From contig JAEEIU010000038.1 in NCBI GenBank assembly GCA_016281495.1, positions 62,001-126,000 of the forward strand: a DNA stretch of 64,000 bases. Reading direction: 5' to 3'. The notes beneath the pieces were generated by a model, which ran no database searches, was not told the origin of the DNA, and worked only from the letters and a program-made list of their open reading frames with translations. The position numbers and the translations under genes were made by a program. Positions 1 through 64,000 of this stretch are shown here, in pieces. Positions within the stretch are counted from its first letter, which is position 1, and every line of letters begins with the position of its first letter. Source of the stretch: Treponema sp. (GTDB lineage Bacteria; Spirochaetota; Spirochaetia; Treponematales; Treponemataceae).

Positions 1-1
1 C

Positions 2-250
2 AGGCGTATAGTACAATACACACATATTCCTGTAGCTGTTTGTGCTCTTGATGGCGGATGGAAGCTGTCTAAAATGGGGGATTTGTTTACCAACCTTAAA
101 AAAGGCGCATACAGGGTAAAAGTCCTTAAAGTGTACAATGCCCCAGAGTCAAGGGAAGACGAAAAATCAATCCTAGAGGAAGCTCATTCACTTATTGAAA
201 ACCAACTGGAGCAATGGCGGAATCTTCCTCCTGCATCCCTTGATGTGTAA
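2..250 (+). CDS. C-terminal part of a probable PlsC-type lysophospholipid acyltransferase (partial)
   Basis: The window opens inside this gene; 82 codons plus TAA remain. The visible residues include HIPVAVCALDGG, then a basic stretch and GAYRVKVLKVYNAPES, ending with a helix rich in Glu, Leu and Gln. This resembles the tail of 1-acyl-glycerol-3-phosphate acyltransferases, where a conserved segment about P-V-V-P-V-A is followed by a short beta pair and an amphipathic helix. The diagnostic HX4D and EGTR boxes would lie upstream, outside the window, so the family call is an inference from a short piece. It ends 120 bases before the next gene, and a separate promoter sits in that gap, so it is probably not cotranscribed with what follows. 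Confidence 0.45.
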   Translation, partial: RRIVQYTHIPVAVCALDGGWKLSKMGDLFTNLKKGAYRVKVLKVYNAPESREDEKSILEEAHSLIENQLEQWRNLPPASLDV

Positions 251-307
251 GTGCCTGATTTTATGCGTAAATTGCCTTATTTTTCGATAAATATTAGACT
301 TTTCATA

Positions 308-337
308 TTGACACAACAACAAAAATTTGTATATTAT
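308..337 (+). promoter_or_regulatory. sigma70-type promoter for the zinc ribbon-rpsT-hup-lnt run
   Basis: A perfect -35 box TTGACA (308-313) is followed after 18 bases by TATTAT (332-337), with AT-rich flanks. A strong Shine-Dalgarno (GGAGG, 360-364) and the ATG of the small zinc-ribbon gene follow. It is the only good promoter seen before rpsT, hup and lnt. Confidence 0.75.
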
Positions 338-370
338 TGTAATACTGAATTTTAGAAATGGAGGAGATCT

Positions 371-544
371 ATGGCTGGAGCCAGTAAAAACTCTCGTACG
401 ACTGTTGCGACTCAGAAATTCATCTGCCCTGATTGTAGTGGTGAAATTGTAATGAAAACCATATTTGAAAACGGCAGATTAAGAAATATCGCTGAATGCC
501 AGAAGTGCAAGCGTACAGAAAGAAGACCAAAGGACTTTAAATAA
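371..544 (+). CDS. small zinc-ribbon protein (57 aa)
   Basis: Short gene with GGAGG six bases before ATG, placed directly behind a strong promoter and 43 bases ahead of rpsT. The protein has about 18 polar N-terminal residues, then two knuckles, CPDC and CQKC, spaced about 20 residues apart as in a zinc ribbon, and a basic tail (KRTERRPKDFK). That size, charge and position next to the gene for ribosomal protein S20 suggest a ribosome- or RNA-associated role, loosely like bL33 or bL32, but I do not recognise it as either. No catalytic motif is visible. Function unknown; I am confident only that it is a real gene. Confidence 0.75.
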   Translation: MAGASKNSRTTVATQKFICPDCSGEIVMKTIFENGRLRNIAECQKCKRTERRPKDFK

Positions 545-587
545 GTAACTTGGCTGTTTAACTACAATATCAAATGGGGGTAATCCT

Positions 588-866
588 TTGTCAGTAAAGA
601 AATCATCTGCAGAAAAGAAACATGCTCAGAGCGAAGTTCGCCGTCTGCGTAACAAGTCAGTAAAGTCAGGATGTCGTACATCAGCTAAGAAATTTGTGGC
701 TGCTGTTCAGAAAAAAGATCAGAAACTTGCTCAGGAACTTCTGGTTGCATTGCAGTCAGAACTCGATAATGCCCAGCGCAAGGGAATCATGCACAGAAAT
801 GCTGTGGCCCGCAAAAAGAGCCGCATGTACAAACTTTACAACAATACTTTTGCTGCTGCCAAATAA
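588..866 (+). CDS. rpsT: 30S ribosomal protein S20
   Basis: Encodes S20 (bS20), which binds 16S rRNA early in small-subunit assembly. The 92-residue length is typical; the N-terminus (VKKSSAEKKHAQSEVRRLRN) and the later AVARKKSRMYKLYN segment are the basic helices of the family. The start is TTG at 588, supported by GGGGG at 576-580 seven bases upstream; no ATG lies in frame before the conserved part. Poor start codons are common on S20 genes, which in enteric bacteria take part in autoregulation. It is followed by a strongly structured intergenic segment before hup. Confidence 0.93.
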   Translation: MSVKKSSAEKKHAQSEVRRLRNKSVKSGCRTSAKKFVAAVQKKDQKLAQELLVALQSELDNAQRKGIMHRNAVARKKSRMYKLYNNTFAAAK

Positions 867-873
867 ATAAACT

Positions 874-944
874 GGGGTATACCCTGTACCCCGGACAACT
901 CATGAGAAGCATCCAGCCTCACGCAGGCCGGATTTGCTTGTCAT
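874..944 (+). other. two stem-loops between rpsT and hup
   Basis: The first hairpin pairs GGGGTA (874-879) with TACCCC (887-892) around a 7-base loop. The second is longer: ATGA (902-905) with TCAT (941-944), AAGCATCC with GGATTTGCTT (a two-base bulge), and GCCT (916-919) with AGGC (925-928) around CACGC. Neither is followed by a U-run, so they look like mRNA processing, stabilising or attenuation elements rather than simple terminators. hup has its own Shine-Dalgarno just after them. Confidence 0.5.
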
Positions 945-974
945 CTCTTCCGTTTGTTCCAGGAGTGTGTTTAT

Positions 975-1286
975 ATGTCTTCTAAAAAAGTTACAAAATC
1001 CGATTTAGTTGAAGCAGTATATCAAAATTCAGATTACGAAAAAAAATGCATTCAGGATGTTTTAGAACATTTGTTGGGGCAACTAAAAGAATCTCTTAAA
1101 GACGGAAACATAATTGAGTTGCGTGGATTTGGGACCTTTGAGCCAAGACTTAGAAAGGGTAGGTCAAAAGCCCGTAATCCAAAAACCGGAGAGCAGCTTG
1201 CCGTAGCACCACATTATGTTGTTGCATTCAGATCAGGTCAGGAATTAAAAAAAGCTCTTTGGGAATTGCCAATCGAAACCAAATGA
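975..1286 (+). CDS. hup: HU family DNA-binding protein
   Basis: Histone-like protein that binds and bends DNA as a dimer. From ATG at 975 it is 103 residues, slightly longer than the usual 90 because of a short N-terminal lead. The hallmark FGTFEPRLRKGRSKARNPKTG region forms the DNA-grasping arm, followed by VAFRSGQELKKAL, the closing helix. The reading frame is open upstream to a TTG at 954, but ATG 975 is preceded by CAGGAG (961-965) at a workable distance and gives the standard start MSSKKVTKSDLVEAV. Its TGA overlaps the ATG of lnt (ATGA), so the two are translationally coupled. Confidence 0.93.
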   Translation: MSSKKVTKSDLVEAVYQNSDYEKKCIQDVLEHLLGQLKESLKDGNIIELRGFGTFEPRLRKGRSKARNPKTGEQLAVAPHYVVAFRSGQELKKALWELPIETK

Positions 1287-2953
1287 AATGGTATTTTCGA
1301 ATCCTTCTTGTTATAATCGCCGCCTTGTTTTTTAACCTGGCTCATCCAAACATTGTATTTGAAAACGGTATATCCTTTTTTGCATTCATCGCATTAATTC
1401 CGCTTTTTGTCAGCATAAGATATTCTTCAATTTCCTTTTCATTTTTCTCTGGACTTTTGTATGGGGCCCTTTCCTACGGCCTTTTGTTCTCGTGGATTGG
1501 TACATACAGTTCCTACGCCATGATCATCGGAGTCATAGCCTTTTCCCTGCTTTTTGGGTTGTTGTTCATTGCACTTAAAGCAAGCGATTTGTTTTTTAAG
1601 AAAAAATCATTTTACATCATGGCACTTATATGGTGCATATTCGAATACCTTAAAACAAAGGGCTTTCTTGGATTCAGCTATGGAATCCTGGGTTATGCAT
1701 TATGGAAGTCGCCCCTGCTGATTCAGTGTGCAAAGTTTGGCGGAGTTTGGCTCTTATCCTCATTGTGTGCTTTTACCTCGGCATTATTTGCATCAATCTC
1801 ATATGCAGCCTATGCCTCTTTCAGCTCAACTCCATCATATTCCTCAAAAAAAGTATCCACGATATTGTACATCCTAAAATCTCACTTTATATCAATTTTC
1901 ATTCTGCTCATAAGTTTTACGGGAATTGTCATTTTCGGTTTTTATTCAATCAATAAAACCCAGGGACCTGTTAAGAAAATTCCTGTTCTATGCGTCCAGA
2001 ATAACACGGACTCAAACAAATACGGAACAGATGTCTATAAAAAAGATGTTTCAACCCTGATTTCACTTACACAAGAAGGCATAAAAAAGCATCCGGAGAC
2101 TGCCATTGTAATCTGGCCGGAAACATCCGTTGTACCTCCTATAGAAATGCATTATTCAAATGGAGAACAGGACGAAAGGTATGATTTGATAAAAAAACTT
2201 CTTCTGTTTATTAAGGATACTGGAAAGTGCTTTGTAATTGGCAATCAAAGAAGTGTGGATAATGGCGGGCTTTATTCTGATGACTATAATTCATGTCTCG
2301 TGTTTGATTCCATGCTTGAAAATGTCATTCCTCCGGAACCTCTCGTTTATGCAAAAAATCATCTTGTTCCCTTTACGGAATATTTCCCGTATGAAAAAGC
2401 TTTTCCTTCACTTTATGAAAAACTTCTTGACGGTGATACTCATCTTTGGACTCCCGGGCATGAAAAAACTGTATTCGATTTGCGTAATGTAAAATTTTCC
2501 ACACCGATTTGTTTTGAGGACAGCTTCGGGAATCTTTGCAGGAGTTTTGTCAATAATGGAGCAGAGTGCCTTTTTAACCTGAGTAATGATTCGTGGTCAG
2601 GAAAAAGGTTCTGTCAAAAGCAGCATCTTTCCATGGCTGTCTTTAGAAGTGTTGAAAATGAAGTTCCTTCAGCAAGAAGTACTGCCAGTGGTGTGACATG
2701 TTTCATAGACTTAAGGGGCAGGATTGTTGATGAAGTGGAGCAGTTCTGTGAAGATTATGCCTTTTATAATATTGAAATCCCGATGAAAAAAAATCAAACC
2801 CCGTATACAAGATTTGGAGACTGGCTTCCGATATTTGAAATTATCTTACTGTGTTTGATCATTCTTTTTAATTTTTTAAGATATATCGTTAAAAAATTAG
2901 CAATAACAAGCTCAATACTAGTTGAAAAAAAGGGCAAAAAAGAGGTAAAATAG
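1283..2953 (+). CDS. lnt: apolipoprotein N-acyltransferase
   Basis: Transfers an acyl chain from phospholipid to the N-terminal cysteine of apolipoproteins in the inner membrane, the last step of lipoprotein maturation. From ATG 1283 it is 556 residues: several membrane helices in the first ~220, a periplasmic nitrilase-type domain, and a last membrane helix near 520-545. The catalytic triad is visible: Glu280 in WPETSVVPP, Lys358 in YAKNHLVPF, and Cys410 in PICFEDSFG. ATG 1283 overlaps the hup stop by four bases; an upstream in-frame TTG at 1259 lies inside hup and is less likely. The neighbouring envelope genes and several lipoboxes in this window fit a lipoprotein-rich spirochaete envelope. 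Confidence 0.92.
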   Translation: MKWYFRILLVIIAALFFNLAHPNIVFENGISFFAFIALIPLFVSIRYSSISFSFFSGLLYGALSYGLLFSWIGTYSSYAMIIGVIAFSLLFGLLFIALKASDLFFKKKSFYIMALIWCIFEYLKTKGFLGFSYGILGYALWKSPLLIQCAKFGGVWLLSSLCAFTSALFASISYAAYASFSSTPSYSSKKVSTILYILKSHFISIFILLISFTGIVIFGFYSINKTQGPVKKIPVLCVQNNTDSNKYGTDVYKKDVSTLISLTQEGIKKHPETAIVIWPETSVVPPIEMHYSNGEQDERYDLIKKLLLFIKDTGKCFVIGNQRSVDNGGLYSDDYNSCLVFDSMLENVIPPEPLVYAKNHLVPFTEYFPYEKAFPSLYEKLLDGDTHLWTPGHEKTVFDLRNVKFSTPICFEDSFGNLCRSFVNNGAECLFNLSNDSWSGKRFCQKQHLSMAVFRSVENEVPSARSTASGVTCFIDLRGRIVDEVEQFCEDYAFYNIEIPMKKNQTPYTRFGDWLPIFEIILLCLIILFNFLRYIVKKLAITSSILVEKKGKKEVK

Positions 2954-2957
2954 ATTT

Positions 2958-3371
2958 ATGGCTACTGAAATTTTAAATGAGACAGTATTTGGGCAGGAAA
3001 CAGAATTTGACGGAGTCCTGCATTTTACAGACAATCTGGTTATCACCGGTCGCTTTAACGGCACTATCGATGCCAGTGGAGCCCTAGAAATAGACAGAAC
3101 AGCTATCTGCACGGTTGACAGGATGTCTGCCAACTCCATCGTTGTATACGGCAACGTAACAGGAGACCTGGAGGCTCAGGAACGAGTTGAGCTTTGCAAG
3201 GGAAGCAAGGTCAGGGGCAACATCAAGACAGCAAATCTCAGGATTGCAGATAATGTTGAATTTGAAGGTCAGGTTTCAATGATAGATGATTTACCTGACA
3301 TCAACATTTTCTCTGTAGCATCTTCCGAATATAAGAGCGCCCTAATTGTAAAAAATGATGAGCTTTCTTAA
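2958..3371 (+). CDS. bactofilin family protein
   Basis: Bactofilins polymerise without nucleotide into filaments built on a right-handed beta-helix and help set cell shape or polar organisation. This 137-residue protein has the regular pattern of short hydrophobic strands with Gly and Asn turns (LVITGRFNGTIDASGALEID, NSIVVYGNVTGDLEAQERVEL, SKVRGNIKTANLRI) that makes up the beta-helix core. It has no membrane helix or signal peptide, so it is cytoplasmic. ATG 2958 follows an AGAGG site and lies four bases after lnt, so it is probably the last gene of that operon; a terminator-like hairpin follows at 3392. Confidence 0.88.
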   Translation: MATEILNETVFGQETEFDGVLHFTDNLVITGRFNGTIDASGALEIDRTAICTVDRMSANSIVVYGNVTGDLEAQERVELCKGSKVRGNIKTANLRIADNVEFEGQVSMIDDLPDINIFSVASSEYKSALIVKNDELS

Positions 3372-3391
3372 CAAGTAATGAGGCATTGTTC

Positions 3392-3422
3392 AAGAGGCAT
3401 GCTGTGAGGCGTTGCCTTTTTT
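3392..3422 (+). terminator. probable Rho-independent terminator after the bactofilin gene
   Basis: AAGAGGCA (3392-3399) can pair with TGCCTTTT (3413-3420) including one G-U pair around a 13-base loop, and the descending arm runs into a T-run. The stem is short and the loop large, so strength is uncertain. Confidence 0.5.
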
Positions 3423-3436
3423 ATGATGCCCAATAC

Positions 3437-3466
3437 TTGACAAAATCCGCTTTTTAGGGGTAAAAT
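3437..3466 (+). promoter_or_regulatory. sigma70-type promoter upstream of rho
   Basis: TTGACA (3437-3442), an 18-base spacer and TAAAAT (3461-3466). It would give a leader of about 160 bases before the rho ATG. A second TTGACA at 3559-3564 lacks a clear -10 box at the right distance. Long leaders on rho are common where Rho autoregulates. Confidence 0.55.
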
Positions 3467-3633
3467 AACAAAAGTAGTGGGAGTACAAGTCTTTAGTTTG
3501 TCTATACATTCCCGTATATAATACTAAGAATTATAAGAGATATATTTTTTTGAAATCCTTGACATTTTATTATGACGGTAACCGCATTGTACTGTCTTTT
3601 TAAATCTGAATCTACTAAACATGGAGATTTATA

Positions 3634-5364
3634 ATGGCTATTGTAAAGCACCGGACATCAAGCTCAGCAGATGAATCACAGACAGAGGAAATTTCAGCCT
3701 CAGCGAGCTCAGAGAACGTTTCTGCAGAATCAGAGTCAGCAGAAAATGCTGCTACAGAAAAACCAAAAAGACGCAGAGTAGTGCGTAAAGTTTCAGTCGC
3801 ACCAACAGAAGAAGAGGCAAAAACAGATGCCACTTCTGTAACAACGCCAGAATCTACAGCAGATGCTGCTCAGGAAAGCCTGGCAGATGAAAACACATCA
3901 GAGACTCCCGCACCACATTATCAAAACAGACGTTATACCAACACGGGTGGAAGCCGCTTTACAAATTCAAACAGAAGATACAACAATTACAGAAACGGCA
4001 ATTATGACAGGAATGCCCAGGCCAGACTGGAGGCAGCGGAGGCATCCCAGCACATAGAGAATCCCGAAGAATATGAATCAAAGCCACGCCTTCTGATTAA
4101 TGACCTGACTAAGATGGGTATGCATGAACTGCGAGATCTTGCCATCCAGTATGGAATCTCCGCTGACGATCTTGCTCCGATGAAAAAACAGGACCTCATC
4201 TTTACAATTTTGAAGGCACATACAGAACATGGTGGAATCATTTTTGCCAGCGGTGCACTTGAAATCCTCCCAGACGGCTATGGCTTCCTGCGAAGTCCTC
4301 AGAACTCATATCTTCCAGGCCCTGATGATATTTATATTTCTCCAAGTCAGATCAGGCTTTTCAACCTTAAAACTGGAGACACGATTTACGGTCAAACAAG
4401 AAGTCCAAAGGATGGAGAACGCTTCTTTGCATTGCTTCGTATCGAAACCGTTAACTTTGATGACCCAAGGGTTGCTCAGACACGAATTCCTTTTGAAAAC
4501 CTTACTCCTCTTTATCCGAATTCAAAGCTAAGACTTGAAACTGTAAGCACAGAACTTTCTACACGTATTGTTGATTTGTTCGCACCAATAGGAAAAGGCC
4601 AGCGTCTTTTGATTGTCGCTCCTCCTAAGGCCGGTAAAACCATTTTGATGCAGAAAATAGCAAATGCAATCACTGCCAATAATCCGGAAGTCTACCTGAT
4701 AGTTCTTTTGATTGATGAACGCCCAGAGGAAGTTACCGAAATGGAGCGCAGCATACAGGCAGAAGTTATTTCTTCAACATTTGACGAGCAGGCAACACGA
4801 CACGTTCAGGTTGCTGAAATGGTTTTGGAAAAGGCAAAACGTCTTGTTGAACATAAAAAGGATGTCGTCATATTCCTTGATTCAATTACACGTCTTGCCC
4901 GCGCATATAACCAGACTGTTCCTACATCTGGAAAGGTTCTTAGCGGTGGTGTTGACTCAAATGCACTACATAAGCCAAAGAGATTTTTCGGTGCCGCAAG
5001 AAATGTAGAGGAGGGTGGTTCACTTACAATCATCTCCACTTCTCTTATTGAAACAGGAAGCCGCATGGATGAAGTTATCTTTGAGGAATTCAAGGGTACA
5101 GGAAACAGTGAGATTGACCTTGACAGGAAACTTGCCGAGCGCCGTCTTTTCCCTGCCATCAACATCAAAAAATCTGGAACAAGAAAAGAAGAGCTTTTGC
5201 TTACTGAAAATGAACTTCAGAAGATTTGGGTTCTTAGAAAAGTTCTTAATCCGATGGAAGATGCAGATATTCTTGAATTGATCATGGACAAGATGAAAAA
5301 GTCAAAGGATAATGACGCATTCTTGGCTTCCATGAATACCGGAACTGCCGGAATGGACAGCTAA
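3634..5364 (+). CDS. rho: transcription termination factor Rho with extended N-terminus
   Basis: Hexameric RNA helicase that ends transcription. The 576-residue protein starts with about 152 extra residues: an acidic Ser/Glu/Ala part (1-45), a basic patch ([10 protein letters not shown]), another acidic part, then an Asn/Arg/Tyr-rich run near 97-131. The normal Rho begins near residue 152 with an N-terminal helical domain, followed by the RNA-binding fold ([11 protein letters not shown], about 212-222) and the ATPase with Walker A APPKAGKT (329-336) and the [11 protein letters not shown] segment. GGAG eight bases before ATG supports the start. It stands alone behind its own promoter and is convergent with cca. 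N-terminal extensions of Rho occur in several phyla; the one here is low complexity. Confidence 0.95.
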
Positions 5365-5412
5365 AAACAGAATCAACTTCAACTTCTCATGAGTCAGCCT
5401 TACGAGACAGAA

Positions 5413-6810
5413 TCAATCTGGGCAATATTTGTTTGTCCAGATTTTTTTTGCACATTCAAGAAGTTTTTCGCGGTCATTCATCTCTGGTGAATCAGTCACA
5501 GCCTCAAACAGTTCCCTTAGAATCGCACCAAGAGCTTTCCCTGCAGGAATGTTCAGTTTCATCAAATCATTACCGTTTATTGCAAGATCCTTTATGCTCA
5601 TGGCAGATTTTGATTCCTGGCATTTTTCAACACGAGTCCTGAGTTCTGCCAAAAGCATGAATGTCGGAGAACCATCAACAAGCGGAACTGCATGCATTCC
5701 ATATATGTCCGCTATCCTCAGTGCAATCAAATCATCAAAATTTTCATATCCTACACGAATTATAAAACGCCTGACAGTGGAATCAGACCAGCTTTTCTCA
5801 TAATAGAACATGTGCTCTCGGACAAGATGACATACCCGGTTAATCGTTTCATTCGGGAATTTCAAGCGGGTCATTATTGTGCGGCATTTTTTCTCTGAGA
5901 TTACCTCGTGTTTGTGAAAATGAATCAGCTCAACACCGTCTTTAATTTCAGTTGAACGTACGTCTGGTTTTCCTATATCATGAAAAAAAGCTGCAAGACG
6001 TACGATAAGACTTTCTTTTGTAGCACCATCACAGGCATAAAAAAGATGGTCTGCTACATCAAAATCATGAAAACCTCTCGCATCATGCTGCATGCATCCC
6101 CTGCAACTCTTGAATTCAGGAATAAAGATGTCAAGTATGCCAGTTTGCTCCAGAAGCCTCAGAGAAGCTCCAGGATTTTCAGTCATCAACATTTTACACC
6201 ATTCATCCCTAAATCTTTCCACTGAAACTGAGGCCGTTTTTTTCAACACAGCTGGTTCAGAGACAGCCTTTAGGGTAGCTTCATCAATCATAAAATCAAG
6301 TTGGCCGGCAAAACGTATTGCACGTACAGGCCTCAATCCATCCTCATCAAAACGCTCAAGAGGGGAGCCTACTGTCCTTATTATTTTTCTCTTTATGTCT
6401 TCCTGACCGTCATAGGGATCAATCAAATCTCCTGTTTCCAAGTCAGCCGCAATTGCATTTATTGTAAAATCCCGCCTTGATAAATCTTCCTCTATCGTAG
6501 CAGCATAAGCCACTTCATCAGGATGTCTTCCGTCTGAATATGAGCTTTCGGTCCTGAATGTCGTGGTCTCTATATCGTGCCCAAATATATGGATTGTAAC
6601 AGTTCCGTGAGCAATTCCGGTGGGAATCACACGATGAAAAATCTTCATCACTTGTTCTGGAGTTGCATTTGTTGCCAAGTCCCAGTCGTGGCCTTCTTTT
6701 TTCCTTAAAATGTCCCTTACAGCTCCACCAACAAGATATGCCTTATATCCGTTCTTTTTGAAAATATCATTGACTTTAACAAGATCTGCAGGTATTCTTA
6801 TTCTATTCAT
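5413..6810 (-). CDS. cca: CCA tRNA nucleotidyltransferase with HD domain
   Basis: Adds or repairs the CCA end of tRNAs using CTP and ATP. The nucleotidyltransferase motif is at the N-terminus (YLVGGAVRDILRKKEGHDWD, with the metal-binding Asp pair), followed by RRDFTINAIA and the RPVRAIRFA motif of class II enzymes. An HD-type region with FFHDIGKPD lies in the middle. At 465 residues it fits bacterial CCA-adding enzymes with an HD domain; poly(A) polymerase is a close relative and cannot be fully excluded. The start ATG at 6810 has no clear Shine-Dalgarno, and a TATAAT (6825-6820 on this strand) lies only nine bases upstream, so the leader may be very short. It is divergent from thiN and convergent with rho. 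Confidence 0.88.
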   Translation of the reverse strand: MNRIRIPADLVKVNDIFKKNGYKAYLVGGAVRDILRKKEGHDWDLATNATPEQVMKIFHRVIPTGIAHGTVTIHIFGHDIETTTFRTESSYSDGRHPDEVAYAATIEEDLSRRDFTINAIAADLETGDLIDPYDGQEDIKRKIIRTVGSPLERFDEDGLRPVRAIRFAGQLDFMIDEATLKAVSEPAVLKKTASVSVERFRDEWCKMLMTENPGASLRLLEQTGILDIFIPEFKSCRGCMQHDARGFHDFDVADHLFYACDGATKESLIVRLAAFFHDIGKPDVRSTEIKDGVELIHFHKHEVISEKKCRTIMTRLKFPNETINRVCHLVREHMFYYEKSWSDSTVRRFIIRVGYENFDDLIALRIADIYGMHAVPLVDGSPTFMLLAELRTRVEKCQESKSAMSIKDLAINGNDLMKLNIPAGKALGAILRELFEAVTDSPEMNDREKLLECAKKIWTNKYCPD

Positions 6811-6847
6811 CGTGTTTTTATTATATCATAAATAAAGGTTGAATGCT

Positions 6848-7624
6848 ATGAATATTATCATTTTTACAGGAGGAAACCCTCCGGACACTCTTGATTTCAT
6901 GAAAATTTACAGAAGGATAGAGCAGGATGACAATCTGATCATTGCGGCGGACAGCGGAACAGACACTTTAAACAGAATGTCAGATAGTATAAAAAATCAT
7001 ACTTTTGTACAGACTGAAAATTCTACTATACAAGATAACTTGTTAAATAGTATACAAAATGATACGATTATCACTCCGTCTTATATCCTGGGTGATATGG
7101 ATAGCATGCAAGACAAAAGTTTGCTTAACAAATTTTCTAATGCGGAAATCATGGAATATGATTCATACAAAAATTTTACGGATACAGAACTGTCACTCAA
7201 GAAGGCATATGAAATCAATCCAGAGGCAAAAATCTTTTTGATTGGCGGAAATGGAGGAAGACCTGATCATTTTCTTGGAATTCTTGAAACTTTCTGCTCT
7301 GAACATCACCCTTCCGTATGGCTTTGCGGCCCGCAGGTTATATATTACATTTCTGATGGAGATACACTTACCGCTCAAAAATTAAATCCAAATGACATAA
7401 TCTCAATCGCAAGGGTTTGTTCTGGCTCAACAGAAGGGTTTGTCAGGACTTCAGGACTTGAATGGGGAGATGATTGCATGAGAAAGAAAGGAATGCCTAG
7501 CATATCAAACAGAATTAGAAAAACGGATACAGATTCTTTGGTTACAGTTACTGCTTGCGACGCACCTTTTCTGGTTTTTCTGCCATATAGCGCAGATGTC
7601 AAAGTCCGACCGAAAGATAAGTGA
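6848..7624 (+). CDS. thiN: thiamine pyrophosphokinase
   Basis: Makes thiamine diphosphate from thiamine and ATP. Diagnostic motifs: IIAADSGTD near the start, ILGDMDS in the middle, the DTELSLKKA motif, and GGNGGRPDHFLG, which form the active site shared by two subunits. At 258 residues from ATG 6848 it is a little longer than usual; a hydrophilic stretch of about 30 residues (Asn, Ser and Thr rich) is inserted between the DSGTD and GDMDS motifs. AAAGG nine bases before ATG 6848 favours it over the in-frame TTG at 6839. Its last 26 bases overlap the 3' end of the opposite-strand membrane protein gene. No other thiamine gene is nearby, which fits salvage of thiamine. Confidence 0.88.
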   Translation: MNIIIFTGGNPPDTLDFMKIYRRIEQDDNLIIAADSGTDTLNRMSDSIKNHTFVQTENSTIQDNLLNSIQNDTIITPSYILGDMDSMQDKSLLNKFSNAEIMEYDSYKNFTDTELSLKKAYEINPEAKIFLIGGNGGRPDHFLGILETFCSEHHPSVWLCGPQVIYYISDGDTLTAQKLNPNDIISIARVCSGSTEGFVRTSGLEWGDDCMRKKGMPSISNRIRKTDTDSLVTVTACDAPFLVFLPYSADVKVRPKDK

Positions 7625-7967
7625 TTCCGTACATAACCAAAAAGAGGCCGACGGCAAGAACAAGAGCCACAAGATACATGAGGAAATAAAGCAGATAGCG
7701 CAGTTTTTTATACACGATAGCCATTACCACGCTGAGGAAAAGTCCTGATACACTGAACAAGGCAAGAATGATTGTAAGGATGGAGCACCATTGCAAAAGG
7801 AACCTTTGGGAGCTGTCAAGAAACCCCTGATAATTGCCGGCGATATAAAGTCCGAACGTAGAAAGGACAGCAAGCGTCAGAAACATGGCTGCACGCCCCG
7901 TAAGCAGATAAAAAAATGAGGTATTACGATTGTTATTAGTTCCTTTCTTTGTTTTCTTTTTTCCCAT
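7599..7967 (-). CDS. small three-helix membrane protein, function unknown
   Basis: The 122-residue product begins with a very basic tail (GKKKTKKGTNNNRN) and then has three hydrophobic segments, near 22-45, 58-85 and 90-118. By the positive-inside rule the N-terminus should be cytoplasmic. I do not recognise the family. The gene is convergent with thiN, with the two reading frames overlapping by 26 bases at their ends. The Shine-Dalgarno is weak. A purely artefactual ORF is unlikely because the composition is that of a clean membrane protein. Confidence 0.6.
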   Translation of the reverse strand: MGKKKTKKGTNNNRNTSFFYLLTGRAAMFLTLAVLSTFGLYIAGNYQGFLDSSQRFLLQWCSILTIILALFSVSGLFLSVVMAIVYKKLRYLLYFLMYLVALVLAVGLFLVMYGITYLSVGL

Positions 7968-8084
7968 TTTTCAGTCCAGCAAAGAGCATATACCTCTTTA
8001 ACAAGGTCCTCAAATATAATATACTTCTTTTCGATAATTTATTCGACACATTTTTAATAATTTTGTGTTTTTTTGGGGATTTTT

Positions 8085-8924
8085 ATGAAAGCTAGGAAAT
8101 TCTTTTCAACCTTATTGTTTTTGCTGATTGTTGCCGGATGTGTTTTTTTCATCGGATGGATTCAGTTTCTTGTCAAACCAGGAACATGCGGCATCATGAC
8201 TTCAAAGACTGGCGGTCTATACTCCAAGCCAATCATCTACGGGGAATTCCTATGGCGTTGGGAAAGGCTTTTGCCAACAAACGTAACAATAACCCTTTAT
8301 CCCCTTCAGGCACATGAATATGACAAGCAGATTTCCGGTTCCCTTCCTTCAGCAGATGTCTATGCAAGACAGGTAGAGCCCAAGCCGGACTTCTCCTATA
8401 ATTTTGACTTTCACATAAATCTTTCAGTTGAACCCAAGCAGATTTATGATCTGGTCAAATCCAAAACGATAGAAAACACCAAGGAAAGCCTTGACCAGTA
8501 TCTTGAAAAACGTGCGGAGCTTGCAAGCAATGCAATAAGCGAATGGTTCATCAATGACAAGAATTCCGTTAATCTGGTGATGCCGACAACTCTTACTGAC
8601 AATCAGGTTTCCGAGGCTCTTAAGAACATTAGCCGTGAGTTTACGGGAGTCACCGTTGTTTCTGTGGAAATCAAGAAAGCCCATGTACCGGACATTGCAA
8701 TTTACGAATCAGCAAAAAGGACTTTCAGCGCCTACGAGGATGAATTGAATTCAAATCTGAATGAGATGGCCAAACAGCAGGCATCAATACTTGCAGAAGC
8801 AGATAATGAAATGAAAAGACTAGAGAAATTCGCATCCCTTCTTGAAAAATACCCCCAGTTGAATGAGCTTTCAAAATCTGGTAATCTCGTGGAAATCATG
8901 AATCAGCTTCGTGGCGACAGATGA
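8085..8924 (+). CDS. membrane-anchored SPFH/band-7-like protein
   Basis: From ATG 8085 (GGGGAT upstream) it has 279 residues. One N-terminal membrane helix (about 8-32) is followed by a soluble part with a beta-rich section (VKPGTCGIMTSKTGGLYSKP) and an alpha/beta section ending in a Glu/Ala/Lys-rich helix (near 210-265), an arrangement like SPFH (stomatin/prohibitin) proteins. The G-x-x-x-x-x-G-G-L pattern resembles band-7 domains, but similarity is judged by eye only. It probably sits in the inner membrane facing the periplasm. Its TGA overlaps an ATG in front of aroH, so it begins a three-gene unit with aroH and glgA. Confidence 0.55.
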   Translation: MKARKFFSTLLFLLIVAGCVFFIGWIQFLVKPGTCGIMTSKTGGLYSKPIIYGEFLWRWERLLPTNVTITLYPLQAHEYDKQISGSLPSADVYARQVEPKPDFSYNFDFHINLSVEPKQIYDLVKSKTIENTKESLDQYLEKRAELASNAISEWFINDKNSVNLVMPTTLTDNQVSEALKNISREFTGVTVVSVEIKKAHVPDIAIYESAKRTFSAYEDELNSNLNEMAKQQASILAEADNEMKRLEKFASLLEKYPQLNELSKSGNLVEIMNQLRGDR

Positions 8925-8941
8925 CAGCGGGGGAAAAGGAA

Positions 8942-9331
8942 ATGTCAGATAAAAGGCTTTATGCCATAAGGGGAGCAACATTTTGCGAAAACACAAAGGA
9001 TTCGATTACAAATTGCGTAGGCGAAATGTGCCGCTTGATTTTTACAGAGAACAGACTTTCCGCAGATGATATTGTCTCCATCCAATTTACGATGACGGAA
9101 GACCTGGACATATTGAATCCAGCAACAGCTCTTAGGCTTAACCCAAATTTAGGGCTTGATGTTTCGGCAGTCCCTTTGTTTTGCTCTCAGGAAGTAAAAA
9201 CTAAAGGCATGCTGAAAAAGATTGTAAGGGTTCTTGTTACCTGCTACATGCCCTGCGATTCAACGACTCATCCAGCTTACATAAACGGAGCGCAGATACT
9301 TAGACCGGATTTAGGTGAGAGCAGAAAATGA
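8942..9331 (+). CDS. aroH: chorismate mutase, AroH type
   Basis: Converts chorismate to prephenate, the entry to phenylalanine and tyrosine. The small single-domain AroH fold is recognised by YAIRGATFCENT at the N-terminus (the active-site Arg of the RGAT motif), DDIVSIQFTMTEDL, and the substrate-proximal IVRVLVTCYM strand. ATG 8942 gives the standard start MSDKRLYAIRGA and is preceded by GGGGG; an ATG at 8921 overlaps the stop of the preceding gene and would add seven residues. The end overlaps the glgA start (ATGA). No other aromatic amino acid gene is nearby. Confidence 0.87.
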   Translation: MSDKRLYAIRGATFCENTKDSITNCVGEMCRLIFTENRLSADDIVSIQFTMTEDLDILNPATALRLNPNLGLDVSAVPLFCSQEVKTKGMLKKIVRVLVTCYMPCDSTTHPAYINGAQILRPDLGESRK

Positions 9332-10899
9332 AAGTGTGGATTATCTCCCGTGAATATGCCGGTATTGCAGAGGCCGGAGGAGTAAAGAATGTTTCATGTT
9401 CTTTATCCGAAAATCTTGTAAAGGCCGGAAATCCTGTGACGCTTTTTATTCCGCTTTATGGATGCACTGACATAAGTTCCGTTAAGGATTATCTCTGTGT
9501 ATGGCATAAGCCGGTCCAGGTTAAAGTAGGGGATGCCCTGTGCCATGTCTGTTTTGCCCATGCATATTCAAATGGGGTTGAAATCGTCTTTATATGCCAC
9601 AAATCTTTCTCGGAAAAAATGGGAGTGTATACTTACACCCACCACGAGGAATTAAAAGATCCATCCCATATAAGGGGTTCCGGTCATACGGATACCCTAT
9701 TCCTGAATGTGCTGTATCAAAAGGCTGCCGTTCTATACGGTGAAACTTGCTCCAAATCAGAGTCCCCGCAGATAATTCATTGTCAGGATGCCGCCGCCGC
9801 ACTTTTCCCCGCAATAATGGAAAATGAAAAATCTACAAGCAAGGATCTAAGGAGCTTTTATTCCCACTCAAAATGTGTTGTCACAATACACAACGCAGGT
9901 CCGGGTTACCACCATGCCTTTGAAAACATTAACCAGGCCTCATGGTATACAGGCATTCCAGAGTCAGAACTTTCTTACGGTCTTAACGGAAACAGGATAG
10001 AGCCATTTTTGCTTGCCGCAAGGAATTCAGTCATAACAACCGTTTCTCCACAGTATGCCGATGAGATAATGTCCGGTGAAACAGAAACAGACGGTCTTTC
10101 AGAAGAGTTCAGGAAAAGGAACGTAAAGATTCATGGAATTACGAACGGCATAGATATAGCTCGCTATGATCCGTCTGACACAGGCATTTCCTTGCTTCCA
10201 TACGCCTTTGCTCCGGAAAAGAAGGATTTTGAGGGTAAGTATGAATGCAGGAAGTTTTTTCTTGAAAAATATGCCATAGAGTCAGTTAAGGCTGTTGAGG
10301 ATGGACTTGAGAAATTCGGTTACCTTAAGGCAGATGACGAAAACTGCGTATACATTGCATACCACGGCAGGATTGTTACGCAAAAAGGTATTTCAGTTCT
10401 GATAAAAGCGGCAGAAATCCTTATATCCCAAAAACTTCCAGTACGTTTTATTTTTATTGGGCAGGGCCAGCCGGAACTTGAGAATGAGATGGAAAATTTT
10501 GCATTGTTAAATTCTGGGAAATGTGTTTACTTCAAGGGATACAGCAGGTTTCTTTCTCGTTTAAGCATAGCATCAGCAGATTTTGCTGTATTCCCGAGTT
10601 TCTTTGAGCCATGCGGTCTTGAGGATCTTATCGCACAGATTTATGGAACCATACCGGTGGCACATGCAACAGGAGGCTTATGCAAGATTGTTGATGACGA
10701 GACTGGCTTCCTGTACAAGGATAATGATCCAACGGAACTGGCCCAGGTGCTTCATTCGCTTACGGTAATCACTTACTATGCAGGAAAGAACATTTTCAAC
10801 AACATGATTGCCTATACAGCCAGATGTGTGAGGGCATTATTCGCATGGGAAAACGTCACACGGGAAAAATATATTCCGCTATATCATTCTTTGATTTAA
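9328..10899 (+). CDS. glgA: glycogen/starch synthase (GT5)
   Basis: Extends alpha-1,4-glucan chains from ADP-glucose or UDP-glucose. The N-terminal half begins IISREYAGIAEAGGVKNV, the family's nucleotide-sugar loop with EAGG in place of the more usual KTGG. The C-terminal Rossmann half carries YHGRIVTQKGISVL and the nucleotide-sugar binding FFEPCGLEDL followed by HATGGL. At 523 residues it is near normal length. The ATG overlaps the aroH stop by four bases. No glgB, glgC or glgP is present here, so the donor and the rest of the pathway cannot be read from this window. Confidence 0.9.
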   Translation: MKVWIISREYAGIAEAGGVKNVSCSLSENLVKAGNPVTLFIPLYGCTDISSVKDYLCVWHKPVQVKVGDALCHVCFAHAYSNGVEIVFICHKSFSEKMGVYTYTHHEELKDPSHIRGSGHTDTLFLNVLYQKAAVLYGETCSKSESPQIIHCQDAAAALFPAIMENEKSTSKDLRSFYSHSKCVVTIHNAGPGYHHAFENINQASWYTGIPESELSYGLNGNRIEPFLLAARNSVITTVSPQYADEIMSGETETDGLSEEFRKRNVKIHGITNGIDIARYDPSDTGISLLPYAFAPEKKDFEGKYECRKFFLEKYAIESVKAVEDGLEKFGYLKADDENCVYIAYHGRIVTQKGISVLIKAAEILISQKLPVRFIFIGQGQPELENEMENFALLNSGKCVYFKGYSRFLSRLSIASADFAVFPSFFEPCGLEDLIAQIYGTIPVAHATGGLCKIVDDETGFLYKDNDPTELAQVLHSLTVITYYAGKNIFNNMIAYTARCVRALFAWENVTREKYIPLYHSLI

Positions 10900-10925
10900 A
10901 AAAACAGAATTTCTAAAATTTGCTA

Positions 10926-10954
10926 TTGACATAAAACAGAAATTGTTATATATT
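10926..10954 (+). promoter_or_regulatory. strong promoter for the tRNA-Thr/tRNA-Tyr pair
   Basis: TTGACA (10926-10931), 17-base spacer, TATATT (10949-10954). The expected start point is about six bases before the first base of tRNA-Thr, a normal layout for stable RNA. Confidence 0.8.
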
Positions 10955-10966
10955 TTTTACATTCAT

Positions 10967-11039
10967 GCCGCTATAGCTCAGTTGGTAGAGCACGTGATTT
11001 GTAATCTCGGGGTCCAAGGTTCGAGTCCCTGTGGCGGCT
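10967..11039 (+). tRNA. tRNA-Thr (anticodon UGU)
   Basis: A full 73-base cloverleaf can be drawn: acceptor GCCGCTA with TGGCGGC (10967-10973 / 11032-11038, one G-U pair), D arm GCTC/GAGC, anticodon stem 10993-10997 with loop TTTGTAA and anticodon TGT at 11000-11002, and T loop TTCGAGT. One mismatch is seen in each of the anticodon and T stems. CCA is not encoded. Confidence 0.93.
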
Positions 11040-11059
11040 TAATCCAAGAAATTGGATAT

Positions 11060-11141
11060 GGGGAGTTTCCCGAGTGGTCAAAGGGGGCAGACTGTAAATC
11101 TGTTGGCTCGTCCTTCGTAGGTCCGAATCCTTCACTCCCCA
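11060..11141 (+). tRNA. tRNA-Tyr (anticodon GUA)
   Basis: An 82-base class II tRNA with long variable arm. Acceptor GGGGAGT (11060-11066) pairs with ACTCCCC (11134-11140), with discriminator A at 11141. The anticodon loop CTGTAAA gives GTA. It lies 20 bases after tRNA-Thr and shares its promoter and the terminator that follows. Confidence 0.93.
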
Positions 11142-11147
11142 GTAAAG

Positions 11148-11178
11148 AGGTGCCAGAGAATATGGCACCTTTTTTTTT
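11148..11178 (+). terminator. Rho-independent terminator of the tRNA operon
   Basis: AGGTGCCA (11148-11155) pairs perfectly with TGGCACCT (11163-11170) around GAGAATA and is followed by a run of nine T. Confidence 0.92.
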
Positions 11179-11321
11179 GGCTTTTTTAGAAAAACTTCCA
11201 GCCAACATCAAAAACTGAAGTTTTTAGAGGCTCCCACTAGCAAAAATATTGAACTTGTAGTATAATTATTTGAAATATATTGTTTTAAAAAGTCATTTTC
11301 CTGAATGATGAGGGAGGAGTT

Positions 11322-12266
11322 GTGAAAATACATTTTTGGGGCGTACGTGGTTCTTTACCCACTCCCATTACACCGGAACAAGTACAGGCAAAGATTGTAG
11401 CCGCAATCGAACGCATAACTCCAAGTGATCTTGAATCAGAAGATACTCGCACAAAATTCATAGCATCTCTTCCACCGTGGCTTTTCGGAACTGTCGGAGG
11501 AAACACGCCTTGTGTAGAGCTTGTAAACAAGGCTGGCCATCAGTTCATTCTTGATTGTGGCTCCGGACTCAGGGAATTCTCTGTAAACGGGAAAAAGGCC
11601 GAAGACAATCATTATTCTGTGTTCATGTCTCATTTCCATTGGGATCACATTCAGGGCATTCCTTTCTGGAGTGCGATTTTTGATCCGAAAGTTAAGATTG
11701 ATTTATACTCAACTTTCCCGGATGCAGAGAGAATACTTGCAGAACAAAGCCGCTGTCCATATTTCCCACAAAATGGCTGCTGGGAATACATACGCGACCG
11801 CTTTACCTTCCATCTCATAAAGGAGCTTGAACCTTTTTATGTCGATGGAGTCAAGGTTATGTGCAAGAAGGTTAAGCATCCTGGAAATTCCTACTCATTT
11901 TCCTTTGAGGAAGACGGCAAGAAAGTCATATACTCAACCGACGTTGAGCTTACGGCAAAGGATTATGACTTGAGGAACAAAAGCAATTATTTTTTCCAGA
12001 ATGCAGATATCATGATTCTTGACAGCCAGTATACAGGCGAAGAAGCTCTTACTAAATCCGACTGGGGCCACAGCATCTTCTGTTACGCTGTTGACTTTGC
12101 CAATGCATGGAAAGCAAAGAGCCTTTATTTTTTCCATCATGAGCCTACTTATAGTGACAAGAAGATTTATTCAGTCCTGCGTGCCGCCAAGTGGTATGAG
12201 GATTACTCTGCAAAATATGACGTTGAAATACATATTGCAATTGAAGGTCAGGAAATCGAACTGTAA
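11322..12266 (+). CDS. metallo-beta-lactamase-fold hydrolase
   Basis: Begins KIHFWGVRGSLPTP and has the metal-binding HFHWDHIQGIPF motif (H-x-H-x-D-H) near residue 105, preceded by FILDCGSGLREF; further candidate ligands are VKHPGNSY, the Asp in IYSTDVE and the late SQYTGEEAL/GHS segment. This pattern belongs to the ribonuclease Z/PhnP-like branch of the fold, which acts on phosphodiesters, but the substrate is unknown. Start is GTG at 11322, behind the strong GGGAGGAG site. The gene is cotranscribed with mltG, whose ATG shares one base with its TAA. Confidence 0.85.
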   Translation: MKIHFWGVRGSLPTPITPEQVQAKIVAAIERITPSDLESEDTRTKFIASLPPWLFGTVGGNTPCVELVNKAGHQFILDCGSGLREFSVNGKKAEDNHYSVFMSHFHWDHIQGIPFWSAIFDPKVKIDLYSTFPDAERILAEQSRCPYFPQNGCWEYIRDRFTFHLIKELEPFYVDGVKVMCKKVKHPGNSYSFSFEEDGKKVIYSTDVELTAKDYDLRNKSNYFFQNADIMILDSQYTGEEALTKSDWGHSIFCYAVDFANAWKAKSLYFFHHEPTYSDKKIYSVLRAAKWYEDYSAKYDVEIHIAIEGQEIEL

Positions 12267-13306
12267 TGAAACATAAACCTCTTTTAATTGTCCTCATAAT
12301 TCTGCTGTCTCTTATGGCTTTGGGAACCTTATCTTTATTTATTTTCTGGAAAACAGTACAAACTCCAAAAACAAGTGAAATGGACGGGCAGACGGTAGAG
12401 ATGAAGGTTCCAGACGGAATGTCAGTTCAGGAAGTAGCTGATGAACTGGAATCAACGGGGCTCGTGCGGTCATCAAAAGTTTTCTATGCCGCAGTAAGGT
12501 TCAACCTGCTGGGACTTGAAGACGGATTCAATCTTAAAAGCGGATTATATGAGCTAAAGATAGGCTCTACCATGAAGGAGCTTGCCGAAGAGCTTGAGAA
12601 AGGTCGTCCAGAATCAATATCCAAGAGCATTCCAGAGGGACTTACAATTAAGAAAATCGCGCTTTCACTTGAAGAAAGCAACATATGCTCTGCAGATGAA
12701 TTTATGGACTGCTGCTACAACAAGGATCTGCTTGCTGAATATAATATTCCGGCATCATCTTTTCAAGGATACCTTTTCCCGGACACATATTTTTTCAATG
12801 CCAACACTTCAGCGGAAGAAGTGCTCAGGAAGCTTGTAGATACTTTTTTCCTGCGTGTTGAAACCATACCTGAACTCTGCGGACTTACACCTGAAGAACT
12901 CCATCAAAAGCTGATACTGGCGTCAATTGTCGAGCGTGAGTACAGGGTAGCAGAAGAAGCTCCTCTTATCGCATCAGTTTTCACCAACCGTTTAAAAATC
13001 GACATGGGACTTTATTCCTGCGCTACGATTGAATACATCATCACGGAAATAGAGGGAAAACCTCATCCTACAAGAATAACCTACGAAGACCTTGAATCCG
13101 AGAGCATGTACAACACATATAAGTGGAGGGGACTCCCTCCTGGACCGATTTCAAACCCGGGCATGGTAGCCCTAAAGGCAGCCGCAAAACCAGCGGATAC
13201 TCCATACTATTATTTTGTTTTGACTAACCCAGATGCTGGTACCCACAGCTTTACAGAATCATTTGTGGAGCATAAGGAAGTCGAGAACATGATTACCAAG
13301 GACTGA
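12266..13306 (+). CDS. mltG: endolytic murein transglycosylase MltG
   Basis: Cuts nascent glycan strands in the inner membrane and so limits chain length. One membrane helix (about 5-28) anchors a LysM-like N-terminal part and the YceG catalytic domain. The catalytic Glu is E223 in ASIVEREY, followed by ASVFTNRLKIDMGL and the substrate-cleft segment YNTYKWRGLPPGPISNPG. The C-terminal YYYFVLTNPDAGTHSFTESF is typical. It overlaps its neighbours by one base at each end (TAATG and TGATG), putting it in an operon with dnaG and rpoD. Confidence 0.93.
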   Translation: MKHKPLLIVLIILLSLMALGTLSLFIFWKTVQTPKTSEMDGQTVEMKVPDGMSVQEVADELESTGLVRSSKVFYAAVRFNLLGLEDGFNLKSGLYELKIGSTMKELAEELEKGRPESISKSIPEGLTIKKIALSLEESNICSADEFMDCCYNKDLLAEYNIPASSFQGYLFPDTYFFNANTSAEEVLRKLVDTFFLRVETIPELCGLTPEELHQKLILASIVEREYRVAEEAPLIASVFTNRLKIDMGLYSCATIEYIITEIEGKPHPTRITYEDLESESMYNTYKWRGLPPGPISNPGMVALKAAAKPADTPYYYFVLTNPDAGTHSFTESFVEHKEVENMITKD

Positions 13307-15114
13307 TGAGCGGATTTATAAGCCAGGAATCAATAGACGAAGTTACCTCAAAGACAGACATTGTTCAGGTTATAAATGAATATGTACCGCTTACACAGAG
13401 GGGAAACGACTGGTCTGCATGCTGTCCGTTTCATAACGAGAAAACACCATCTTTCCATGTTTCAGCCGACAGGCAATTCTACCACTGCTTCGGATGCGGT
13501 GCGGGAGGAACTGTTTTTAATTTTCTAATGGAAATGGAAAAGGTTTCTTTTCCGGGTGCTGTGGAAATCCTTGCAAAAAGGGCAGGTGTACAGCTCAAAT
13601 ACAGTGATTCAGGGCAAAGCTTCCAGAAAGAAGATCCAGATTCAAAACTCAAGGAAGAACTCATAAGCCTGTACAACAGGACTGCATCTCTTTTTCACTA
13701 CATGCTCATGGAAACCGAGGCAGGTAATTTCGCCCTGGACTATATTCTCAAGAGGGGAATAACCCGGGACACTCTAGAAAAATTCAAAATCGGCTACTCA
13801 CCGTCAGACAGGAGATGGCTCAAGATTTTCCTTCGCAAAAAAAACTTCAGCGACGAATTCCTGAACAAATCAGGTCTTTTCAGCAAAAAATATCCTGACT
13901 ATGCGTTTTTCTCGGACCGCCTCATGTTCCCCATTTTTGACCGCAAGGGTGATGTTGTTGCCATGGGGGGGCGTTTCCTTCGCGGTGATTCATCTAACTC
14001 ACCAAAATACCTTAATTCCGGGGATTTGATCCAGTACAAGAAGGGAAGCACTCTTTATGCATTTCACCTTGCCAAGCAGGCCATACGGGAAAAGAAACAG
14101 GTCATCTTCTGCGAGGGTTATATGGACTGCATCGCCTACCATCAGTGCGGAATCAACTATGCGGTTGCTCCTCTTGGGACTGCACTGACAAATGAACAGA
14201 TAGCCATCATAAAACCCTTTGTAGACACCGTACTTCTTTCTTTTGACAGCGACGGGGCGGGGCAAAAGGCCACCAGAAGGGCAATCCTCATGCTCAGGCA
14301 GCAGGGACTTTCTGTAAGGATAATACAGCTTAGTGGTGGAAAAGATCCTGCAGAAATCATGCTCAAATTTGGCGCAGAAACCTTGACGAATGACATAAAA
14401 TGTGCTATATTGGATAATGATTATCTGTTATCTAAACTGCTAGAACTGTATTCAAAAGAAACCCCTGAGGGCAAAGCTCATGCTTCCCTGGAATATTTTG
14501 AGTATCTGGATGCATTGCAGTCGGATGTACAGAAGAACGCATGCCTGGAACAGTTGTGCCAGACATACGACATAGACCCGGAGGCAGCCAGAAGAGATTA
14601 TTCAAACCGAGAACGGCTTTCTCATCGTATCACCAGAACAAGCGATAAACCGCAGAATAATCCAGAAAAGCCACAGAAAATAAGGCTTTCGTCTGAGCTG
14701 CGTGCTGTAATTACAGTAATAACTGATGATAAGAGTTACTTTCAGCAGATGAGCCGGGAAATCTCAGTTGAAGATTTTGATGACCCTCAGGCTAAAAAAT
14801 TGTTTATGTTACTTGCCGAATGCAGTGCACAGGACAATTTTTCTGTAAGCAACATTTTGAACCGTTGCGACTCTGATGAATTAAAGGGACTGATAATGCA
14901 GTCAGTCAATGAGTATTCTTCACACATCGAAGAGTCTGTACGGGACAGCATAATGCTTATCAAGAAGAATTCTCTAACAAACAAACGCAAGGATATAATG
15001 TCCCGAATCCGCAAACTGGAGCAAAGTTCCATCTTGGAGGATCGAGAGCGTTTAAATGAACTGTTGTCGGAAAAAATGAACATAGACAGTCAGATTGCTT
15101 TGTTGAAAGGATAA
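13306..15114 (+). CDS. dnaG: DNA primase
   Basis: Makes RNA primers for replication. The N-terminal zinc-binding domain is complete (CCPFHNEKTPSFHV, then FYHCFGCGAGG). The TOPRIM domain contains VIFCEGYMDCIAYH, GTALTNEQI and LLSFDSDGAGQKA with its acidic metal ligands. The C-terminal part (about 440-602) is the helicase-binding region and is less conserved. Length is normal at 602. ATG 13306 overlaps the mltG stop (TGATG), and rpoD follows after three bases, so the old dnaG-rpoD macromolecular-synthesis pairing is kept, though without rpsU. Confidence 0.95.
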   Translation: MSGFISQESIDEVTSKTDIVQVINEYVPLTQRGNDWSACCPFHNEKTPSFHVSADRQFYHCFGCGAGGTVFNFLMEMEKVSFPGAVEILAKRAGVQLKYSDSGQSFQKEDPDSKLKEELISLYNRTASLFHYMLMETEAGNFALDYILKRGITRDTLEKFKIGYSPSDRRWLKIFLRKKNFSDEFLNKSGLFSKKYPDYAFFSDRLMFPIFDRKGDVVAMGGRFLRGDSSNSPKYLNSGDLIQYKKGSTLYAFHLAKQAIREKKQVIFCEGYMDCIAYHQCGINYAVAPLGTALTNEQIAIIKPFVDTVLLSFDSDGAGQKATRRAILMLRQQGLSVRIIQLSGGKDPAEIMLKFGAETLTNDIKCAILDNDYLLSKLLELYSKETPEGKAHASLEYFEYLDALQSDVQKNACLEQLCQTYDIDPEAARRDYSNRERLSHRITRTSDKPQNNPEKPQKIRLSSELRAVITVITDDKSYFQQMSREISVEDFDDPQAKKLFMLLAECSAQDNFSVSNILNRCDSDELKGLIMQSVNEYSSHIEESVRDSIMLIKKNSLTNKRKDIMSRIRKLEQSSILEDRERLNELLSEKMNIDSQIALLKG

Positions 15115-15117
15115 ACC

Positions 15118-17361
15118 ATGGCAAAGGTAAAATCTCCCGCCACAAAAAAAACGGGAACACAAAAGAAAACAGCATCTAAAAAAACTTCGGCTTCAACCGC
15201 AAAAGCTAAGAATTCTGCAAAGGCCGGTACTCAAAAAAAACAGGCATCAAAAACAACAAAAAAAGCTGAGCCTGCTAAAACTGTAACAAAGAAAAAGAGT
15301 ACAGTCAAAGAGGAAAAAAAGCCTGTAAAGAAAACTGCCGCACCAGCAAAGAAAACACCGGAAAAAAAGACTCGTGCAAAACCAGCAGCAGTAAAAAAAG
15401 AAACTGCAAAAAAAACTCCGGCAAAAAAAGCCACAGATAAAAAGACAGGCGGCAAAACGTCTGCAGAAAAATCTCCAAAAAAGAATCCTAAGAAAACGGA
15501 TGCTGAAAAAATCACAAAGACAATAATCGATCAGCAGGACGCTCAGGATGATTCTGGCGATGATTCTGACGAGGATATGGCACTTGATCCTCAAGTACAG
15601 AAACTTCTGGATTACGCCCAGTCAAAGCAGGTCATATCCTGGGATGAAATCACGGAGATGCTCACCCCAGAGTTCATCAATTCTCCAGAAATGGAGGAAG
15701 TCCTTCAGCTTTTATCCAAGAACAACATTCAGGTCATGGAAGAGACTGACGGTGATTCCATACTGGATGAAGAGGACGCCGAGGATCAGGAGGATGATGA
15801 GGATGTCCTTGAGTCAGAGGTTTCTGTTGAGGCTAAAATAGACAGCAACGGCAACCATCGTTTTGTCTCAAGTGACAAAGACTCAAACATTGACGACCCG
15901 ATCAGGCTTTATCTGCGTGACATTGGAAAAGAGAATCTTCTTACCGCTGAACAGGAAGTCATGCTTTCCAAGAAAATGGAGGATGGACAGAACATCATTA
16001 AGGATGTCATCAAGAATTCCGGAATGATGATACCTGAGTTCTATGCCATTTCACAGAAAGCTTTCATGAAAATCGACATCCATGAACAGGGAAGGGCCAG
16101 AAAAGAAATCAATGAGGAGATGGCAGAAAAACGCCGTCTTAAAAGCTGTTATAGCTCAATACTCAAGCCACTCAAGGAAGAGATGAAGCAGTACATGGCT
16201 CTGAAAAAAACTCTGAATGAGAATGACCAGAGTATGGCTATTTTCGGTGATGAACAGCTTGTAGACCTTAGGGACAGAATTTCTCCTGAGCTACAGAGAA
16301 TCGACATCCAGATTGAGGAAATAGAACGTTTCTCAACAAAATTCATAGACGCATCACAAAGAATCGATGAATATCATCGCCGCCAGGAAAAACGGATGAA
16401 GGAACTGCGCATCACTGACACTGCAGGCCTCCGTTCAATTGGCCGCCGTCTTGCAACACATTCCGAGAGCATCAAGCTGGAAAAAGAACTCGGTCTTACG
16501 GCAGATGAAATCCGTGAGGTGTATACTCAAATCCAAAAGATAGACCGCAAGCTTCGCCGTTTGGAATTTGAATTTGAGAACAGCGTTGACGAGATACTTG
16601 AGAAAACGAAGGAAATCCTTCGCGGAAGACAGATGATGGAACAGGCCAAAAATCGCCTCATCAATGCAAACCTCCGTCTTGTAGTGTCTATTGCAAAGAA
16701 ATATACCAATCGCGGACTTCAGCTTTTCGACTTGATTCAGGAAGGAAACATCGGACTCATCAAGGCTGTAGAGAAATTCGAATACCGCAAGGGTTACAAA
16801 TTCTCAACCTATGCAACCTGGTGGATACGACAGGCGATCACAAGATCAATCTCTGACCAGGCAAGAACAATCCGTGTTCCAGTTCACATGATAGAGCAGA
16901 TTAACAAGGTTGTTCGTGAAAGCAGACAGCTTGTACAGAAACTTGGGCGTGAACCTACAGACGAGGAGATTGCACAGCAGCTTTCATGGCCGGTCAGCCG
17001 CGTAAAGCAGGTCAAGAATGTCGCCAGGGAACCGATTTCACTTGAAACCCCAATTGGAGAAGAGGAAGACAGCTCTCTCGGAGATTTCATTGAGGACAAG
17101 GAAGTTGAAAATCCAGCTACACAGACCTCTTACAAACTGCTTCAGGATCAGCTCAGGGAGGTACTTGATACCCTGCCGCCACGTGAGCAGGAAGTCCTTA
17201 AGATGAGGTTTGGACTGGAGGATGGCTATTCCCTTACACTTGAGGAAGTCGGCCTTTACTTCAACGTCACCAGGGAACGAATCAGGCAGATTGAAGCCAA
17301 GGCCTTGAGGAGACTAAGACATCCAAGACGCGCACAGAACCTCAGGGATTACATGGACTGA
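15118..17361 (+). CDS. rpoD: main RNA polymerase sigma factor RpoD with histone-H1-like N-terminal tail
   Basis: The 747-residue protein ends in a normal sigma70: region 1.1-like segment near 155-200 (acidic around it), region 1.2 [11 protein letters not shown], a non-conserved block, region 2 ([40 protein letters not shown]), region 3 and region 4 ([12 protein letters not shown]-like, then [20 protein letters not shown]). In front lies a tail of about 127 residues made nearly only of Lys, Ala, Thr, Pro and Ser, with more than 40 lysines and PAKK/AKKT repeats, like eukaryotic histone H1 tails and bacterial AlgP or Hc1. It is in the same frame, without a stop, and starts from ATG 15118 behind AAAGGA three bases after dnaG. 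Confidence 0.95.
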
Positions 17362-17391
17362 CATAAAAGGTCAGAAAAACCTGTATGGGAG

Positions 17392-17418
17392 ACGGTAAAA
17401 CTTATACTTTTGCCGTTT
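17392..17418 (+). terminator. possible terminator after rpoD
   Basis: ACGGTAAAA (17392-17400) pairs with TTTTGCCGT (17408-17416) with one G-U pair around CTTATAC; the T-run that follows is short. It may only weaken read-through. Confidence 0.45.
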
Positions 17419-17424
17419 CCTCTA

Positions 17425-17453
17425 TAGACACAAAATTTAAAATAGTGTATATT
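17425..17453 (+). promoter_or_regulatory. promoter for the zinc-ribbon gene and probably rnpB
   Basis: TAGACA (17425-17430), 17-base spacer and TATATT (17448-17453). It lies just after the rpoD terminator-like hairpin, so a new transcript is likely to start here. Confidence 0.65.
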
Positions 17454-17496
17454 CTAAAGATAGAGTATTTTTCAATTAATGTAGGGGTTAATACCG

Positions 17497-18342
17497 ATGC
17501 AAATGTCAGAAACTCTCGCTAAGCTTCAGAATCTTCAGGATGTGCTTGGCGAAAAATATGCTATTAAATCAAATGTTGACGAACTTCCAAAAACCTTAAA
17601 TGGATCCAGAGAAAGTCTTGAGCGTTTCAAAAAGGAATACATCGAAAAAAATACTGAATATGAGGCAGAAAAGGAAAAGGTCGCATCATTGAAGGCTGAT
17701 CTTGAGGATGCTGAGCGTACTCGTGAGAAATGTGAGAAGGAAATGGATGAGACAAGTACTCACCGTGAATACGAGATTCTTGACAAGCAGATTTCCGAAG
17801 CCACAGACAAGGAAAACAGCATTCGCAAGGAATTGCAGAGGGAAGAAAAAAATCTTGCTGAGCTTAAGGATATTCTTGAAAGCACAGAAGCCCTCATCTC
17901 ATCTACCGAAGCAGAATACAATGAATTGAATGAGTCTCTTGAAAAAGAACTTTCCGGAAAGAAAAAGAGACTTGCCGAACTTGAGGAAATGGAAGCAAAG
18001 ATGTCAGAAGGCATTGATCCTGAAACTGTATTCAAATTCCAGCGCATTATACAGAGAAATAAAGAGGGTATAGTTGCTGTCCGCGGAAGTGTTTGCAACG
18101 GATGCCATATGATTTTGCCCGCACAGTTTGCAGATGAGGTTCATCGCGGAGAAAAAATCCTCTTCTGTCCATACTGCAGCAGAATCCTTTATTACGAAGA
18201 AGCGGAAGAAAACGAAGAATCATATATCCCGACAGAGGTTGCAGGAAGCCTTGCCGGAGAAGATGAGACTGATAGCCCTGATTTTATTGAATCAGAAGAT
18301 GGAGTTTCCATGGATGAAAAGACCATGGATTTTGATGAATAA
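17497..18342 (+). CDS. coiled-coil protein with C4 zinc ribbon
   Basis: 281 residues: a long, highly charged coiled coil (about 10-170, Glu/Lys rich), then a C4 zinc ribbon (CNGCHMILPAQ with CPYC about 20 residues later), then an acidic tail. This layout is that of the zf-RING_7 or C4-type zinc ribbon family, found in many bacteria, with a suggested role in nucleic acid or GTPase interactions that is not settled. ATG 17497 is chosen because GGGG sits nine bases upstream; a second ATG at 17503 would be too far. rnpB starts about ten bases after the stop, so the two are probably on one transcript. Confidence 0.85.
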   Translation: MQMSETLAKLQNLQDVLGEKYAIKSNVDELPKTLNGSRESLERFKKEYIEKNTEYEAEKEKVASLKADLEDAERTREKCEKEMDETSTHREYEILDKQISEATDKENSIRKELQREEKNLAELKDILESTEALISSTEAEYNELNESLEKELSGKKKRLAELEEMEAKMSEGIDPETVFKFQRIIQRNKEGIVAVRGSVCNGCHMILPAQFADEVHRGEKILFCPYCSRILYYEEAEENEESYIPTEVAGSLAGEDETDSPDFIESEDGVSMDEKTMDFDE

Positions 18343-18352
18343 TTGGAGAAAC

Positions 18353-18762
18353 AAGGATGTAAATGGTCGCTCGCCGGGTACTTATGACAGTTCCTTGGCG
18401 GGAGGGAATGGAAAGTCCGGGCTCCTTCGGAAATGATGCCGGGTAATAACCGGGCGGGGAAAGAAAGTTGTCTAAGAAAAGGTTTCCTTTGAACTGACAT
18501 AACTCTTTTGCCGACAGAAAGTGCTGCAGAAAATTACCGCCTGTGCAAGCAGGTAAGGGTGAAAAGGCAGGGTAAGAGCCTACCGCATTTACGGCAACGC
18601 AAATGGCATAAGCAAACCTCATCAGGAGCAAAATCATGCAGCGGTTTGGCATTCCGACCTTATACCGCGGGTAGATTGCTGGAGGCAACAGGTAACTGTT
18701 GTCGTAGATAGATGGCCAATAGGGTGTTATCTCGAACCAGAACCCGGCTTACCGCATCCTTT
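18353..18762 (+). ncRNA. rnpB: RNase P RNA
   Basis: Catalytic RNA that trims tRNA 5' ends. The conserved blocks are present in order: GGAATGGAAAGTCCGGGCTCC near the 5' side, CAGAAAGTGCTGCAGAAAA with TTACCGCC, AGGGTGAAAAGGCAGGGTAA with GAGCCTACCGC, TAGATAGATGGCC, and AGAACCCGGCTTACCGC at the 3' end. P1 is formed by AAGGATG (18353-18359) with CATCCTT (18755-18761). Total length is about 410 bases. It is packed between two protein genes with no clear promoter in the ten-base gap, so it is likely cut from a longer transcript or started inside the upstream gene. The end is set by P1 pairing; a short T-run follows. Confidence 0.93.
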
Positions 18763-18793
18763 TTTGATAAATGTAAAAAATTCTGGGTGGAAT

Positions 18794-19756
18794 ATGAATG
18801 GGAGACTGAATAGCGATAGCCACGTTGCGAAACGAAAAAGTAAGTTTTTACCTCGCTTGATTTTGACAGTAGTGGTCATTATCGTTTTAACTCTTCTTTC
18901 AGTTGGTATCTATAAATTCCGCGACAATAAAGTTCATTCAGAAATTTCAGTGAATTCTCTTTACAAGAATTGGGAAATAAAGGACTATCAGGCTGTGTAT
19001 GACAGTTCCAATGCCATAATCGAAAAAAACAACCTGCACAACGCCGCACGTACATTTCATGGGTACAGTTCTTTCTTCCTTGCAGAATCTGAAGTAGACA
19101 ACGCACGTTCACAGGAACTTCTTGACGAGGCTATCATTAACTTAAGGATAGCAATGCAGTACGCAAAGGAAGACATGCTCCCGCAAATCGAATATATGCT
19201 GGGCCGTTGTTACTTTTACAAGGATTATCCGACAAACTCCCATTATTACGCAGACCTTACTATTAAATATCTTCTAAAATGTCAGGAAGAAGGTTTTTAT
19301 TCAGACGATATTCCTGAATATCTTGGGTTGAGTTATGCGGCTCTATCTGAAACCCAAAAAAGCATAGAATCCTTTACCACGGCTCTACGTGACAGGGAAT
19401 CTGACACCCTTTTGCTTTCCATAGCCGAACAGTATTGCAAGGCTGGACAGGGTGCAATAGCAAAACAGTATCTTAACCGTGTAATAGGCATGACGGCAAA
19501 TGATGACCTCGCGTTCAAGAGTCATACTTTGCTTGCCCAGATTTACATGGATGAAGAAAAATATGATGATGCAGAGAAAGAATTTGAATCAATTTTGGAA
19601 AAAGATGAAAATTCTGCTGACGCGCACTATGGACTTGGTGTAATATATGAACATCAGGGAGACAATGCAAAGGCCCGTTCTGAATGGAGAAAGTGCCTTA
19701 ACATTCAGCCTCAGCATACACTCGCCAGACAAAAAATGGCCGAGAACAGATCGTAA
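18794..19756 (+). CDS. membrane-anchored TPR protein
   Basis: 320 residues from ATG 18794, which has GGGTGG upstream; an in-frame TTG at 18764 lies at the rnpB end and is not needed. A basic N-terminus leads into one membrane helix (about 20-45, [15 protein letters not shown]) and then a periplasmic part built of TPR repeats, clearest near the C-terminus ([60 protein letters not shown]). It directly precedes mreB with 22 bases between, so it may act as a scaffold for the elongation machinery, an inference from position only. Confidence 0.8.
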
Positions 19757-19778
19757 ATATTGGGAGGAAGGAAAATAT

Positions 19779-20816
19779 ATGGGTTTTTTTGACAGTTTTA
19801 CAACGGACATTGGAATTGATTTAGGTACGTGCAACACATTGATTTACGTAAGGGGACAGGGGATCGTTATTGACGAGCCTTCTGTTGTTGCCGTAGAAAA
19901 AGGCACCGGCAAGGTTGTTGCCGTAGGTGCAGAGGCAAAACGCATGCTTTGGAAAACTCCTGGCAATATTGTTGCCATCAGGCCTCTGGCGGACGGTGTT
20001 ATTTCTGACAGCGACTCCACAGAAAAGATGATAAAGTACTTCCTTTCAAAAATCATACCCCGTCATCATCTTTTCAAGTCAACACGCATGAAGATTGGTA
20101 TTCCATCCTGCATTACTCAGGTTGAACGTGACGCTGTTATGGCAGCAGCACTTAAAGCCGGAGCAAAGGAAGTTGAAGTTATAGAAGAAAGCCTTGCAGC
20201 TGCTATCGGTGCCCAGATTCCGATTTACGAACCAGCAGGCCACATGGTCTGTGATATCGGTGGAGGTACAACAGAGGTTTCCGTAATCTCCCTTGGTGGC
20301 ATGGTTATTACAAGTTCAATCCGTACAGGTGGTAACGAATTTGATGATGCCATAATGAAGCATGTAAGGGCAGTGCACAACCTTATAATCGGTCAGCAGA
20401 CAGCAGAAAAGCTCAAGATTGAAATTGGTAATGCCACGGCCGACAAAATCACGGAAAAGATGGAAATAAAGGGTACAGATGCCATTACCGGACTTCCACG
20501 CCGTCTTGAAGTAGATTCAGTTGAAGTCAGGGAAGCTTTAAAAGAGCCTATCACAAAGATTGTTGAGGAAATCAAGAAAACTCTTGGACGCACACCGCCA
20601 GAACTCGCCGCTGATATTGTTGAGCGCGGTATAGTCATGACAGGTGGTGGTTCAATGTTGAAGGGCTTGCAAAAGCTTATATCAAAAGAGACAAATGTTC
20701 CTGTAATTCTTGTTGAAAAACCACTTGAATGTGTTGCTGTAGGTGCTGGACAGGCATTTGAGCTTTACAAGGACATGTCATCCAACCGCTCCATCTATGA
20801 CAATTTGAACGGCTAA
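19779..20816 (+). CDS. mreB: rod shape-determining protein MreB
   Basis: Actin-like protein that forms membrane-bound filaments and guides cell-wall elongation. Begins [20 protein letters not shown] (phosphate-1 loop), with DIGGGTTEV (phosphate 2) and [12 protein letters not shown] (adenosine motif). 345 residues, the normal length. ATG 19779 is preceded by GGGAGGAAGG; the frame stays open upstream into the TPR gene, but that region is not part of MreB. First of the block mreB-mreC-mreD-pbp2-rodA. Confidence 0.97.
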
Positions 20817-20819
20817 AAT

Positions 20820-21692
20820 ATGAAAAAAGCATTTCGTATTACGCTGCCCGATGCTGTATTTATCGTTTTGCTTTTAGTAAGCGGACTGGTTCTTGGACTG
20901 TCCTCGGGTGGCTTTATTGTCAATTTTAAACAATTTGGCTTCTCCGTTTTCTCCACATTGCAGAAAGGTGTCGGTATAGCATCCAATTTTGTGAGTGACA
21001 AGATAGAGGATGTTCAGGACATGTTCACAATGAAAAAGGAATATGCTGAACTCAAGGAACAACTCAAGGATTACGAATACCTTAAGCGTAATAACGTTGA
21101 AATCAGGGAAGAAAACCAAAAATTGAGGGCGCAGCTTGATTTTGCGACAGCCCTCGAATACAAGAATATTTCAGCCCAGATAATAGGACGTGATCCAAAC
21201 AGCCTTTATTCGGGAATTACCATTGACAAGGGTGTAAACAGCGGTGTCAAAAAAGGTATGCCGGTTCTTGCCATACAGGACGGTAATGTCGGTGTTGTGG
21301 GTAAAATCGTTACAGTAGGAATGGATACTTCGCTTATAATGCCGATTTACGACACAAAGTGTAACATCTCCGCACGCATCAAAACAACACGTGAATTGGG
21401 AATTGTTTCTGGCAACGGTTCAGAGGAAAAGCCTCTTTCCATGAGCTATATAAGCAAAAGATCCCAGGGAAAGCTTCAGAATGGTGATGTAGTGGTAACA
21501 TCCGGTGAAAATGGAAATTACATGAGGGACATACCCATCGGCTCAATCTCATACATACAGGCGCTTGATTATGACTCTTCTCTTAGTCTTGATATAGTAC
21601 CAATAATTGATTTTTCAAGGCTTGAGATGGTACTTATAGTTGATCAAACCAAGGGAAATGACCGTGTAGTCGGACAGGAGGTAGGGAAGTGA
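20820..21692 (+). CDS. mreC: rod shape-determining protein MreC
   Basis: Periplasmic scaffold of the elongasome. One membrane helix (about 10-33), a coiled coil (about 60-100, rich in Glu, Lys and Leu), then two beta-barrel domains with the recognisable ITIDKGVNSGVKKGMPVLA and GDVVVTSGENGNYMRDIPIG segments. 290 residues. It starts three bases after mreB, and its TGA overlaps the GTG start of mreD. Confidence 0.94.
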   Translation: MKKAFRITLPDAVFIVLLLVSGLVLGLSSGGFIVNFKQFGFSVFSTLQKGVGIASNFVSDKIEDVQDMFTMKKEYAELKEQLKDYEYLKRNNVEIREENQKLRAQLDFATALEYKNISAQIIGRDPNSLYSGITIDKGVNSGVKKGMPVLAIQDGNVGVVGKIVTVGMDTSLIMPIYDTKCNISARIKTTRELGIVSGNGSEEKPLSMSYISKRSQGKLQNGDVVVTSGENGNYMRDIPIGSISYIQALDYDSSLSLDIVPIIDFSRLEMVLIVDQTKGNDRVVGQEVGK

Positions 21693-22198
21693 TTCTAGCA
21701 TTCTTGCTCAGTACATTCATTCTATTGGTTTCTACGCTAGTTCAGGCGGCCATACTTTCGAACATAACTTTTTTGCCGGCAGTTCCTGACCTTTGTCTTA
21801 TCTGCGTGCTTTATTTCTCACTGCATAACGGAAAACTTTTTGGAGAAACAAACGGTTTCATTTCTGGTCTGTTTTTGGATTTCCTAAGTGCAGGTCCTTT
21901 GGGCTTAAACTGCCTTATGAGAACGATAATTGGTTATGTTGGAGGAATTTTCAACAAGACAATCAATACGGAAGGTTTCTTTATTCCAGTTCTTCTTGGA
22001 GCATGTGCTACCGTCCTGAAAGTACTCATAACATGGCTTTTATCATTCTTGTTTCCGAATTCTATAATTGCCTATAATCCGTTTACAATTCTTTTTGTGT
22101 TTGAGATTGCAATAAACAGCTTGCTGACCCCCATAATGTTCAAGATTTTAGGTCTGTTCAGCAAGACATTGGTTTTAAAACCGGAGAATGTTCTGTAA
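21689..22198 (+). CDS. mreD: rod shape-determining protein MreD
   Basis: Small inner-membrane protein of the elongasome; 169 residues with about five or six hydrophobic segments. The pattern NGKLFGETNGFISGLFLDFL followed by GPLGLNCLMRTIIGY is characteristic of MreD. It starts with GTG at 21689, overlapping the mreC stop (GTGA), with AGGAGGTAGGG just upstream. It ends just inside the start region of pbp2. Confidence 0.9.
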   Translation: MILAFLLSTFILLVSTLVQAAILSNITFLPAVPDLCLICVLYFSLHNGKLFGETNGFISGLFLDFLSAGPLGLNCLMRTIIGYVGGIFNKTINTEGFFIPVLLGACATVLKVLITWLLSFLFPNSIIAYNPFTILFVFEIAINSLLTPIMFKILGLFSKTLVLKPENVL

Positions 22199-22199
22199 C

Positions 22200-24089
22200 A
22201 TGAAGGCAACGTTTTTTCAGCTCAGTGAAGATGTATCTGATAAAAAGAATTTCCGCCTCTTTATAGTTTTTTGTATAATTGTTGTTGTATTTGCACTTTA
22301 TCTTCTAAGGCTCCTTTCAATGCAGACGGTTGAAAGCTCATACTACAGTGATAGGGCAGTTGCACGCAAGAACTACGTGACCGTGCTTGATGCAAAACGC
22401 GGAGAGATCTTTGACTGTCATGTTGACGAGGAAAATGTACAGCCGCTTGTTACAAATACAGATGCCTTTGCCGTTGAATTGATCCCTGGAGAAATTCCCG
22501 ACGGCGAATATGACACAGTTGCATCAAAGCTTGCAGATTATCTTGGTATGTCAAAGGCCATTATTGACCAGTTGACTACAGGAAAACGAAGATCTAATGA
22601 ACCTATACAGATTAAGATTAATGTTCCGCTTACGAGCATCAGCAATATAGCAGAAAACATAGTTGAATTGCCGGGTGTATCATGGAAAAATAAGCCTATT
22701 CGAACTTATAATGAATCCGGTTCCATCAGCCATATCTTGGGTTATGTAGGTAAAATCAGCAAAGAACAGGCCAAGCTCTTGAATAACGAAGGTTATACCG
22801 AAAACTCAATCATAGGACAGGCTGGAATAGAAAGCCAATATGACAAGCTTTTGCAGGGAATTCCAGGATCCGAAAGCCGCACACGTGACGCTCAGATGCG
22901 TTTTACTGATGATCCGCCAGAAATTGTACCCCCAAAAATGGGTAACACCTTAGTACTTACGGTGGACACAAGGATACAGAAGCTGGCAGAGGAGACCCTT
23001 GGAGAAAGGGTAGGTGCCATAGTTGTCCTAAAGCCGGCAACTGGAGAAGTTCTGGCAATGGTTTCATATCCGTTTTATGATTCAAACCTCTTTTCATCAG
23101 AAAACTTCTCCAACGAATATGCACGTCTTCTTGAGAATCCAAACAGACCTCTCCTGAACCGAGCAATAAACTCCGCATATCCGCCTGCATCAACATTTAA
23201 GACAATCATGACGACAGCCGTTCTTTCGGAGAAAAAAATATCTCCTGACAAGAAAATTGAATGTACAGGTGAACTGTTTCATGGTGGAATACATTTTCAC
23301 TGTCATAAAAAGGCACCGGGACATGGATGGCTTGACTTGAAAAACGGTCTTGCACAGTCATGCGACGTATACTTCTGGATTATCGGACGTGATTATCTTG
23401 GTGGAGACCTTATTGCACAGTATGCAATGGAATTTGGTTTCGGTCAAAGCCTTCAGATTGATCTGCCGGGTCAAGCTTCCGGATTTGTTCCAACTGCTCA
23501 GTGGAAGTCCAGGGAAAACCTTGGAAAATGGACGGATGGTGATACGATGAACATGTCAATCGGACAGGGATATACGACTGCAACCCCGATGCATGTAGCA
23601 AACATGATGGCCATGGTTTGTAACAGCGGCGTAATCTACAAGCCACATTTCCTCAAGGAAGTACGTGATGCAAATACCGGAGAGGTTATCCAGACCGTTG
23701 AACCGGAAGTCCTGCACGAATCTACTGTTGCAAAATCAGTATGGAGAACAGTACAGACAGATCTTCGATATACAATTTCAGATGGTACGGCTGTTTACCC
23801 GATGGGTAATAAACTCGTGAAAATTGCGGGAAAAACGGGTACAGCTGAAACAGGACGCTACACAGACCGCTGGCATTCATGGATGGTTGCTTATGCACCT
23901 TATGATGCTCCTGTTGAGGACCAGATTGTCGTTACAAGTTTGGTTGAGGATATAAATGAATGGGAGTGGTGGTCTCCCTACGCAACGAATATCGTAATCC
24001 AGGGTATATTTGCCAACCAGACCTATGAAGAATCAATTAAGACCCTTGGATTTGAATACCTGAAAAAGCAGGTGGGAAGGCAAGAGTAG
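22200..24089 (+). CDS. mrdA: penicillin-binding protein 2 (elongation transpeptidase)
   Basis: Class B PBP that cross-links peptidoglycan during elongation together with RodA. One membrane helix near the N-terminus (FRLFIVFCIIVVVFALYLL), a pedestal domain (about 60-250), then the transpeptidase domain with SxxK as S331-T-F-K, the second motif SCD in AQSCDVYFW, and KTGT in KIAGKTGTAE. SCD rather than SxN is usual for PBP2. The first in-frame ATG (22188) has GGAG only one base before it, so ATG 22200 is preferred, though its spacing (13) is long; either would make almost the same protein. rodA follows after four bases. Confidence 0.94.
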   Translation: MKATFFQLSEDVSDKKNFRLFIVFCIIVVVFALYLLRLLSMQTVESSYYSDRAVARKNYVTVLDAKRGEIFDCHVDEENVQPLVTNTDAFAVELIPGEIPDGEYDTVASKLADYLGMSKAIIDQLTTGKRRSNEPIQIKINVPLTSISNIAENIVELPGVSWKNKPIRTYNESGSISHILGYVGKISKEQAKLLNNEGYTENSIIGQAGIESQYDKLLQGIPGSESRTRDAQMRFTDDPPEIVPPKMGNTLVLTVDTRIQKLAEETLGERVGAIVVLKPATGEVLAMVSYPFYDSNLFSSENFSNEYARLLENPNRPLLNRAINSAYPPASTFKTIMTTAVLSEKKISPDKKIECTGELFHGGIHFHCHKKAPGHGWLDLKNGLAQSCDVYFWIIGRDYLGGDLIAQYAMEFGFGQSLQIDLPGQASGFVPTAQWKSRENLGKWTDGDTMNMSIGQGYTTATPMHVANMMAMVCNSGVIYKPHFLKEVRDANTGEVIQTVEPEVLHESTVAKSVWRTVQTDLRYTISDGTAVYPMGNKLVKIAGKTGTAETGRYTDRWHSWMVAYAPYDAPVEDQIVVTSLVEDINEWEWWSPYATNIVIQGIFANQTYEESIKTLGFEYLKKQVGRQE

Positions 24090-24093
24090 AGTA

Positions 24094-25434
24094 ATGAAAG
24101 TAAAATTTTTTGAGCGTTTTGATTATTTTATAATTGTTTGCATAGTTGTTCTCAGCGCGATGGGAGTTGCTTTTATCTATTCATCTGCCATCGATTCCAG
24201 CGGCATACTTCAGAACTCTGACTACAAGAAACAGGCTGTATGGTGTGCCGTAGGCCTTGTATTCATGATTGCCACAGCCATATTCGACTACCGTTTTTTC
24301 AAGCGCTATGCGATTGCCATTGGCATAACTCTTGTCGTAGCACTTATTGCAACCCGATTATTTGGAAAAACAGTTAATAATGCAAAAAGCTGGCTTGGAT
24401 TCTATGGACTTGGCATTCAGCCATCAGAACCCGGCAAAATAATGTTCATAATATTCCTAGCATGGTTCCTTGAGCGCTCAGACAAAGATAATCCCCTAAA
24501 AAGATTTTTCATGGCTCTCTGTTTTACACTGGTACCAATAGGCTTGATTTTACTTCAGCCTGACCTTGGAACTGCCCTGGTATACTTCCCGATCTTTTTT
24601 GTAATGTGTTATATTGCAAATATACCACTAAGATATTTGTTACCTGTTTTATGTACTGGTATTTTAACAATTGTATTCATAATGATACCTCTATGGCAGC
24701 AATTCATCCTGCAAAAACCCATATACCTCGTTACTATTTTAAGTGACAAAACCAACATGATTGCAATCTCACTTACACTTTTGTCAATCATGATACTTTC
24801 ATTGCTTGGCTATAGATATACTAAAAAGAAATACTTTTATTGGATAGTATATGTTTGTTCCATTTTACTGATTGCTTATACGCTGGCATTCTGTGGTCTT
24901 AAGATATTGACAAAGGAAAGCCATAAATATCAGAGGAACAGAATCATAGCGTTCTTGAACCCTGCATATGATCCACAGGGAGCAGGTTATAACGTAAGCA
25001 GTGCAAAAATCGCCATCGGTTCAGGCGGAATGTTCGGACAGGGCTTTAAGATGGGTAACCAGAGCCATTTGAAATTCGTTCCGGAACAGAGTACGGACTT
25101 TATTTTCAGCATACTGTCTGAGGAAATCGGTTTTATAGGCGGTTTGATTGTCTTCATTTGTTTCCTTGTAATCATGCTTAGAATCATAATTGCCGCAAGA
25201 AGTACCAGTAATGTATTTGGTTCTTACATATGTGCAGGCATACTTGGAATGCTATTTTTCCACTTTTTGGTCAATATAGGCATGGATATCGGATTGATGC
25301 CAGTTATGGGAATCCCGCTTCCATTCGTCTCTTACGGAGGCTCGGCATATATAACCAACTGCATTGCAATGGGGCTTGTAATGAGTGTAGCCTCAAGAAA
25401 ACTTGATTTTGGTATCATGAACTCACTGCAATAA
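24094..25434 (+). CDS. rodA: peptidoglycan glycosyltransferase RodA (SEDS)
   Basis: Polymerises lipid II into glycan strands, partnered with PBP2. A polytopic membrane protein with about ten helices. SEDS hallmarks: KSWLGFYGLGIQPSEPGK near the middle, LLQPDLGTALVYFP, and the late PAYDPQGAGYNVSSAKIAIG, then QSTDFIFSILSEEIG and LPFVSYGGSAYI. The 446-residue length is at the long end, with an extra stretch of helices between the QPDLGTA motif and the PAYDP loop. Last gene of the mre block. No convincing terminator follows in the 140 bases to the convergent gene at 25575. Confidence 0.94.
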   Translation: MKVKFFERFDYFIIVCIVVLSAMGVAFIYSSAIDSSGILQNSDYKKQAVWCAVGLVFMIATAIFDYRFFKRYAIAIGITLVVALIATRLFGKTVNNAKSWLGFYGLGIQPSEPGKIMFIIFLAWFLERSDKDNPLKRFFMALCFTLVPIGLILLQPDLGTALVYFPIFFVMCYIANIPLRYLLPVLCTGILTIVFIMIPLWQQFILQKPIYLVTILSDKTNMIAISLTLLSIMILSLLGYRYTKKKYFYWIVYVCSILLIAYTLAFCGLKILTKESHKYQRNRIIAFLNPAYDPQGAGYNVSSAKIAIGSGGMFGQGFKMGNQSHLKFVPEQSTDFIFSILSEEIGFIGGLIVFICFLVIMLRIIIAARSTSNVFGSYICAGILGMLFFHFLVNIGMDIGLMPVMGIPLPFVSYGGSAYITNCIAMGLVMSVASRKLDFGIMNSLQ

Positions 25435-25574
25435 TTCGCCTTTTCATGTTGATATAGTTTATCTAAGGGTATATAGAATAGGTGAATTTTACTATATTTG
25501 GCATACAATCTAGTAGACAGAATATACATTATAATCAGTCACAGGATATTTATTCGAATATCAGGCTGATACTG

Positions 25575-26480
25575 TCATTTTAGGTTTATATATCTAAAAG
25601 TTTCTCCATCCCAATAGTATTCACTTAGCTTTTCAGATTTGTAAGTGATATGCAGGTTGTAATCAATTTCACCATCTTTGGTATAAACTAAAATCTCTTT
25701 GGAATTATTCTGTTCTAATAGCGGGATATCGTTCCATTCATTGTTGTATACATCATAGGATTTGTTCGGGAAATAGATGACCTGATTTCGAGCAAAAGGA
25801 ATTTCCACGCAGGTATCCAGATAACATATTTCAGTAAGCACCTTTTCGTCGGTTAAAAAACATACGCTGCAGTTTGTAAGGCTACCGGCTCCATAACCCA
25901 TTTTTTTAATAAATAATACAATGGGGTTATTACCAAAAACTCCGGAATTCTGTTCAACTTGAATTTCGGTGCAAGGAAATGAAGATATGCCATGACTTAA
26001 CAAGGAAATACCTGTTAGTTTTTTTACAGTCGCGCCTCTAACCAAAAGTATTTCCTCATCTATATATTCACCTGAATCAAGACCACAGCAACCGTCATCA
26101 TGCTCCTCAAACAAAAACTGGCACGCTATGTAATCATATCTTGCATAGCCGTTCCTCAGGTCACATTCGCTATATACTGATGTCATCCAGCGTCCTAGAA
26201 TATAGCCTTCTCCCATATAACAGCTTATTTTATACCAATGCGACCATGCACCTTCAACATACATTTCTTCACTGCATCTTTCCTCAACATCTACAATAGT
26301 TCCAGCATTGACCTGAAACAGTTTTTTTGCATCTGTAGAACAATCTGCACGCACATTTATTTTGTTGTCAACAATAAGACATTTGCTTCCTCTTGAGATC
26401 ATCCCGTCATGATAAATCTTGTTTGCATGGAGATTGGCGAGTAAAAATATGTTAAGTAAAAGAAATATAAATTTTTTCAT
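25575..26480 (-). CDS. secreted cysteine-rich SH3b-domain protein
   Basis: 301 residues with a clear signal peptide (MKKFIFLLLNIFLLANLHAN). Residues about 33-95 look like a bacterial SH3 domain (INVRADCSTDAKKLFQVNAG, then GTIVDVEERC, WYKISC, GEGYILGRWM), a fold that often binds peptidoglycan or peptides. The remaining ~200 residues are not recognised. The mature part has well over ten cysteines, with CC and paired positions, suggesting disulfides or metal in the periplasm. GGAG precedes ATG, and a good promoter lies upstream. The gene is more AT-rich than its neighbours and stands between the mre operon and the flagellar operon, so it may be acquired. Confidence 0.7.
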   Translation of the reverse strand: MKKFIFLLLNIFLLANLHANKIYHDGMISRGSKCLIVDNKINVRADCSTDAKKLFQVNAGTIVDVEERCSEEMYVEGAWSHWYKISCYMGEGYILGRWMTSVYSECDLRNGYARYDYIACQFLFEEHDDGCCGLDSGEYIDEEILLVRGATVKKLTGISLLSHGISSFPCTEIQVEQNSGVFGNNPIVLFIKKMGYGAGSLTNCSVCFLTDEKVLTEICYLDTCVEIPFARNQVIYFPNKSYDVYNNEWNDIPLLEQNNSKEILVYTKDGEIDYNLHITYKSEKLSEYYWDGETFRYINLK

Positions 26481-26502
26481 TTTTTCTCCGTAATACTATT
26501 TT

Positions 26503-26531
26503 ATAATATCCCATGTTCCAGAAATCTTCAA
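26503..26531 (-). promoter_or_regulatory. promoter for the SH3b protein gene
   Basis: On the minus strand TTGAAG (26531-26526), 17-base spacer, TATTAT (26508-26503), then GGAG and the ATG at 26480. Leader about 15-20 bases. Confidence 0.65.
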
Positions 26532-26687
26532 TGATTTTTATTCAAGTTTTTATATTGTCACACGGATTCAGAATTACTAACGCAATTTATTTTATGAAAC
26601 TTTATCTTACATTTTATAAAACAATATAATTTTTCCTTAATTCTCTGTTCTATTAAAAGTTTATTGATTTCAGTAATTTTTTATTAA

Positions 26688-26795
26688 TTAGTCATTCCTG
26701 AAAATAAGACAGCCATAGGAAAGTACTACATATTTACTAAGGATATCATAAATTGTTCCTCTGGGAAAATCCGTTATTTTTCTGAATTCAAGCAT
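26688..26795 (-). pseudogene. truncated start of a GNAT-type acetyltransferase
   Basis: A 35-codon frame with a good Shine-Dalgarno (AGGAG four bases before ATG 26795) begins MLEFRKITDFPRGTIYDILS, which matches the usual opening of a GNAT subfamily (FRKITDF-x-RGT-x-Y-x-L-L). After about residue 20 the likeness stops and the frame ends at TAA (26690-26688); no later part of the domain is found downstream. The simplest reading is an acetyltransferase gene that lost most of its length. It lies in the 481-base gap 26481-26961, which otherwise holds only the SH3b promoter and hairpins. A real 35-residue peptide is possible but less likely. Confidence 0.5.
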
Positions 26796-26814
26796 CTCAC
26801 TCCTATTCCATTTA

Positions 26815-26851
26815 TATAAAAAGACCGGACAAACTTTTAACTCATCCGGTC
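26815..26851 (-). terminator. Rho-independent terminator downstream of flgE
   Basis: On the minus strand GACCGGA (26851-26845) pairs with TCCGGTC (26829-26823), then TTTTTATATAAA. It would end leftward transcripts from the flagellar operon about 110 bases after the flgE stop, and lies only 20 bases before the GNAT remnant's ATG. Confidence 0.75.
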
Positions 26852-26884
26852 CTAAGGAAAAATGGAGTGTTACTATAATGACAA

Positions 26885-26938
26885 TCCGTTAGTTATTTTG
26901 CATAACGGAAATGATTATACCAGCCCCCTCTGCTGGTA
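26885..26938 (-). other. two further hairpins in the flgE 3' region
   Basis: TCCGTTA (26885-26891) pairs with TAACGGA (26903-26909), and TACCAGC (26918-26924) pairs with GCTGGTA (26932-26938), both perfect. With the terminator at 26815-26851 they make three hairpins in a row after flgE, a possible 3' stabiliser of hook mRNA. Confidence 0.55.
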
Positions 26939-26961
26939 ATCACATCAGGGGCAACCGATTA

Positions 26962-28344
26962 TTAACGCTTAAGGTTAATAATTGTCTCAAGCATTGAATC
27001 ACCTGTCTGAATTGTCTTTGCGTTTGATTCAAATCCACGCTGTGTTACAATCATGTCGGTGAGCTGTTCTGCAAGGTCGACGTTTGACATTTCAAGAGTT
27101 CCAGCCTTAAAGCTACCCTTTCCTGCTGTACGTGCTTCTCCAATGTTTGCCATACCTGAGTTGATTGACTCTGCGTATGTATTGTCGCCCTTCTTTTCAA
27201 GACCGCCCTGGTTTACAAAGCTAGCCATTGCGATCTGTCCGATTGTTCTTGTTGAACCATTTGAATATACACCGGTAATGATACCGTTCTGGTCGATGCT
27301 GAAGTTGTCGAGATAACCAAGAGCATATCCGTCCTGGAAGTATGCCTTTGTTGTGCTCTTTGATGCATCCTGTGTGATTGTATTTTCAAATGAACCGATT
27401 GTTCCCAAGTCAAGTGTGAATGTCTGACGATATGGGTTTCCGGCTGCATCCGGGTTGCTGTCAGGAACATTGTATGAAGCCTGAAGATAGATGTTTCCTT
27501 CTGTGTTTGATACGTTTCCTGCGCTGTCAACTACTGATGCCAAAGCACCCATGTTATCAAAGTTCAATGTATAGACATTTGTTACACCGTCTGTTGTGTT
27601 AAGACCTGCTCTTGTTTCTGTTGGAACTTCTGCTGCTGGATCAACAACGATTGATACTGTCCACTGGTTTGGATTGTCTGCAACCTTCTGGAAGTTCATC
27701 TGAAGCTCGTGCTTCTTTCCATAAGAGTCATAGATATCAATCTCTGTCTGCCATGTTCCCTGACGAACCTGCTCTTCTGTTGGGTTTTCTGGAATTACCG
27801 GCATGTTCTTGTCAAGGTTACAAAGATAGCGAACCATCTCTGTTGCACGTGGCGGATCCTTCTGTCCTACAGGGATAATGAGGTCTGTTGTAGAAGCTGA
27901 AGTCTGAACAAATCCTTCTGCATCTGCCATCCAACCCTGAACCCTAAGACCGTTTCCAGGATTTACGAGTGTTCCGTTTGAGTCAACACCAAAGACACCG
28001 GCTCTTGTATAGAATGTCTCTTCACCATTCTTAAGAACGAAGAAACCGTTTCCCTGAATTGCAATATCAGTTGATACACCAGTTGACTGCAAAGTTCCCT
28101 GTGTAAAGATTGTATCAATTGAAGCAATGCTCATACCAAGTCCGACTTCCTTGGGGTTAACGCCACCAACTTCCTCGCCTGGTCTTGAAGCACCGCTGAT
28201 CTGCTGACTGATCATATCCTGAAAGTCAACACGACCTTTCTTAAATCCATAAGTATTGACATTGGAAATGTTGTTTCCAATAACATCCATTCTTGTCTGA
28301 TGATTCTGTAAGCCGCTTACACCAGAATAAAGTGATCTCATCAT
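26962..28344 (-). CDS. flgE: flagellar hook protein FlgE
   Basis: Builds the hook that joins the motor to the periplasmic filament. The start [20 protein letters not shown] and the end ([22 protein letters not shown]) are the coiled rod/hook signature; in the middle are variable domains. The protein has a single cysteine, C175 in RYLCNLDKN, with K162 (VGQKDPP) thirteen residues before it. In Treponema denticola Lys165 and Cys178, also thirteen apart, form the lysinoalanine cross-link that hardens the hook, so self-cross-linking is expected here. It is the last gene of flbB-fliK-flgD-flgE and is followed by three hairpins. Confidence 0.96.
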
Positions 28345-28361
28345 ATCGCTACCCTCTTTTG

Positions 28362-28817
28362 TTAATTGCCGTAAACGGCTGTAATTTTATTCAAATCATA
28401 ATACATGTTGCCTACGCGAACCTGTGGATTGTTGCCGTAAGTAACTGCCTGCACAACGCCTGCTGTTGTTGTGTCTCCTAAGTCAATCTGAACTGTTTTA
28501 CCCAAAGTTCCGACTGCACTGTTTGACGTAAGAATTGAACTCATCTGCTCGAAGCTTGAATTCAAGTTTGTCATCTGCTCCAATGTTGAGAACTGTGCCA
28601 TCTGGGCAATGAATTCTGTATTGTCCATTGGATCTGTCGGGTCTTGATTCTGCATCTGCACTATCAAGAGTTTTAAGAAGTCATCCTTGCCCAACGACTG
28701 AGTGGTAGTCTTTCCATCTACTACCAGCGACTTGTTAAAAGTGTCCACTTCCATCTGAAGTTTTGCGACTTCCTGGGCACTCATGTGTGTGTTTAAGCTA
28801 ACACCTTCTTCTGCCAT
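28362..28817 (-). CDS. flgD: flagellar hook capping protein FlgD
   Basis: Caps the growing hook and places FlgE subunits. Conserved N-terminal segment [19 protein letters not shown] followed by [20 protein letters not shown]. The 151-residue length, lacking the large C-terminal FlgD Ig/tudor domains of enteric bacteria, is like other spirochaetes; the tail instead has a short beta region ([14 protein letters not shown]). AGGAG seven bases before ATG. It lies 17 bases before flgE and 16 bases after fliK. Confidence 0.93.
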
Positions 28818-28833
28818 AATAACACTCCTGTTC

Positions 28834-30174
28834 CTACGCTACTACATCAATCTGATATTCGCTTGAGGAACTGTACTGACTTGAATCTGAAGAAGCTGCA
28901 ATTTCTTCTCCAGACTGACCATATTCCTTATTTACACGACCAGCAATATACTGACCGTCATTACCATTTTGATTCTGTGCAAAAGGATTCTCTGATGAAG
29001 AATCTGCAAGTGAAAGACTCAACTGTGCGTTTTCAAATCCATTTTCCTGGAAAGAATGGCGCAACAAGTCAAGGTTTTCTTTGAAGGCCTCCATTGCTTC
29101 CTTACTTTGCACTACAATATGTCCATTAATATTTTTATCGGTTAACTGAAGGCTAATCTTAACATTTCCAAGGCTTTCTGGTTTTAAAACCATGTTAATA
29201 GAACCGGAATTCTGATCCTTAAGGATTATAGTTCCTGCCTTTGCAAATTCAGGCGCATTTTGCTGAATTTGCTGTGAAAGCATCTGCTGGAATGTTGAAC
29301 CTGTTGCCGAAGCACTCTGGTCATTTGTAGAAAGTATATTTGCCCTTGCATTGTCTGAAATAACTGCAGCCTGAGCATTCTGATTGGTCTCTGCAACCTT
29401 TACTTCCCTGACCTCTCCGGTCACTTTTTTCTCTTCTTCCTGAACAACTACAGTCCTTTCATCAAAAATAGTAAAAACTTTTCTTTCAGAAGCTGCAATT
29501 TCATTATTGGTTACCTTATCATTGTCTGGCTTGACATTTTTTGATTCAACTGGACCCTTAATCTGCTCAGATGGACTTTCCGCCACTTTTTCAGCTTCAT
29601 CTTGACTAATCTGGTTAACATTTTCTTTAACAGATTCTTTTGGTTTTAAGGAATCATTGTCAAGCATTGAGATTTCAGAAGCTATTTCCTCTAGATCTGC
29701 ACTGTCAGGAGCGGTTGCAACTGTTTCCATCTCAACCTGTGCATCACTTAAGAATTCAATTTCAGCACCGGCTTCCTCAAATTCAAGGTTCCTCAATGAC
29801 TGAGATTCATCTGCATCTGATGCAGCAAGATCAATCATCATATAAACCTGATTTGCATCATCTTCAATCTGAACAGGTTCCTCAACTTCTTTTTTCGGTT
29901 CTGGCTGTTTTTTTGCCTTTACCTGCCCGATTTCCTTTTGATCCTCACCCTTCTGCTGATCTTTGGCAACACTTGAATTGATGTTTGCATCAGGTGATTT
30001 TTCTTTTAAAAATGAGCTTTCTTTTGAATCTACCTTTGACTGATTCGGCTGAGTTTGCAATGAATTCAAAATTGATTGAAAAGAATTAGAGGATGACTTT
30101 GACTCTTTTGTGTAAGTCTCTGCGTTTTTTGCCAGGACATCTGTCCTTGCGTACTGAACTTTTAAGTACTGCAC
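28834..30174 (-). CDS. fliK: flagellar hook-length control protein FliK
   Basis: Molecular ruler that stops hook growth and switches export specificity. 446 residues: a long low-complexity N-terminal two thirds rich in Gln, Glu, Lys, Ser and Val, then the conserved FliK C-terminal domain (LKPESLGNVKISLQLTDKNI, then IVVQSKEAMEAFKENLDLLR). Treponemes have named this gene tap1. It starts with GTG at 30174 behind GGAGG (30187-30183). The start codon lies within a stem described separately (30172-30212), so initiation is likely controlled. Confidence 0.88.
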   Translation of the reverse strand: MQYLKVQYARTDVLAKNAETYTKESKSSSNSFQSILNSLQTQPNQSKVDSKESSFLKEKSPDANINSSVAKDQQKGEDQKEIGQVKAKKQPEPKKEVEEPVQIEDDANQVYMMIDLAASDADESQSLRNLEFEEAGAEIEFLSDAQVEMETVATAPDSADLEEIASEISMLDNDSLKPKESVKENVNQISQDEAEKVAESPSEQIKGPVESKNVKPDNDKVTNNEIAASERKVFTIFDERTVVVQEEEKKVTGEVREVKVAETNQNAQAAVISDNARANILSTNDQSASATGSTFQQMLSQQIQQNAPEFAKAGTIILKDQNSGSINMVLKPESLGNVKISLQLTDKNINGHIVVQSKEAMEAFKENLDLLRHSFQENGFENAQLSLSLADSSSENPFAQNQNGNDGQYIAGRVNKEYGQSGEEIAASSDSSQYSSSSEYQIDVVA

Positions 30175-30212
30175 TGGTAATACCTCCGGCTAAACACCGT
30201 GCATTACCAGCG
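30172..30212 (-). promoter_or_regulatory. hairpin covering the fliK start codon
   Basis: On the minus-strand mRNA CGCTGGTAAT (30212-30203) pairs with ATTACCAGTG (30181-30172), ten pairs with one G-U. The GTG start codon is the last three bases of the 3' arm, and the GGAGG site (30187-30183) is in the 21-base loop. The stem sits just after the flbB stop, so a ribosome finishing flbB could open it. Confidence 0.7.
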
Positions 30213-30219
30213 TACGATT

Positions 30220-30864
30220 TTATTCTTCGTCGTCGATGGAAAGAGGCTTGTTGGTCATCTTGCGTTGAATTTCGGCAGCTCTTTCTGCATTGCCACTATC
30301 AACCATCAATGAAAGCCAATAAGACCCCAACGATTGAGCACCAGCGCTTTCCTTTTCCTTTCTCAAGACATCAATGACATCCTGATCATCCATCTCCAAC
30401 AGAATGTTGACGGCATTTTTCGGTTGCATACCGCGCAGGTTCTCAACAATTTGCTCGATGTTTACCATTCTAATATCGTACTTTTTAACTTCATTGTTAA
30501 ATGTTTTTTCCCGTTCTTCCTGAGCTTTTTTCTGATCTTCAAGTTCCTGAGCAATCTGGGCGTTATTTTCTTCTCCGGCCTCAATATCAGCCTCCCTTTT
30601 GTCAAGTTCCTCAGACCTTATGTCCAAAGCCTCAAGACGTTTTGCCCAGCGAGCGTTATCAAGATCTTCCTCCTCCAAACTGTTTGGGGAAGAAGGAACG
30701 GTTGTTGTCTGCGGTTGCAGCCCGAAAAGACGATATACAGGAGCAAACCATTTCTTTGCCTGAATTATTCCAAGATAATCGAACCACATGAGTCCGAAAA
30801 AAACTATAATGATAATCAAAAGTATGAGTAAAATCGACTTTCCAAGAACTTTGCCTCTAGCCAC
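30220..30864 (-). CDS. flbB: periplasmic flagellar collar protein FlbB
   Basis: Spirochaete-specific protein at the base of the flagellar collar. One N-terminal membrane helix (about 8-30, LLILLIIIIVFFGLMWFDYL) is followed by a long charged coiled coil (about 60-150), and a C-terminal part with MQPKNAVNILLEMDDQDVIDVLR, the MgtE-N/FliG-like helical motif seen in FlbB. 214 residues. It starts with GTG at 30864 behind AAAGGGG. First gene of the flagellar unit; its leader holds a perfect ten-base hairpin. Confidence 0.85.
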   Translation of the reverse strand: MARGKVLGKSILLILLIIIIVFFGLMWFDYLGIIQAKKWFAPVYRLFGLQPQTTTVPSSPNSLEEEDLDNARWAKRLEALDIRSEELDKREADIEAGEENNAQIAQELEDQKKAQEEREKTFNNEVKKYDIRMVNIEQIVENLRGMQPKNAVNILLEMDDQDVIDVLRKEKESAGAQSLGSYWLSLMVDSGNAERAAEIQRKMTNKPLSIDDEE

Positions 30865-30888
30865 AGTTTTTCCCCTTTACTGCCGAGT

Positions 30889-30921
30889 ACTTTCAGATAA
30901 ACAATTAATCCATCTGAAAGT
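30889..30921 (-). other. perfect inverted repeat in the flbB leader
   Basis: ACTTTCAGAT (30889-30898) and ATCTGAAAGT (30912-30921) are perfect inverted copies around 13 AT-rich bases. No T-run follows on the minus strand, so it is not a standard terminator; it may be an operator or 5' stabilising hairpin for the flagellar mRNA. Confidence 0.6.
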
Positions 30922-30936
30922 GGCTCTGTTTTTTAG

Positions 30937-30964
30937 ATTATCGGATTTTACAACGGTTTGTTAA
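30937..30964 (-). promoter_or_regulatory. probable promoter of the flbB-fliK-flgD-flgE operon
   Basis: On the minus strand TTAACA (30964-30959), 16-base spacer, GATAAT (30942-30937). The start point would fall just before the inverted repeat at 30921-30889. A sigma70-type promoter fits the housekeeping control reported for treponemal flagellar operons. Confidence 0.5.
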
Positions 30965-30992
30965 CTTTTTTCCGCATAAAACCCTTTTTTGT

Positions 30993-32288
30993 TTATTTAC
31001 CCATCAAACCGCCGATAGCAGTTCCCAGAGTAATATCATTGTCACGGCTCACAATCTCATAGAAAAGGCCTCTTTGCCTCAAGAGAAGATCCTCAAGATA
31101 CCCTTGGACACGCATGGCGATTTTATGAGTCTTGTAGAATGTTGTTCCGTCACAGAGTATGCATACCGGCTTTGTAGCGTTCTTTCCCTGTCCTGACTTT
31201 ACCACACATGCCGTTAGAATGCTTGCCGAAAGCCTGGCTGAGCGGTCAACGATTGCATCCAAAAGCTGATGCAATATGTCATAATCTTCCTCAGTGGCAC
31301 ATTCTGCCGCCTTTGCACCCAAAACAGAGGCCGTGCGGTATGGAGCGTGAAGGAAAGAATCTATTTCTATAAGTGTAAGGCTTTCAATTGCTGCAAGTGA
31401 TTCAGAGAATTTTTTGCTGAAAAGCCCCTCCTTGACTGCTGCCTGTATCACTTCATGAGCCACAGGTCCCAGATATGCACCGGAACATTGCTTTTCCAGA
31501 AGGCCAGTACCCGGTTTTACGCTTTTCTGGTCATATGAGATGTCAAAGTCTGAACGTGGAGCCTTGTCAAATTTTCCACTCTCACATACGATTATCTGCT
31601 TCTTCAATCCTGGATATGCAGGATCCTTGTCCTGGATGTAAGCGGCATTCATTCCTGTTCCAAGGATAAAGCCTATATAAGATGAATAGAGGTTTCCCTC
31701 CTCAGGACATGCGGCACCGGCCAGAAGTGCGGCAACGGTATCATTCAAAAGCGATATCTTGACCTTTTTCGTCCATCCGTGCTCAGCAAGAGCCTGTGCA
31801 AGCTCCTTTCCGATATGGCAGCCAACCACCTCCGGAGCCTTGATTTCCTTTGAAAAGCCCAAAAGAACTCCGTCTCCGTCTTCAGTTATTGTCATAGGAT
31901 ATGAGAAACAAAAACCTATGTTTGAAGACTTGTCCTTAAGATGCTCAAGGTTTTCTGCAAACTGTTCAAAAAATTCCTTACGTGACAGCTCACGCTCGAT
32001 TCCAGGCATTTTTGTCTTTTCCATAAAATCGATGACTGGCTGTCCGGCCTGGTCAAAGGTAACTAGGCATGAGCGGAAATTGGTTCCACCCGCATCGATT
32101 ACTATCACGCTTTCTCCGGAGAGTTTTCTTTCCGGCGGAACACAAAAAGTCCTTATCATATCCTGTCCGGCTTTACGGCCTGAAAGTCCCTCGTTCATAT
32201 CAAACAAAAGGGAATCCACAATGGGATTCATATCAAAATTCAACGGAAAATTATGCTTCCCCAAAAAAACTGCTGCGGAATTATTCAT
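30993..32288 (-). CDS. hxk: hexokinase (eukaryotic-type family)
   Basis: Phosphorylates glucose and related hexoses with ATP. 431 residues; motifs include IVIDAGGTNFRSCLV (phosphate 1), GFCFSYPM, the catalytic Asp in LLNDTVAALLAGA, and GFILGTGMNAAY (phosphate 2). These belong to the hexokinase family of eukaryotes and a few bacteria rather than to ROK glucokinases; Treponema pallidum has such an enzyme. AGGAG precedes ATG 32288 and a clear promoter lies at 32347-32319. It ends 128 bases before flbB, which has its own promoter. Confidence 0.92.
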   Translation of the reverse strand: MNNSAAVFLGKHNFPLNFDMNPIVDSLLFDMNEGLSGRKAGQDMIRTFCVPPERKLSGESVIVIDAGGTNFRSCLVTFDQAGQPVIDFMEKTKMPGIERELSRKEFFEQFAENLEHLKDKSSNIGFCFSYPMTITEDGDGVLLGFSKEIKAPEVVGCHIGKELAQALAEHGWTKKVKISLLNDTVAALLAGAACPEEGNLYSSYIGFILGTGMNAAYIQDKDPAYPGLKKQIIVCESGKFDKAPRSDFDISYDQKSVKPGTGLLEKQCSGAYLGPVAHEVIQAAVKEGLFSKKFSESLAAIESLTLIEIDSFLHAPYRTASVLGAKAAECATEEDYDILHQLLDAIVDRSARLSASILTACVVKSGQGKNATKPVCILCDGTTFYKTHKIAMRVQGYLEDLLLRQRGLFYEIVSRDNDITLGTAIGGLMGK

Positions 32289-32318
32289 TGAATGGCTCCT
32301 GAAATTATTTGTTGAATT

Positions 32319-32347
32319 ATTCTACCACACTTTACACTTTTTAACAA
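32319..32347 (-). promoter_or_regulatory. hexokinase promoter
   Basis: Minus strand TTGTTA (32347-32342), 17-base spacer, TAGAAT (32324-32319). It interleaves with the oppositely directed helicase promoter, so the two may compete. Confidence 0.7.
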
Positions 32348-32359
32348 TACAATTACAAT
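32331..32359 (+). promoter_or_regulatory. promoter of the UvrD/PcrA helicase gene, likely giving a leaderless mRNA
   Basis: TTTACA (32331-32336), 17-base spacer, TACAAT (32354-32359). The next plausible start point, seven bases after the -10 box, coincides with the ATG at 32367. No Shine-Dalgarno is visible before either ATG. Confidence 0.55.
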
Positions 32360-32366
32360 GAACTTC

Positions 32367-34397
32367 ATGTCTTTAGAAGAACAATTGAAAAACCAGCTTA
32401 ATCCAGAGCAATACAGGGCAGTCACGACAATCGAAGGCCCCATACTGATAATAGCCGGAGCTGGAAGCGGAAAAACACGCGTAATCACATACAGAATCGC
32501 AAACATGCTGGAAAAAGGGATTCCACAGAGCCAGATACTCGCTTTGACCTTTACAAACAAGGCGGCAAAGGAAATGTCCGACCGCATAAAGCAATTGACA
32601 GGAAAAAAACTCCAGAACCTTACGATAAGCACATTCCATGCCTTTGGGGTAAAGATATTAAGGCAGGATATCGACAAAATCGGTTACAGGCCAAATTTTT
32701 CAATCTATGACGAGACAGACCGCTTTTCATTGATAAAGGAAACAGGTCGTGAGCTAAAATTTACCCAGGACACTCTTGACGTCTATAAAATAGGGATTCT
32801 TTTCAGTGACATAAAAACAGGTAGGAAGGCATTCACTGATGAGACAGACGCATATAAAGCCCTGTATGAGGGATATCAGGAAGGCCTCAAACTTTACAAT
32901 TCAGTTGATTTTGATGACTTGATCACGCTTCCCATAAAGCTTTTCCGCGAGCATCCTGAAGTTCTTGAGGAGTATAGAAACCGCTACCGTTACATTATGG
33001 TTGATGAATTCCAGGATACAAGCCACCAGCAGTATGAGCTCATGCACCTTCTTTCGGATAAAAATGTCGCTGTTGTGGGTGACGATGACCAGAGCATTTA
33101 CTCCTGGCGTGGAGCAGACTATCAGAATATCGTCAATTTTGAAAAGGATTTCCCCTCTATGACAGAAATCCGTCTGGAGCAAAATTACCGTTCTACAGGA
33201 ACAATACTCGCGGCTGCCAACGGTGTAATCAAGCACAACACTAACCGCAAGGACAAGGAACTATGGTCGGGAAAAGGTGACGGGAAGCCGATTGAACTCT
33301 TCATGCCGGAAAATGAGGCGGCAGAGGCAGATTTCATAGCGGAAAGCATTCAGGGCATCTGTGCGGAGGAAAAACGCAGATACGAGGATTTTGGCGTACT
33401 TATAAGATCCAATACCCAAAGCCGTCCGATAGAAGAAGCGTTTCTTGAGGCAAACATTCCTTATGTCATGAGCGGTGGAACGAGTTTTTTTGAGCGCAAG
33501 GAAATAAAGGACATAATCTCCTACCTTAGGGTCATCTCAAATCATGATGACGACATAAACCTTCTAAGAATCATAAACACACCACGTCGCGGAATAGGCC
33601 GTTCCGCAATTGATGCTATAAATAAAATTGCAGATTCCCTTAAATCTTCGCTATGGACTTCAATAGAGCATATTTGTGCCCTACCAGAAGATGAATGCCC
33701 GGTAGCACCCAAGACAAAAGCCTCTTTGCAGGAATTTCTTGAGGTTATAGAAGGCAATAAAAGCATGCTTGGTGGAAGCGGACTGAGCAAAAAAGTTCAT
33801 GCCATGGTTGATCAGATTGAATACTATGACTACCTTATTGGGGAAAACCAGAAAAGTGAAAAGGCTGCCCGTTTCAAGATGATGAATGTGGATAGCCTTA
33901 TAAAAAGTATGGAGCAATGGGAGAATAATCCTGCAAATGAGGACACAAGCCTTTATGCCTACTTGAACCGCATTACCCTCCTTTCCAGGGATGATCTTGA
34001 TGACGGAGAGCAGGATACCGGAAAGGTAAACCTTATGACCGTACACGCGAGCAAGGGGCTTGAATTTCCTGTAGTGTTCATAGCCGGTGCAGAGGAAGGC
34101 CTTATGCCGCATGCCAGGGCAGTCGAGGAAGGCGGAGACCAGGCAGTTGAGGAAGAACGCCGGCTTTTTTATGTGGCAGTTACCAGGGCACGTGACAGGC
34201 TTTTGATTTCATCATGCGTCAACCGGAGAAAAATGAACGCAACGGTAGAATGCAAGCCAAGCCGTTTTCTTGATGAGATTCCAGAGCAGCTGGTAAAATA
34301 CCACGAGAGGTCGAAAGAGGTTGATGCAGAGCAGGCTCACGAACTTCTTCAGAACATGCTTAAGAATTTTGCAAGGCCTAGGGTCCCAAAGATTTAA
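32367..34397 (+). CDS. UvrD/PcrA-family DNA helicase
   Basis: Superfamily 1 3'-5' helicase for repair or replication restart. All motifs are present: Walker A AGAGSGKTRV, Ia TFTNKAAKEM, II VDEFQDTS, III VVGDDDQSIYSWRGAD, IV EQNYRS, V VNLMTVHASKGLEFPVVF, and VI EERRLFYVAVTRARDRL. 676 residues from ATG 32367; an ATG at 32358 is in frame but lies on the -10 box. It could be called PcrA, Rep or UvrD; motifs do not separate these. It has its own promoter and is divergent from hexokinase. Confidence 0.95.
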   Translation: MSLEEQLKNQLNPEQYRAVTTIEGPILIIAGAGSGKTRVITYRIANMLEKGIPQSQILALTFTNKAAKEMSDRIKQLTGKKLQNLTISTFHAFGVKILRQDIDKIGYRPNFSIYDETDRFSLIKETGRELKFTQDTLDVYKIGILFSDIKTGRKAFTDETDAYKALYEGYQEGLKLYNSVDFDDLITLPIKLFREHPEVLEEYRNRYRYIMVDEFQDTSHQQYELMHLLSDKNVAVVGDDDQSIYSWRGADYQNIVNFEKDFPSMTEIRLEQNYRSTGTILAAANGVIKHNTNRKDKELWSGKGDGKPIELFMPENEAAEADFIAESIQGICAEEKRRYEDFGVLIRSNTQSRPIEEAFLEANIPYVMSGGTSFFERKEIKDIISYLRVISNHDDDINLLRIINTPRRGIGRSAIDAINKIADSLKSSLWTSIEHICALPEDECPVAPKTKASLQEFLEVIEGNKSMLGGSGLSKKVHAMVDQIEYYDYLIGENQKSEKAARFKMMNVDSLIKSMEQWENNPANEDTSLYAYLNRITLLSRDDLDDGEQDTGKVNLMTVHASKGLEFPVVFIAGAEEGLMPHARAVEEGGDQAVEEERRLFYVAVTRARDRLLISSCVNRRKMNATVECKPSRFLDEIPEQLVKYHERSKEVDAEQAHELLQNMLKNFARPRVPKI

Positions 34398-34500
34398 CGG
34401 AGGCTCCGCAAATTAAAACAATACTTTTCAGAAATAAAAAAATATGATATATTTTAATAAGAGATAGAATCTTTGGATTTTCTGAAGACATGGAGGAATT

Positions 34501-35088
34501 ATGAGAAAATTTCGTATTTTAACTTCTCTTTTTATTGCAGGAACCCTTGCTTTTTTTTGTATTTCCTGCCAGAGCACACAGAATGTAGGTAAAGTAAAAT
34601 CACCCGAGAAGCTTTCTGAAAAAGACAATTCAAGCTCATCCGTCAAACCTCTTCTTGTTACTGAGCTTCCGACAATCACCTTCAGCGGACAGGCTATAAA
34701 ATATGAGTGTGAATCCCTTTTCCTGAACAACTGTACCGTAATCGAAGATCCTGCCGCAAGCCAGAAATATTCAATAAGAATTGAAAATGAATCCTCAACT
34801 GCACAGATAAAAGTGCGTTTCCCTGCTGGAACCTATGAGTGCATGCTTTCCGAAAAAGCCGTTGACAACAACCATGCATCATTCTATGTTTACATCGATG
34901 ACAATCCGCACAGAATGTATCCAAGCAATCCTCCGCTTGGCACTTATGAACTGACAACTCGCTCACCGATTTATTTTACCATTGATGAGCCAAGGACAAT
35001 CTTCGTAACAATCAGGGCAAGTTCATCCAATAAAAAAGGTTCCACCGGAATGTATCTGGATTACATTCAGTTTGTGAGAAGAAAATAG
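34501..35088 (+). CDS. lipoprotein, function unknown
   Basis: 195 residues. A signal peptide with lipobox-like FFCISC places the acylated Cys near residue 23. A short Ser/Lys linker (about 30-50) follows, then a beta-rich domain (ITFSGQAIKYECESLFLNN, KVRFPAGTYECML, YVYIDDNPHRMYP, TYELTTRSPIYFTIDEPRTIFVTIRA) that looks like an immunoglobulin or carbohydrate-binding-module-like sandwich. I do not recognise a family. GGAGG lies five or six bases before ATG, with a plausible TATATT -10 at about 34450. Convergent with the secreted protein gene at 35120. Confidence 0.7.
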   Translation: MRKFRILTSLFIAGTLAFFCISCQSTQNVGKVKSPEKLSEKDNSSSSVKPLLVTELPTITFSGQAIKYECESLFLNNCTVIEDPAASQKYSIRIENESSTAQIKVRFPAGTYECMLSEKAVDNNHASFYVYIDDNPHRMYPSNPPLGTYELTTRSPIYFTIDEPRTIFVTIRASSSNKKGSTGMYLDYIQFVRRK

Positions 35089-35119
35089 CAGGACGAAATG
35101 CGCTTTTACAAATAAAAGT

Positions 35120-36289
35120 TTATTTTCCCAAATCAAGCATACGTCGGTTATAGTCTGCCGGCGGATCCTGTATTATGCTCCAGTCGAAATCCAAAACTCC
35201 ATGTGGCGGGAATAACGGCGGCGGCAAGGGCTTCTTTAGCTGATGGTTAAGCTCGATTATTTCTTCTATCGTGCGTGTTCCGTCAGTCAATGTCAGGTAT
35301 GGCTCACCAAAAGCCAATATTGTTGATGTCCTTACCATGTAGTGAATCTCATTTCCAAATTCATCAGAAATTGTCTTTTGTACCAGAATTGAATTCGTTG
35401 TATATGGTTCCGGAAGAGAGTCTGTCTTCTTGAGGTTCCTTATTTCTGTCCTTTTTCCAAGAGTACATGTGTAATTCTTGTCACCTACCCAGAGATGCTT
35501 TGGTACAGAATACAGCTCTCCGTTGTCACTGAATGTCGCCACTGCATTTTCATCATATTCCATGTCGGTTTCCCAATAGCGCAACGGATATACTGCATCA
35601 TCAGTAACATAATATGACAGAAGTTCCTTGTTAACCCTGGGACGGCTTATGAGGACACCATTGGCGTTTCCCACATCCTGCCAGTAGCCTGCAAGAAGGT
35701 TTCCTGATTCCATGACGGTTCCCTCAAGCAAGGCACTTACGGGTACAGAATCTGAATCCTCAGCTTTTATGGCAAAATTCAAATAAAGCTTGTCGCCTAT
35801 CACTGCAATGGGCACATGGTAGGTTTGTTCACCTCCAAGCCTTTTTCCGCCAAACTGTACCTGCATGTCCCAGGCACCGGAACAAAGGTTTTCAGCTATA
35901 AGTACGTCTCCGTCTTCCTGCACGCATTGAATGCCATATTCCTCTGTAAAAACCTCGTCTGTAAGGCTTACAAACCTAATTTTCACTTCCTGCGCACTTG
36001 CTGAATTTCCAGCGGTTGCAGTATTCGCGTCCCTAGGATTCTTTGATGTATATTCTGCGCTTTCTGCAGCCCTGTCGTCATACCACTGATAAAATGTGCG
36101 CAATACAATCTGAGGAATGGCCTGCTGGTTTGAGTTTATATATCCAGAATCAAAAACCACATACCGATTGTAGTTCTCCCAAATACCCTCAAGCAAAAGA
36201 GGAACCTGACGCTCACTCTCCTGCGCATGTAGCGGAACGGCCGCAGCCAGAGACAATGCTATACTAGAAAAAAATAAAGACAGTTTCAC
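35120..36289 (-). CDS. secreted protein of unknown function
   Basis: 389 residues with a signal peptide (LFFSSIALSLAAAVPLHAQ). The mature part is predominantly beta with no motif I recognise; it has a short Ala/Asn/Thr-rich stretch near 90-100 and a proline-rich run near the end (KKPLPPPLFPPHG). No lipobox is seen. Start appears to be GTG at 36289. It lies 24 bases after thiI on the same strand and is probably the last gene of the four-gene unit that begins with two barrel proteins. Confidence 0.65.
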   Translation of the reverse strand: MKLSLFFSSIALSLAAAVPLHAQESERQVPLLLEGIWENYNRYVVFDSGYINSNQQAIPQIVLRTFYQWYDDRAAESAEYTSKNPRDANTATAGNSASAQEVKIRFVSLTDEVFTEEYGIQCVQEDGDVLIAENLCSGAWDMQVQFGGKRLGGEQTYHVPIAVIGDKLYLNFAIKAEDSDSVPVSALLEGTVMESGNLLAGYWQDVGNANGVLISRPRVNKELLSYYVTDDAVYPLRYWETDMEYDENAVATFSDNGELYSVPKHLWVGDKNYTCTLGKRTEIRNLKKTDSLPEPYTTNSILVQKTISDEFGNEIHYMVRTSTILAFGEPYLTLTDGTRTIEEIIELNHQLKKPLPPPLFPPHGVLDFDWSIIQDPPADYNRRMLDLGK

Positions 36290-36313
36290 CTTTTGAATAT
36301 CGGCAAGCTTGTA

Positions 36314-37516
36314 TTATGAACTTAAGGTCTTATCTCCCCATTTTTCTGCAATTGAATCACGGAGAGAATATCGTATAATCTGCCTTTCCTCAAAGGCCTT
36401 TTCTATCATGGAATCTATTTCCATTTCCTCATAGATTTTTTTTGCTTCCTGAATGTCGGCCCTCAGTACCGGATGTTTCGGACTGAACAGCACACAACAG
36501 TCTTCGTACGGAAGGATTGAAGTGTCATACGTGCCTATCTCGCGTGCCGTATCACAGATTTCTTCCTTGTCAAGCCCCAAAAGAGGCCTGTACAGCGGAT
36601 ATTGTGCAAAGGATTCCGTTACGGCCAGGTTTTCCACTGTCTGACTTGCGACCTGTCCCAGGCTTTCTCCAGTAATTATGGCATCTGAATGAATCCTCTG
36701 GCAAAGCATGTTAGCCGCCTTCATCATGCAAAGACGCAGCATGAGAGTTGCAAACGGTTCGGGAGATTTTTTCTTTATCTGCATCTGAACATCTGTAAAG
36801 GAAATTATGTTCAAATGCGTGTCGTTTCCATATTCACCGATCTTTTTTGCAAGGGTTTCGACCTTCTGCTGAGCCTCAACAGAAGTATAGGGATATGAAT
36901 GAAAATATACACATTCAACCTTCATTCCCCGCCGCATCATTCTGTAACCGGCCACAGGACTGTCCAGGCCTCCGCTTAAAAGCAAAAGTCCCTTTCCGCT
37001 GACTCCAACTGGTAATCCACGACATGACCTGTTCTGTGATGAATAAACGTATGCCTCATCCCTTACTTCGACTTGAATCACAACATCGGGTCTGTGTACG
37101 TCTACGGCAAGAATTCCCCTGTCATAGGCCTCTGCAGCCGCCTCAACGCATATCTGGTATGAATTAAGGGGAAAAGACTTGTCCTCACGCCTGGCTTCAA
37201 CTTTAAATGTTTTATAGCCCGCATCCCGTGCTTTTTCTGCAAGTTCGGTAACTGCGGCAGTTATTGAACCGATGTCTTTTTCTACTGCATTGACTTTTGC
37301 CCATCCGGTTATTCCCATAAGATGGTCAAGGACATATTCAACCGCCTCACATGATTTTTCGGGGCAGTTTATGTAAAGCCTTCCAGCCCTGAGAGCCACA
37401 TGAGCCTCTACTGCTTCAAGAGCAAGACGTGCATTATTTACCAGCTGCTTTTCAAATACCTTTATGTTTCCACCCTTTAAGGTCAGCTCTCCAAGTTTTC
37501 CGATATAACTGTTCAT
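36314..37516 (-). CDS. thiI: tRNA uracil 4-sulfurtransferase ThiI
   Basis: Makes 4-thiouridine at position 8 of tRNAs and may supply sulfur for thiazole. 400 residues: ferredoxin-like and THUMP domains (about 1-165), then the PP-loop pyrophosphatase domain with LLLSGGLDSPVAGYRMM. The C-terminal rhodanese domain of the E. coli enzyme is absent, as in many bacteria, which use a separate sulfurtransferase. GGGGATGAG precedes ATG 37516. It lies eight bases after the preceding outer-membrane protein gene. Confidence 0.93.
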   Translation of the reverse strand: MNSYIGKLGELTLKGGNIKVFEKQLVNNARLALEAVEAHVALRAGRLYINCPEKSCEAVEYVLDHLMGITGWAKVNAVEKDIGSITAAVTELAEKARDAGYKTFKVEARREDKSFPLNSYQICVEAAAEAYDRGILAVDVHRPDVVIQVEVRDEAYVYSSQNRSCRGLPVGVSGKGLLLLSGGLDSPVAGYRMMRRGMKVECVYFHSYPYTSVEAQQKVETLAKKIGEYGNDTHLNIISFTDVQMQIKKKSPEPFATLMLRLCMMKAANMLCQRIHSDAIITGESLGQVASQTVENLAVTESFAQYPLYRPLLGLDKEEICDTAREIGTYDTSILPYEDCCVLFSPKHPVLRADIQEAKKIYEEMEIDSMIEKAFEERQIIRYSLRDSIAEKWGDKTLSS

Positions 37517-37524
37517 CTCATCCC

Positions 37525-39309
37525 CTAGAACTGGTATTTAAAGCCTATTGTAAAGTAATTGTTGATTTCATCCCTAAGGCCGTCTTCCCATCTTGAATGG
37601 AAGTATTCAACCAGCTCCTCTCCCGTGAGAGTATTTCCCTCAAAAGTATAGGTACCGTTACCATTATCCTCTATGTTACTTCCCTGTCCTGGATACAGAT
37701 GAGAATCCACACCCCTGTTCTTTACCCATTCAAAGAGATAGCTGGCATGCAGTGAAAACTGACCCCAGTTGTATTTCTTAAATGAATAGTCAACTGAAAA
37801 TCCTTCCTGAAGGACATACATTCTGTTGGGCTGAGTAAGGTAATTAAGCTTGTCCCATGCCGTATCAATATGAGAGCCGATGGAACCGCTGCTTCCCATG
37901 TTTGCATGAGTATTGATGCTTCCGTCTGTTGCGTATGTTCCAGGTTCTGACATGAGAAGTGCCATTGCTTCCTCTGTTGTATAGCTTTCACATACATTTG
38001 CATGACGCATGAATGATGACATGACCTGAATGTGCAATGGCGGTACCGGAATGAAGTTAATTGTAAGGGCAATGCGGTCCGTATTTGGTGGATAAGACTG
38101 ACCGATTGGTACTCCATTGTTGGTATAGTTCTGGAAATTAAAGCAGTGGCTGGTAATCGTACAGTCCCTGTTAGGATCATCATAATCCCAGTGCGTATAT
38201 GTAAATGGTGTGATGACTGTGTAATCCAAAGCAAGGCGGGAGCAGTATGAGTCAACCGGGGTATAGATGATTCCGGTCTTAAATGCCACGCGTATCTTTG
38301 TATCAAAATCAAGCTTTACAACATCATCAACGCTTATATCATCAACAAAGATATCTGTAGCCCACAGGATGCCTTTATAGGGACGGTATTTTATTATAAG
38401 GCCCATTTGAAGATTGTCGTTAAAGCCTCCGATACCCTGTGCAACCATAAAGGGAGCGGGAATCAGGTATGAAGGATCAAGCCTACGTCCAAAAACAATT
38501 GTTTCATAATATGCCACTGAAAGCTGCGGCAAGAACTTGAATTCTAGGGCATGGAAAGCCATGTATTTATCAGGAGCAAGATCACTTCCGTCATAACACA
38601 AGGTTGCACCCATTGTTGAATACTGCTGGGTATATGACCATCTGGGATTAACTGTTGTAAATGAAAGATTAGTACGGTGATACGAATTGTCATTTAATGC
38701 CAAACCTGAATTGATGAATGGTCCATAACCTGAGCGGTAGATTCCAATCTGTGCAAAAATATTTTTTGTTCCCACTGCAAGGATATCGTTCATATCAAGA
38801 TATACTTCTAAAGGACCAACAGATGCGGCATCATGAATGGCGTCATGGCTGTCATTTTCATATACTGCAAGATAATCTGAAACATTGTTGTTATAAGCTG
38901 CAAGACCTATGCTGTAACCCATGGAAACAAATTCATCAAAGAGTGAAATGTCTCCATTAAAATCAGGGTAAATGCCAACATGAGCATCACCAAAACCTTC
39001 TTTTTCTGCATCCTTCTTGTATGTCAAGTCTGTTTGAAGGGAAAGATTCCATGGCTTACCCGTAACTTTCTCCCAGTACAGTTCAGCATTGCGCTTATCT
39101 CTTTCGTTTCCGTTTTCCATTACGCTCTGCAAAATGTCCCTTATGTTTTTTATTGGGAATGGTCGCAGTGGCGGAACCTCATCGATCAAACCGCGGATCT
39201 CCCATGCCTCAACGAGAGTATAAAAGGTATCATCAGGATCAACACTTACCTGAGCAAAAAGTGGAACTGCAAGCAAGAGGGAAAAGAGCACAAGAAAGAT
39301 TTTTTTCAT
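37525..39309 (-). CDS. outer-membrane beta-barrel protein, Wzi-like (second of a pair)
   Basis: 594 residues; signal peptide (IFLVLFSLLLAVPLFAQ), a helical segment about 30-85 with the pattern LVEAWEIRGLIDEVPPLRPF, then a long series of aromatic-rich alternating strands ending in FTIGFKYQF with C-terminal Phe, the usual outer-membrane insertion signal. The N-terminal helical part plus barrel resembles capsule-assembly Wzi-family proteins, by eye only. Its ATG overlaps the stop of the gene before it (ATGA), so both are coupled. The partner at 39306 has the same plan. No capsule genes are nearby, so a capsule role is not supported. Confidence 0.65.
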   Translation of the reverse strand: MKKIFLVLFSLLLAVPLFAQVSVDPDDTFYTLVEAWEIRGLIDEVPPLRPFPIKNIRDILQSVMENGNERDKRNAELYWEKVTGKPWNLSLQTDLTYKKDAEKEGFGDAHVGIYPDFNGDISLFDEFVSMGYSIGLAAYNNNVSDYLAVYENDSHDAIHDAASVGPLEVYLDMNDILAVGTKNIFAQIGIYRSGYGPFINSGLALNDNSYHRTNLSFTTVNPRWSYTQQYSTMGATLCYDGSDLAPDKYMAFHALEFKFLPQLSVAYYETIVFGRRLDPSYLIPAPFMVAQGIGGFNDNLQMGLIIKYRPYKGILWATDIFVDDISVDDVVKLDFDTKIRVAFKTGIIYTPVDSYCSRLALDYTVITPFTYTHWDYDDPNRDCTITSHCFNFQNYTNNGVPIGQSYPPNTDRIALTINFIPVPPLHIQVMSSFMRHANVCESYTTEEAMALLMSEPGTYATDGSINTHANMGSSGSIGSHIDTAWDKLNYLTQPNRMYVLQEGFSVDYSFKKYNWGQFSLHASYLFEWVKNRGVDSHLYPGQGSNIEDNGNGTYTFEGNTLTGEELVEYFHSRWEDGLRDEINNYFTIGFKYQF

Positions 39310-41012
39310 TTGAATAACCTCTTCAAAACTAAATGAGAACTGAATATTATTTCACCGCCACATTCAAATTCACCCCTTTGGTTATCGTGATTGAATGTAA
39401 ATGTAAACGAAGGCTGTAAAGCAAGCGAAAGATATGGAGTCGGACAGAAGGTCCCGCGAAGTGAGATTGTATTTACATATTCTGGAGTTCCGCTTGGTGC
39501 AAGCCATGACTGCTGTTCCTTAGCGAATTCAAGTCCTCCAGCTTTTTCTGAATCCGGGTATACCCAGTTGGCAAGATCAGGATTTTTGTCTGTTCCACCC
39601 CAACTGAGTTCAGGATAATTGTCAAATACCTTGGTTCCTGAATATTGGCCTGCCGCCTTAAAGAGATAGCTTCCCGTTACGCTCCACACCTCTGGCACTT
39701 CATAACCGAACGTTAGCTTTCCTGCAATCGTATCAGGACCAAGAGGTGTTCCCGTCCATTCATAAAGGCTGTCCATGTCACCGATATTCTCCCTGTATGT
39801 ACGTACAAGGCTCCAGTTTGGACTTTCCTTTATGTACATGAAAGGATCCGTGTATACACCCTCTATCCATCCATGAAAATATCCATCTTTGTAAGGATAA
39901 TAAAGTTCAGCTCCAAGTTGCAGTGCGATTGCATTTGGAGTCGTATCGCTAGGCCAGTTGACTTTTTCGTAAATCGTCTGCCATTGATCCTGTGCAAAAA
40001 GACCATAAATCCTAAAATATTTAACAGGAACATAAGTCAGCATAAAGCACATGTATGCGCATACATTAGTCTCATGCCCACCATAATCTTCCCATGCCGC
40101 TGTTCCATGAAAAACTGTAAGGGGGTTAAAGAAACGGAGTTCTATAGGTGAGTTAACAAGCATTGACTCCATGACCGTAAACTGAACCTTGTTGAAAAAG
40201 CGGACGTCAAATCTGTGGGTATACATGTATTTGTCAACATTAAATTCGGTTATATTCATGTTGTAACGGATATTCGGTGAAAAAATCTCCAGGTTGAACC
40301 AGCTTGAATCCGTAAAGTATTCGCTCATTATCACGCTACCGGTTAAAGTCCTTCCGATTGACTGAGGGCCCAATCCCAGCCTGAAGTTAATTCCAGTAGT
40401 ATCATTAAGGAACAAACCTGTGCTGCCATAGCCATAATGCGGGAAATTAATGTCAAAATATCCGGGAAGATAAGGTACGTTCACATAATTGTCATCGCTA
40501 TTGAAAGTGCATTTGTTGTCGGAAAGGATTATCCCTGTGGCCAGGGTAAAATAATCTCCCGCCATAAAGTTGACATCCACATCTATGAAAGGCTTTTTGC
40601 TGAATCTGTCATAAACCCAGTCAAGCGCATCATTTGTCTTGTAATATCCTTCAAGATTCACCTCAGGATCTATTCCGAAAGAAATAAGGCCAAAATTAAA
40701 TGACATGGAACCATTGGCGATATATTCCATTATCCTGTCATAGTTTTTCTTTCCCGCAGTACTTAAGTTCTCATAATCAACTTCAGAAAGATAAACCTGA
40801 ATCTCTCCTATGGTAAGTGGAGCCTGATCAGCAAAAGTAGAAATCCCCTGCTCCATTGTGATTGAATTCAATGCGTCATAGACCCAACTGTCACTTAAAA
40901 CCAGCTCCTGCTTGCCTCTTGGGGATGCAAAAAGCGGGGTCAAAAACAAAGCGATAGAACACGCGGCAATGAATTTTTTCAGTAATTTAACCCTCGTCAT
41001 CATAGAAGTCAT
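39306..41012 (-). CDS. outer-membrane beta-barrel protein, Wzi-like (first of a pair)
   Basis: 568 residues from ATG 41012, which follows GGAG at four bases; the frame is open upstream to 41123 but that part lacks a start context and would bury the signal peptide. Signal peptide (KFIAACSIALFLTPLFA), then a helical section (DALNSITMEQGISTFADQAPLTIGEIQVYL) like that of its neighbour, then many aromatic-rich beta strands. The last residues are LVLKRLFK, less canonical than the neighbour's end. Sequence identity to the neighbour is low by eye, but the plan and order are the same, suggesting an old duplication or a heteromeric pair. Confidence 0.65.
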   Translation of the reverse strand: MTSMMTRVKLLKKFIAACSIALFLTPLFASPRGKQELVLSDSWVYDALNSITMEQGISTFADQAPLTIGEIQVYLSEVDYENLSTAGKKNYDRIMEYIANGSMSFNFGLISFGIDPEVNLEGYYKTNDALDWVYDRFSKKPFIDVDVNFMAGDYFTLATGIILSDNKCTFNSDDNYVNVPYLPGYFDINFPHYGYGSTGLFLNDTTGINFRLGLGPQSIGRTLTGSVIMSEYFTDSSWFNLEIFSPNIRYNMNITEFNVDKYMYTHRFDVRFFNKVQFTVMESMLVNSPIELRFFNPLTVFHGTAAWEDYGGHETNVCAYMCFMLTYVPVKYFRIYGLFAQDQWQTIYEKVNWPSDTTPNAIALQLGAELYYPYKDGYFHGWIEGVYTDPFMYIKESPNWSLVRTYRENIGDMDSLYEWTGTPLGPDTIAGKLTFGYEVPEVWSVTGSYLFKAAGQYSGTKVFDNYPELSWGGTDKNPDLANWVYPDSEKAGGLEFAKEQQSWLAPSGTPEYVNTISLRGTFCPTPYLSLALQPSFTFTFNHDNQRGEFECGGEIIFSSHLVLKRLFK

Positions 41013-41024
41013 AGTACTCCATTC

Positions 41025-41053
41025 TTGCGAAATAAGCAAGTATTCGGTATAAT
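41025..41053 (+). promoter_or_regulatory. promoter for the uracil-DNA glycosylase gene
   Basis: TTGCGA (41025-41030), 17-base spacer, TATAAT (41048-41053), giving a leader of about 54 bases. It lies in the divergent gap before the barrel-protein pair. Confidence 0.65.
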
Positions 41054-41113
41054 AACAGTCAGTTTCAAAACCTGTCTTATTTTGAAATTTCCTCAATTTT
41101 GATGGAGGCCTTA

Positions 41114-41839
41114 ATGAAAGCATCGGAAAAGCTTGATGTCTATAATCTTCTCAAGACTGCGTCTGCACAGATTCTTGGATATAATTCCGTGGAATTCAGC
41201 GGTAATGTCCCTGATTTTACGGATGACCCGGAAAACATTCAGGTTGAGGAAAAAGTCAAGGCCAAGGGAGTTACGCTTGAATCAATTGTCCAAAAAATTT
41301 CTGCATGCCAGAATTGCATCCTATCCAAGACACGTAATAATACTGTTCCCGGAGAAGGTGTTTCAAATCCCCTTGTCATGGTCATTGGAGAAGGCCCTGG
41401 GGAAGAAGAGGATAAGACAGGACGACCTTTTGTAGGAAAAGCAGGCCAGCTTTTGGACAAAATGCTTGCCGCCATAAAACTAGACAGAAACAAGAACTGC
41501 TACATCGCGAATATTGTAAAATGCAGGCCTCCGAACAACCGTGTACCGGAACAGCAGGAAGCCGATGCATGCTCAGGATATCTTGCAGCACAAATCCATA
41601 TTCTTAAACCACGTGCAATCCTTGCTATGGGAAGAACCGCCGTTCAAAACCTTATGAAAACCGGACAGGGAATCAATGCCCTCAGGGGAAAAATGCTCGA
41701 CTACAACGGCATACCTCTTATGGCAACCTATCATCCTTCGGCATTATTGCATGACGAAAGACTCAAGGCACCTGCATGGCAGGACCTCAAGGCATTCCGG
41801 GAAGTGCTTTTGAACATTCAATCTGATTATGAAGCCTGA
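41114..41839 (+). CDS. family 4 uracil-DNA glycosylase
   Basis: Removes uracil from DNA. 241 residues with an N-terminal lead of about 60 before the conserved core. The four candidate iron-sulfur cysteines are visible as CQNC, then NIVKCRPP and the later DACSGYL; the catalytic loops are GEGPGEEEDKTGRPFVGKAG and MATYHPSALL. The iron-sulfur cluster separates this family from Ung. ATG 41114 is chosen because GGAGG (41104-41108) lies five bases before it. priA follows after 11 bases. Confidence 0.9.
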   Translation: MKASEKLDVYNLLKTASAQILGYNSVEFSGNVPDFTDDPENIQVEEKVKAKGVTLESIVQKISACQNCILSKTRNNTVPGEGVSNPLVMVIGEGPGEEEDKTGRPFVGKAGQLLDKMLAAIKLDRNKNCYIANIVKCRPPNNRVPEQQEADACSGYLAAQIHILKPRAILAMGRTAVQNLMKTGQGINALRGKMLDYNGIPLMATYHPSALLHDERLKAPAWQDLKAFREVLLNIQSDYEA

Positions 41840-41850
41840 AGGAGGCTGTT

Positions 41851-43851
41851 TTGAGCCGCTATATCGATGTTGTGCTGAACGTTCCCCTGGACCAGGCCTT
41901 TACCTACCGCGAAGTTCCCGTAAAAGACGGAGAAGAAGCCCCACCCTCGGATTCCCTTTTTGGACTTAGGGTTGAGGTGCGTTTTGGAAACAGGAAACTA
42001 ACCGGCATCATATGCGCCGTCCATGATGAACTACCCGAAACTTGTGCTGTAGGAGAAGACAAAATTCGTCCTGCAGTAAGGTATATAGACAAAAAACCGA
42101 TTGTAACCCGTGAACTATACGAAATGGCACGCTGGATAAGCTCATATTACATTTCTTCAATCGGAGAGGCATTGTTCTCAATGATTCCTTCAGGCCGCAG
42201 GGAAACTGACTCCTCAGGCTTTTCTTTTTCTGAGGATGAGACAAGCTTTAAAAAATGCACTTTAAGCGTGGAACAGGAAAATGCCGTCAAGGGCATACTT
42301 GAAGACACAGGCAGTTTCTTTCACTATCTTTACGGAAAGACTGGAAGCGGGAAAACAGAAGTCTTCCTAAGGTGTGCCGAGGCTGTTTTAGGTCAGGGAA
42401 AAGGCGTAATCTATCTGGTTCCGGAGATTGGACTGACACCCCAGGTTGTGCAGGCTGTCGTGCAGCGTTTCGGGGATACGGCGGCTGTCCTTCATTCCCA
42501 GCTCACACCAAGCCAGCGTCTTGGAGAATGGAAGCGCATACTTGAAAAAAAAGCCAGAATCGTTGTGGGGGCCAGAAGCGCAGTTTTTGCCCCTGTACCG
42601 GATCTTGGGATGATCATAATAGACGAAGAGCATGACGGTTCCTACAAGGCAGGAAACAGTCCAAGATATCATGCAAGACAGGTTGCCATGTACCGCAGCT
42701 CAAAGTACAGGATACCCCTTGTTATGGGGTCTGCAACACCTTCCGTGGAGGCATGTCAGGCAATGCAGGACGGAAGCATTAAAAAGCATACTCTGGGAGA
42801 AAGGCTTGCAGGCGGAAAAATGCCTGAGATAAAAAGCATAAACCTGAGCCTTAAAAAGTCAGGAAGCTGTCTGAGCAACGAGCTTATAGATGAGATTAAC
42901 AAGACACTGGCAGAAAACCGGCAGGTCATTCTTTTCCTGAACCGCAGGGGATTTACTCATTTTTTCCATTGCGGATCATGTGGTTTTGAGATGAAATGCA
43001 AGAACTGCTCGGTATCCATGACATATCACAAGTCGGAAAACCGCCTCAGATGCCATTATTGCGGATACAGCGTGCAGCCGCCAACCCAATGCCCCAAGTG
43101 TGGATCTCTGGATGTCGGGTACAGGGGATTTGGTACAGAATACATAGAGGCAGAAGTAAGGGCAAAATTTCCCAACGCACGTCTTGTCCGGGTGGATACG
43201 GATTCAGTGAGCCACAAGGGAGAGCTTCAGCAAAAACTGTCTGACTTCAAGGATGGGAAATATGACATCCTTTTGGGAACACAAATGGTTGCAAAGGGCT
43301 TGAATTTTCCATCACTTCAGCTTGTTGGAGTTGTTCTTGCAGACACCGCACTTCATCTTCCGGATTTTAGGGCGGCAGAAAGAACTTTTTCAATGATAAC
43401 TCAGGTAGCAGGACGTGCAGGCAGGTATTTTCCAGACGGCAAGGTCCTTGTTCAAAGCTACAGTCCTGACATGCCTCCGATAGAGCTTGCTGTCTCCGGA
43501 AACATAGATGAATTTTACAGGCAGGAGCTCGAACAGCGAAAAATTCTGGGATTTCCTCCGTTTTCCAGATTACTCAGACTCATATTCAGGTCTTCAAAAC
43601 AAGATGCCGCCGAACAGGCAGCAGAAAGCGCATTGTCGATATTGGACTCCTGCCGAGAGGAAGACTGTTACATACTTGGACCTTGCGAATGCCCCATATC
43701 GATGGTTGCAGGGAACTACAGATATCAGATTTTGCTTAGGGGTAATAGAATTTCAAGATTGCAGAAAATGGCCTCACATCTTATAAAGGGATATAGCGCA
43801 CCAAGCCATGTCTATATAGAAGTTGACGTAGATCCAGTTTCACTTTTGTAG
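41851..43851 (+). CDS. priA: primosomal replication protein PriA
   Basis: 3'-5' helicase that restarts stalled replication forks. 666 residues: N-terminal DNA-binding domain (about 1-110), Walker A YGKTGSGKTEVFLR, DEEH box (IIIDEEHDGSYK), the zinc-binding cysteines CGSCGFEMKCKNC and CHYCGY-CPKCGS, and the LLGTQMVAKGLNFP, QVAGRAGR motifs. Start is TTG at 41851, behind GGAGG five bases upstream; no ATG fits the conserved N-terminus. It ends nine bases before truA on the other strand. Confidence 0.95.
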   Translation: MSRYIDVVLNVPLDQAFTYREVPVKDGEEAPPSDSLFGLRVEVRFGNRKLTGIICAVHDELPETCAVGEDKIRPAVRYIDKKPIVTRELYEMARWISSYYISSIGEALFSMIPSGRRETDSSGFSFSEDETSFKKCTLSVEQENAVKGILEDTGSFFHYLYGKTGSGKTEVFLRCAEAVLGQGKGVIYLVPEIGLTPQVVQAVVQRFGDTAAVLHSQLTPSQRLGEWKRILEKKARIVVGARSAVFAPVPDLGMIIIDEEHDGSYKAGNSPRYHARQVAMYRSSKYRIPLVMGSATPSVEACQAMQDGSIKKHTLGERLAGGKMPEIKSINLSLKKSGSCLSNELIDEINKTLAENRQVILFLNRRGFTHFFHCGSCGFEMKCKNCSVSMTYHKSENRLRCHYCGYSVQPPTQCPKCGSLDVGYRGFGTEYIEAEVRAKFPNARLVRVDTDSVSHKGELQQKLSDFKDGKYDILLGTQMVAKGLNFPSLQLVGVVLADTALHLPDFRAAERTFSMITQVAGRAGRYFPDGKVLVQSYSPDMPPIELAVSGNIDEFYRQELEQRKILGFPPFSRLLRLIFRSSKQDAAEQAAESALSILDSCREEDCYILGPCECPISMVAGNYRYQILLRGNRISRLQKMASHLIKGYSAPSHVYIEVDVDPVSLL

Positions 43852-43860
43852 CAGCATTAA

Positions 43861-44634
43861 TCAAACATGACGCCTTATGCCGTTGAATTTAACTTCCCAT
43901 AAAAAAAGGCCAGTCGGAGGAGCCGTAAACAAAGCTTTTGAACGGTCACGGCTTTCAAGAATGGTTTTAAAGTCATCAGCATTTTTTCCTTCTTGCTCAA
44001 GAGTAATAAGGGTACCCGTCAATGATCGGACCATCTTCCACAGAAATGCATTTGCCTCAATCTCAAAAACAAGGATGTCATCATGATATTCAAAAAAAGC
44101 CCTGTCAATATAGCGGAATGTTGAAAGGCTCTGGTCTCCTGCGGCTGCAAATGTTGCAAAATCAATCTCACCTTTAAGCAGGGAGCACATGCTGTTAAGT
44201 TTGTCAATATCCGGGTGCTTTCTCAATTTCCAGACATAGCGCATGTCACGTGCTTCTGGCAGGCCTGTATGCATGAAATATCGGTATGTGCGGGATGTTG
44301 CGTCAAAACGGGAGTTAAAGGATTCCTCCTTTATTTGAGCCTGCATCACGCGGATGTCATGAGGAAGAAGCCCGTTAAGCGCGCGGATGTAGTTTTCAAC
44401 AGGGATGTTATCAGATGGGGACAGAAAATTTGCTGCCTGACCATGTGCATGGACACCGCTGTCAGTACGTCCTGAGCCATACAGCTTGATTTTCTGGCGA
44501 AACATTTTCTCAAGGGCTCCCTCGATTTCCCCCTGTACTGTCCTTACAGGTCCTCCCTGTGCCGCCTTGTCCTGCCGCTGCCAGCCGCAAAAATCAGTTC
44601 CGTCATATGACAGCGTCAGAAGAATATTAGTCAT
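43861..44634 (-). CDS. truA: tRNA pseudouridine synthase A
   Basis: Converts uridines 38-40 of the anticodon arm to pseudouridine. The catalytic Asp lies in YGSGRTDSGVHAHGQ; LSYDGTDFCGWQRQ is the family's N-terminus. 257 residues, normal length. ATG 44634 overlaps the end of the DUF2225 gene by eight bases. It is the last gene of the dxs operon and converges with priA. Confidence 0.94.
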   Translation of the reverse strand: MTNILLTLSYDGTDFCGWQRQDKAAQGGPVRTVQGEIEGALEKMFRQKIKLYGSGRTDSGVHAHGQAANFLSPSDNIPVENYIRALNGLLPHDIRVMQAQIKEESFNSRFDATSRTYRYFMHTGLPEARDMRYVWKLRKHPDIDKLNSMCSLLKGEIDFATFAAAGDQSLSTFRYIDRAFFEYHDDILVFEIEANAFLWKMVRSLTGTLITLEQEGKNADDFKTILESRDRSKALFTAPPTGLFLWEVKFNGIRRHV

Positions 44635-45520
44635 CCTGATTCAATATGTTGTTTGATGAAAGCTCTTTACCCAGTTTGTCATAAAGGCTCTTTGCAAGCT
44701 CAAGTAAAGGTCCCGGTTTTTCTTTGCTTGATTTACCAAGACCGAAAATACGTGCGATTGCTTTTTTATGCTCATCAAGACGTTTCAGACGCAGCTCAAG
44801 ATCTTTTTTCTGTCCATATTTGTATTCAAGAAGTCCGGTTATGTAGATTACTCCATCGTAGCCGTAGTTTTTGTCAATGTCAGGACCGAAATTGGAAACA
44901 GGTTCAATTGATTCAATGCGTCCTGTTTCATTTATGAGGGTCTGCTGATAAAAGAACAGTGCCTTGCGGTAGAACACCTGGGCAACATACTCAAAATTAT
45001 GTCCGGGGCACAAAAGATCCAGATCCTTGCACATCCATGCCAGGCGCAGACAAATCTGTCCCCTCTTGAATGTTGGAGCATAACCGATGTCCACCTTCTC
45101 ATAGCAGAGCAAAGCCATATAGTACATGGCAGCACCATCATACAGGCTCCTGTTGTCCGTGAGGTTGTAATAAGGGAAAAGGTTTTCTACAGTGGCAACA
45201 CGCTTATCCTCATCTTCATACAGACGGGCGAGAGTTGCCTCATCCTTGATGTCAACAAAATCCTTCCAGTAAAGCGCTGTATGGCAATGTGGACAGCATC
45301 CGACCTCATAAATTGGAGGAAAAACACGTCCGAATTTCTTTGAAGGCTCAAATACACGATGAAGTTCATCTGTAAGAGGGCCTGCTATCATGCGTCCACC
45401 ACCCTTGTGCATGACCTCTTGGGTAAATTCTTTATTGCAAACTTTGCATAGAACTTTTTCCTTTGCCCAATAAGTTACCGGACCTTTTTTCTCTGATTCT
45501 GTGACTTTTGTTGTAACCAT
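44627..45520 (-). CDS. DUF2225 family protein
   Basis: 297 residues. The N-terminal zinc-binding part has CKVCNKEF and CCPHCHTALYW, as in DUF2225; the rest is helical and probably made of TPR-like pairs (YYMALLCYEKVDIGY, RKALFFYQQTLINE). The function of the family is unknown. AGAGGTG precedes ATG 45520, and acpS ends three bases upstream, so it is embedded in the operon. Confidence 0.8.
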   Translation of the reverse strand: MVTTKVTESEKKGPVTYWAKEKVLCKVCNKEFTQEVMHKGGGRMIAGPLTDELHRVFEPSKKFGRVFPPIYEVGCCPHCHTALYWKDFVDIKDEATLARLYEDEDKRVATVENLFPYYNLTDNRSLYDGAAMYYMALLCYEKVDIGYAPTFKRGQICLRLAWMCKDLDLLCPGHNFEYVAQVFYRKALFFYQQTLINETGRIESIEPVSNFGPDIDKNYGYDGVIYITGLLEYKYGQKKDLELRLKRLDEHKKAIARIFGLGKSSKEKPGPLLELAKSLYDKLGKELSSNNILNQDD

Positions 45521-45523
45521 TAT

Positions 45524-45907
45524 TTACACCTCTTTTTCTATAACAACATACGCAAGTGCATATTCTTTCTCATGACTCAACGACAAATGAACCCTGGCAT
45601 TTTTTCCGCAAAGGCTGTCGGTAATAGACCTTGCCTTGTTTTCCAGAAACAGTTCGGGCTTGCCGTCCTCATTATTTTCCACATGGATGTCGCTGAGCTC
45701 AAAGCCCCTCAATCCAGTTCCCAATGCCTTGGAGAAAGCTTCCTTGGCCGCAAAACGTACTGCGTAATACTCACACAGCCTTTGATCCGACATGGATTCA
45801 CAAGCCATCTCTTTTGGATGAAAAAACCTTCTGATAATATCGGGATTTTTTATCCATTTCTGCAATCTTGTTACATAAACTATATCACAACCTATGCCAA
45901 AAATCAT
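45524..45907 (-). CDS. acpS: holo-[acyl-carrier-protein] synthase
   Basis: Transfers 4'-phosphopantetheine from CoA to acyl carrier protein. Motifs GIGCDIVYVTRLQKW (metal-binding Asp) and FAAKEAFSKALGTG (metal-binding Glu) are intact; LSLSHEKEYALA is the final conserved strand. 127 residues. AGGAT precedes ATG 45907 by six bases. Confidence 0.94.
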   Translation of the reverse strand: MIFGIGCDIVYVTRLQKWIKNPDIIRRFFHPKEMACESMSDQRLCEYYAVRFAAKEAFSKALGTGLRGFELSDIHVENNEDGKPELFLENKARSITDSLCGKNARVHLSLSHEKEYALAYVVIEKEV

Positions 45908-45915
45908 CTTTTATC

Positions 45916-46968
45916 CTAAGGATTCGTTAAAACGGGTACCTGCTCATCTGCGGGAACATTTTGAGCCGGTTCTTCAGATTCATTGGAGTTGTTCTCCTGC
46001 AATTCCTCATTGATCTCCTCCAGGGCAGACTCAACCACTATATGTACGGATTGAATGGATTGAGCATCAACCTGTATCCCTGAAGGAACCGTTATTTCAA
46101 TAGGAATGTCATATTCTCCGGATTCTGTCACCGAAGAACAGTTGGCAATGGCCATTATCTGGCTTTCACTCAGGCGCTCAAGGGCAAGAACAGTACCCGA
46201 CAGATTCAGGCTTACCGAGTATGGTCCGTTTGCTATATAAAGATTGTCAGGCAAACCTATGGATGTAACCTCTACCTGTGAAAAAGTCGTGGAAGTCTGA
46301 GATTGAACAAGATCCACAGTCACTTTTACATTCTGGGTCTCATTCAATTTTAGGAACTGATTGTCATTTATCAAAGAAACCTCATATTCCGAGCTGCGGT
46401 ATATCCCCTCGATGTTGATTGCACCAGTGTATATATGGCTCAAGCTGTCCACAATGCTTTTTGGACCGTCAATCCTTGCATAAGTAGGCTCAACTTTGAC
46501 CGAAAGGACTTCGTAACCGCGCGCAGGGGTTCCCACAAGGGATGTTTTTACAGGCAAATACTTGAATTTCTTTTCCTCAACACTTGTCTTTATGTTCTCG
46601 GGGACTGATGTTATCTCAAGAGGATCCATCAGCTTTAACCTTGGACTAGTCTCTATAAGGACAGGGAAATCAAATGTGCCTTCTGCTGTCTGCGAGCTTA
46701 TGTCAATATATGCCTCAAGGTCATCTTCATTTATACCTGCCAGCTGTTCCTGTTTTGCATGTACTGTGACCTTTACTGATTTTATGGCGTTTTTATCTGT
46801 CGCACTGGTCATCTGTCCGTTCTCTACAGTGGAAACCAAAAGGGTAAATGTTTTTTTGTCAAGAAGAGAAAGGTTATAGAAAAAATACAGCAACAGTGCG
46901 AGGGCAAGACATATTACCTTTGCCGGCCAGTTTTCCAGGAGTTTATCAAGAAGCCGCTTGATCTTCAT
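45916..46968 (-). CDS. cdaR: YbbR-domain protein, CdaA regulator
   Basis: Membrane-anchored extracytoplasmic protein that modulates the diadenylate cyclase CdaA. One N-terminal helix (about 14-35) is followed by several YbbR repeats of about 80-90 residues, seen as repeating hydrophobic and Val-rich strands ending in Val/Thr/Val patterns. The tail (Glu/Asn/Pro rich) is disordered. ATG 46968 is preferred because GGAGGAG lies eight bases upstream; the ATG at 46983 is part of that site. It overlaps the cdaA end by 23 bases. Confidence 0.88.
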   Translation of the reverse strand: MKIKRLLDKLLENWPAKVICLALALLLYFFYNLSLLDKKTFTLLVSTVENGQMTSATDKNAIKSVKVTVHAKQEQLAGINEDDLEAYIDISSQTAEGTFDFPVLIETSPRLKLMDPLEITSVPENIKTSVEEKKFKYLPVKTSLVGTPARGYEVLSVKVEPTYARIDGPKSIVDSLSHIYTGAINIEGIYRSSEYEVSLINDNQFLKLNETQNVKVTVDLVQSQTSTTFSQVEVTSIGLPDNLYIANGPYSVSLNLSGTVLALERLSESQIMAIANCSSVTESGEYDIPIEITVPSGIQVDAQSIQSVHIVVESALEEINEELQENNSNESEEPAQNVPADEQVPVLTNP

Positions 46969-47773
46969 CTTCTGCTCCTCCATCTTCTGAACTGCTTTTT
47001 TCCGTCTTTACAGAAAGAAGCCTAGTCAAATCGGTAGTCAACTGACTCATGGAAAGGTCATAATGCAGGACTGAGTCATATGCAAGACTGATGGCACCTG
47101 TTTCCTCACTTACAACAAGTACAACACTGTCTGATACCTCGCTTGTTCCCAAAGCCGCACGGTGACGGGTTCCATAGGTTTTCTTTATATCGTATTGTTC
47201 GCTCAAAGGCAAAAAACATCCCGCGGCAACGACCCTGTCATCCTGAATGACACATGCTCCGTCATGAAGCGGGGTGTCAAACACAAATATCGTAACCAAA
47301 AGGCTTGCTGATATCTTTGCATCGAGTTTTTCACCTGTATCAGAAATATTCTCAAGCTTTGTTTTTCTAAGGAATACCACAAGCATGCCTCTTTTTTGTT
47401 TGGAAAGAGTATCTGCGGCAAGAAGTACGTTCTGTATGGTATCACTTGAGTACAATGTTTTTTTTCTGGAATTGAACCATTCAACCTGACCAAGTTTTAA
47501 GAGGATTTTTCGGATTTCAGGCTGGAAAACAAGAACAAAGCCCACAAGAAGAGCCGGTGTAACAAAAGTCAGGAGCCATTTCACAGTAGTAAGGTCAAAG
47601 ATTCCCACCACAGCGTATGCAAGCGCTATGATAACGGCCGCCTTTAATATCTGTGCGGAATTTGTCCTTACAATAAGCTGATAGCCCTTGTACAGCAGGA
47701 AAAAAAGAACTCCCACGTCAAGGACAGGCCTGATGTAATCATATATCCGTAAAAGGCTTTCTACTCCGTTCAT
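46946..47773 (-). CDS. cdaA: diadenylate cyclase CdaA
   Basis: Makes c-di-AMP from two ATP, a second messenger for osmotic and cell-wall control. Three N-terminal membrane helices (to about residue 85), then the DAC domain with both active-site motifs, DGA at 171-173 (TPLHDGACVI) and RHR at 203-205 (GTRHRAALG). 275 residues from ATG 47773, which overlaps the folP stop by one base and has GGGAG upstream. It forms a unit with cdaR, the usual pairing. Confidence 0.94.
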   Translation of the reverse strand: MNGVESLLRIYDYIRPVLDVGVLFFLLYKGYQLIVRTNSAQILKAAVIIALAYAVVGIFDLTTVKWLLTFVTPALLVGFVLVFQPEIRKILLKLGQVEWFNSRKKTLYSSDTIQNVLLAADTLSKQKRGMLVVFLRKTKLENISDTGEKLDAKISASLLVTIFVFDTPLHDGACVIQDDRVVAAGCFLPLSEQYDIKKTYGTRHRAALGTSEVSDSVVLVVSEETGAISLAYDSVLHYDLSMSQLTTDLTRLLSVKTEKSSSEDGGAEDEDQAAS

Positions 47774-48639
47774 CAAAACTCCCGTTTTCTTTTATCATCA
47801 CAAAGGAGGCCGCTTTCAATCCCAAGGGCAGCCATCACATTGAATGTATCGACACATGGCCCCACATCATGCACACGAACCATCACGGCACCGTACAACA
47901 GGGAAAAAAGATCTGCCGCAAGAGTTCCGTAAAGCCTGTCTCCAACCTCACGTCCCGTAATCTGACCAATGCAGCTTTTTCGCGAAAGAGCCATCAGCAC
48001 CGGATATTTTCCGTCACAAAGAGAACCGCATCTTTTTATCAGCTCAATGTTTCCGTTCAAATCCTTGCCGAATCCAATACCCGGATCAACTATTATTTTA
48101 TCATGCTGAATGCCTGCGTCAAGAGCAAACTGCACACGTTTTGTCAGATATGAGTCGACCTCAAGGAAAACATCCTCATAAGAGGTATTTTTCTGCATGT
48201 CGCTGGAGCTTCCCCTTTTATGCATTAAGATGACGGGGATTTTTTTCTCTGATGCAAAAGCTGCCAGCTCAGGATCATCTTCCAGTGCTGAAATGTCATT
48301 TACAATATCGGCACCCTCATCAAAGGCAGCCTTCATAACGTTCTTTTTCCTTGTATCAATTGAAATAGGAATATCAGAGCGTTTTCTTATCTCCTTTATG
48401 ACCGGTACAATCCGCCTTATTTCTTCATCTTCGGCAATATAATCCGCACCCGGTCTTGTAGATTCGCCTCCCAGATCAAGAATATCTGCACCCTCGTCAA
48501 TACACTTGAATGCAAGATCCTGTCTTCCGCGGCTATCCGGATAAAAACTGTCTGGGGTACAATTTATGATTCCCATTATAAATGCAGGGCGTTCGGTATG
48601 TATGGTTCTCTGTGCAAGCTTAAGTTCTCTTTTTTTCAT
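47773..48639 (-). CDS. folP: dihydropteroate synthase
   Basis: Condenses p-aminobenzoate with the pterin diphosphate in folate synthesis. Motifs GIINCTPDSFYPDSRG and ILDLGGESTRPGA at the N-terminus, DPGIGFGKDLNGNIEL later. 288 residues, normal. Its start overlaps the dxs end by 20 bases, and its stop overlaps cdaA's ATG. In other bacteria folP is also often near cdaA (with glmM), so the pairing is known. Confidence 0.93.
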   Translation of the reverse strand: MKKRELKLAQRTIHTERPAFIMGIINCTPDSFYPDSRGRQDLAFKCIDEGADILDLGGESTRPGADYIAEDEEIRRIVPVIKEIRKRSDIPISIDTRKKNVMKAAFDEGADIVNDISALEDDPELAAFASEKKIPVILMHKRGSSSDMQKNTSYEDVFLEVDSYLTKRVQFALDAGIQHDKIIVDPGIGFGKDLNGNIELIKRCGSLCDGKYPVLMALSRKSCIGQITGREVGDRLYGTLAADLFSLLYGAVMVRVHDVGPCVDTFNVMAALGIESGLLCDDKRKREF

Positions 48640-50548
48640 ACTGAATTACCCTTTCTGCAATGTTTTCCGGTGAAAGTCCCGCATCCTCAAGAATCTGCTC
48701 CCTGTTTCCATTATGGCAGAATTTATCTGGAAAAGCAATCACATCTATATTCTTTTTGCCATTTAAAAGCAAAACCCGTGAAATATACTCACCTATTCCA
48801 CCCTCAAGGATTCCATCCTCAACAACAAGAATATAGTCATAACCTTTTGCAGTTTCCAGAAAACAGTTTTCGTCAAAGGGCTTGATAAAACGAAGTATGA
48901 ATATGTCCGCTGAAATTCCTTTTAACAGAAGAGAGCGGGCTGCGGTAAGGGTTTCCGTGTAGATTCCTCCAGTGCATACAAGCAAGACAGAAAACGGGGA
49001 TTTTTTTTGCTCAACAAGATTTCCCATAAAAGAAGTGCTTACTGCTGGGGCAAATTCCTCATTTTTGACATGAAGGCCTCGGCCAGGCTCTATCTGAGCT
49101 GAAAAAGCCGGTATCTCGGACGGACAGGAAAGCTTAGGCCACCGCAGCATCACAGGTCCCTTAGCCTCAAATACGGCCCAATCCATGCATAGGTCCAGAT
49201 CCTTTTGAGACACAGGAGAAAGCATCGTTATATTCGGAACAGACCTGAAAAGAGCAATGTCAAATATTCCCTGGTGTGTTTCTCCGTCTCCTGGAACAGC
49301 CCCGGCCCGGTCAAGTGCAAAAACAACATGCCTGTTCTGAAGGGCCACATCCTCTATAACCTGGTCAGTTGAACGCTGCATGAAGGTTGAATAAATCGCG
49401 ACTACAGGAATCATGCCTCCCGCCGCAAGAGCTCCTGCAAAAGTCACAGCATGCTCCTCGGCTATACCGACATCAAAAAAACGCTCCTTATATCTTCTGG
49501 AAAATGCATCAAGACCTGTTCCCTTTGCCATAGCCGCAGTAACCGCAGTAATTCTGGAATCCTTTTTACCAAGCTCCAGCATTTTTGAGCTGAATGCCTC
49601 CGTAAAGCTAAGGGCATCAAATTTTTCTACGACACCATCACTTGTATTGAAGGGTCCTATGCCATGGAATGTCGCCGGATCGTTTTCCGCAGGACTGTAT
49701 CCCCTTCCCTTTTTCGTAACAACATGAACCACGACAGGCCTGGGAATCTTGGAAACCTTTTTGAACATAGCCTCCATTTGCCTTATGTTGTGGCCATCAA
49801 GAGGGCCTACATACTCAAAGCCCAGATCAACAAAAAGATTGTTGGTCAAGAGAAGTCCCTTGAGCCCCCTTTTAAAGCGGTATATGAATTTTCCAAGGTG
49901 ATTTTCTGAGTTTGGAAGAAGATCAACAGCCCTGTCGATTTTATGCCTGAGTTCCTGATATGAGCGGGACATTGAAAGTTTTGAAAGGTATCTTGAAATT
50001 GCACCGGTATTCGGACTGATTGACATCTGGTTGTCGTTGAGTACAACTATGAGGTTCTTTGAAAGCTGACCGGCATGACTCAATGCCTCAAAAGCCATGC
50101 CGCCTGTAAGGGCTCCATCTCCGATAACAGCAACAACCTTGTCATTCCTTCCCTGAAGCCTCCAGGCCGCCAAAAGGCCCAGTGCAGAGGAAATAGATGA
50201 TGATGAATGGCCTGCGTCAAAATAGTCATGTGGGCTTTCAGATATGCGTGTAAAACCGGAAATACCGTCTTTTAGCCTGATGGTTGGAAAAGAGTCATAT
50301 CGACCGGTTAAAAGCTTGTGGGGATATGACTGATGGCTTACGTCCCAGACTATGGCATCCTTGGGACTATCAAAAACCCTATGGAGTGCTATTGTAAGCT
50401 CTACAATGCCAAGATTACTTGCAAGATGACCTCCGTTTTTCCCGACAACCTCAAGAATTTTCCGCCTGATTTCTGCTGCCAGGGATGACAGAGATTTTTC
50501 TGAGAGTTTTTTCAAATCATCCGGAGAATGAATATTCTGCAATAACAA
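48620..50548 (-). CDS. dxs: 1-deoxy-D-xylulose-5-phosphate synthase
   Basis: First enzyme of the non-mevalonate isoprenoid pathway: joins pyruvate and glyceraldehyde 3-phosphate with thiamine diphosphate. TPP motif GDGALTGGMAFEAL, HLASNLGIVEL, and the pyrimidine-domain Glu in VGIAEEHAVTFAGALA. About 642 residues. Start uses TTG: 50548 is preferred as GGAG (50560-50557) lies eight bases upstream; TTG 50554 is too close to it. It is the first gene of the operon and begins about 20 bases after the U-run of a terminator. Confidence 0.93.
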   Translation of the reverse strand: MLLQNIHSPDDLKKLSEKSLSSLAAEIRRKILEVVGKNGGHLASNLGIVELTIALHRVFDSPKDAIVWDVSHQSYPHKLLTGRYDSFPTIRLKDGISGFTRISESPHDYFDAGHSSSSISSALGLLAAWRLQGRNDKVVAVIGDGALTGGMAFEALSHAGQLSKNLIVVLNDNQMSISPNTGAISRYLSKLSMSRSYQELRHKIDRAVDLLPNSENHLGKFIYRFKRGLKGLLLTNNLFVDLGFEYVGPLDGHNIRQMEAMFKKVSKIPRPVVVHVVTKKGRGYSPAENDPATFHGIGPFNTSDGVVEKFDALSFTEAFSSKMLELGKKDSRITAVTAAMAKGTGLDAFSRRYKERFFDVGIAEEHAVTFAGALAAGGMIPVVAIYSTFMQRSTDQVIEDVALQNRHVVFALDRAGAVPGDGETHQGIFDIALFRSVPNITMLSPVSQKDLDLCMDWAVFEAKGPVMLRWPKLSCPSEIPAFSAQIEPGRGLHVKNEEFAPAVSTSFMGNLVEQKKSPFSVLLVCTGGIYTETLTAARSLLLKGISADIFILRFIKPFDENCFLETAKGYDYILVVEDGILEGGIGEYISRVLLLNGKKNIDVIAFPDKFCHNGNREQILEDAGLSPENIAERVIQYEKKRT

Positions 50549-50571
50549 AGGCAATACTCCATGACCAGGGT

Positions 50572-50614
50572 AAAAAAAAGACCGCAGTACGTCCTAAAAC
50601 AGACCGCGGTCTTT
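50572..50614 (-). terminator. Rho-independent terminator between the AURKAIP1-type gene and dxs
   Basis: On the minus strand AAAGACCGC (50614-50606) pairs perfectly with GCGGTCTTT (50585-50577), followed by more T. The loop is about 20 bases and contains an ACCGCGGT palindrome which offers a competing fold. Confidence 0.8.
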
Positions 50615-50642
50615 CATCGCATAATCATAAGAAACAAAAAGT

Positions 50643-50732
50643 TTACTTGCTCTTATGCCGATTCCGTCTAAGCTTCTTCTTGCGCTTATGTGTTGCTATC
50701 TTTGCGCGCTTTCTTTTCTTACCACAAGGCAC
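50643..50732 (-). CDS. 29-residue AURKAIP1/COX24-domain protein (ribosomal bS22/mS38-like)
   Basis: Short gene with GTG start at 50732, AAGGAG seven bases upstream and its own promoter. The product is MPCGKKRKRAKIATHKRKKK followed by LRRNRHKSK: 29 residues, nearly all basic. The KIATHKRKKKLRR core matches the AURKAIP1/COX24 domain, known in mitochondrial mS38 and in the mycobacterial bS22 of the small subunit near the decoding centre. A ribosomal role is therefore likely but inferred. A strong terminator follows the stop. Confidence 0.85.
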   Translation of the reverse strand: MPCGKKRKRAKIATHKRKKKLRRNRHKSK

Positions 50733-50765
50733 GATGATACTCCTTAATAATGAATAAGTTCTATA

Positions 50766-50794
50766 ATTATGAAGATTTTAGCCGTTTACGTCAA
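50766..50794 (-). promoter_or_regulatory. promoter for the AURKAIP1-type gene
   Basis: Minus strand TTGACG (50794-50789), 17-base spacer, CATAAT (50771-50766). It is the only good promoter seen for this gene and, by read-through, possibly for the dxs operon. Confidence 0.7.
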
Positions 50795-50811
50795 GTAGTT
50801 ACGGTAGAAAA

Positions 50812-50850
50812 AAATGATTTTTTTATGGCAGGACCCCAAATTTTGCCATA
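50812..50850 (-). terminator. possible terminator after hemW
   Basis: On the minus strand TATGGCA (50850-50844) pairs with TGCCATA (50830-50824). The T-run comes only after a short A-run that can pair with it, so the end structure is unusual. Confidence 0.45.
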
Positions 50851-50859
50851 GAAAATGTC

Positions 50860-52053
50860 CTACAGAGTAGTTAAAAAGGGATTCAGGAAGAGAAGTCCTT
50901 TCTCCGTCAAGGAATAGTCATTTCCCGATGTTTTTGCCATTCCGCGCTTTACATAATCATGCCACAGCCCGTCATCCACTCCCAGCCTCGCAGACAAATC
51001 ACCATTCCATTTGAGGCCGGAAAAGCGCTTTTTATAGTCAAGAGAATTGATTCCCGCAAGCGTCCGCAACCCCATCATGATATACTCAAATTCCTCGATC
51101 TCCAAAGGCAAAAGTTCTTTTTCCCTCGGTATGGCTTCCCCTGTAATTGAGTTTCCTGTCCAAAAACCGCAATATTGCTTAATGTCCCTGGTATTTGTAT
51201 AGCGGAATCCTCCACTGGCTGAAAAATCATAAATTGAGCCTGTTGCCCCTGCTCCGATTCCAATATAATCATCCTGCTTCCAGTAAGTCATGTTATGGAT
51301 GCTCTCATGACCTGGTTTTGCAAAATTCGAAACCTCATACTGCACGTAGCCCTTCTCATTAAGGATTGCCCGTCCATTCATCCATTGGCGGTCAGCATCA
51401 TCCGGATTCCATTCCTCGCCTGACTCAATGCGCTTTGCAAGAGGTGTATCCTCTTCCACTGTAAGAGTATAAAGGGAAACATGCTGCGGCTCCCAATTCA
51501 ATATCCCGTACAAGGATTCCTCAAATTCCCTGGCAGAAATGCCTCCAAGCCCTGCTATTACATCCAGATTAAGATCTCGTTTCCACACAGTTTTTACAAG
51601 ATCAAGCGCTTTCATGCAGGTTTTTACGTCACAATGCCTGTTCACGTTTCTGAGGGCTTTTTCATTAAAGGACTGTATTCCAAGAGAGAGCCTGTCAACC
51701 CCCAAACCAGTCATTACGTCAAGATGTTTCCTGCAAAGGGTCTCTGGGTTCATCTCCACGGTTATTTCCAGAGGATCTGTACTGGGGAAAAGATGTTTCA
51801 ACCCTTGTAAAAGCCTTTCAAGCTGGGAAGGAGACAAAAGGCTTGGTGTTCCTCCACCGATATAAATAGTTTTCCACCCGCTTACAGGCTTTAGAGAGGA
51901 ATAAAATGAGCTGTAATAGGCCGCTTCCGCCAGCAATGCGTCAATATATCCATCATCTATCCCTTTCATACAGGGAACAGAGAAAAAATCGCAATAATCA
52001 CACTTTGCCGTACAAAAAGGCACATGAACGTATAAAGAGACGCTGTCCTGCAT
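50860..52053 (-). CDS. hemW: radical SAM heme-related protein HemW
   Basis: 397 residues with the radical SAM cluster motif FCTAKCDYCDFF near the N-terminus, VDRLSLGIQSFNEKALR, and the HemW-type GAGATGSIYD and C-terminal winged-helix region. The HemN-specific N-terminal extension is absent, so HemW, a heme carrier, fits better than coproporphyrinogen dehydrogenase. It lies six bases after lepB and forms an operon with it. No other heme gene is seen. Confidence 0.88.
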   Translation of the reverse strand: MQDSVSLYVHVPFCTAKCDYCDFFSVPCMKGIDDGYIDALLAEAAYYSSFYSSLKPVSGWKTIYIGGGTPSLLSPSQLERLLQGLKHLFPSTDPLEITVEMNPETLCRKHLDVMTGLGVDRLSLGIQSFNEKALRNVNRHCDVKTCMKALDLVKTVWKRDLNLDVIAGLGGISAREFEESLYGILNWEPQHVSLYTLTVEEDTPLAKRIESGEEWNPDDADRQWMNGRAILNEKGYVQYEVSNFAKPGHESIHNMTYWKQDDYIGIGAGATGSIYDFSASGGFRYTNTRDIKQYCGFWTGNSITGEAIPREKELLPLEIEEFEYIMMGLRTLAGINSLDYKKRFSGLKWNGDLSARLGVDDGLWHDYVKRGMAKTSGNDYSLTEKGLLFLNPFLTTL

Positions 52054-52059
52054 AAAGTA

Positions 52060-52755
52060 CTAGAAAAGCCGGAATTTGTTGAACGGGAAGTATTCCATGA
52101 CGACCTTACCCCTTATGCGTTCTGCGGGAATGTTTCCCCAAAGCCTTGAATCCAGGGCTTCTATGCGGTTGTCGGCAAGAACAAAATACTCATCCTCACC
52201 CAGAGTAACAGGCTCCATGTTTCCGGTAGAACCAAGACCGTCCCATTCCACTGGCACGGAATAAATCTGAATGCCATATTCTTTTTCTGCCATCTCGAAT
52301 TCCGACAGATAAAGGCTCTTGTCCTCAGGCTTTACAAAAAGCATGTAGTCCTTCATGTAGATTGTGTCACCGGGGATTCCCATAACCCTGCGTACGGCCG
52401 GCTGTCCCGTAAGGCGATCGGTATGACCAAAGGGTTCAATCTGCTGAAAGGTGAAAAATGCCACAATTTTGTTCATTACAGAAAGAGGAGCGGACTGTTT
52501 TTCATCGTCGAGTCTGGAAAGATATACAAGGTCCCCACGTTTCGGGCTGCGGAAAAGCGGACTGACAAAAACCGCACTGTTCTTGGTTAGATCAGGAACC
52601 ATTGAATCCGAGCGGATAAAAACAGGAAAAAGTACCCAATTGCAGACAAGAGTAAGCAAAACAACCAATATGCCTGTTACTGTAAGCGTTGTAGTAACAG
52701 TTTTCTTCCGAGACCTACGTAATTCAAAGGAATAATCGTATACATTTTGTTTCAT
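52060..52755 (-). CDS. lepB: signal peptidase I with Arg at the catalytic Lys position
   Basis: Type I signal peptidase at the inner membrane, 231 residues. One N-terminal helix (about 20-42), box B with the nucleophile S51 in IRSDSMVPDL, box C region RSPKRGDLVY, box D VRRVMGIPGDTIYMKD, and box E YFVLADNRIEALDSRLWG. In box D the general-base Lys of the bacterial family (KR-x-x-G-x-PGD) is replaced by Arg (R122, codon CGC). All other boxes are intact. This could be a variant enzyme, an inactive paralogue, or one in which another Lys serves. A second lepB elsewhere cannot be excluded. Confidence 0.88.
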   Translation of the reverse strand: MKQNVYDYSFELRRSRKKTVTTTLTVTGILVVLLTLVCNWVLFPVFIRSDSMVPDLTKNSAVFVSPLFRSPKRGDLVYLSRLDDEKQSAPLSVMNKIVAFFTFQQIEPFGHTDRLTGQPAVRRVMGIPGDTIYMKDYMLFVKPEDKSLYLSEFEMAEKEYGIQIYSVPVEWDGLGSTGNMEPVTLGEDEYFVLADNRIEALDSRLWGNIPAERIRGKVVMEYFPFNKFRLF

Positions 52756-52849
52756 TGTAACCTTATACTATCACATAGGTTAAATGGTTGCAAGGTTATT
52801 TTAAAGAATAACTCTAGACTTTTAGCCGATAAGAAGTTATAGTAGAATG

Positions 52850-53314
52850 ATGGATGGAAGTCGAAAGATTATTGCACAGAACAAGAAGGCATACTTCAAC
52901 TACGGCATAGAAGATAAACTGGAGTGCGGAATCGTCCTGCAGGGAACGGAGGTAAAATCTGTAAAGGCCGGTTCAATTTCCTTCGCAGACAGTTTTGCCT
53001 TGATAGAGAAAGGTGAAGTTTGGGTGCAGAATATGCAGATAGCGGAATATTCATATTCTTCCATCTTCAACCATAACCCTGACCGCAAGAAAAAGCTGTT
53101 ATTGCACAGGGACCAGATAAAGAGGCTTCAGCGCAAGGTCGATGAAAAAGGCTATACGCTGATTCCGTTGGACATTTACCTTACAGGAGGGCGTGTCAAG
53201 CTGACACTTGGCGTGTGTAAGGGTAAAAAGCAATATGATAAACGGGCAAGCATCCGTGAGCGTGACGTGTCAAGGGATATGGCAAGGGAGTTCAGGAAAG
53301 GCTTGCAAGGATGA
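52850..53314 (+). CDS. smpB: SsrA-binding protein SmpB
   Basis: Delivers tmRNA to stalled ribosomes. The OB-fold core is clear: KKAYFNYGIEDKLECGIVLQGTEVKSVKAGSISF in two adjacent strands, HNPDRKKKLLLHRDQIKRL, then LGVCKGKKQYDKRASIRERD, where the C-terminal tail begins. 154 residues. Two adjacent ATGs (52847 and 52850) are possible; TATAGT (52838-52843) would make 52850 the likely first base of the mRNA. No clear Shine-Dalgarno. The secreted-protein gene follows after nine bases. Confidence 0.94.
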   Translation: MDGSRKIIAQNKKAYFNYGIEDKLECGIVLQGTEVKSVKAGSISFADSFALIEKGEVWVQNMQIAEYSYSSIFNHNPDRKKKLLLHRDQIKRLQRKVDEKGYTLIPLDIYLTGGRVKLTLGVCKGKKQYDKRASIRERDVSRDMAREFRKGLQG

Positions 53315-53323
53315 TAAGAGCAT

Positions 53324-54145
53324 ATGGTAAAGAAAATTCGCTTTCTTGAGTTTTTGGTTCTCCTGGCAATGATGCCGCTTTCTGCACAGAAAGTTGTAGG
53401 CTTTTATGCGACAGTATCATCTTCTGATGATACAAACATGCTCACAATGACAACAGACCTGTTCTATACCCAGCTTCAGAACATGGACGGATATTCAGTA
53501 ATTGACTGCAGGAACACAACCTACAGTGAAAACGCCGAGAAAAAAGGCGACATCATTTTTTATGCCGAGATTCAGGAAGCAGACGGCCAATGGTCCTGTA
53601 CCCTTAATGCGGCAACAGGCAATCCCCTGAAGCACGTACAGGAAACAAGAACCTACGCCTCTTATTACAAGATTCTTCTGGATGCCAAAGCTTCCCTGGA
53701 ATCAGTACTAACAAAGCTTTATCAGGATGGACAGTCTTCCCAGACAAAAGATTCAGCCGACTCTTCCGCAGGCTCTGGAGCTGCAAGCCTTGATTCTCTT
53801 GCCGGAACATGGGTCGGAGAACAGCTTATCGACAAGGTAATTATTTTGCGCGGAGGAAAGGGATTCGTAATCTTTAAAAATGGCGCAAGCATGACCATAG
53901 CTGTCAGCATCAAGGGAAATAATGTCTCTGTGGTACAACAGGGCCGCTCAAACGCCTCATTCTACCCCGAAATCGCACGTGAGCTTGCACTTAAGAATGC
54001 AGCCACTGCATCTCCAATTTCATGGGCACTGGTTCTTGTAGGTGAATCAACATTAAAGGGAACAAAGACAACCCTTGTAGAGGATAAAAGCTCTTCATCG
54101 GGAATATCAGTGGGTAAGATTGAAGTTCAGTGGACAAGGCAGTAA
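53324..54145 (+). CDS. secreted protein of unknown function
   Basis: 273 residues. Signal peptide FLEFLVLLAMMPLSAQ, then an alpha/beta domain with SSDDTNMLTMTTDLFYTQL and YSVIDC, like the N-terminal domain of several envelope proteins, a Ser/Ala/Gly linker near 138-155, and a beta-rich C-terminal domain (LAGTWVGEQLIDKVIILRGGK, GFVIFKNGASMTIAVSIK), lipocalin- or START-like in pattern. Family not recognised. Downstream of smpB with nine bases between and probably cotranscribed. Convergent with tsaC. Confidence 0.65.
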   Translation: MVKKIRFLEFLVLLAMMPLSAQKVVGFYATVSSSDDTNMLTMTTDLFYTQLQNMDGYSVIDCRNTTYSENAEKKGDIIFYAEIQEADGQWSCTLNAATGNPLKHVQETRTYASYYKILLDAKASLESVLTKLYQDGQSSQTKDSADSSAGSGAASLDSLAGTWVGEQLIDKVIILRGGKGFVIFKNGASMTIAVSIKGNNVSVVQQGRSNASFYPEIARELALKNAATASPISWALVLVGESTLKGTKTTLVEDKSSSSGISVGKIEVQWTRQ

Positions 54146-54158
54146 GCTGACTGATTAT

Positions 54159-54731
54159 TCAGTTTATTTCCACAGCACCTTTTCTGACAACAACAACCTC
54201 ACCGTCATCAAGCCTCACAATCGTAGAAGGTATTGATGTCCTGCAATCACCGTCATCAACAATCAAGGCAACATCTTTTTCAAATTCACGGGAAATTTCA
54301 TTTATTCCTGTCAGGACAGGCTGGCCGCTGCGGTTGACGCTAGTGCTGTAGATCGGACTTTGACACATGTCAATGACGTCCCTCAGCCATTGGTCTCCGG
54401 GACATCTGAAAGCTACTGTTCCACCGGTTTTTACGGCAACAATTACAGTAAGAGGTCCCGGCCACAGCCTCATCAGTTTTTCGGGTATTCTTGTGTCACT
54501 GAACGTCAAGATGTCTTCCGGTGATGATATCAGCTGTATGAACGGCTTGTTTTCTGACCGTCCTTTGATTTCCTGGATTTTTTTGTCTGCATTGAAATAA
54601 TTGTTTCCGGGGCTTTCAACAATACCGCTGAATCCGTAAACAGTATCAGTCGGAAGTATTGCAACAAGCCCTTTTCTTAAAACTTCAGAGGCTATTCTGG
54701 CAGAATCGGGATCAGATTTACTGCATGTCAT
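54159..54731 (-). CDS. tsaC: threonylcarbamoyl-AMP synthase (TsaC/Sua5)
   Basis: Makes threonylcarbamoyl-AMP for the t6A37 modification of tRNAs that read ANN codons. YrdC fold motifs: ILPTDTVYGFSG, the KGRSENKPF loop that binds substrate, LWPGPLTVIV, and STSVNRSGQP. 190 residues, the single-domain (TsaC) form without the Sua5 C-terminal domain. Its ATG overlaps the end of the ftsB-like gene by 14 bases. Confidence 0.9.
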   Translation of the reverse strand: MTCSKSDPDSARIASEVLRKGLVAILPTDTVYGFSGIVESPGNNYFNADKKIQEIKGRSENKPFIQLISSPEDILTFSDTRIPEKLMRLWPGPLTVIVAVKTGGTVAFRCPGDQWLRDVIDMCQSPIYSTSVNRSGQPVLTGINEISREFEKDVALIVDDGDCRTSIPSTIVRLDDGEVVVVRKGAVEIN

Positions 54732-55215
54732 AAAGTTTTGTTCCGGCCGCTGAAGTATAGGTTACTTTCCTTTCACCGAAATTCAAGAGTCCTCGTGTAA
54801 AATCAAGGAACAGGAGGAATGCATATAAAACGGCAAAAATCCCTACCCCAACACTTTTGCAAACCCATTCAGGTATGAATTCCCCTTCTGTATGCTTTAC
54901 AACTGTACCCGCATCATAGATCTGTGTTTCATTTGGGGCAAGACCGCTGATTTTTATTATTTTTTCTCCTTCACGGATATAGCCAAGACGCCTTGCAAAA
55001 GCTGCCACCACATCCATATCCTTTTGAAGCGCTATTTTTTCCATGTACAACTCGTCATATGTTTTTTGAATTGAGGCTGCATTTGCGCTGAGAATTCTTT
55101 TTTGTTCCTGCATTTGCTCTGTGGCCCAAAGACCATCACGCCCTCCGATAAAGGAGAGCAAAACATAAAAAAAAGTGCCAATACAGGCGGCTATTAAAAA
55201 TCTGCATCTTGTCAT
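54718..55215 (-). CDS. septum formation initiator (FtsB/DivIC) family protein
   Basis: From ATG 55215, 165 residues. An N-terminal membrane helix (about 5-25), then a coiled coil (about 32-75: WATEQMQEQKRILSANAASI), then FARRLGYIREGEKIIKISG, the signature of FtsB/DivIC proteins; a second hydrophobic segment near 125-145 is unusual for the family. The frame is open upstream to 55395, adding a hydrophobic stretch, so the start is uncertain. Likely role: link in the divisome complex with FtsQ and FtsL homologues. Confidence 0.75.
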   Translation of the reverse strand: MTRCRFLIAACIGTFFYVLLSFIGGRDGLWATEQMQEQKRILSANAASIQKTYDELYMEKIALQKDMDVVAAFARRLGYIREGEKIIKISGLAPNETQIYDAGTVVKHTEGEFIPEWVCKSVGVGIFAVLYAFLLFLDFTRGLLNFGERKVTYTSAAGTKLYDMQ

Positions 55216-55371
55216 GATAAATCTATTATCGGCATCAAAAATCAATTCATAAAAAAAACACATGAAAATCCCCATAAAAAAATAAACTATGGAAATTTCA
55301 TAAAAATGCCGATAAAATAATGTATGTTGTATATAAACAGCGTCGCATAAATAAGCAAGGTGGTGAGATTT

Positions 55372-58353
55372 ATGGAAAATACTTCTGACACTCAAGATGA
55401 ACTTGACCAGTTTGGCGTATGGGTCAAAACACCTCCACAGGATGCAGCAGAAGAAGTGGCAAAAACAGAAAGTCCAGCTCCTGACTCAGAAAAAAAGGCA
55501 GATGAAGAAGTCTCCTTGGATTCTCTTGCTGATGGAGAAGTTTCCCTTGATGAATTCCTTACAGAGTCAGATACATCACAAGGCAATGAAATAGACGTAA
55601 GCGCTTTTTTCGGAGAAGACTCTGACGAAGGTAGCGGAGACAAGAATTTCCAGCCTGATGGAGAAATATCACTTGACGCATTCCTTGATGAAGCAGATTT
55701 AGGCGGTGATACTCAAGAAGCAAATCAGGAAAACTATGATGTCCCGCTTGACATAGACCTTTCTTTTGATGAAACCATGCCAGAGGTATCTGAGGATGAG
55801 TCAGATTATTCCAGCGACGACATAGACCTTGACTCGTTTATGTCAGATGAGAATGAAACAGCACAAGATTCAGGCAGCACCACAGGAGACGAAATAATCG
55901 ACAATTTTGATGAGATGTTCGACAACATAGAGGATACAGCTCCAAAAGCAGAAGAAAAAACTGAATTACCCGCAGCAGACACAGAAAGCGTTGATCTTTC
56001 CGAATTCGGCGTTACTGGCGAAGATTTGGAAGCTCCTGCCATAGATAACAGCAATTCAGAGAAAAAGGAACAGCAGGACTTTAACCTCAATGTTGATGAA
56101 GAGGGATTTGACTCAAGTTCAGAGTCAGTTGGCGGTGAATCTGCAGACGAGGATATCTCAATCAATATGGAAAACAAGGAAGACAATGGCGGATCCCTTG
56201 AACCAGATGAGAAGAATCCATATTCGGCTCCGGATGATGATTTTGATATTGACGGGCTGCTCAACTCTATCGAGGATGAGACTGACACTGCAAAATCAGA
56301 AACAGTCATACCTGTCAAAAAAAATGATGACACTACTTTGCCTCAAAATGACAATGAGGAAACACAGATAATCGTAACCGACCCCGAAGACGACGGAGTT
56401 TCAATGTCAATACCAGAAAATGCCGTTGAAAGCGAGGAAGTTGCGGATTACAAGGAATCAGTCTCAATCGAGGCAACAGAGGAGCCTGCTGTTAATGCTC
56501 CAGATATCTTCAGCACGGATTCTGATGATGCAGTAGATATCTTCTCAAGCAATGATGACACAGAGAAGGAAACCCAAGCCATTGAAAGCCAGGAAACCTC
56601 AGTTGAAACTGAACAAGTATCAGAGCCTTCTGCCGAACAGGAAGTTCCTGCAGAAACAGAGACCGAAAACTTTTCTGTTGATGATTTCATGGGTGAAGAA
56701 GGATTTTCTGATCCGTCAATTGCAGAAGGAAACCGCTCCTACTCTCCTGAAGAACTTGAGGAACAAAAAAGACTTGAGGAAAACAAAGCTGTAGAAGAAG
56801 TTAACGACTTTGCAGGTGAAGTTGACAAGGAAAATGCTCAGATTGAAGAAAATTCTGAGGCAAATTATGACAATCTTGTCAATCAGCTTGAAGAAGAGAT
56901 GGAACACATTGACCTGGACGGCGACGGAGAGGATGATACCGAGCTTATAATAGACGCCTCTGAGGGTGAGACAAGCAATGAAGACCTTGAGGATGAGGAT
57001 TTCATGCCAAATCCATTCTATACCCCGCTAGTTGAGGAAGAAGGGTCAAATACACCTCATGTAGAGCCTGAAACAGAAGATGAAGCACCTGTTTCTGAAG
57101 ATTTTGAAGAAAATTCAAAAGAAATAGTTGCAGAAAATGAAAATAAGAGTAATAATAGTATATTAGCAGAGGAAGATGTTTCTGCCGTAAATGAATTTGA
57201 AGCAGGTCAAACTCTTGTCGATGCTACAGACAATGTACAGGAACCGGTTCTTTCTGAACAGGATCAAGTACAATATGACGAAGATTCGCAATCAAAATAT
57301 ATTTCAGATTCTGCAGGGGATGACATGGACAGTAATTACACAAGTACTCGAGATGATGTACAGGACAGTCTGATGAATCAGATTGCCACAGAACTTTCTA
57401 CACTAAAAGAAGAGATTAAAGAGCTCAAACTTGAATTTGACGAATTACGTAAAAACGGGTTTAGCTCTGGGTCAGAAGATGGCTCATCAAACTCAATTCC
57501 TGCCCCTGAAGCTGAGACAGGATTCTTCGGAGATGAGGATGATGACGATACAATCGCCCTTAGCGGTGATGAGCTCAGCAATATTCTTAGCAGTGCAGAG
57601 TTCACGGCCCAGAATGATGCAAATGATACCAATATCCTTGGCTCAATAGATGAAATGCCTGATGTTCCTGATCAGGATTATGCAAATGCACAGAACGGCC
57701 TTTCAATGGAGTATTCAGAGGATAATCTACAGGAACCTGACCTTAATTCTGTAGACATCAGCTCAGAGGACCTTACCCTTCCAGAAGAGATTTCCGTACC
57801 AAAGAGCGATGACGTTCTTGTTGAGTCCTCAGATTCAGATGAAACCGAGCCACTTGACAAAGAGGTTGACAACAGTATAACCGAAGATAATTTTGAATAT
57901 CTTTCAGAGGATCCAAACTCTGCCACACCGGAAGATGAGAATATTGAAACCGGCATTTCAGAGGAGCCTGTAAGAACAGTATTCAACGACTGGCAGAATC
58001 CTAATGAGGATGCCACATCTTTTGATGAGACAGAAACATCAAATGAAGAAGAACCTGCAATAGAAGAACCAATTCTTGATGATACTTCATTCGATCAGCC
58101 TGCATCAGATTCCATCGTTGATCTTTCCCAGGAAGAGGATGCCATGGAAGAGATTCAGGAACCGTCTGCCGCCACCGAATCTGCAGGAAGCATCAGTTCT
58201 ATACCAGAAGACATGAAACAGGAAATCAAGTCAGTTCTTTCCTACATGGATCAGCTGCTTGAAAGCCTCCCGGAAGATAAGATTGAAGAATTCGCACGTT
58301 CAGAACAGTTTGCGACATATAAAAAACTGTTCAACGAGCTTGGACTTTCTTGA
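55372..58353 (+). CDS. very acidic repeat protein, 993 residues, function unknown
   Basis: Starts at ATG 55372 behind AAGGTGG. The product is mostly disordered and rich in Glu, Asp, Ser and Thr, without signal peptide or membrane helix. Short motifs of the form E-V/I-S/D-L/I-D-x-F/L recur: EVSLDSL (46-52), EVSLDEFL (56-63), EIDVSAFF (73-80), EISLDAFL (98-105), DIDLDSFM (150-157), later VDLSEF, FDIDGLL, FSVDDFM and ALSGDEL. Near 670-700 is a coiled coil (LSTLKEEIKELKLEFDELRK), and the last 55 residues fold into helices (MKQEIKSVLSYMDQLLESLP). This is the plan of a multivalent scaffold. A terminator follows just before the first maf gene. Confidence 0.85.
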   Translation: MENTSDTQDELDQFGVWVKTPPQDAAEEVAKTESPAPDSEKKADEEVSLDSLADGEVSLDEFLTESDTSQGNEIDVSAFFGEDSDEGSGDKNFQPDGEISLDAFLDEADLGGDTQEANQENYDVPLDIDLSFDETMPEVSEDESDYSSDDIDLDSFMSDENETAQDSGSTTGDEIIDNFDEMFDNIEDTAPKAEEKTELPAADTESVDLSEFGVTGEDLEAPAIDNSNSEKKEQQDFNLNVDEEGFDSSSESVGGESADEDISINMENKEDNGGSLEPDEKNPYSAPDDDFDIDGLLNSIEDETDTAKSETVIPVKKNDDTTLPQNDNEETQIIVTDPEDDGVSMSIPENAVESEEVADYKESVSIEATEEPAVNAPDIFSTDSDDAVDIFSSNDDTEKETQAIESQETSVETEQVSEPSAEQEVPAETETENFSVDDFMGEEGFSDPSIAEGNRSYSPEELEEQKRLEENKAVEEVNDFAGEVDKENAQIEENSEANYDNLVNQLEEEMEHIDLDGDGEDDTELIIDASEGETSNEDLEDEDFMPNPFYTPLVEEEGSNTPHVEPETEDEAPVSEDFEENSKEIVAENENKSNNSILAEEDVSAVNEFEAGQTLVDATDNVQEPVLSEQDQVQYDEDSQSKYISDSAGDDMDSNYTSTRDDVQDSLMNQIATELSTLKEEIKELKLEFDELRKNGFSSGSEDGSSNSIPAPEAETGFFGDEDDDDTIALSGDELSNILSSAEFTAQNDANDTNILGSIDEMPDVPDQDYANAQNGLSMEYSEDNLQEPDLNSVDISSEDLTLPEEISVPKSDDVLVESSDSDETEPLDKEVDNSITEDNFEYLSEDPNSATPEDENIETGISEEPVRTVFNDWQNPNEDATSFDETETSNEEEPAIEEPILDDTSFDQPASDSIVDLSQEEDAMEEIQEPSAATESAGSISSIPEDMKQEIKSVLSYMDQLLESLPEDKIEEFARSEQFATYKKLFNELGLS

Positions 58354-58373
58354 TTGAAAATTCAATAAGTTAA

Positions 58374-58407
58374 GGCTGTCTGATTTATATCGGGCAGCCA
58401 TTTTTTT
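58374..58407 (+). terminator. Rho-independent terminator directly before the first maf gene
   Basis: GGCTGTC (58374-58380) pairs with GGCAGCC (58393-58399) with one G-U pair around 12 bases, followed by seven T. It ends only six bases before the ATG at 58413. Confidence 0.7.
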
Positions 58408-58412
58408 ATGAT

Positions 58413-59903
58413 ATGGAAATAAAATATGACATTGCCCGAAACGGAGACAGGATATGCTCTATAGGGGATATTAAGTTACATTCATCATATGACCCACAAA
58501 AAGAGGCTGAGCGCTTTGTATCTGGCCTTGAATGCTCCTTTTCACCGACGCATATAGTCATAACCGGCCCAGCCCTTTCTTATTGCGCCAAATACCTAAG
58601 AAAAAGATTTGACAATGCAATCATCATAGCAATTCATTACACAAACGAGCTTGAATCTGATGATAAAGTCTGGGATAGGGCTTTTGTGGCCAATCCAGAT
58701 GATGATATTCCCCTGTCAGAAATCCTTTACTCATATCTTGGAGAAGAAGGAATATCTTCCACACTGTTTGCATCCTGGCAACCTTCCGAAAAAATATTCC
58801 CCGAACACTATAACTATGTATGGTCTGAAGTCAAAAAATCAGTCGTAAAAAGCCGTAATGTTCTTTCTACAAGAACCTATTTTGCCCGGCGATGGGTTAA
58901 AAACGCAGTTAATTTCTGTCTATATTCTAAAAATAATAGCTATATTACATATGGGGAGGCCCCAATTGTCATTTGTGCAAGCGGTCCAAGCTTAAAAACA
59001 GCAATTCCAGCCTTAAAAAAGCTGAGAAATAGATATTTTTTGATTGCAGTTTCCTCAGCCCTGTCGGTTTTACTCAACAATGAGCTAATTCCAGACTTGT
59101 GCATCTCAACAGATGGAGGTTATTGGGCAAAAAGGCATCTTTCACATTACCTTAAGCTTTATCCGACCCTACCTGTTGCCCTTTCTGCTGAATCTGCCTG
59201 TTATGGAAATGTATTCAATCACCCAGTAATACCCCTTTCTTATGGAGACGGACCTGGAGAAACTTTGTTGAGGGAATGCCATTACAAAACCATGAATGCT
59301 TCACGTAACGGAACTGTAAGCGGAACTGCAGCAGAATTTGCACTATCCATCACAACAGGACCCGTATTCTTCTGTGGCCTGGACCTTGCACCGTCAAAAA
59401 GCTTTTCCCACACGCAGCCTAACGAGCTTGAGAATATGTCCATGATAAAGGATTACAGGCTTTCTACCAAGGAAACAAGGCTTTCTCCTTCATCATTTCC
59501 TTCTATCCCGCTATCCACATACCTCAGTTGGTTTCAAAACAAGGATTTTAATGGCAGACTTTTTAGATTAAGTGATTCATTCAATTACCAGAACAAACTT
59601 GGAAAAACAGCTGATGTCGGTTTTGATTATTTTGAGCAAAAACTCAATGATTCCGGTAAAAAAATGCCAAAATTGAATTATATAACAGTAGATTTTGAAA
59701 TTCAGGATAGAAAGCACAAGATTTTGTCAATAATAGAAAACCACCTTCATGATGATGAATGGGTCCAAAATGCACTTCCATGTGAATATCTGATTTATAG
59801 AAGAAGCCTTGGTACAGAAAATCTTGAAAATGCCAAGAATGCCCTTGAAAAAGGTCTTTTGAATTTTTATGAAGAAATCAAGCGCATAATTTCCGACAAT
59901 TAA
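58413..59903 (+). CDS. motility-associated factor (Maf/DUF115) glycosyltransferase, copy 1
   Basis: 496 residues. The Maf central domain is visible: APIVICASGPSLKTAIPALK (nucleotide-sugar loop), ELIPDLCISTDGG, and the GTVSGTAAEFAL...FFCGLDLA segment. Members are linked to glycosylation of flagellin with nonulosonic or other sugars; in Treponema denticola flagellin is glycosylated with Maf involvement. The sequence context has no clear Shine-Dalgarno. A paralogue follows after 17 bases, on the same strand. Confidence 0.82.
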   Translation: MEIKYDIARNGDRICSIGDIKLHSSYDPQKEAERFVSGLECSFSPTHIVITGPALSYCAKYLRKRFDNAIIIAIHYTNELESDDKVWDRAFVANPDDDIPLSEILYSYLGEEGISSTLFASWQPSEKIFPEHYNYVWSEVKKSVVKSRNVLSTRTYFARRWVKNAVNFCLYSKNNSYITYGEAPIVICASGPSLKTAIPALKKLRNRYFLIAVSSALSVLLNNELIPDLCISTDGGYWAKRHLSHYLKLYPTLPVALSAESACYGNVFNHPVIPLSYGDGPGETLLRECHYKTMNASRNGTVSGTAAEFALSITTGPVFFCGLDLAPSKSFSHTQPNELENMSMIKDYRLSTKETRLSPSSFPSIPLSTYLSWFQNKDFNGRLFRLSDSFNYQNKLGKTADVGFDYFEQKLNDSGKKMPKLNYITVDFEIQDRKHKILSIIENHLHDDEWVQNALPCEYLIYRRSLGTENLENAKNALEKGLLNFYEEIKRIISDN

Positions 59904-59920
59904 AGTGTACGGAAAGCCTT

Positions 59921-61438
59921 ATGATTTACAGTGAAATCATTCCATCAAAAACAGGAGAAACAATCCCTCTTTTTATTGACAAAAAGCCAATGCATTCAAA
60001 ATACAATCCACATGCAGAATGTCTGGCCGAAAATGTTGAGGAAGGGTTTTACGTAATCGGTGGAATTGGCGGTTCCTTTCATATAAAATCACTGCTGGAG
60101 AAACTGGGAAAAGATTCTTTCGTGCTTGCCGTGGAAGATGACAGGGAAAGCCTTGTTTTTGCACTAGAATCAGGTATAAGCCAGGCTGTAAGGCAGGATA
60201 ACAGGGTACAGTTTTGTACCATCAATGAACTTGAATTCCAGCTAAAGAATCTGTACCTGCCCGTTCTGTACTCTTCGTTTTTTTATCTTTCACAGAGAGC
60301 ATGGGAAACACACGCGGAGAATGCCGCTTTAAGGATAAAGGCCATAATTCAGGAGACACTGAGCTCTATAAGCGCCGATTATTCGGTTCAGGCTCATTTT
60401 GGAAAACAATGGCAAAAGAACATCATTCAAAACCTCATGCAGATTAAACCATGCAAGCCGCCTTTTGTACCTTCTGATAAAATTGCCGGCATAATTGCCG
60501 CAGGACCTTCCCTTGACAAATCCATACTGGAATTGAAGCAAAATCTTGAAGAAACCGTCATTTTCTGCACGGATACCGCATATCAGACGCTTCAAAAACA
60601 TTCGATAGAGCCTGATTATCTTGTAAGCATAGACTGCCAGAACCTTTCCCTTGAGCATTTCCGCAATTACAGCACGCATTCTAAAGACAAGAAGGCATGT
60701 GTCATACTAGATCTTGGATCATCCCCTGAGATAGCCCGATTTATGAATAAGCAGGGTCATGACGTTTATTTTACCTCAAGCTTTCATCCGCTTTCAAAGA
60801 TGGCATCCGGAAAGTTCAATATACCCGTCATCAACAGCGGAAGCGGAACCGTTGCCATAGCGGCATGTGACATTGCCCGTCTTTGTGGTGCAAGAAAAAT
60901 CAAGCTTTATGGGGCAGATTTTGCCTATAGTGGCGGAAAACCTTATGCAAAAGGCACTTATCTTGATTCAATTTACGGAAGGACAAGCGGCAGGACATCC
61001 ACATCCGAGACATTGTTCTCTGCATTGATGTACCGCACGGAATTAAAGCCATGTAAGCCCATATTTTCATCAGATTTAGAGAATCCCCTTACAAGTTCAG
61101 TCCTGGAGTCATATTCAGAAGCCCTTTCTGCATGGGCAAAAGGCAATTCCTATAAATATGAGAATGGATTTCTTAGCTTAAGTTCTACAGGCAATCTATC
61201 CTTACCGGAACAGAAAACAATCGATGAAAGGCAATTCATAGCGGATTATCTTGATCACATCGGGAAAATATGTGAAAAAAGTACTTTCGAGCTAAAAAAG
61301 GACGAATATTTTTATGGAGTCTTACCATTTGTGGCATGGCAAAAAAATATGCTTAAAGACGATAATATCTCGATTTTTGAGCATTTAAAACTTGCATACG
61401 ATGACATAAATCGTTATACTAATATATATGAAGAATAA
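59921..61438 (+). CDS. motility-associated factor (Maf/DUF115) glycosyltransferase, copy 2
   Basis: 505 residues with the same plan as copy 1: KIAGIIAAGPSLDKSILELK, DYLVSIDCQN, and NSGSGTVAIAACDIARLCG, IKLYGADFAYSGGKPYAKGT. The N-terminal part differs (GFYVIGGIGGSFHIKSLLEK). Likely a second flagellin or envelope glycosyltransferase. Its stop overlaps the start of the membrane GGDEF-like gene by 11 bases, so it is coupled to it. Confidence 0.82.
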   Translation: MIYSEIIPSKTGETIPLFIDKKPMHSKYNPHAECLAENVEEGFYVIGGIGGSFHIKSLLEKLGKDSFVLAVEDDRESLVFALESGISQAVRQDNRVQFCTINELEFQLKNLYLPVLYSSFFYLSQRAWETHAENAALRIKAIIQETLSSISADYSVQAHFGKQWQKNIIQNLMQIKPCKPPFVPSDKIAGIIAAGPSLDKSILELKQNLEETVIFCTDTAYQTLQKHSIEPDYLVSIDCQNLSLEHFRNYSTHSKDKKACVILDLGSSPEIARFMNKQGHDVYFTSSFHPLSKMASGKFNIPVINSGSGTVAIAACDIARLCGARKIKLYGADFAYSGGKPYAKGTYLDSIYGRTSGRTSTSETLFSALMYRTELKPCKPIFSSDLENPLTSSVLESYSEALSAWAKGNSYKYENGFLSLSSTGNLSLPEQKTIDERQFIADYLDHIGKICEKSTFELKKDEYFYGVLPFVAWQKNMLKDDNISIFEHLKLAYDDINRYTNIYEE

Positions 61439-63401
61439 AAGGTCTCTGTTTTCGCCGGTAATTTCAATTATCTATATAGCCACGGTAGTGACGTTTGTTG
61501 TTTCCCTCTTTGTCGAGTACAAGTCATCTCCAGCAAAGATAGAAGCGCGTGTAGACGAACTTGCAAGGGCAACCACCCAAAACCTTTCTGTAAATCAGCC
61601 CGGTACAGATCAATTTGAGACAGCCTTACTTCATTCGATTGGATATGTTTCTGACATTGCTGGAATTCAACTTTCCCAGAATGGAGAGCTTCTTTTTTCC
61701 CTTCCCGCTGATCTTGCAGACAACAGCCCGACTCGTTCACCTTTTGTAACCGTTACGGAACGCCCAATATACGCTAAAGACCAGGATGAAGTTCAGATGA
61801 AGGTTGCGGCGTATCTGATTCAGCCTTCCTCCCTGTACATAAAAGGCCTGATAGCTTTCTTCGTAATACTTGCAACTACACTCTTTTGCGCCACGTATCT
61901 GATTTATCTTTATGCCTCGGAAAAAAAGAATAATGATTCAGATTTTGATGATGAAATAATTTCTGATGACCACAAAAAAATAGAAAAAGACCTTTCGTTC
62001 AATCAATACGAGAAAAAATCAGAAAGCGAATATGGCGACTATTATTCTGAGCCTTCTTTTGATGATTATGACAGCAGCTTTGACAAAGGCCTGGATGACG
62101 CAAATGATTTTGATGATGACGGTCTGGAGGATTTTGACAGTTCAGATTACAGCAATGAGCCTCTGGAAGAATTCCCCGAAAATGATGCCTTTGATTCAGA
62201 GGAAACCGTTCAGGACATACAGGAAGACTACAGTGATTACGAAAAGGATCCGGCTCCTGACTATAAAGAAAATGAACATTATCAGGAAGAGACTGTTTCA
62301 GACATTCAGGATGACAATAACAGGGAAGAAATTAACGAGGAAGAAACTCAGGTCAAAAATGAATCTCCAGAGCCAGAGGATTCCTATTACTCTGATTTCC
62401 AGATGCCGCAGTCTCCATCCAGCACAATCACTCAGGAAGAATATCAGGCCCTTACCCAGGACCTTCTTGATGAACCAATGCCTGAGGAAGAAAATCCAAG
62501 TGAGAATGTATATTCCGACTTAAATCCGGTAGAAAGGCATGAAGACAATTTTGCAATTGAAGACGAGGATCTTGTAATACCTTCACTTCTAGATGATGAT
62601 AAACCGGAAGAGACAGTAAAAGAAACCATCCATGAAGAAATTGAACCCATAAAAGCAGTGCCTGTTCAAGAAACCCATGAGGAAGATTCAACAAAAAAAG
62701 AAGACATCCTTCTTGAAGAAGACCTGTTGCCTGAATTGAACCCCATACACACAAAGCTTGACATGCCGCAGGAAGAAGAGGAAAAAGAAGACAGCAAGCT
62801 TCCTCCAATAAAAGAAAGCTCAAATGAAATAGAAACACCGACTAAAAAACATCCCGCAGGCCTTTTTTCACCGACCACAGGATTCGGATGGGAAGAATAC
62901 ATGATTCCGCGCCTTGACAGTGAGCTTATACGAGCCGCTTCCGGAGACCAGGACCTTACAGTCATGACACTTGAAATACCAAAGATTGACTGGACTTCTG
63001 AAGAAGCCGGTGAAATATGTGAATTGATTCTTGATCTCGTAAAATTCAAGGATCTTGTATTTGAATATGGAGAATTCGGATGTACCGCAATCATCCAGAA
63101 CATGGGAATAGATGAAGCGTTAAAAGCCGCAGAAGACCTGCACACAAACATAATCGCAAGCCTTGCACGCAGGAAAAAATATTATATTGTTGCCATAGGA
63201 CTTTCTGCAAGGTCTCTAAGATTAATTTCTGGTGGACGCATAGCAAAGGAATCTGAGCAGGCATTGATCCATGCCCTTGAAGACAAATCCAATCCAGTTG
63301 TCGCATTTAAAGTCAATCCTGAAAGATACAGGAATTACATTGCTACAGAGAGCGCCAAACTAAACCAGAAGGAACCTCAGCTTTCTGCAAGTCCATCCTG
63401 A
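61428..63401 (+). CDS. membrane protein with acidic linker and degenerate GGDEF-like domain
   Basis: 657 residues: two membrane helices (about 10-28 and 140-162) enclosing a periplasmic sensor-sized part of about 110 residues; an acidic disordered linker of some 310 residues rich in Asp, Glu, Ser and Tyr; and a C-terminal alpha/beta domain (about 480-640). That domain follows the GGDEF layout (DSELIRAASGDQDLTVMTLE, then FEYGEFGCTAIIQN, then IVAIGLSARS and ALIHALEDKSNP), but GG(D/E)EF is replaced by YGEFG at residues 547-551 and the metal-site Asp before it is also lost (IPKIDWTS). It should not make c-di-GMP. Shares an acidic style with the 55372 protein; coupled to maf copy 2. Confidence 0.7.
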   Translation: MKNKRSLFSPVISIIYIATVVTFVVSLFVEYKSSPAKIEARVDELARATTQNLSVNQPGTDQFETALLHSIGYVSDIAGIQLSQNGELLFSLPADLADNSPTRSPFVTVTERPIYAKDQDEVQMKVAAYLIQPSSLYIKGLIAFFVILATTLFCATYLIYLYASEKKNNDSDFDDEIISDDHKKIEKDLSFNQYEKKSESEYGDYYSEPSFDDYDSSFDKGLDDANDFDDDGLEDFDSSDYSNEPLEEFPENDAFDSEETVQDIQEDYSDYEKDPAPDYKENEHYQEETVSDIQDDNNREEINEEETQVKNESPEPEDSYYSDFQMPQSPSSTITQEEYQALTQDLLDEPMPEEENPSENVYSDLNPVERHEDNFAIEDEDLVIPSLLDDDKPEETVKETIHEEIEPIKAVPVQETHEEDSTKKEDILLEEDLLPELNPIHTKLDMPQEEEEKEDSKLPPIKESSNEIETPTKKHPAGLFSPTTGFGWEEYMIPRLDSELIRAASGDQDLTVMTLEIPKIDWTSEEAGEICELILDLVKFKDLVFEYGEFGCTAIIQNMGIDEALKAAEDLHTNIIASLARRKKYYIVAIGLSARSLRLISGGRIAKESEQALIHALEDKSNPVVAFKVNPERYRNYIATESAKLNQKEPQLSASPS

Positions 63402-63988
63402 TCTTTAGGTGCAAAAAGTTTTTCAATCTCAACTACCGCACTGTCATCAGGGAATTTTACCTTAAAAATGCCAAACTGTTTTTCTGCCTCTGCTTTTTTA
63501 TTATCTGCAAGAAGAACTGATATTAGATTCTTAAGCAATGATGAATCTGTCGGATTTTCCTGAACCAAAGCAGAATATTGTTCTGCCGCTGTCTTTAAAT
63601 CCCCCTTCATGGCATTGATGTATGCAAGTGATGATTTAAGGTTTGTATTGTCAGGATCTTTTTCCAAAAGATTTTTGTATATTTCCTCGGCATGATTCCA
63701 ATCCTTTGCGAGTGCATAACATCGGCCTATGTTATAATACGCTGAATCCCCCAACTCAGCTCCAGCCTTTGATTTCATTGCCTGCTCGTAATAGGAAATT
63801 GCCTTTGGATAATCCTTTAGCTGCTCATATGCCTCAGCAATCTTAATGTATTCAGCTGTAATAGATTTATCAGCAGCCTCATCTTTACCCGGAATAACCT
63901 TATCAACGGTAGAACATGAAAAGAACAAAAACAGCAGAGCGAAAATGGTAAAATACAAAAGAAAAGTCAGTTTATTTCTGATACGCAT
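63377..63988 (-). CDS. TPR lipoprotein
   Basis: 203 residues. Signal peptide with lipobox FFSCS (acylated Cys near 25), then TPR repeats (EYIKIAEAYEQLKDYPKAISYYEQAM, SAYYNIGRCYALAKDWNHAEEIYKNLLEKD, and NLKSSLAYINAMKGDLKTAAEQY). Its 3' end overlaps the 3' end of the previous plus-strand gene by 25 bases. The start at 63988 lies 12 bases from the window edge, so promoter and upstream neighbours are unseen. TPR lipoproteins often assist outer-membrane assembly or complexes, but nothing here shows the partner. Confidence 0.78.
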   Translation of the reverse strand: MRIRNKLTFLLYFTIFALLFLFFSCSTVDKVIPGKDEAADKSITAEYIKIAEAYEQLKDYPKAISYYEQAMKSKAGAELGDSAYYNIGRCYALAKDWNHAEEIYKNLLEKDPDNTNLKSSLAYINAMKGDLKTAAEQYSALVQENPTDSSLLKNLISVLLADNKKAEAEKQFGIFKVKFPDDSAVVEIEKLFAPKDQDGLAES

Positions 63989-64000
63989 TTTTTTACAGTG

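What the first reader, a model, noticed from the sequence alone, without database searches (positions are those of the whole stretch)
52060..52755. Signal peptidase I with Lys-to-Arg change at the catalytic base
Box D reads VRRVMGIPGD where the bacterial family has V-K-R-x-x-G-x-PGD; the base codon is CGC. The Ser nucleophile S51 and boxes C and E are intact. Arg is a very poor general base, so either the mechanism differs, another residue acts, or another signal peptidase does the work and this is a variant.
Basis: partly seen in the sequence, partly recalled or inferred. Interest (0 to 1): 0.62.

Follow-up and report, generated by a model that had tools for sequence, protein, structure and literature searches.

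The report
Dead signal peptidase kept by spirochaetes
This gene looks like the enzyme that trims export tags off bacterial proteins, but in treponemes and relatives its cutting residues have been lost again and again while the protein is carefully preserved beside a working copy, so it is most likely a retired enzyme kept for a non-cutting job.

Summary
The Lys-to-Arg change is real. The ORF is on the MINUS strand (52755..52060): 231 aa, S51 intact, R122 (CGC, 52390-52392) where type I signal peptidases have the catalytic Lys. It is not an error or a single-strain quirk. In 79 non-redundant Treponemataceae orthologues the base is never Lys (Arg in 71), and the Ser nucleophile itself is replaced (T/A/V/D/G) in 22. 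Box E is not fully intact: the equivalents of E. coli Gly272 and Ser278 are Ala here and variable in the family. Residues that hold the fold are invariant, dN/dS is 0.03-0.18, and AlphaFold gives a signal peptidase fold (Z 17.8 to E. coli LepB). A canonical Ser/Lys LepB of about 600 aa is encoded elsewhere in the genome. Across the phylum the gene sits in a conserved smpB-(lepB)-THIS-hemW locus, often directly behind an intact lepB. Many outgroup copies keep Ser/Lys, so an active second signal peptidase decayed repeatedly. Best reading: a pseudo-signal-peptidase with a non-catalytic export role, analogous to S. aureus SpsA and S. pyogenes SipA. This is a new variant of a known kind. Arg-based catalysis is unlikely. 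Its actual job is untested.

The parts
52060..52755 (-). Pseudo-signal-peptidase ORF, 231 aa (S26 / type I signal peptidase family)
   Evidence: AlphaFold2 mean pLDDT 86.2; Z 17.8 to E. coli signal peptidase I
52630..52701 (-). Single N-terminal membrane anchor (about residues 19-42) directly before box B
   Evidence: hydrophobic stretch; helix 10-40
52603..52605 (-). Ser51, position of the catalytic Ser (E. coli Ser90); present here, but T/A/V/D/G in 22 of 79 family members
52528..52542 (-). Box C, KRGDL (residues 72-76)
52390..52392 (-). Arg122 (CGC), position of the catalytic general base Lys (E. coli Lys145); never Lys in 79 Treponemataceae orthologues
52174..52176 (-). Ala194, position of invariant Gly272 next to the catalytic Lys in E. 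coli
   Evidence: role of Gly272 from PMC4049620
52156..52158 (-). Ala200, position of Ser278 that assists the catalytic Lys in E. coli
   Evidence: role of Ser278 from general knowledge
50860..52053 (-). hemW-like radical SAM gene directly downstream (6 bases between stop and start), conserved neighbour
52847..53314 (+). smpB, divergent upstream neighbour, conserved

Best explanation
The gene encodes a membrane-anchored type I signal peptidase paralogue that no longer cleaves: a pseudo-signal-peptidase. Shown by sequence and tree: it belongs to a second signal peptidase lineage of spirochaetes, sister to LepB and often encoded directly behind it. That lineage still has Ser/Lys in many outgroups, fixed Lys-to-Arg at the base of Treponemataceae, and loses the Ser nucleophile and the supporting Gly272 and Ser278 positions repeatedly, while fold-holding residues stay under strong purifying selection. 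Signal peptide cleavage is done by the intact 600-aa LepB elsewhere in the genome. Inferred, not shown: the protein keeps a shallow substrate-binding face next to the membrane and acts as a non-catalytic accessory of export, either as a partner or modulator of LepB or as a holder of precursors or specific envelope proteins (as SipA does for pilins), with Arg122 playing a structural, charge-keeping part.
For: Base never Lys in 79 non-redundant Treponemataceae sequences (R 71, Y 3, F 2, S 1, V 1, A 1); nucleophile S 57, T 12, A 5, V 3, D 1, G 1; Gly272 position G in only 15; Ser278 position S in only 24. In 34 LepB controls all four are 34/34. Structural R146, D153, D273, R275, D280, R282 equivalents are 79/79. 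ML trees: the lineage splits from LepB with SH-aLRT 99; parsimony needs 19-20 changes of the nucleophile (11 even if Thr counts as Ser) and 3-6 of the base, none among LepBs. Intact Ser/Lys LepB in the own genome and in every Treponemataceae LepB read (14 of 14). dN/dS 0.03-0.18 in 40 close pairs. Conserved locus smpB-(lepB)-gene-hemW across the phylum. SPase fold. Precedents: SipA lacks Ser/Lys and Gly272 yet is essential for pilus polymerisation (PMC4049620); SpsA is inactive (PMC12445088); 186 CI, in the same superfamily, has Arg152 at the base position (PMC12984324).
Against: No activity or interaction data. The window protein itself still has Ser51, and Ser remains the majority nucleophile (57/79), as does Ser49 (63/79), so residual activity in some species cannot be ruled out. 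Arg is strongly kept (71/79), more than mere decay would predict. No binding partner is identified, and the LepB-partner idea is weakened by Treponemataceae having separated lepB from this locus.
Confidence: 0.74

Rival explanations
1. An active signal peptidase in which Arg122 replaces Lys as general base (a Ser-Arg dyad), perhaps slow or working at high pH.
For: Arg is the most frequent replacement: 71/79 in Treponemataceae, and it recurs in scattered outgroup copies (L153, L189, L190, L209, L210). Ser51 is present in the window protein and in 57/79 relatives.
Against: Ser is lost in 18 of the 71 Arg-bearing sequences (T/R 10, A/R 5, V/R 3). Gly272 and Ser278, which make room for and support the base, are also lost. 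Arg (pKa about 12-13) is a very poor base. Arg is a marker of a non-protease in the superfamily member 186 CI (PMC12984324).
Confidence: 0.08
2. A redundant gene in decay (pseudogene on the way out).
For: Catalytic residues are lost many times. A few family-level hits contain in-frame stops (G221, G248).
Against: Near-universal retention in complete genomes, including a 1.1-Mb reduced genome that has only this gene and LepB as S26 proteins. dN/dS 0.03-0.18. Invariant structural residues. Conserved locus.
Confidence: 0.04
3. A specialised active peptidase in those species that keep Ser/Lys (outgroups), and in treponemes an enzyme using another residue as base.
For: 27 of 57 outgroup copies have an intact Ser/Lys dyad, so the lineage began as an enzyme.
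Against: No Lys or His is invariant in Treponemataceae; the only common Lys, K142 (69/79), lies on the strand after box D, not at the active site by alignment. The nucleophile is not conserved either.
Confidence: 0.06
4. A sequencing or assembly error at R122.
For: None.
Against: The same Arg is in about 100 assemblies of many species, including single-contig genomes.
Confidence: 0.005

Closest known systems
Bacterial type I signal peptidase (LepB/SpsB, MEROPS S26A, TIGR02227)
   Same: Fold, single N-terminal anchor before box B, box C RGD, box D xRxxGxPGD, box E DNR..DSRxxG; above the family model's cut-off.
   Different: Catalytic Lys replaced by Arg, Gly272 and Ser278 equivalents replaced by Ala, Pro87 position not kept, nucleophile not conserved in the orthologue family.
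Streptococcus pyogenes SipA (PDB 4n31), signal peptidase-like pilus assembly factor
   Same: SPase fold without the Ser/Lys dyad and without Gly272, kept for a non-peptidase job; Z 15.2 to the model (PMC4049620).
   Different: SipA belongs to pilus gene clusters of Gram-positives; here the locus is smpB-(lepB)-gene-hemW and the immediate neighbours are not pilin or sortase genes. Residues differ (Asp/Gly in SipA, Ser/Arg here).
Staphylococcus aureus SpsA
   Same: An inactive signal peptidase paralogue beside an active one (SpsB) (PMC12445088); adjacency of the two S. aureus genes is from memory. A tandem pair is also seen in many spirochaetes here.
   Different: SpsA is described as dispensable and belongs to one lineage; the spirochaete lineage spans a phylum. 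No sequence comparison with SpsA was run.
Phage 186 CI repressor (LexA/SPase superfamily)
   Same: Arg at the catalytic base position, contacting a main-chain oxygen of the Omega subzone (PMC12984324).
   Different: A soluble DNA-binding repressor; only the fold family is shared.

Membership tests
Type I signal peptidase (S26), as a homologous family | Profile match above curated cut-off | tested here: met
   PF10502 82.2 against 22.9 bits; TIGR02227 79.4 against 47 bits
Type I signal peptidase (S26), as a homologous family | SPase catalytic-domain fold with N-terminal membrane anchor | tested here: met
   AlphaFold2 mean pLDDT 86.2; Z 17.8, rmsd 2.3 over 153 residues to 1t7d
Active type I signal peptidase | Catalytic Ser in box B | tested here: inconclusive
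   Present in the window protein (S51), but replaced in 22 of 79 Treponemataceae orthologues
Active type I signal peptidase | Catalytic Lys in box D | tested here: not met
   R122; 0 of 79 orthologues have Lys, 34 of 34 LepB controls do
Active type I signal peptidase | Gly272 and Ser278 of box E supporting the Lys | tested here: not met
   Both Ala here; G 15/79 and S 24/79 in the family, 34/34 each in LepB controls
Active type I signal peptidase | Signal peptide cleavage activity | not testable with these tools
   Needs biochemistry
SPase-like pilus assembly factor (SipA) | Encoded in a pilus cluster with pilins and sortase | tested here: not met
   Neighbours are smpB and hemW, with or without lepB
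Inactive SPase paralogue paired with an active one (SpsA-like arrangement) | Active Ser/Lys paralogue present; this copy lacks the dyad | tested here: met
   LepB of 600 aa with SESM and VKRVTGLPGE in the same genome; tandem pair in many relatives. Function of the pairing not tested

The most novel reading that the evidence does not exclude
Spirochaetes run a two-subunit signal peptidase: an active LepB plus this obligate non-catalytic subunit, which presents or gates precursors. The pair started as two active tandem enzymes, and the second decayed catalytically in parallel in many lineages, including (by inference from genome size) the syphilis and Lyme spirochaete lineages, without losing its structural role.
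Probability: 0.22. Interest if true: 0.75.

Novelty: new variant of a known kind. Interest (0 to 1): 0.5.

Why it matters
Automatic family models call this gene 'signal peptidase I' in treponemes (TIGR02227 equivalog, 79 bits against a cut-off of 47). If it is inactive, those calls are misleading: the long LepB would carry the main activity, which matters for export studies and for signal peptidase inhibitors such as arylomycins. The repeated independent loss of a catalytic dyad under strong purifying selection, in a fixed locus across a phylum, is a clean natural series (Ser/Lys, Thr/Lys, Ala/Lys, Ser/Arg, Ala/Arg, Glu/Ala) for asking what a protease is kept for once it stops cutting.

Tried and rejected
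Sequencing error: rejected, since the Arg is in about 100 assemblies. Shifted Lys taking the same place: rejected, no Lys is conserved near box D in 79 sequences. First-pass regular expressions for the boxes missed many members and were replaced by alignment columns. Literature: I found no paper that discusses this paralogue as inactive, only a listing of B. burgdorferi BB0031 as LepB, and no open paper measuring Lys-to-Arg at the SPase base; subscription papers are not in that library. A link between tandem position and dyad loss was looked at by eye and is not clean. The T clade has SH-aLRT 91 in one tree and 58 in the pruned tree, so a single origin of the Arg is likely, not proven. Deep, fast branches (Borrelia-like L206-L208, L209, L210, L197) are of unsure placement.

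Full report
OBSERVATION. The ORF at 52060..52755 is on the minus strand and encodes 231 aa. It is a type I signal peptidase homologue by Pfam (PF10502, E 5.5e-23) and NCBIfam (TIGR02227, E 2.6e-22). Box B is RSDSM (S51), box C KRGD, box D AVRRVMGIPGD and box E ADNRIEALDSRLWG. Against solved signal peptidases, R122 aligns with the catalytic Lys of S. aureus SpsB and of the E. faecalis enzyme. The codon is CGC. Its remark that box E is intact is not: the residues equivalent to E. coli Gly272 and Ser278 are Ala194 and Ala200.

OTHER SIGNAL PEPTIDASES IN THE GENOME. The 3.2-Mb assembly holding the window has at least two further S26 proteins with Ser and Lys. One is a 600-aa LepB with EIPSESMVP, DPLVKRVTGLPGE and GDNRFNSLDMR. 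The other is a 168-aa protein (KVEGVSMEP, LVVKRC) beside a LysM-M23 peptidase gene. A fourth fragment is cut by a contig end. Cleavage capacity therefore need not depend on the window gene.

THE CHANGE IS FAMILY-WIDE AND GOES WITH OTHER LOSSES. A hit was found in 176 of 196 genomes of the genus and 143 of 145 of the family sample (some of the weakest hits are LepB). I read 113 Treponemataceae copies from about 20 genera: none has Lys at the base position. In 79 non-redundant sequences the base is R 71, Y 3, F 2, S 1, V 1, A 1. The nucleophile is S 57, T 12, A 5, V 3, D 1, G 1. The Gly272 position is A 32, C 23, G 15, S 7, N 1, T 1. The Ser278 position is S 24, G 17, A 16, C 9, T 8 and others. 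The residues that hold this part of the fold (R146, D153, D273, R275, D280, R282 in E. coli numbering) are 79 of 79, as are E152, E154 and Y160 of the window protein. In 34 LepB proteins aligned as controls, Ser, Lys, Gly272 and Ser278 are 34 of 34. All 14 long LepBs read from other Treponemataceae genomes also have SESM and a Lys in DPLVK. A degenerate active site in a conserved scaffold is the signature of a pseudoenzyme. It is hard to square with an Arg-based mechanism, because 18 of the 71 Arg-bearing sequences have no Ser (T 10, A 5, V 3).

ORIGIN. With a profile of the family (A1) I followed the gene through the order, class and phylum. In other families it is often the second of two adjacent signal peptidase genes, the first being a canonical LepB of about 330-350 aa. 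The order smpB (divergent), optional lepB, this gene, hemW is kept from the window to distant families, which ties the copies together as one locus. An ML tree of 117 sequences separates this lineage from LepB with SH-aLRT 99. Of 57 outgroup copies, 27 still have Ser/Lys, among them L152 from another family of the same order. Others have T/K, A/K, G/K, S/E, S/V, A/Q, S/Y, T/Y, I/R, V/L or, in the copies that look like Borrelia, E/A and E/S (the identification as Borrelia rests on genome size and contig pattern and is my inference). Some of the deeper outgroup copies lie outside the smpB-hemW locus and may be other paralogues. Parsimony needs at least 19-20 changes between Ser and other residues at the nucleophile and 3-6 between Lys and others at the base, in the pruned and the full tree. 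So the lineage began as an enzyme and its active site was lost many times.

STILL UNDER SELECTION. NG86 dN/dS for 40 close pairs is 0.03-0.18, including the window against L008 and L009 (0.07 and 0.11). A reduced 1.1-Mb genome in the family keeps exactly two S26 genes, the long LepB and this one. This is not a pseudogene.

STRUCTURE. AlphaFold2 with the 36-sequence alignment gives mean pLDDT 86.2 and pTM 0.78, with a long N-terminal helix followed by the signal peptidase beta domain. The best solved relatives are E. coli signal peptidase I (Z 17.8, rmsd 2.3 over 153 residues) and the inactive S. pyogenes SipA (Z 15.2, rmsd 2.4 over 130) (Foldseek agrees). The hydrophobic residue before the base (E. 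coli Ile144) is kept as L/I/V/M/F in 79 of 79. The Pro87 position of the substrate groove is not kept (K, R, Q and others), and Ile86 only partly. A peptide-binding cleft may therefore survive in altered form. That is inference.

MECHANISM PROPOSED. Shown: loss of the dyad and its supporting residues, a retained fold (by prediction), selection, a fixed locus, and an intact LepB in the same genome. Inferred: a membrane-anchored, non-catalytic export accessory. The two concrete options are a partner of LepB (suggested by the tandem genes of relatives) or a holder of particular precursors, as SipA does for pilins. SipA tolerates mutation of its dyad positions and is still essential for pilus polymerisation (PMC4049620). 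S. aureus SpsA is a second inactive example (PMC12445088). The strong retention of Arg needs its own reason. In 186 CI, a protein of the same superfamily, Arg152 at the base position contacts a main-chain oxygen of the Omega subzone (PMC12984324), so a structural, charge-keeping role is plausible.

NOVELTY. Inactive signal peptidase paralogues are known in Gram-positives. A phylum-wide, syntenic lineage in spirochaetes with repeated loss of the dyad is, as far as the searched papers show, undescribed. I call it a new variant of a known kind.

Noticed in passing
L004 (G000:C8:72293-72799, +): A 168-aa S26 protein with Ser and Lys (KVEGVSMEP, LVVKRC) beside a divergent LysM-M23 peptidase gene; possibly a specialised signal peptidase.
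   Followed up: partly
L007 (G000:C8:1-130): C-terminal box E fragment (NRWNSLDSRYKG) of another S26 protein cut off by the contig end.
   Followed up: no
L005 and L212-L226: Treponemal LepBs are about 570-690 aa, with a long extra stretch between box D and box E; the function of the insert is unknown.
   Followed up: no
L218 (G168 LepB): Box D of an otherwise canonical LepB reads DPLVKHVAGLPGEQ, with His instead of the near-invariant Arg after the catalytic Lys.
   Followed up: no
window 52447-52497 (-), residues 87-103 and relatives in A1: A family-wide hydrophobic or amphipathic helix (consensus VxFFTFQxxxPF) after box C, predicted as helix 89-101; it may dip into the membrane or form an interface.
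   Followed up: no
L186, L187, L188 (family f3, genus g28): The copy behind lepB is reduced to about 185-200 aa with boxes D and E barely recognisable, still before hemW; an extreme end of the decay series.
   Followed up: partly
L201, L202, L211 (family f19, genus g61): A signal peptidase homologue with Thr at the nucleophile and intact Lys (SSTMMNT, IKRVIGLPNE), without smpB or hemW found beside it in the stretch read; hits in related genomes of the genus show in-frame stops.
   Followed up: no
window 55360-58353 (+): A 997-aa very acidic, low-complexity protein (rich in D/E/S) of unknown role near the locus.
   Followed up: no
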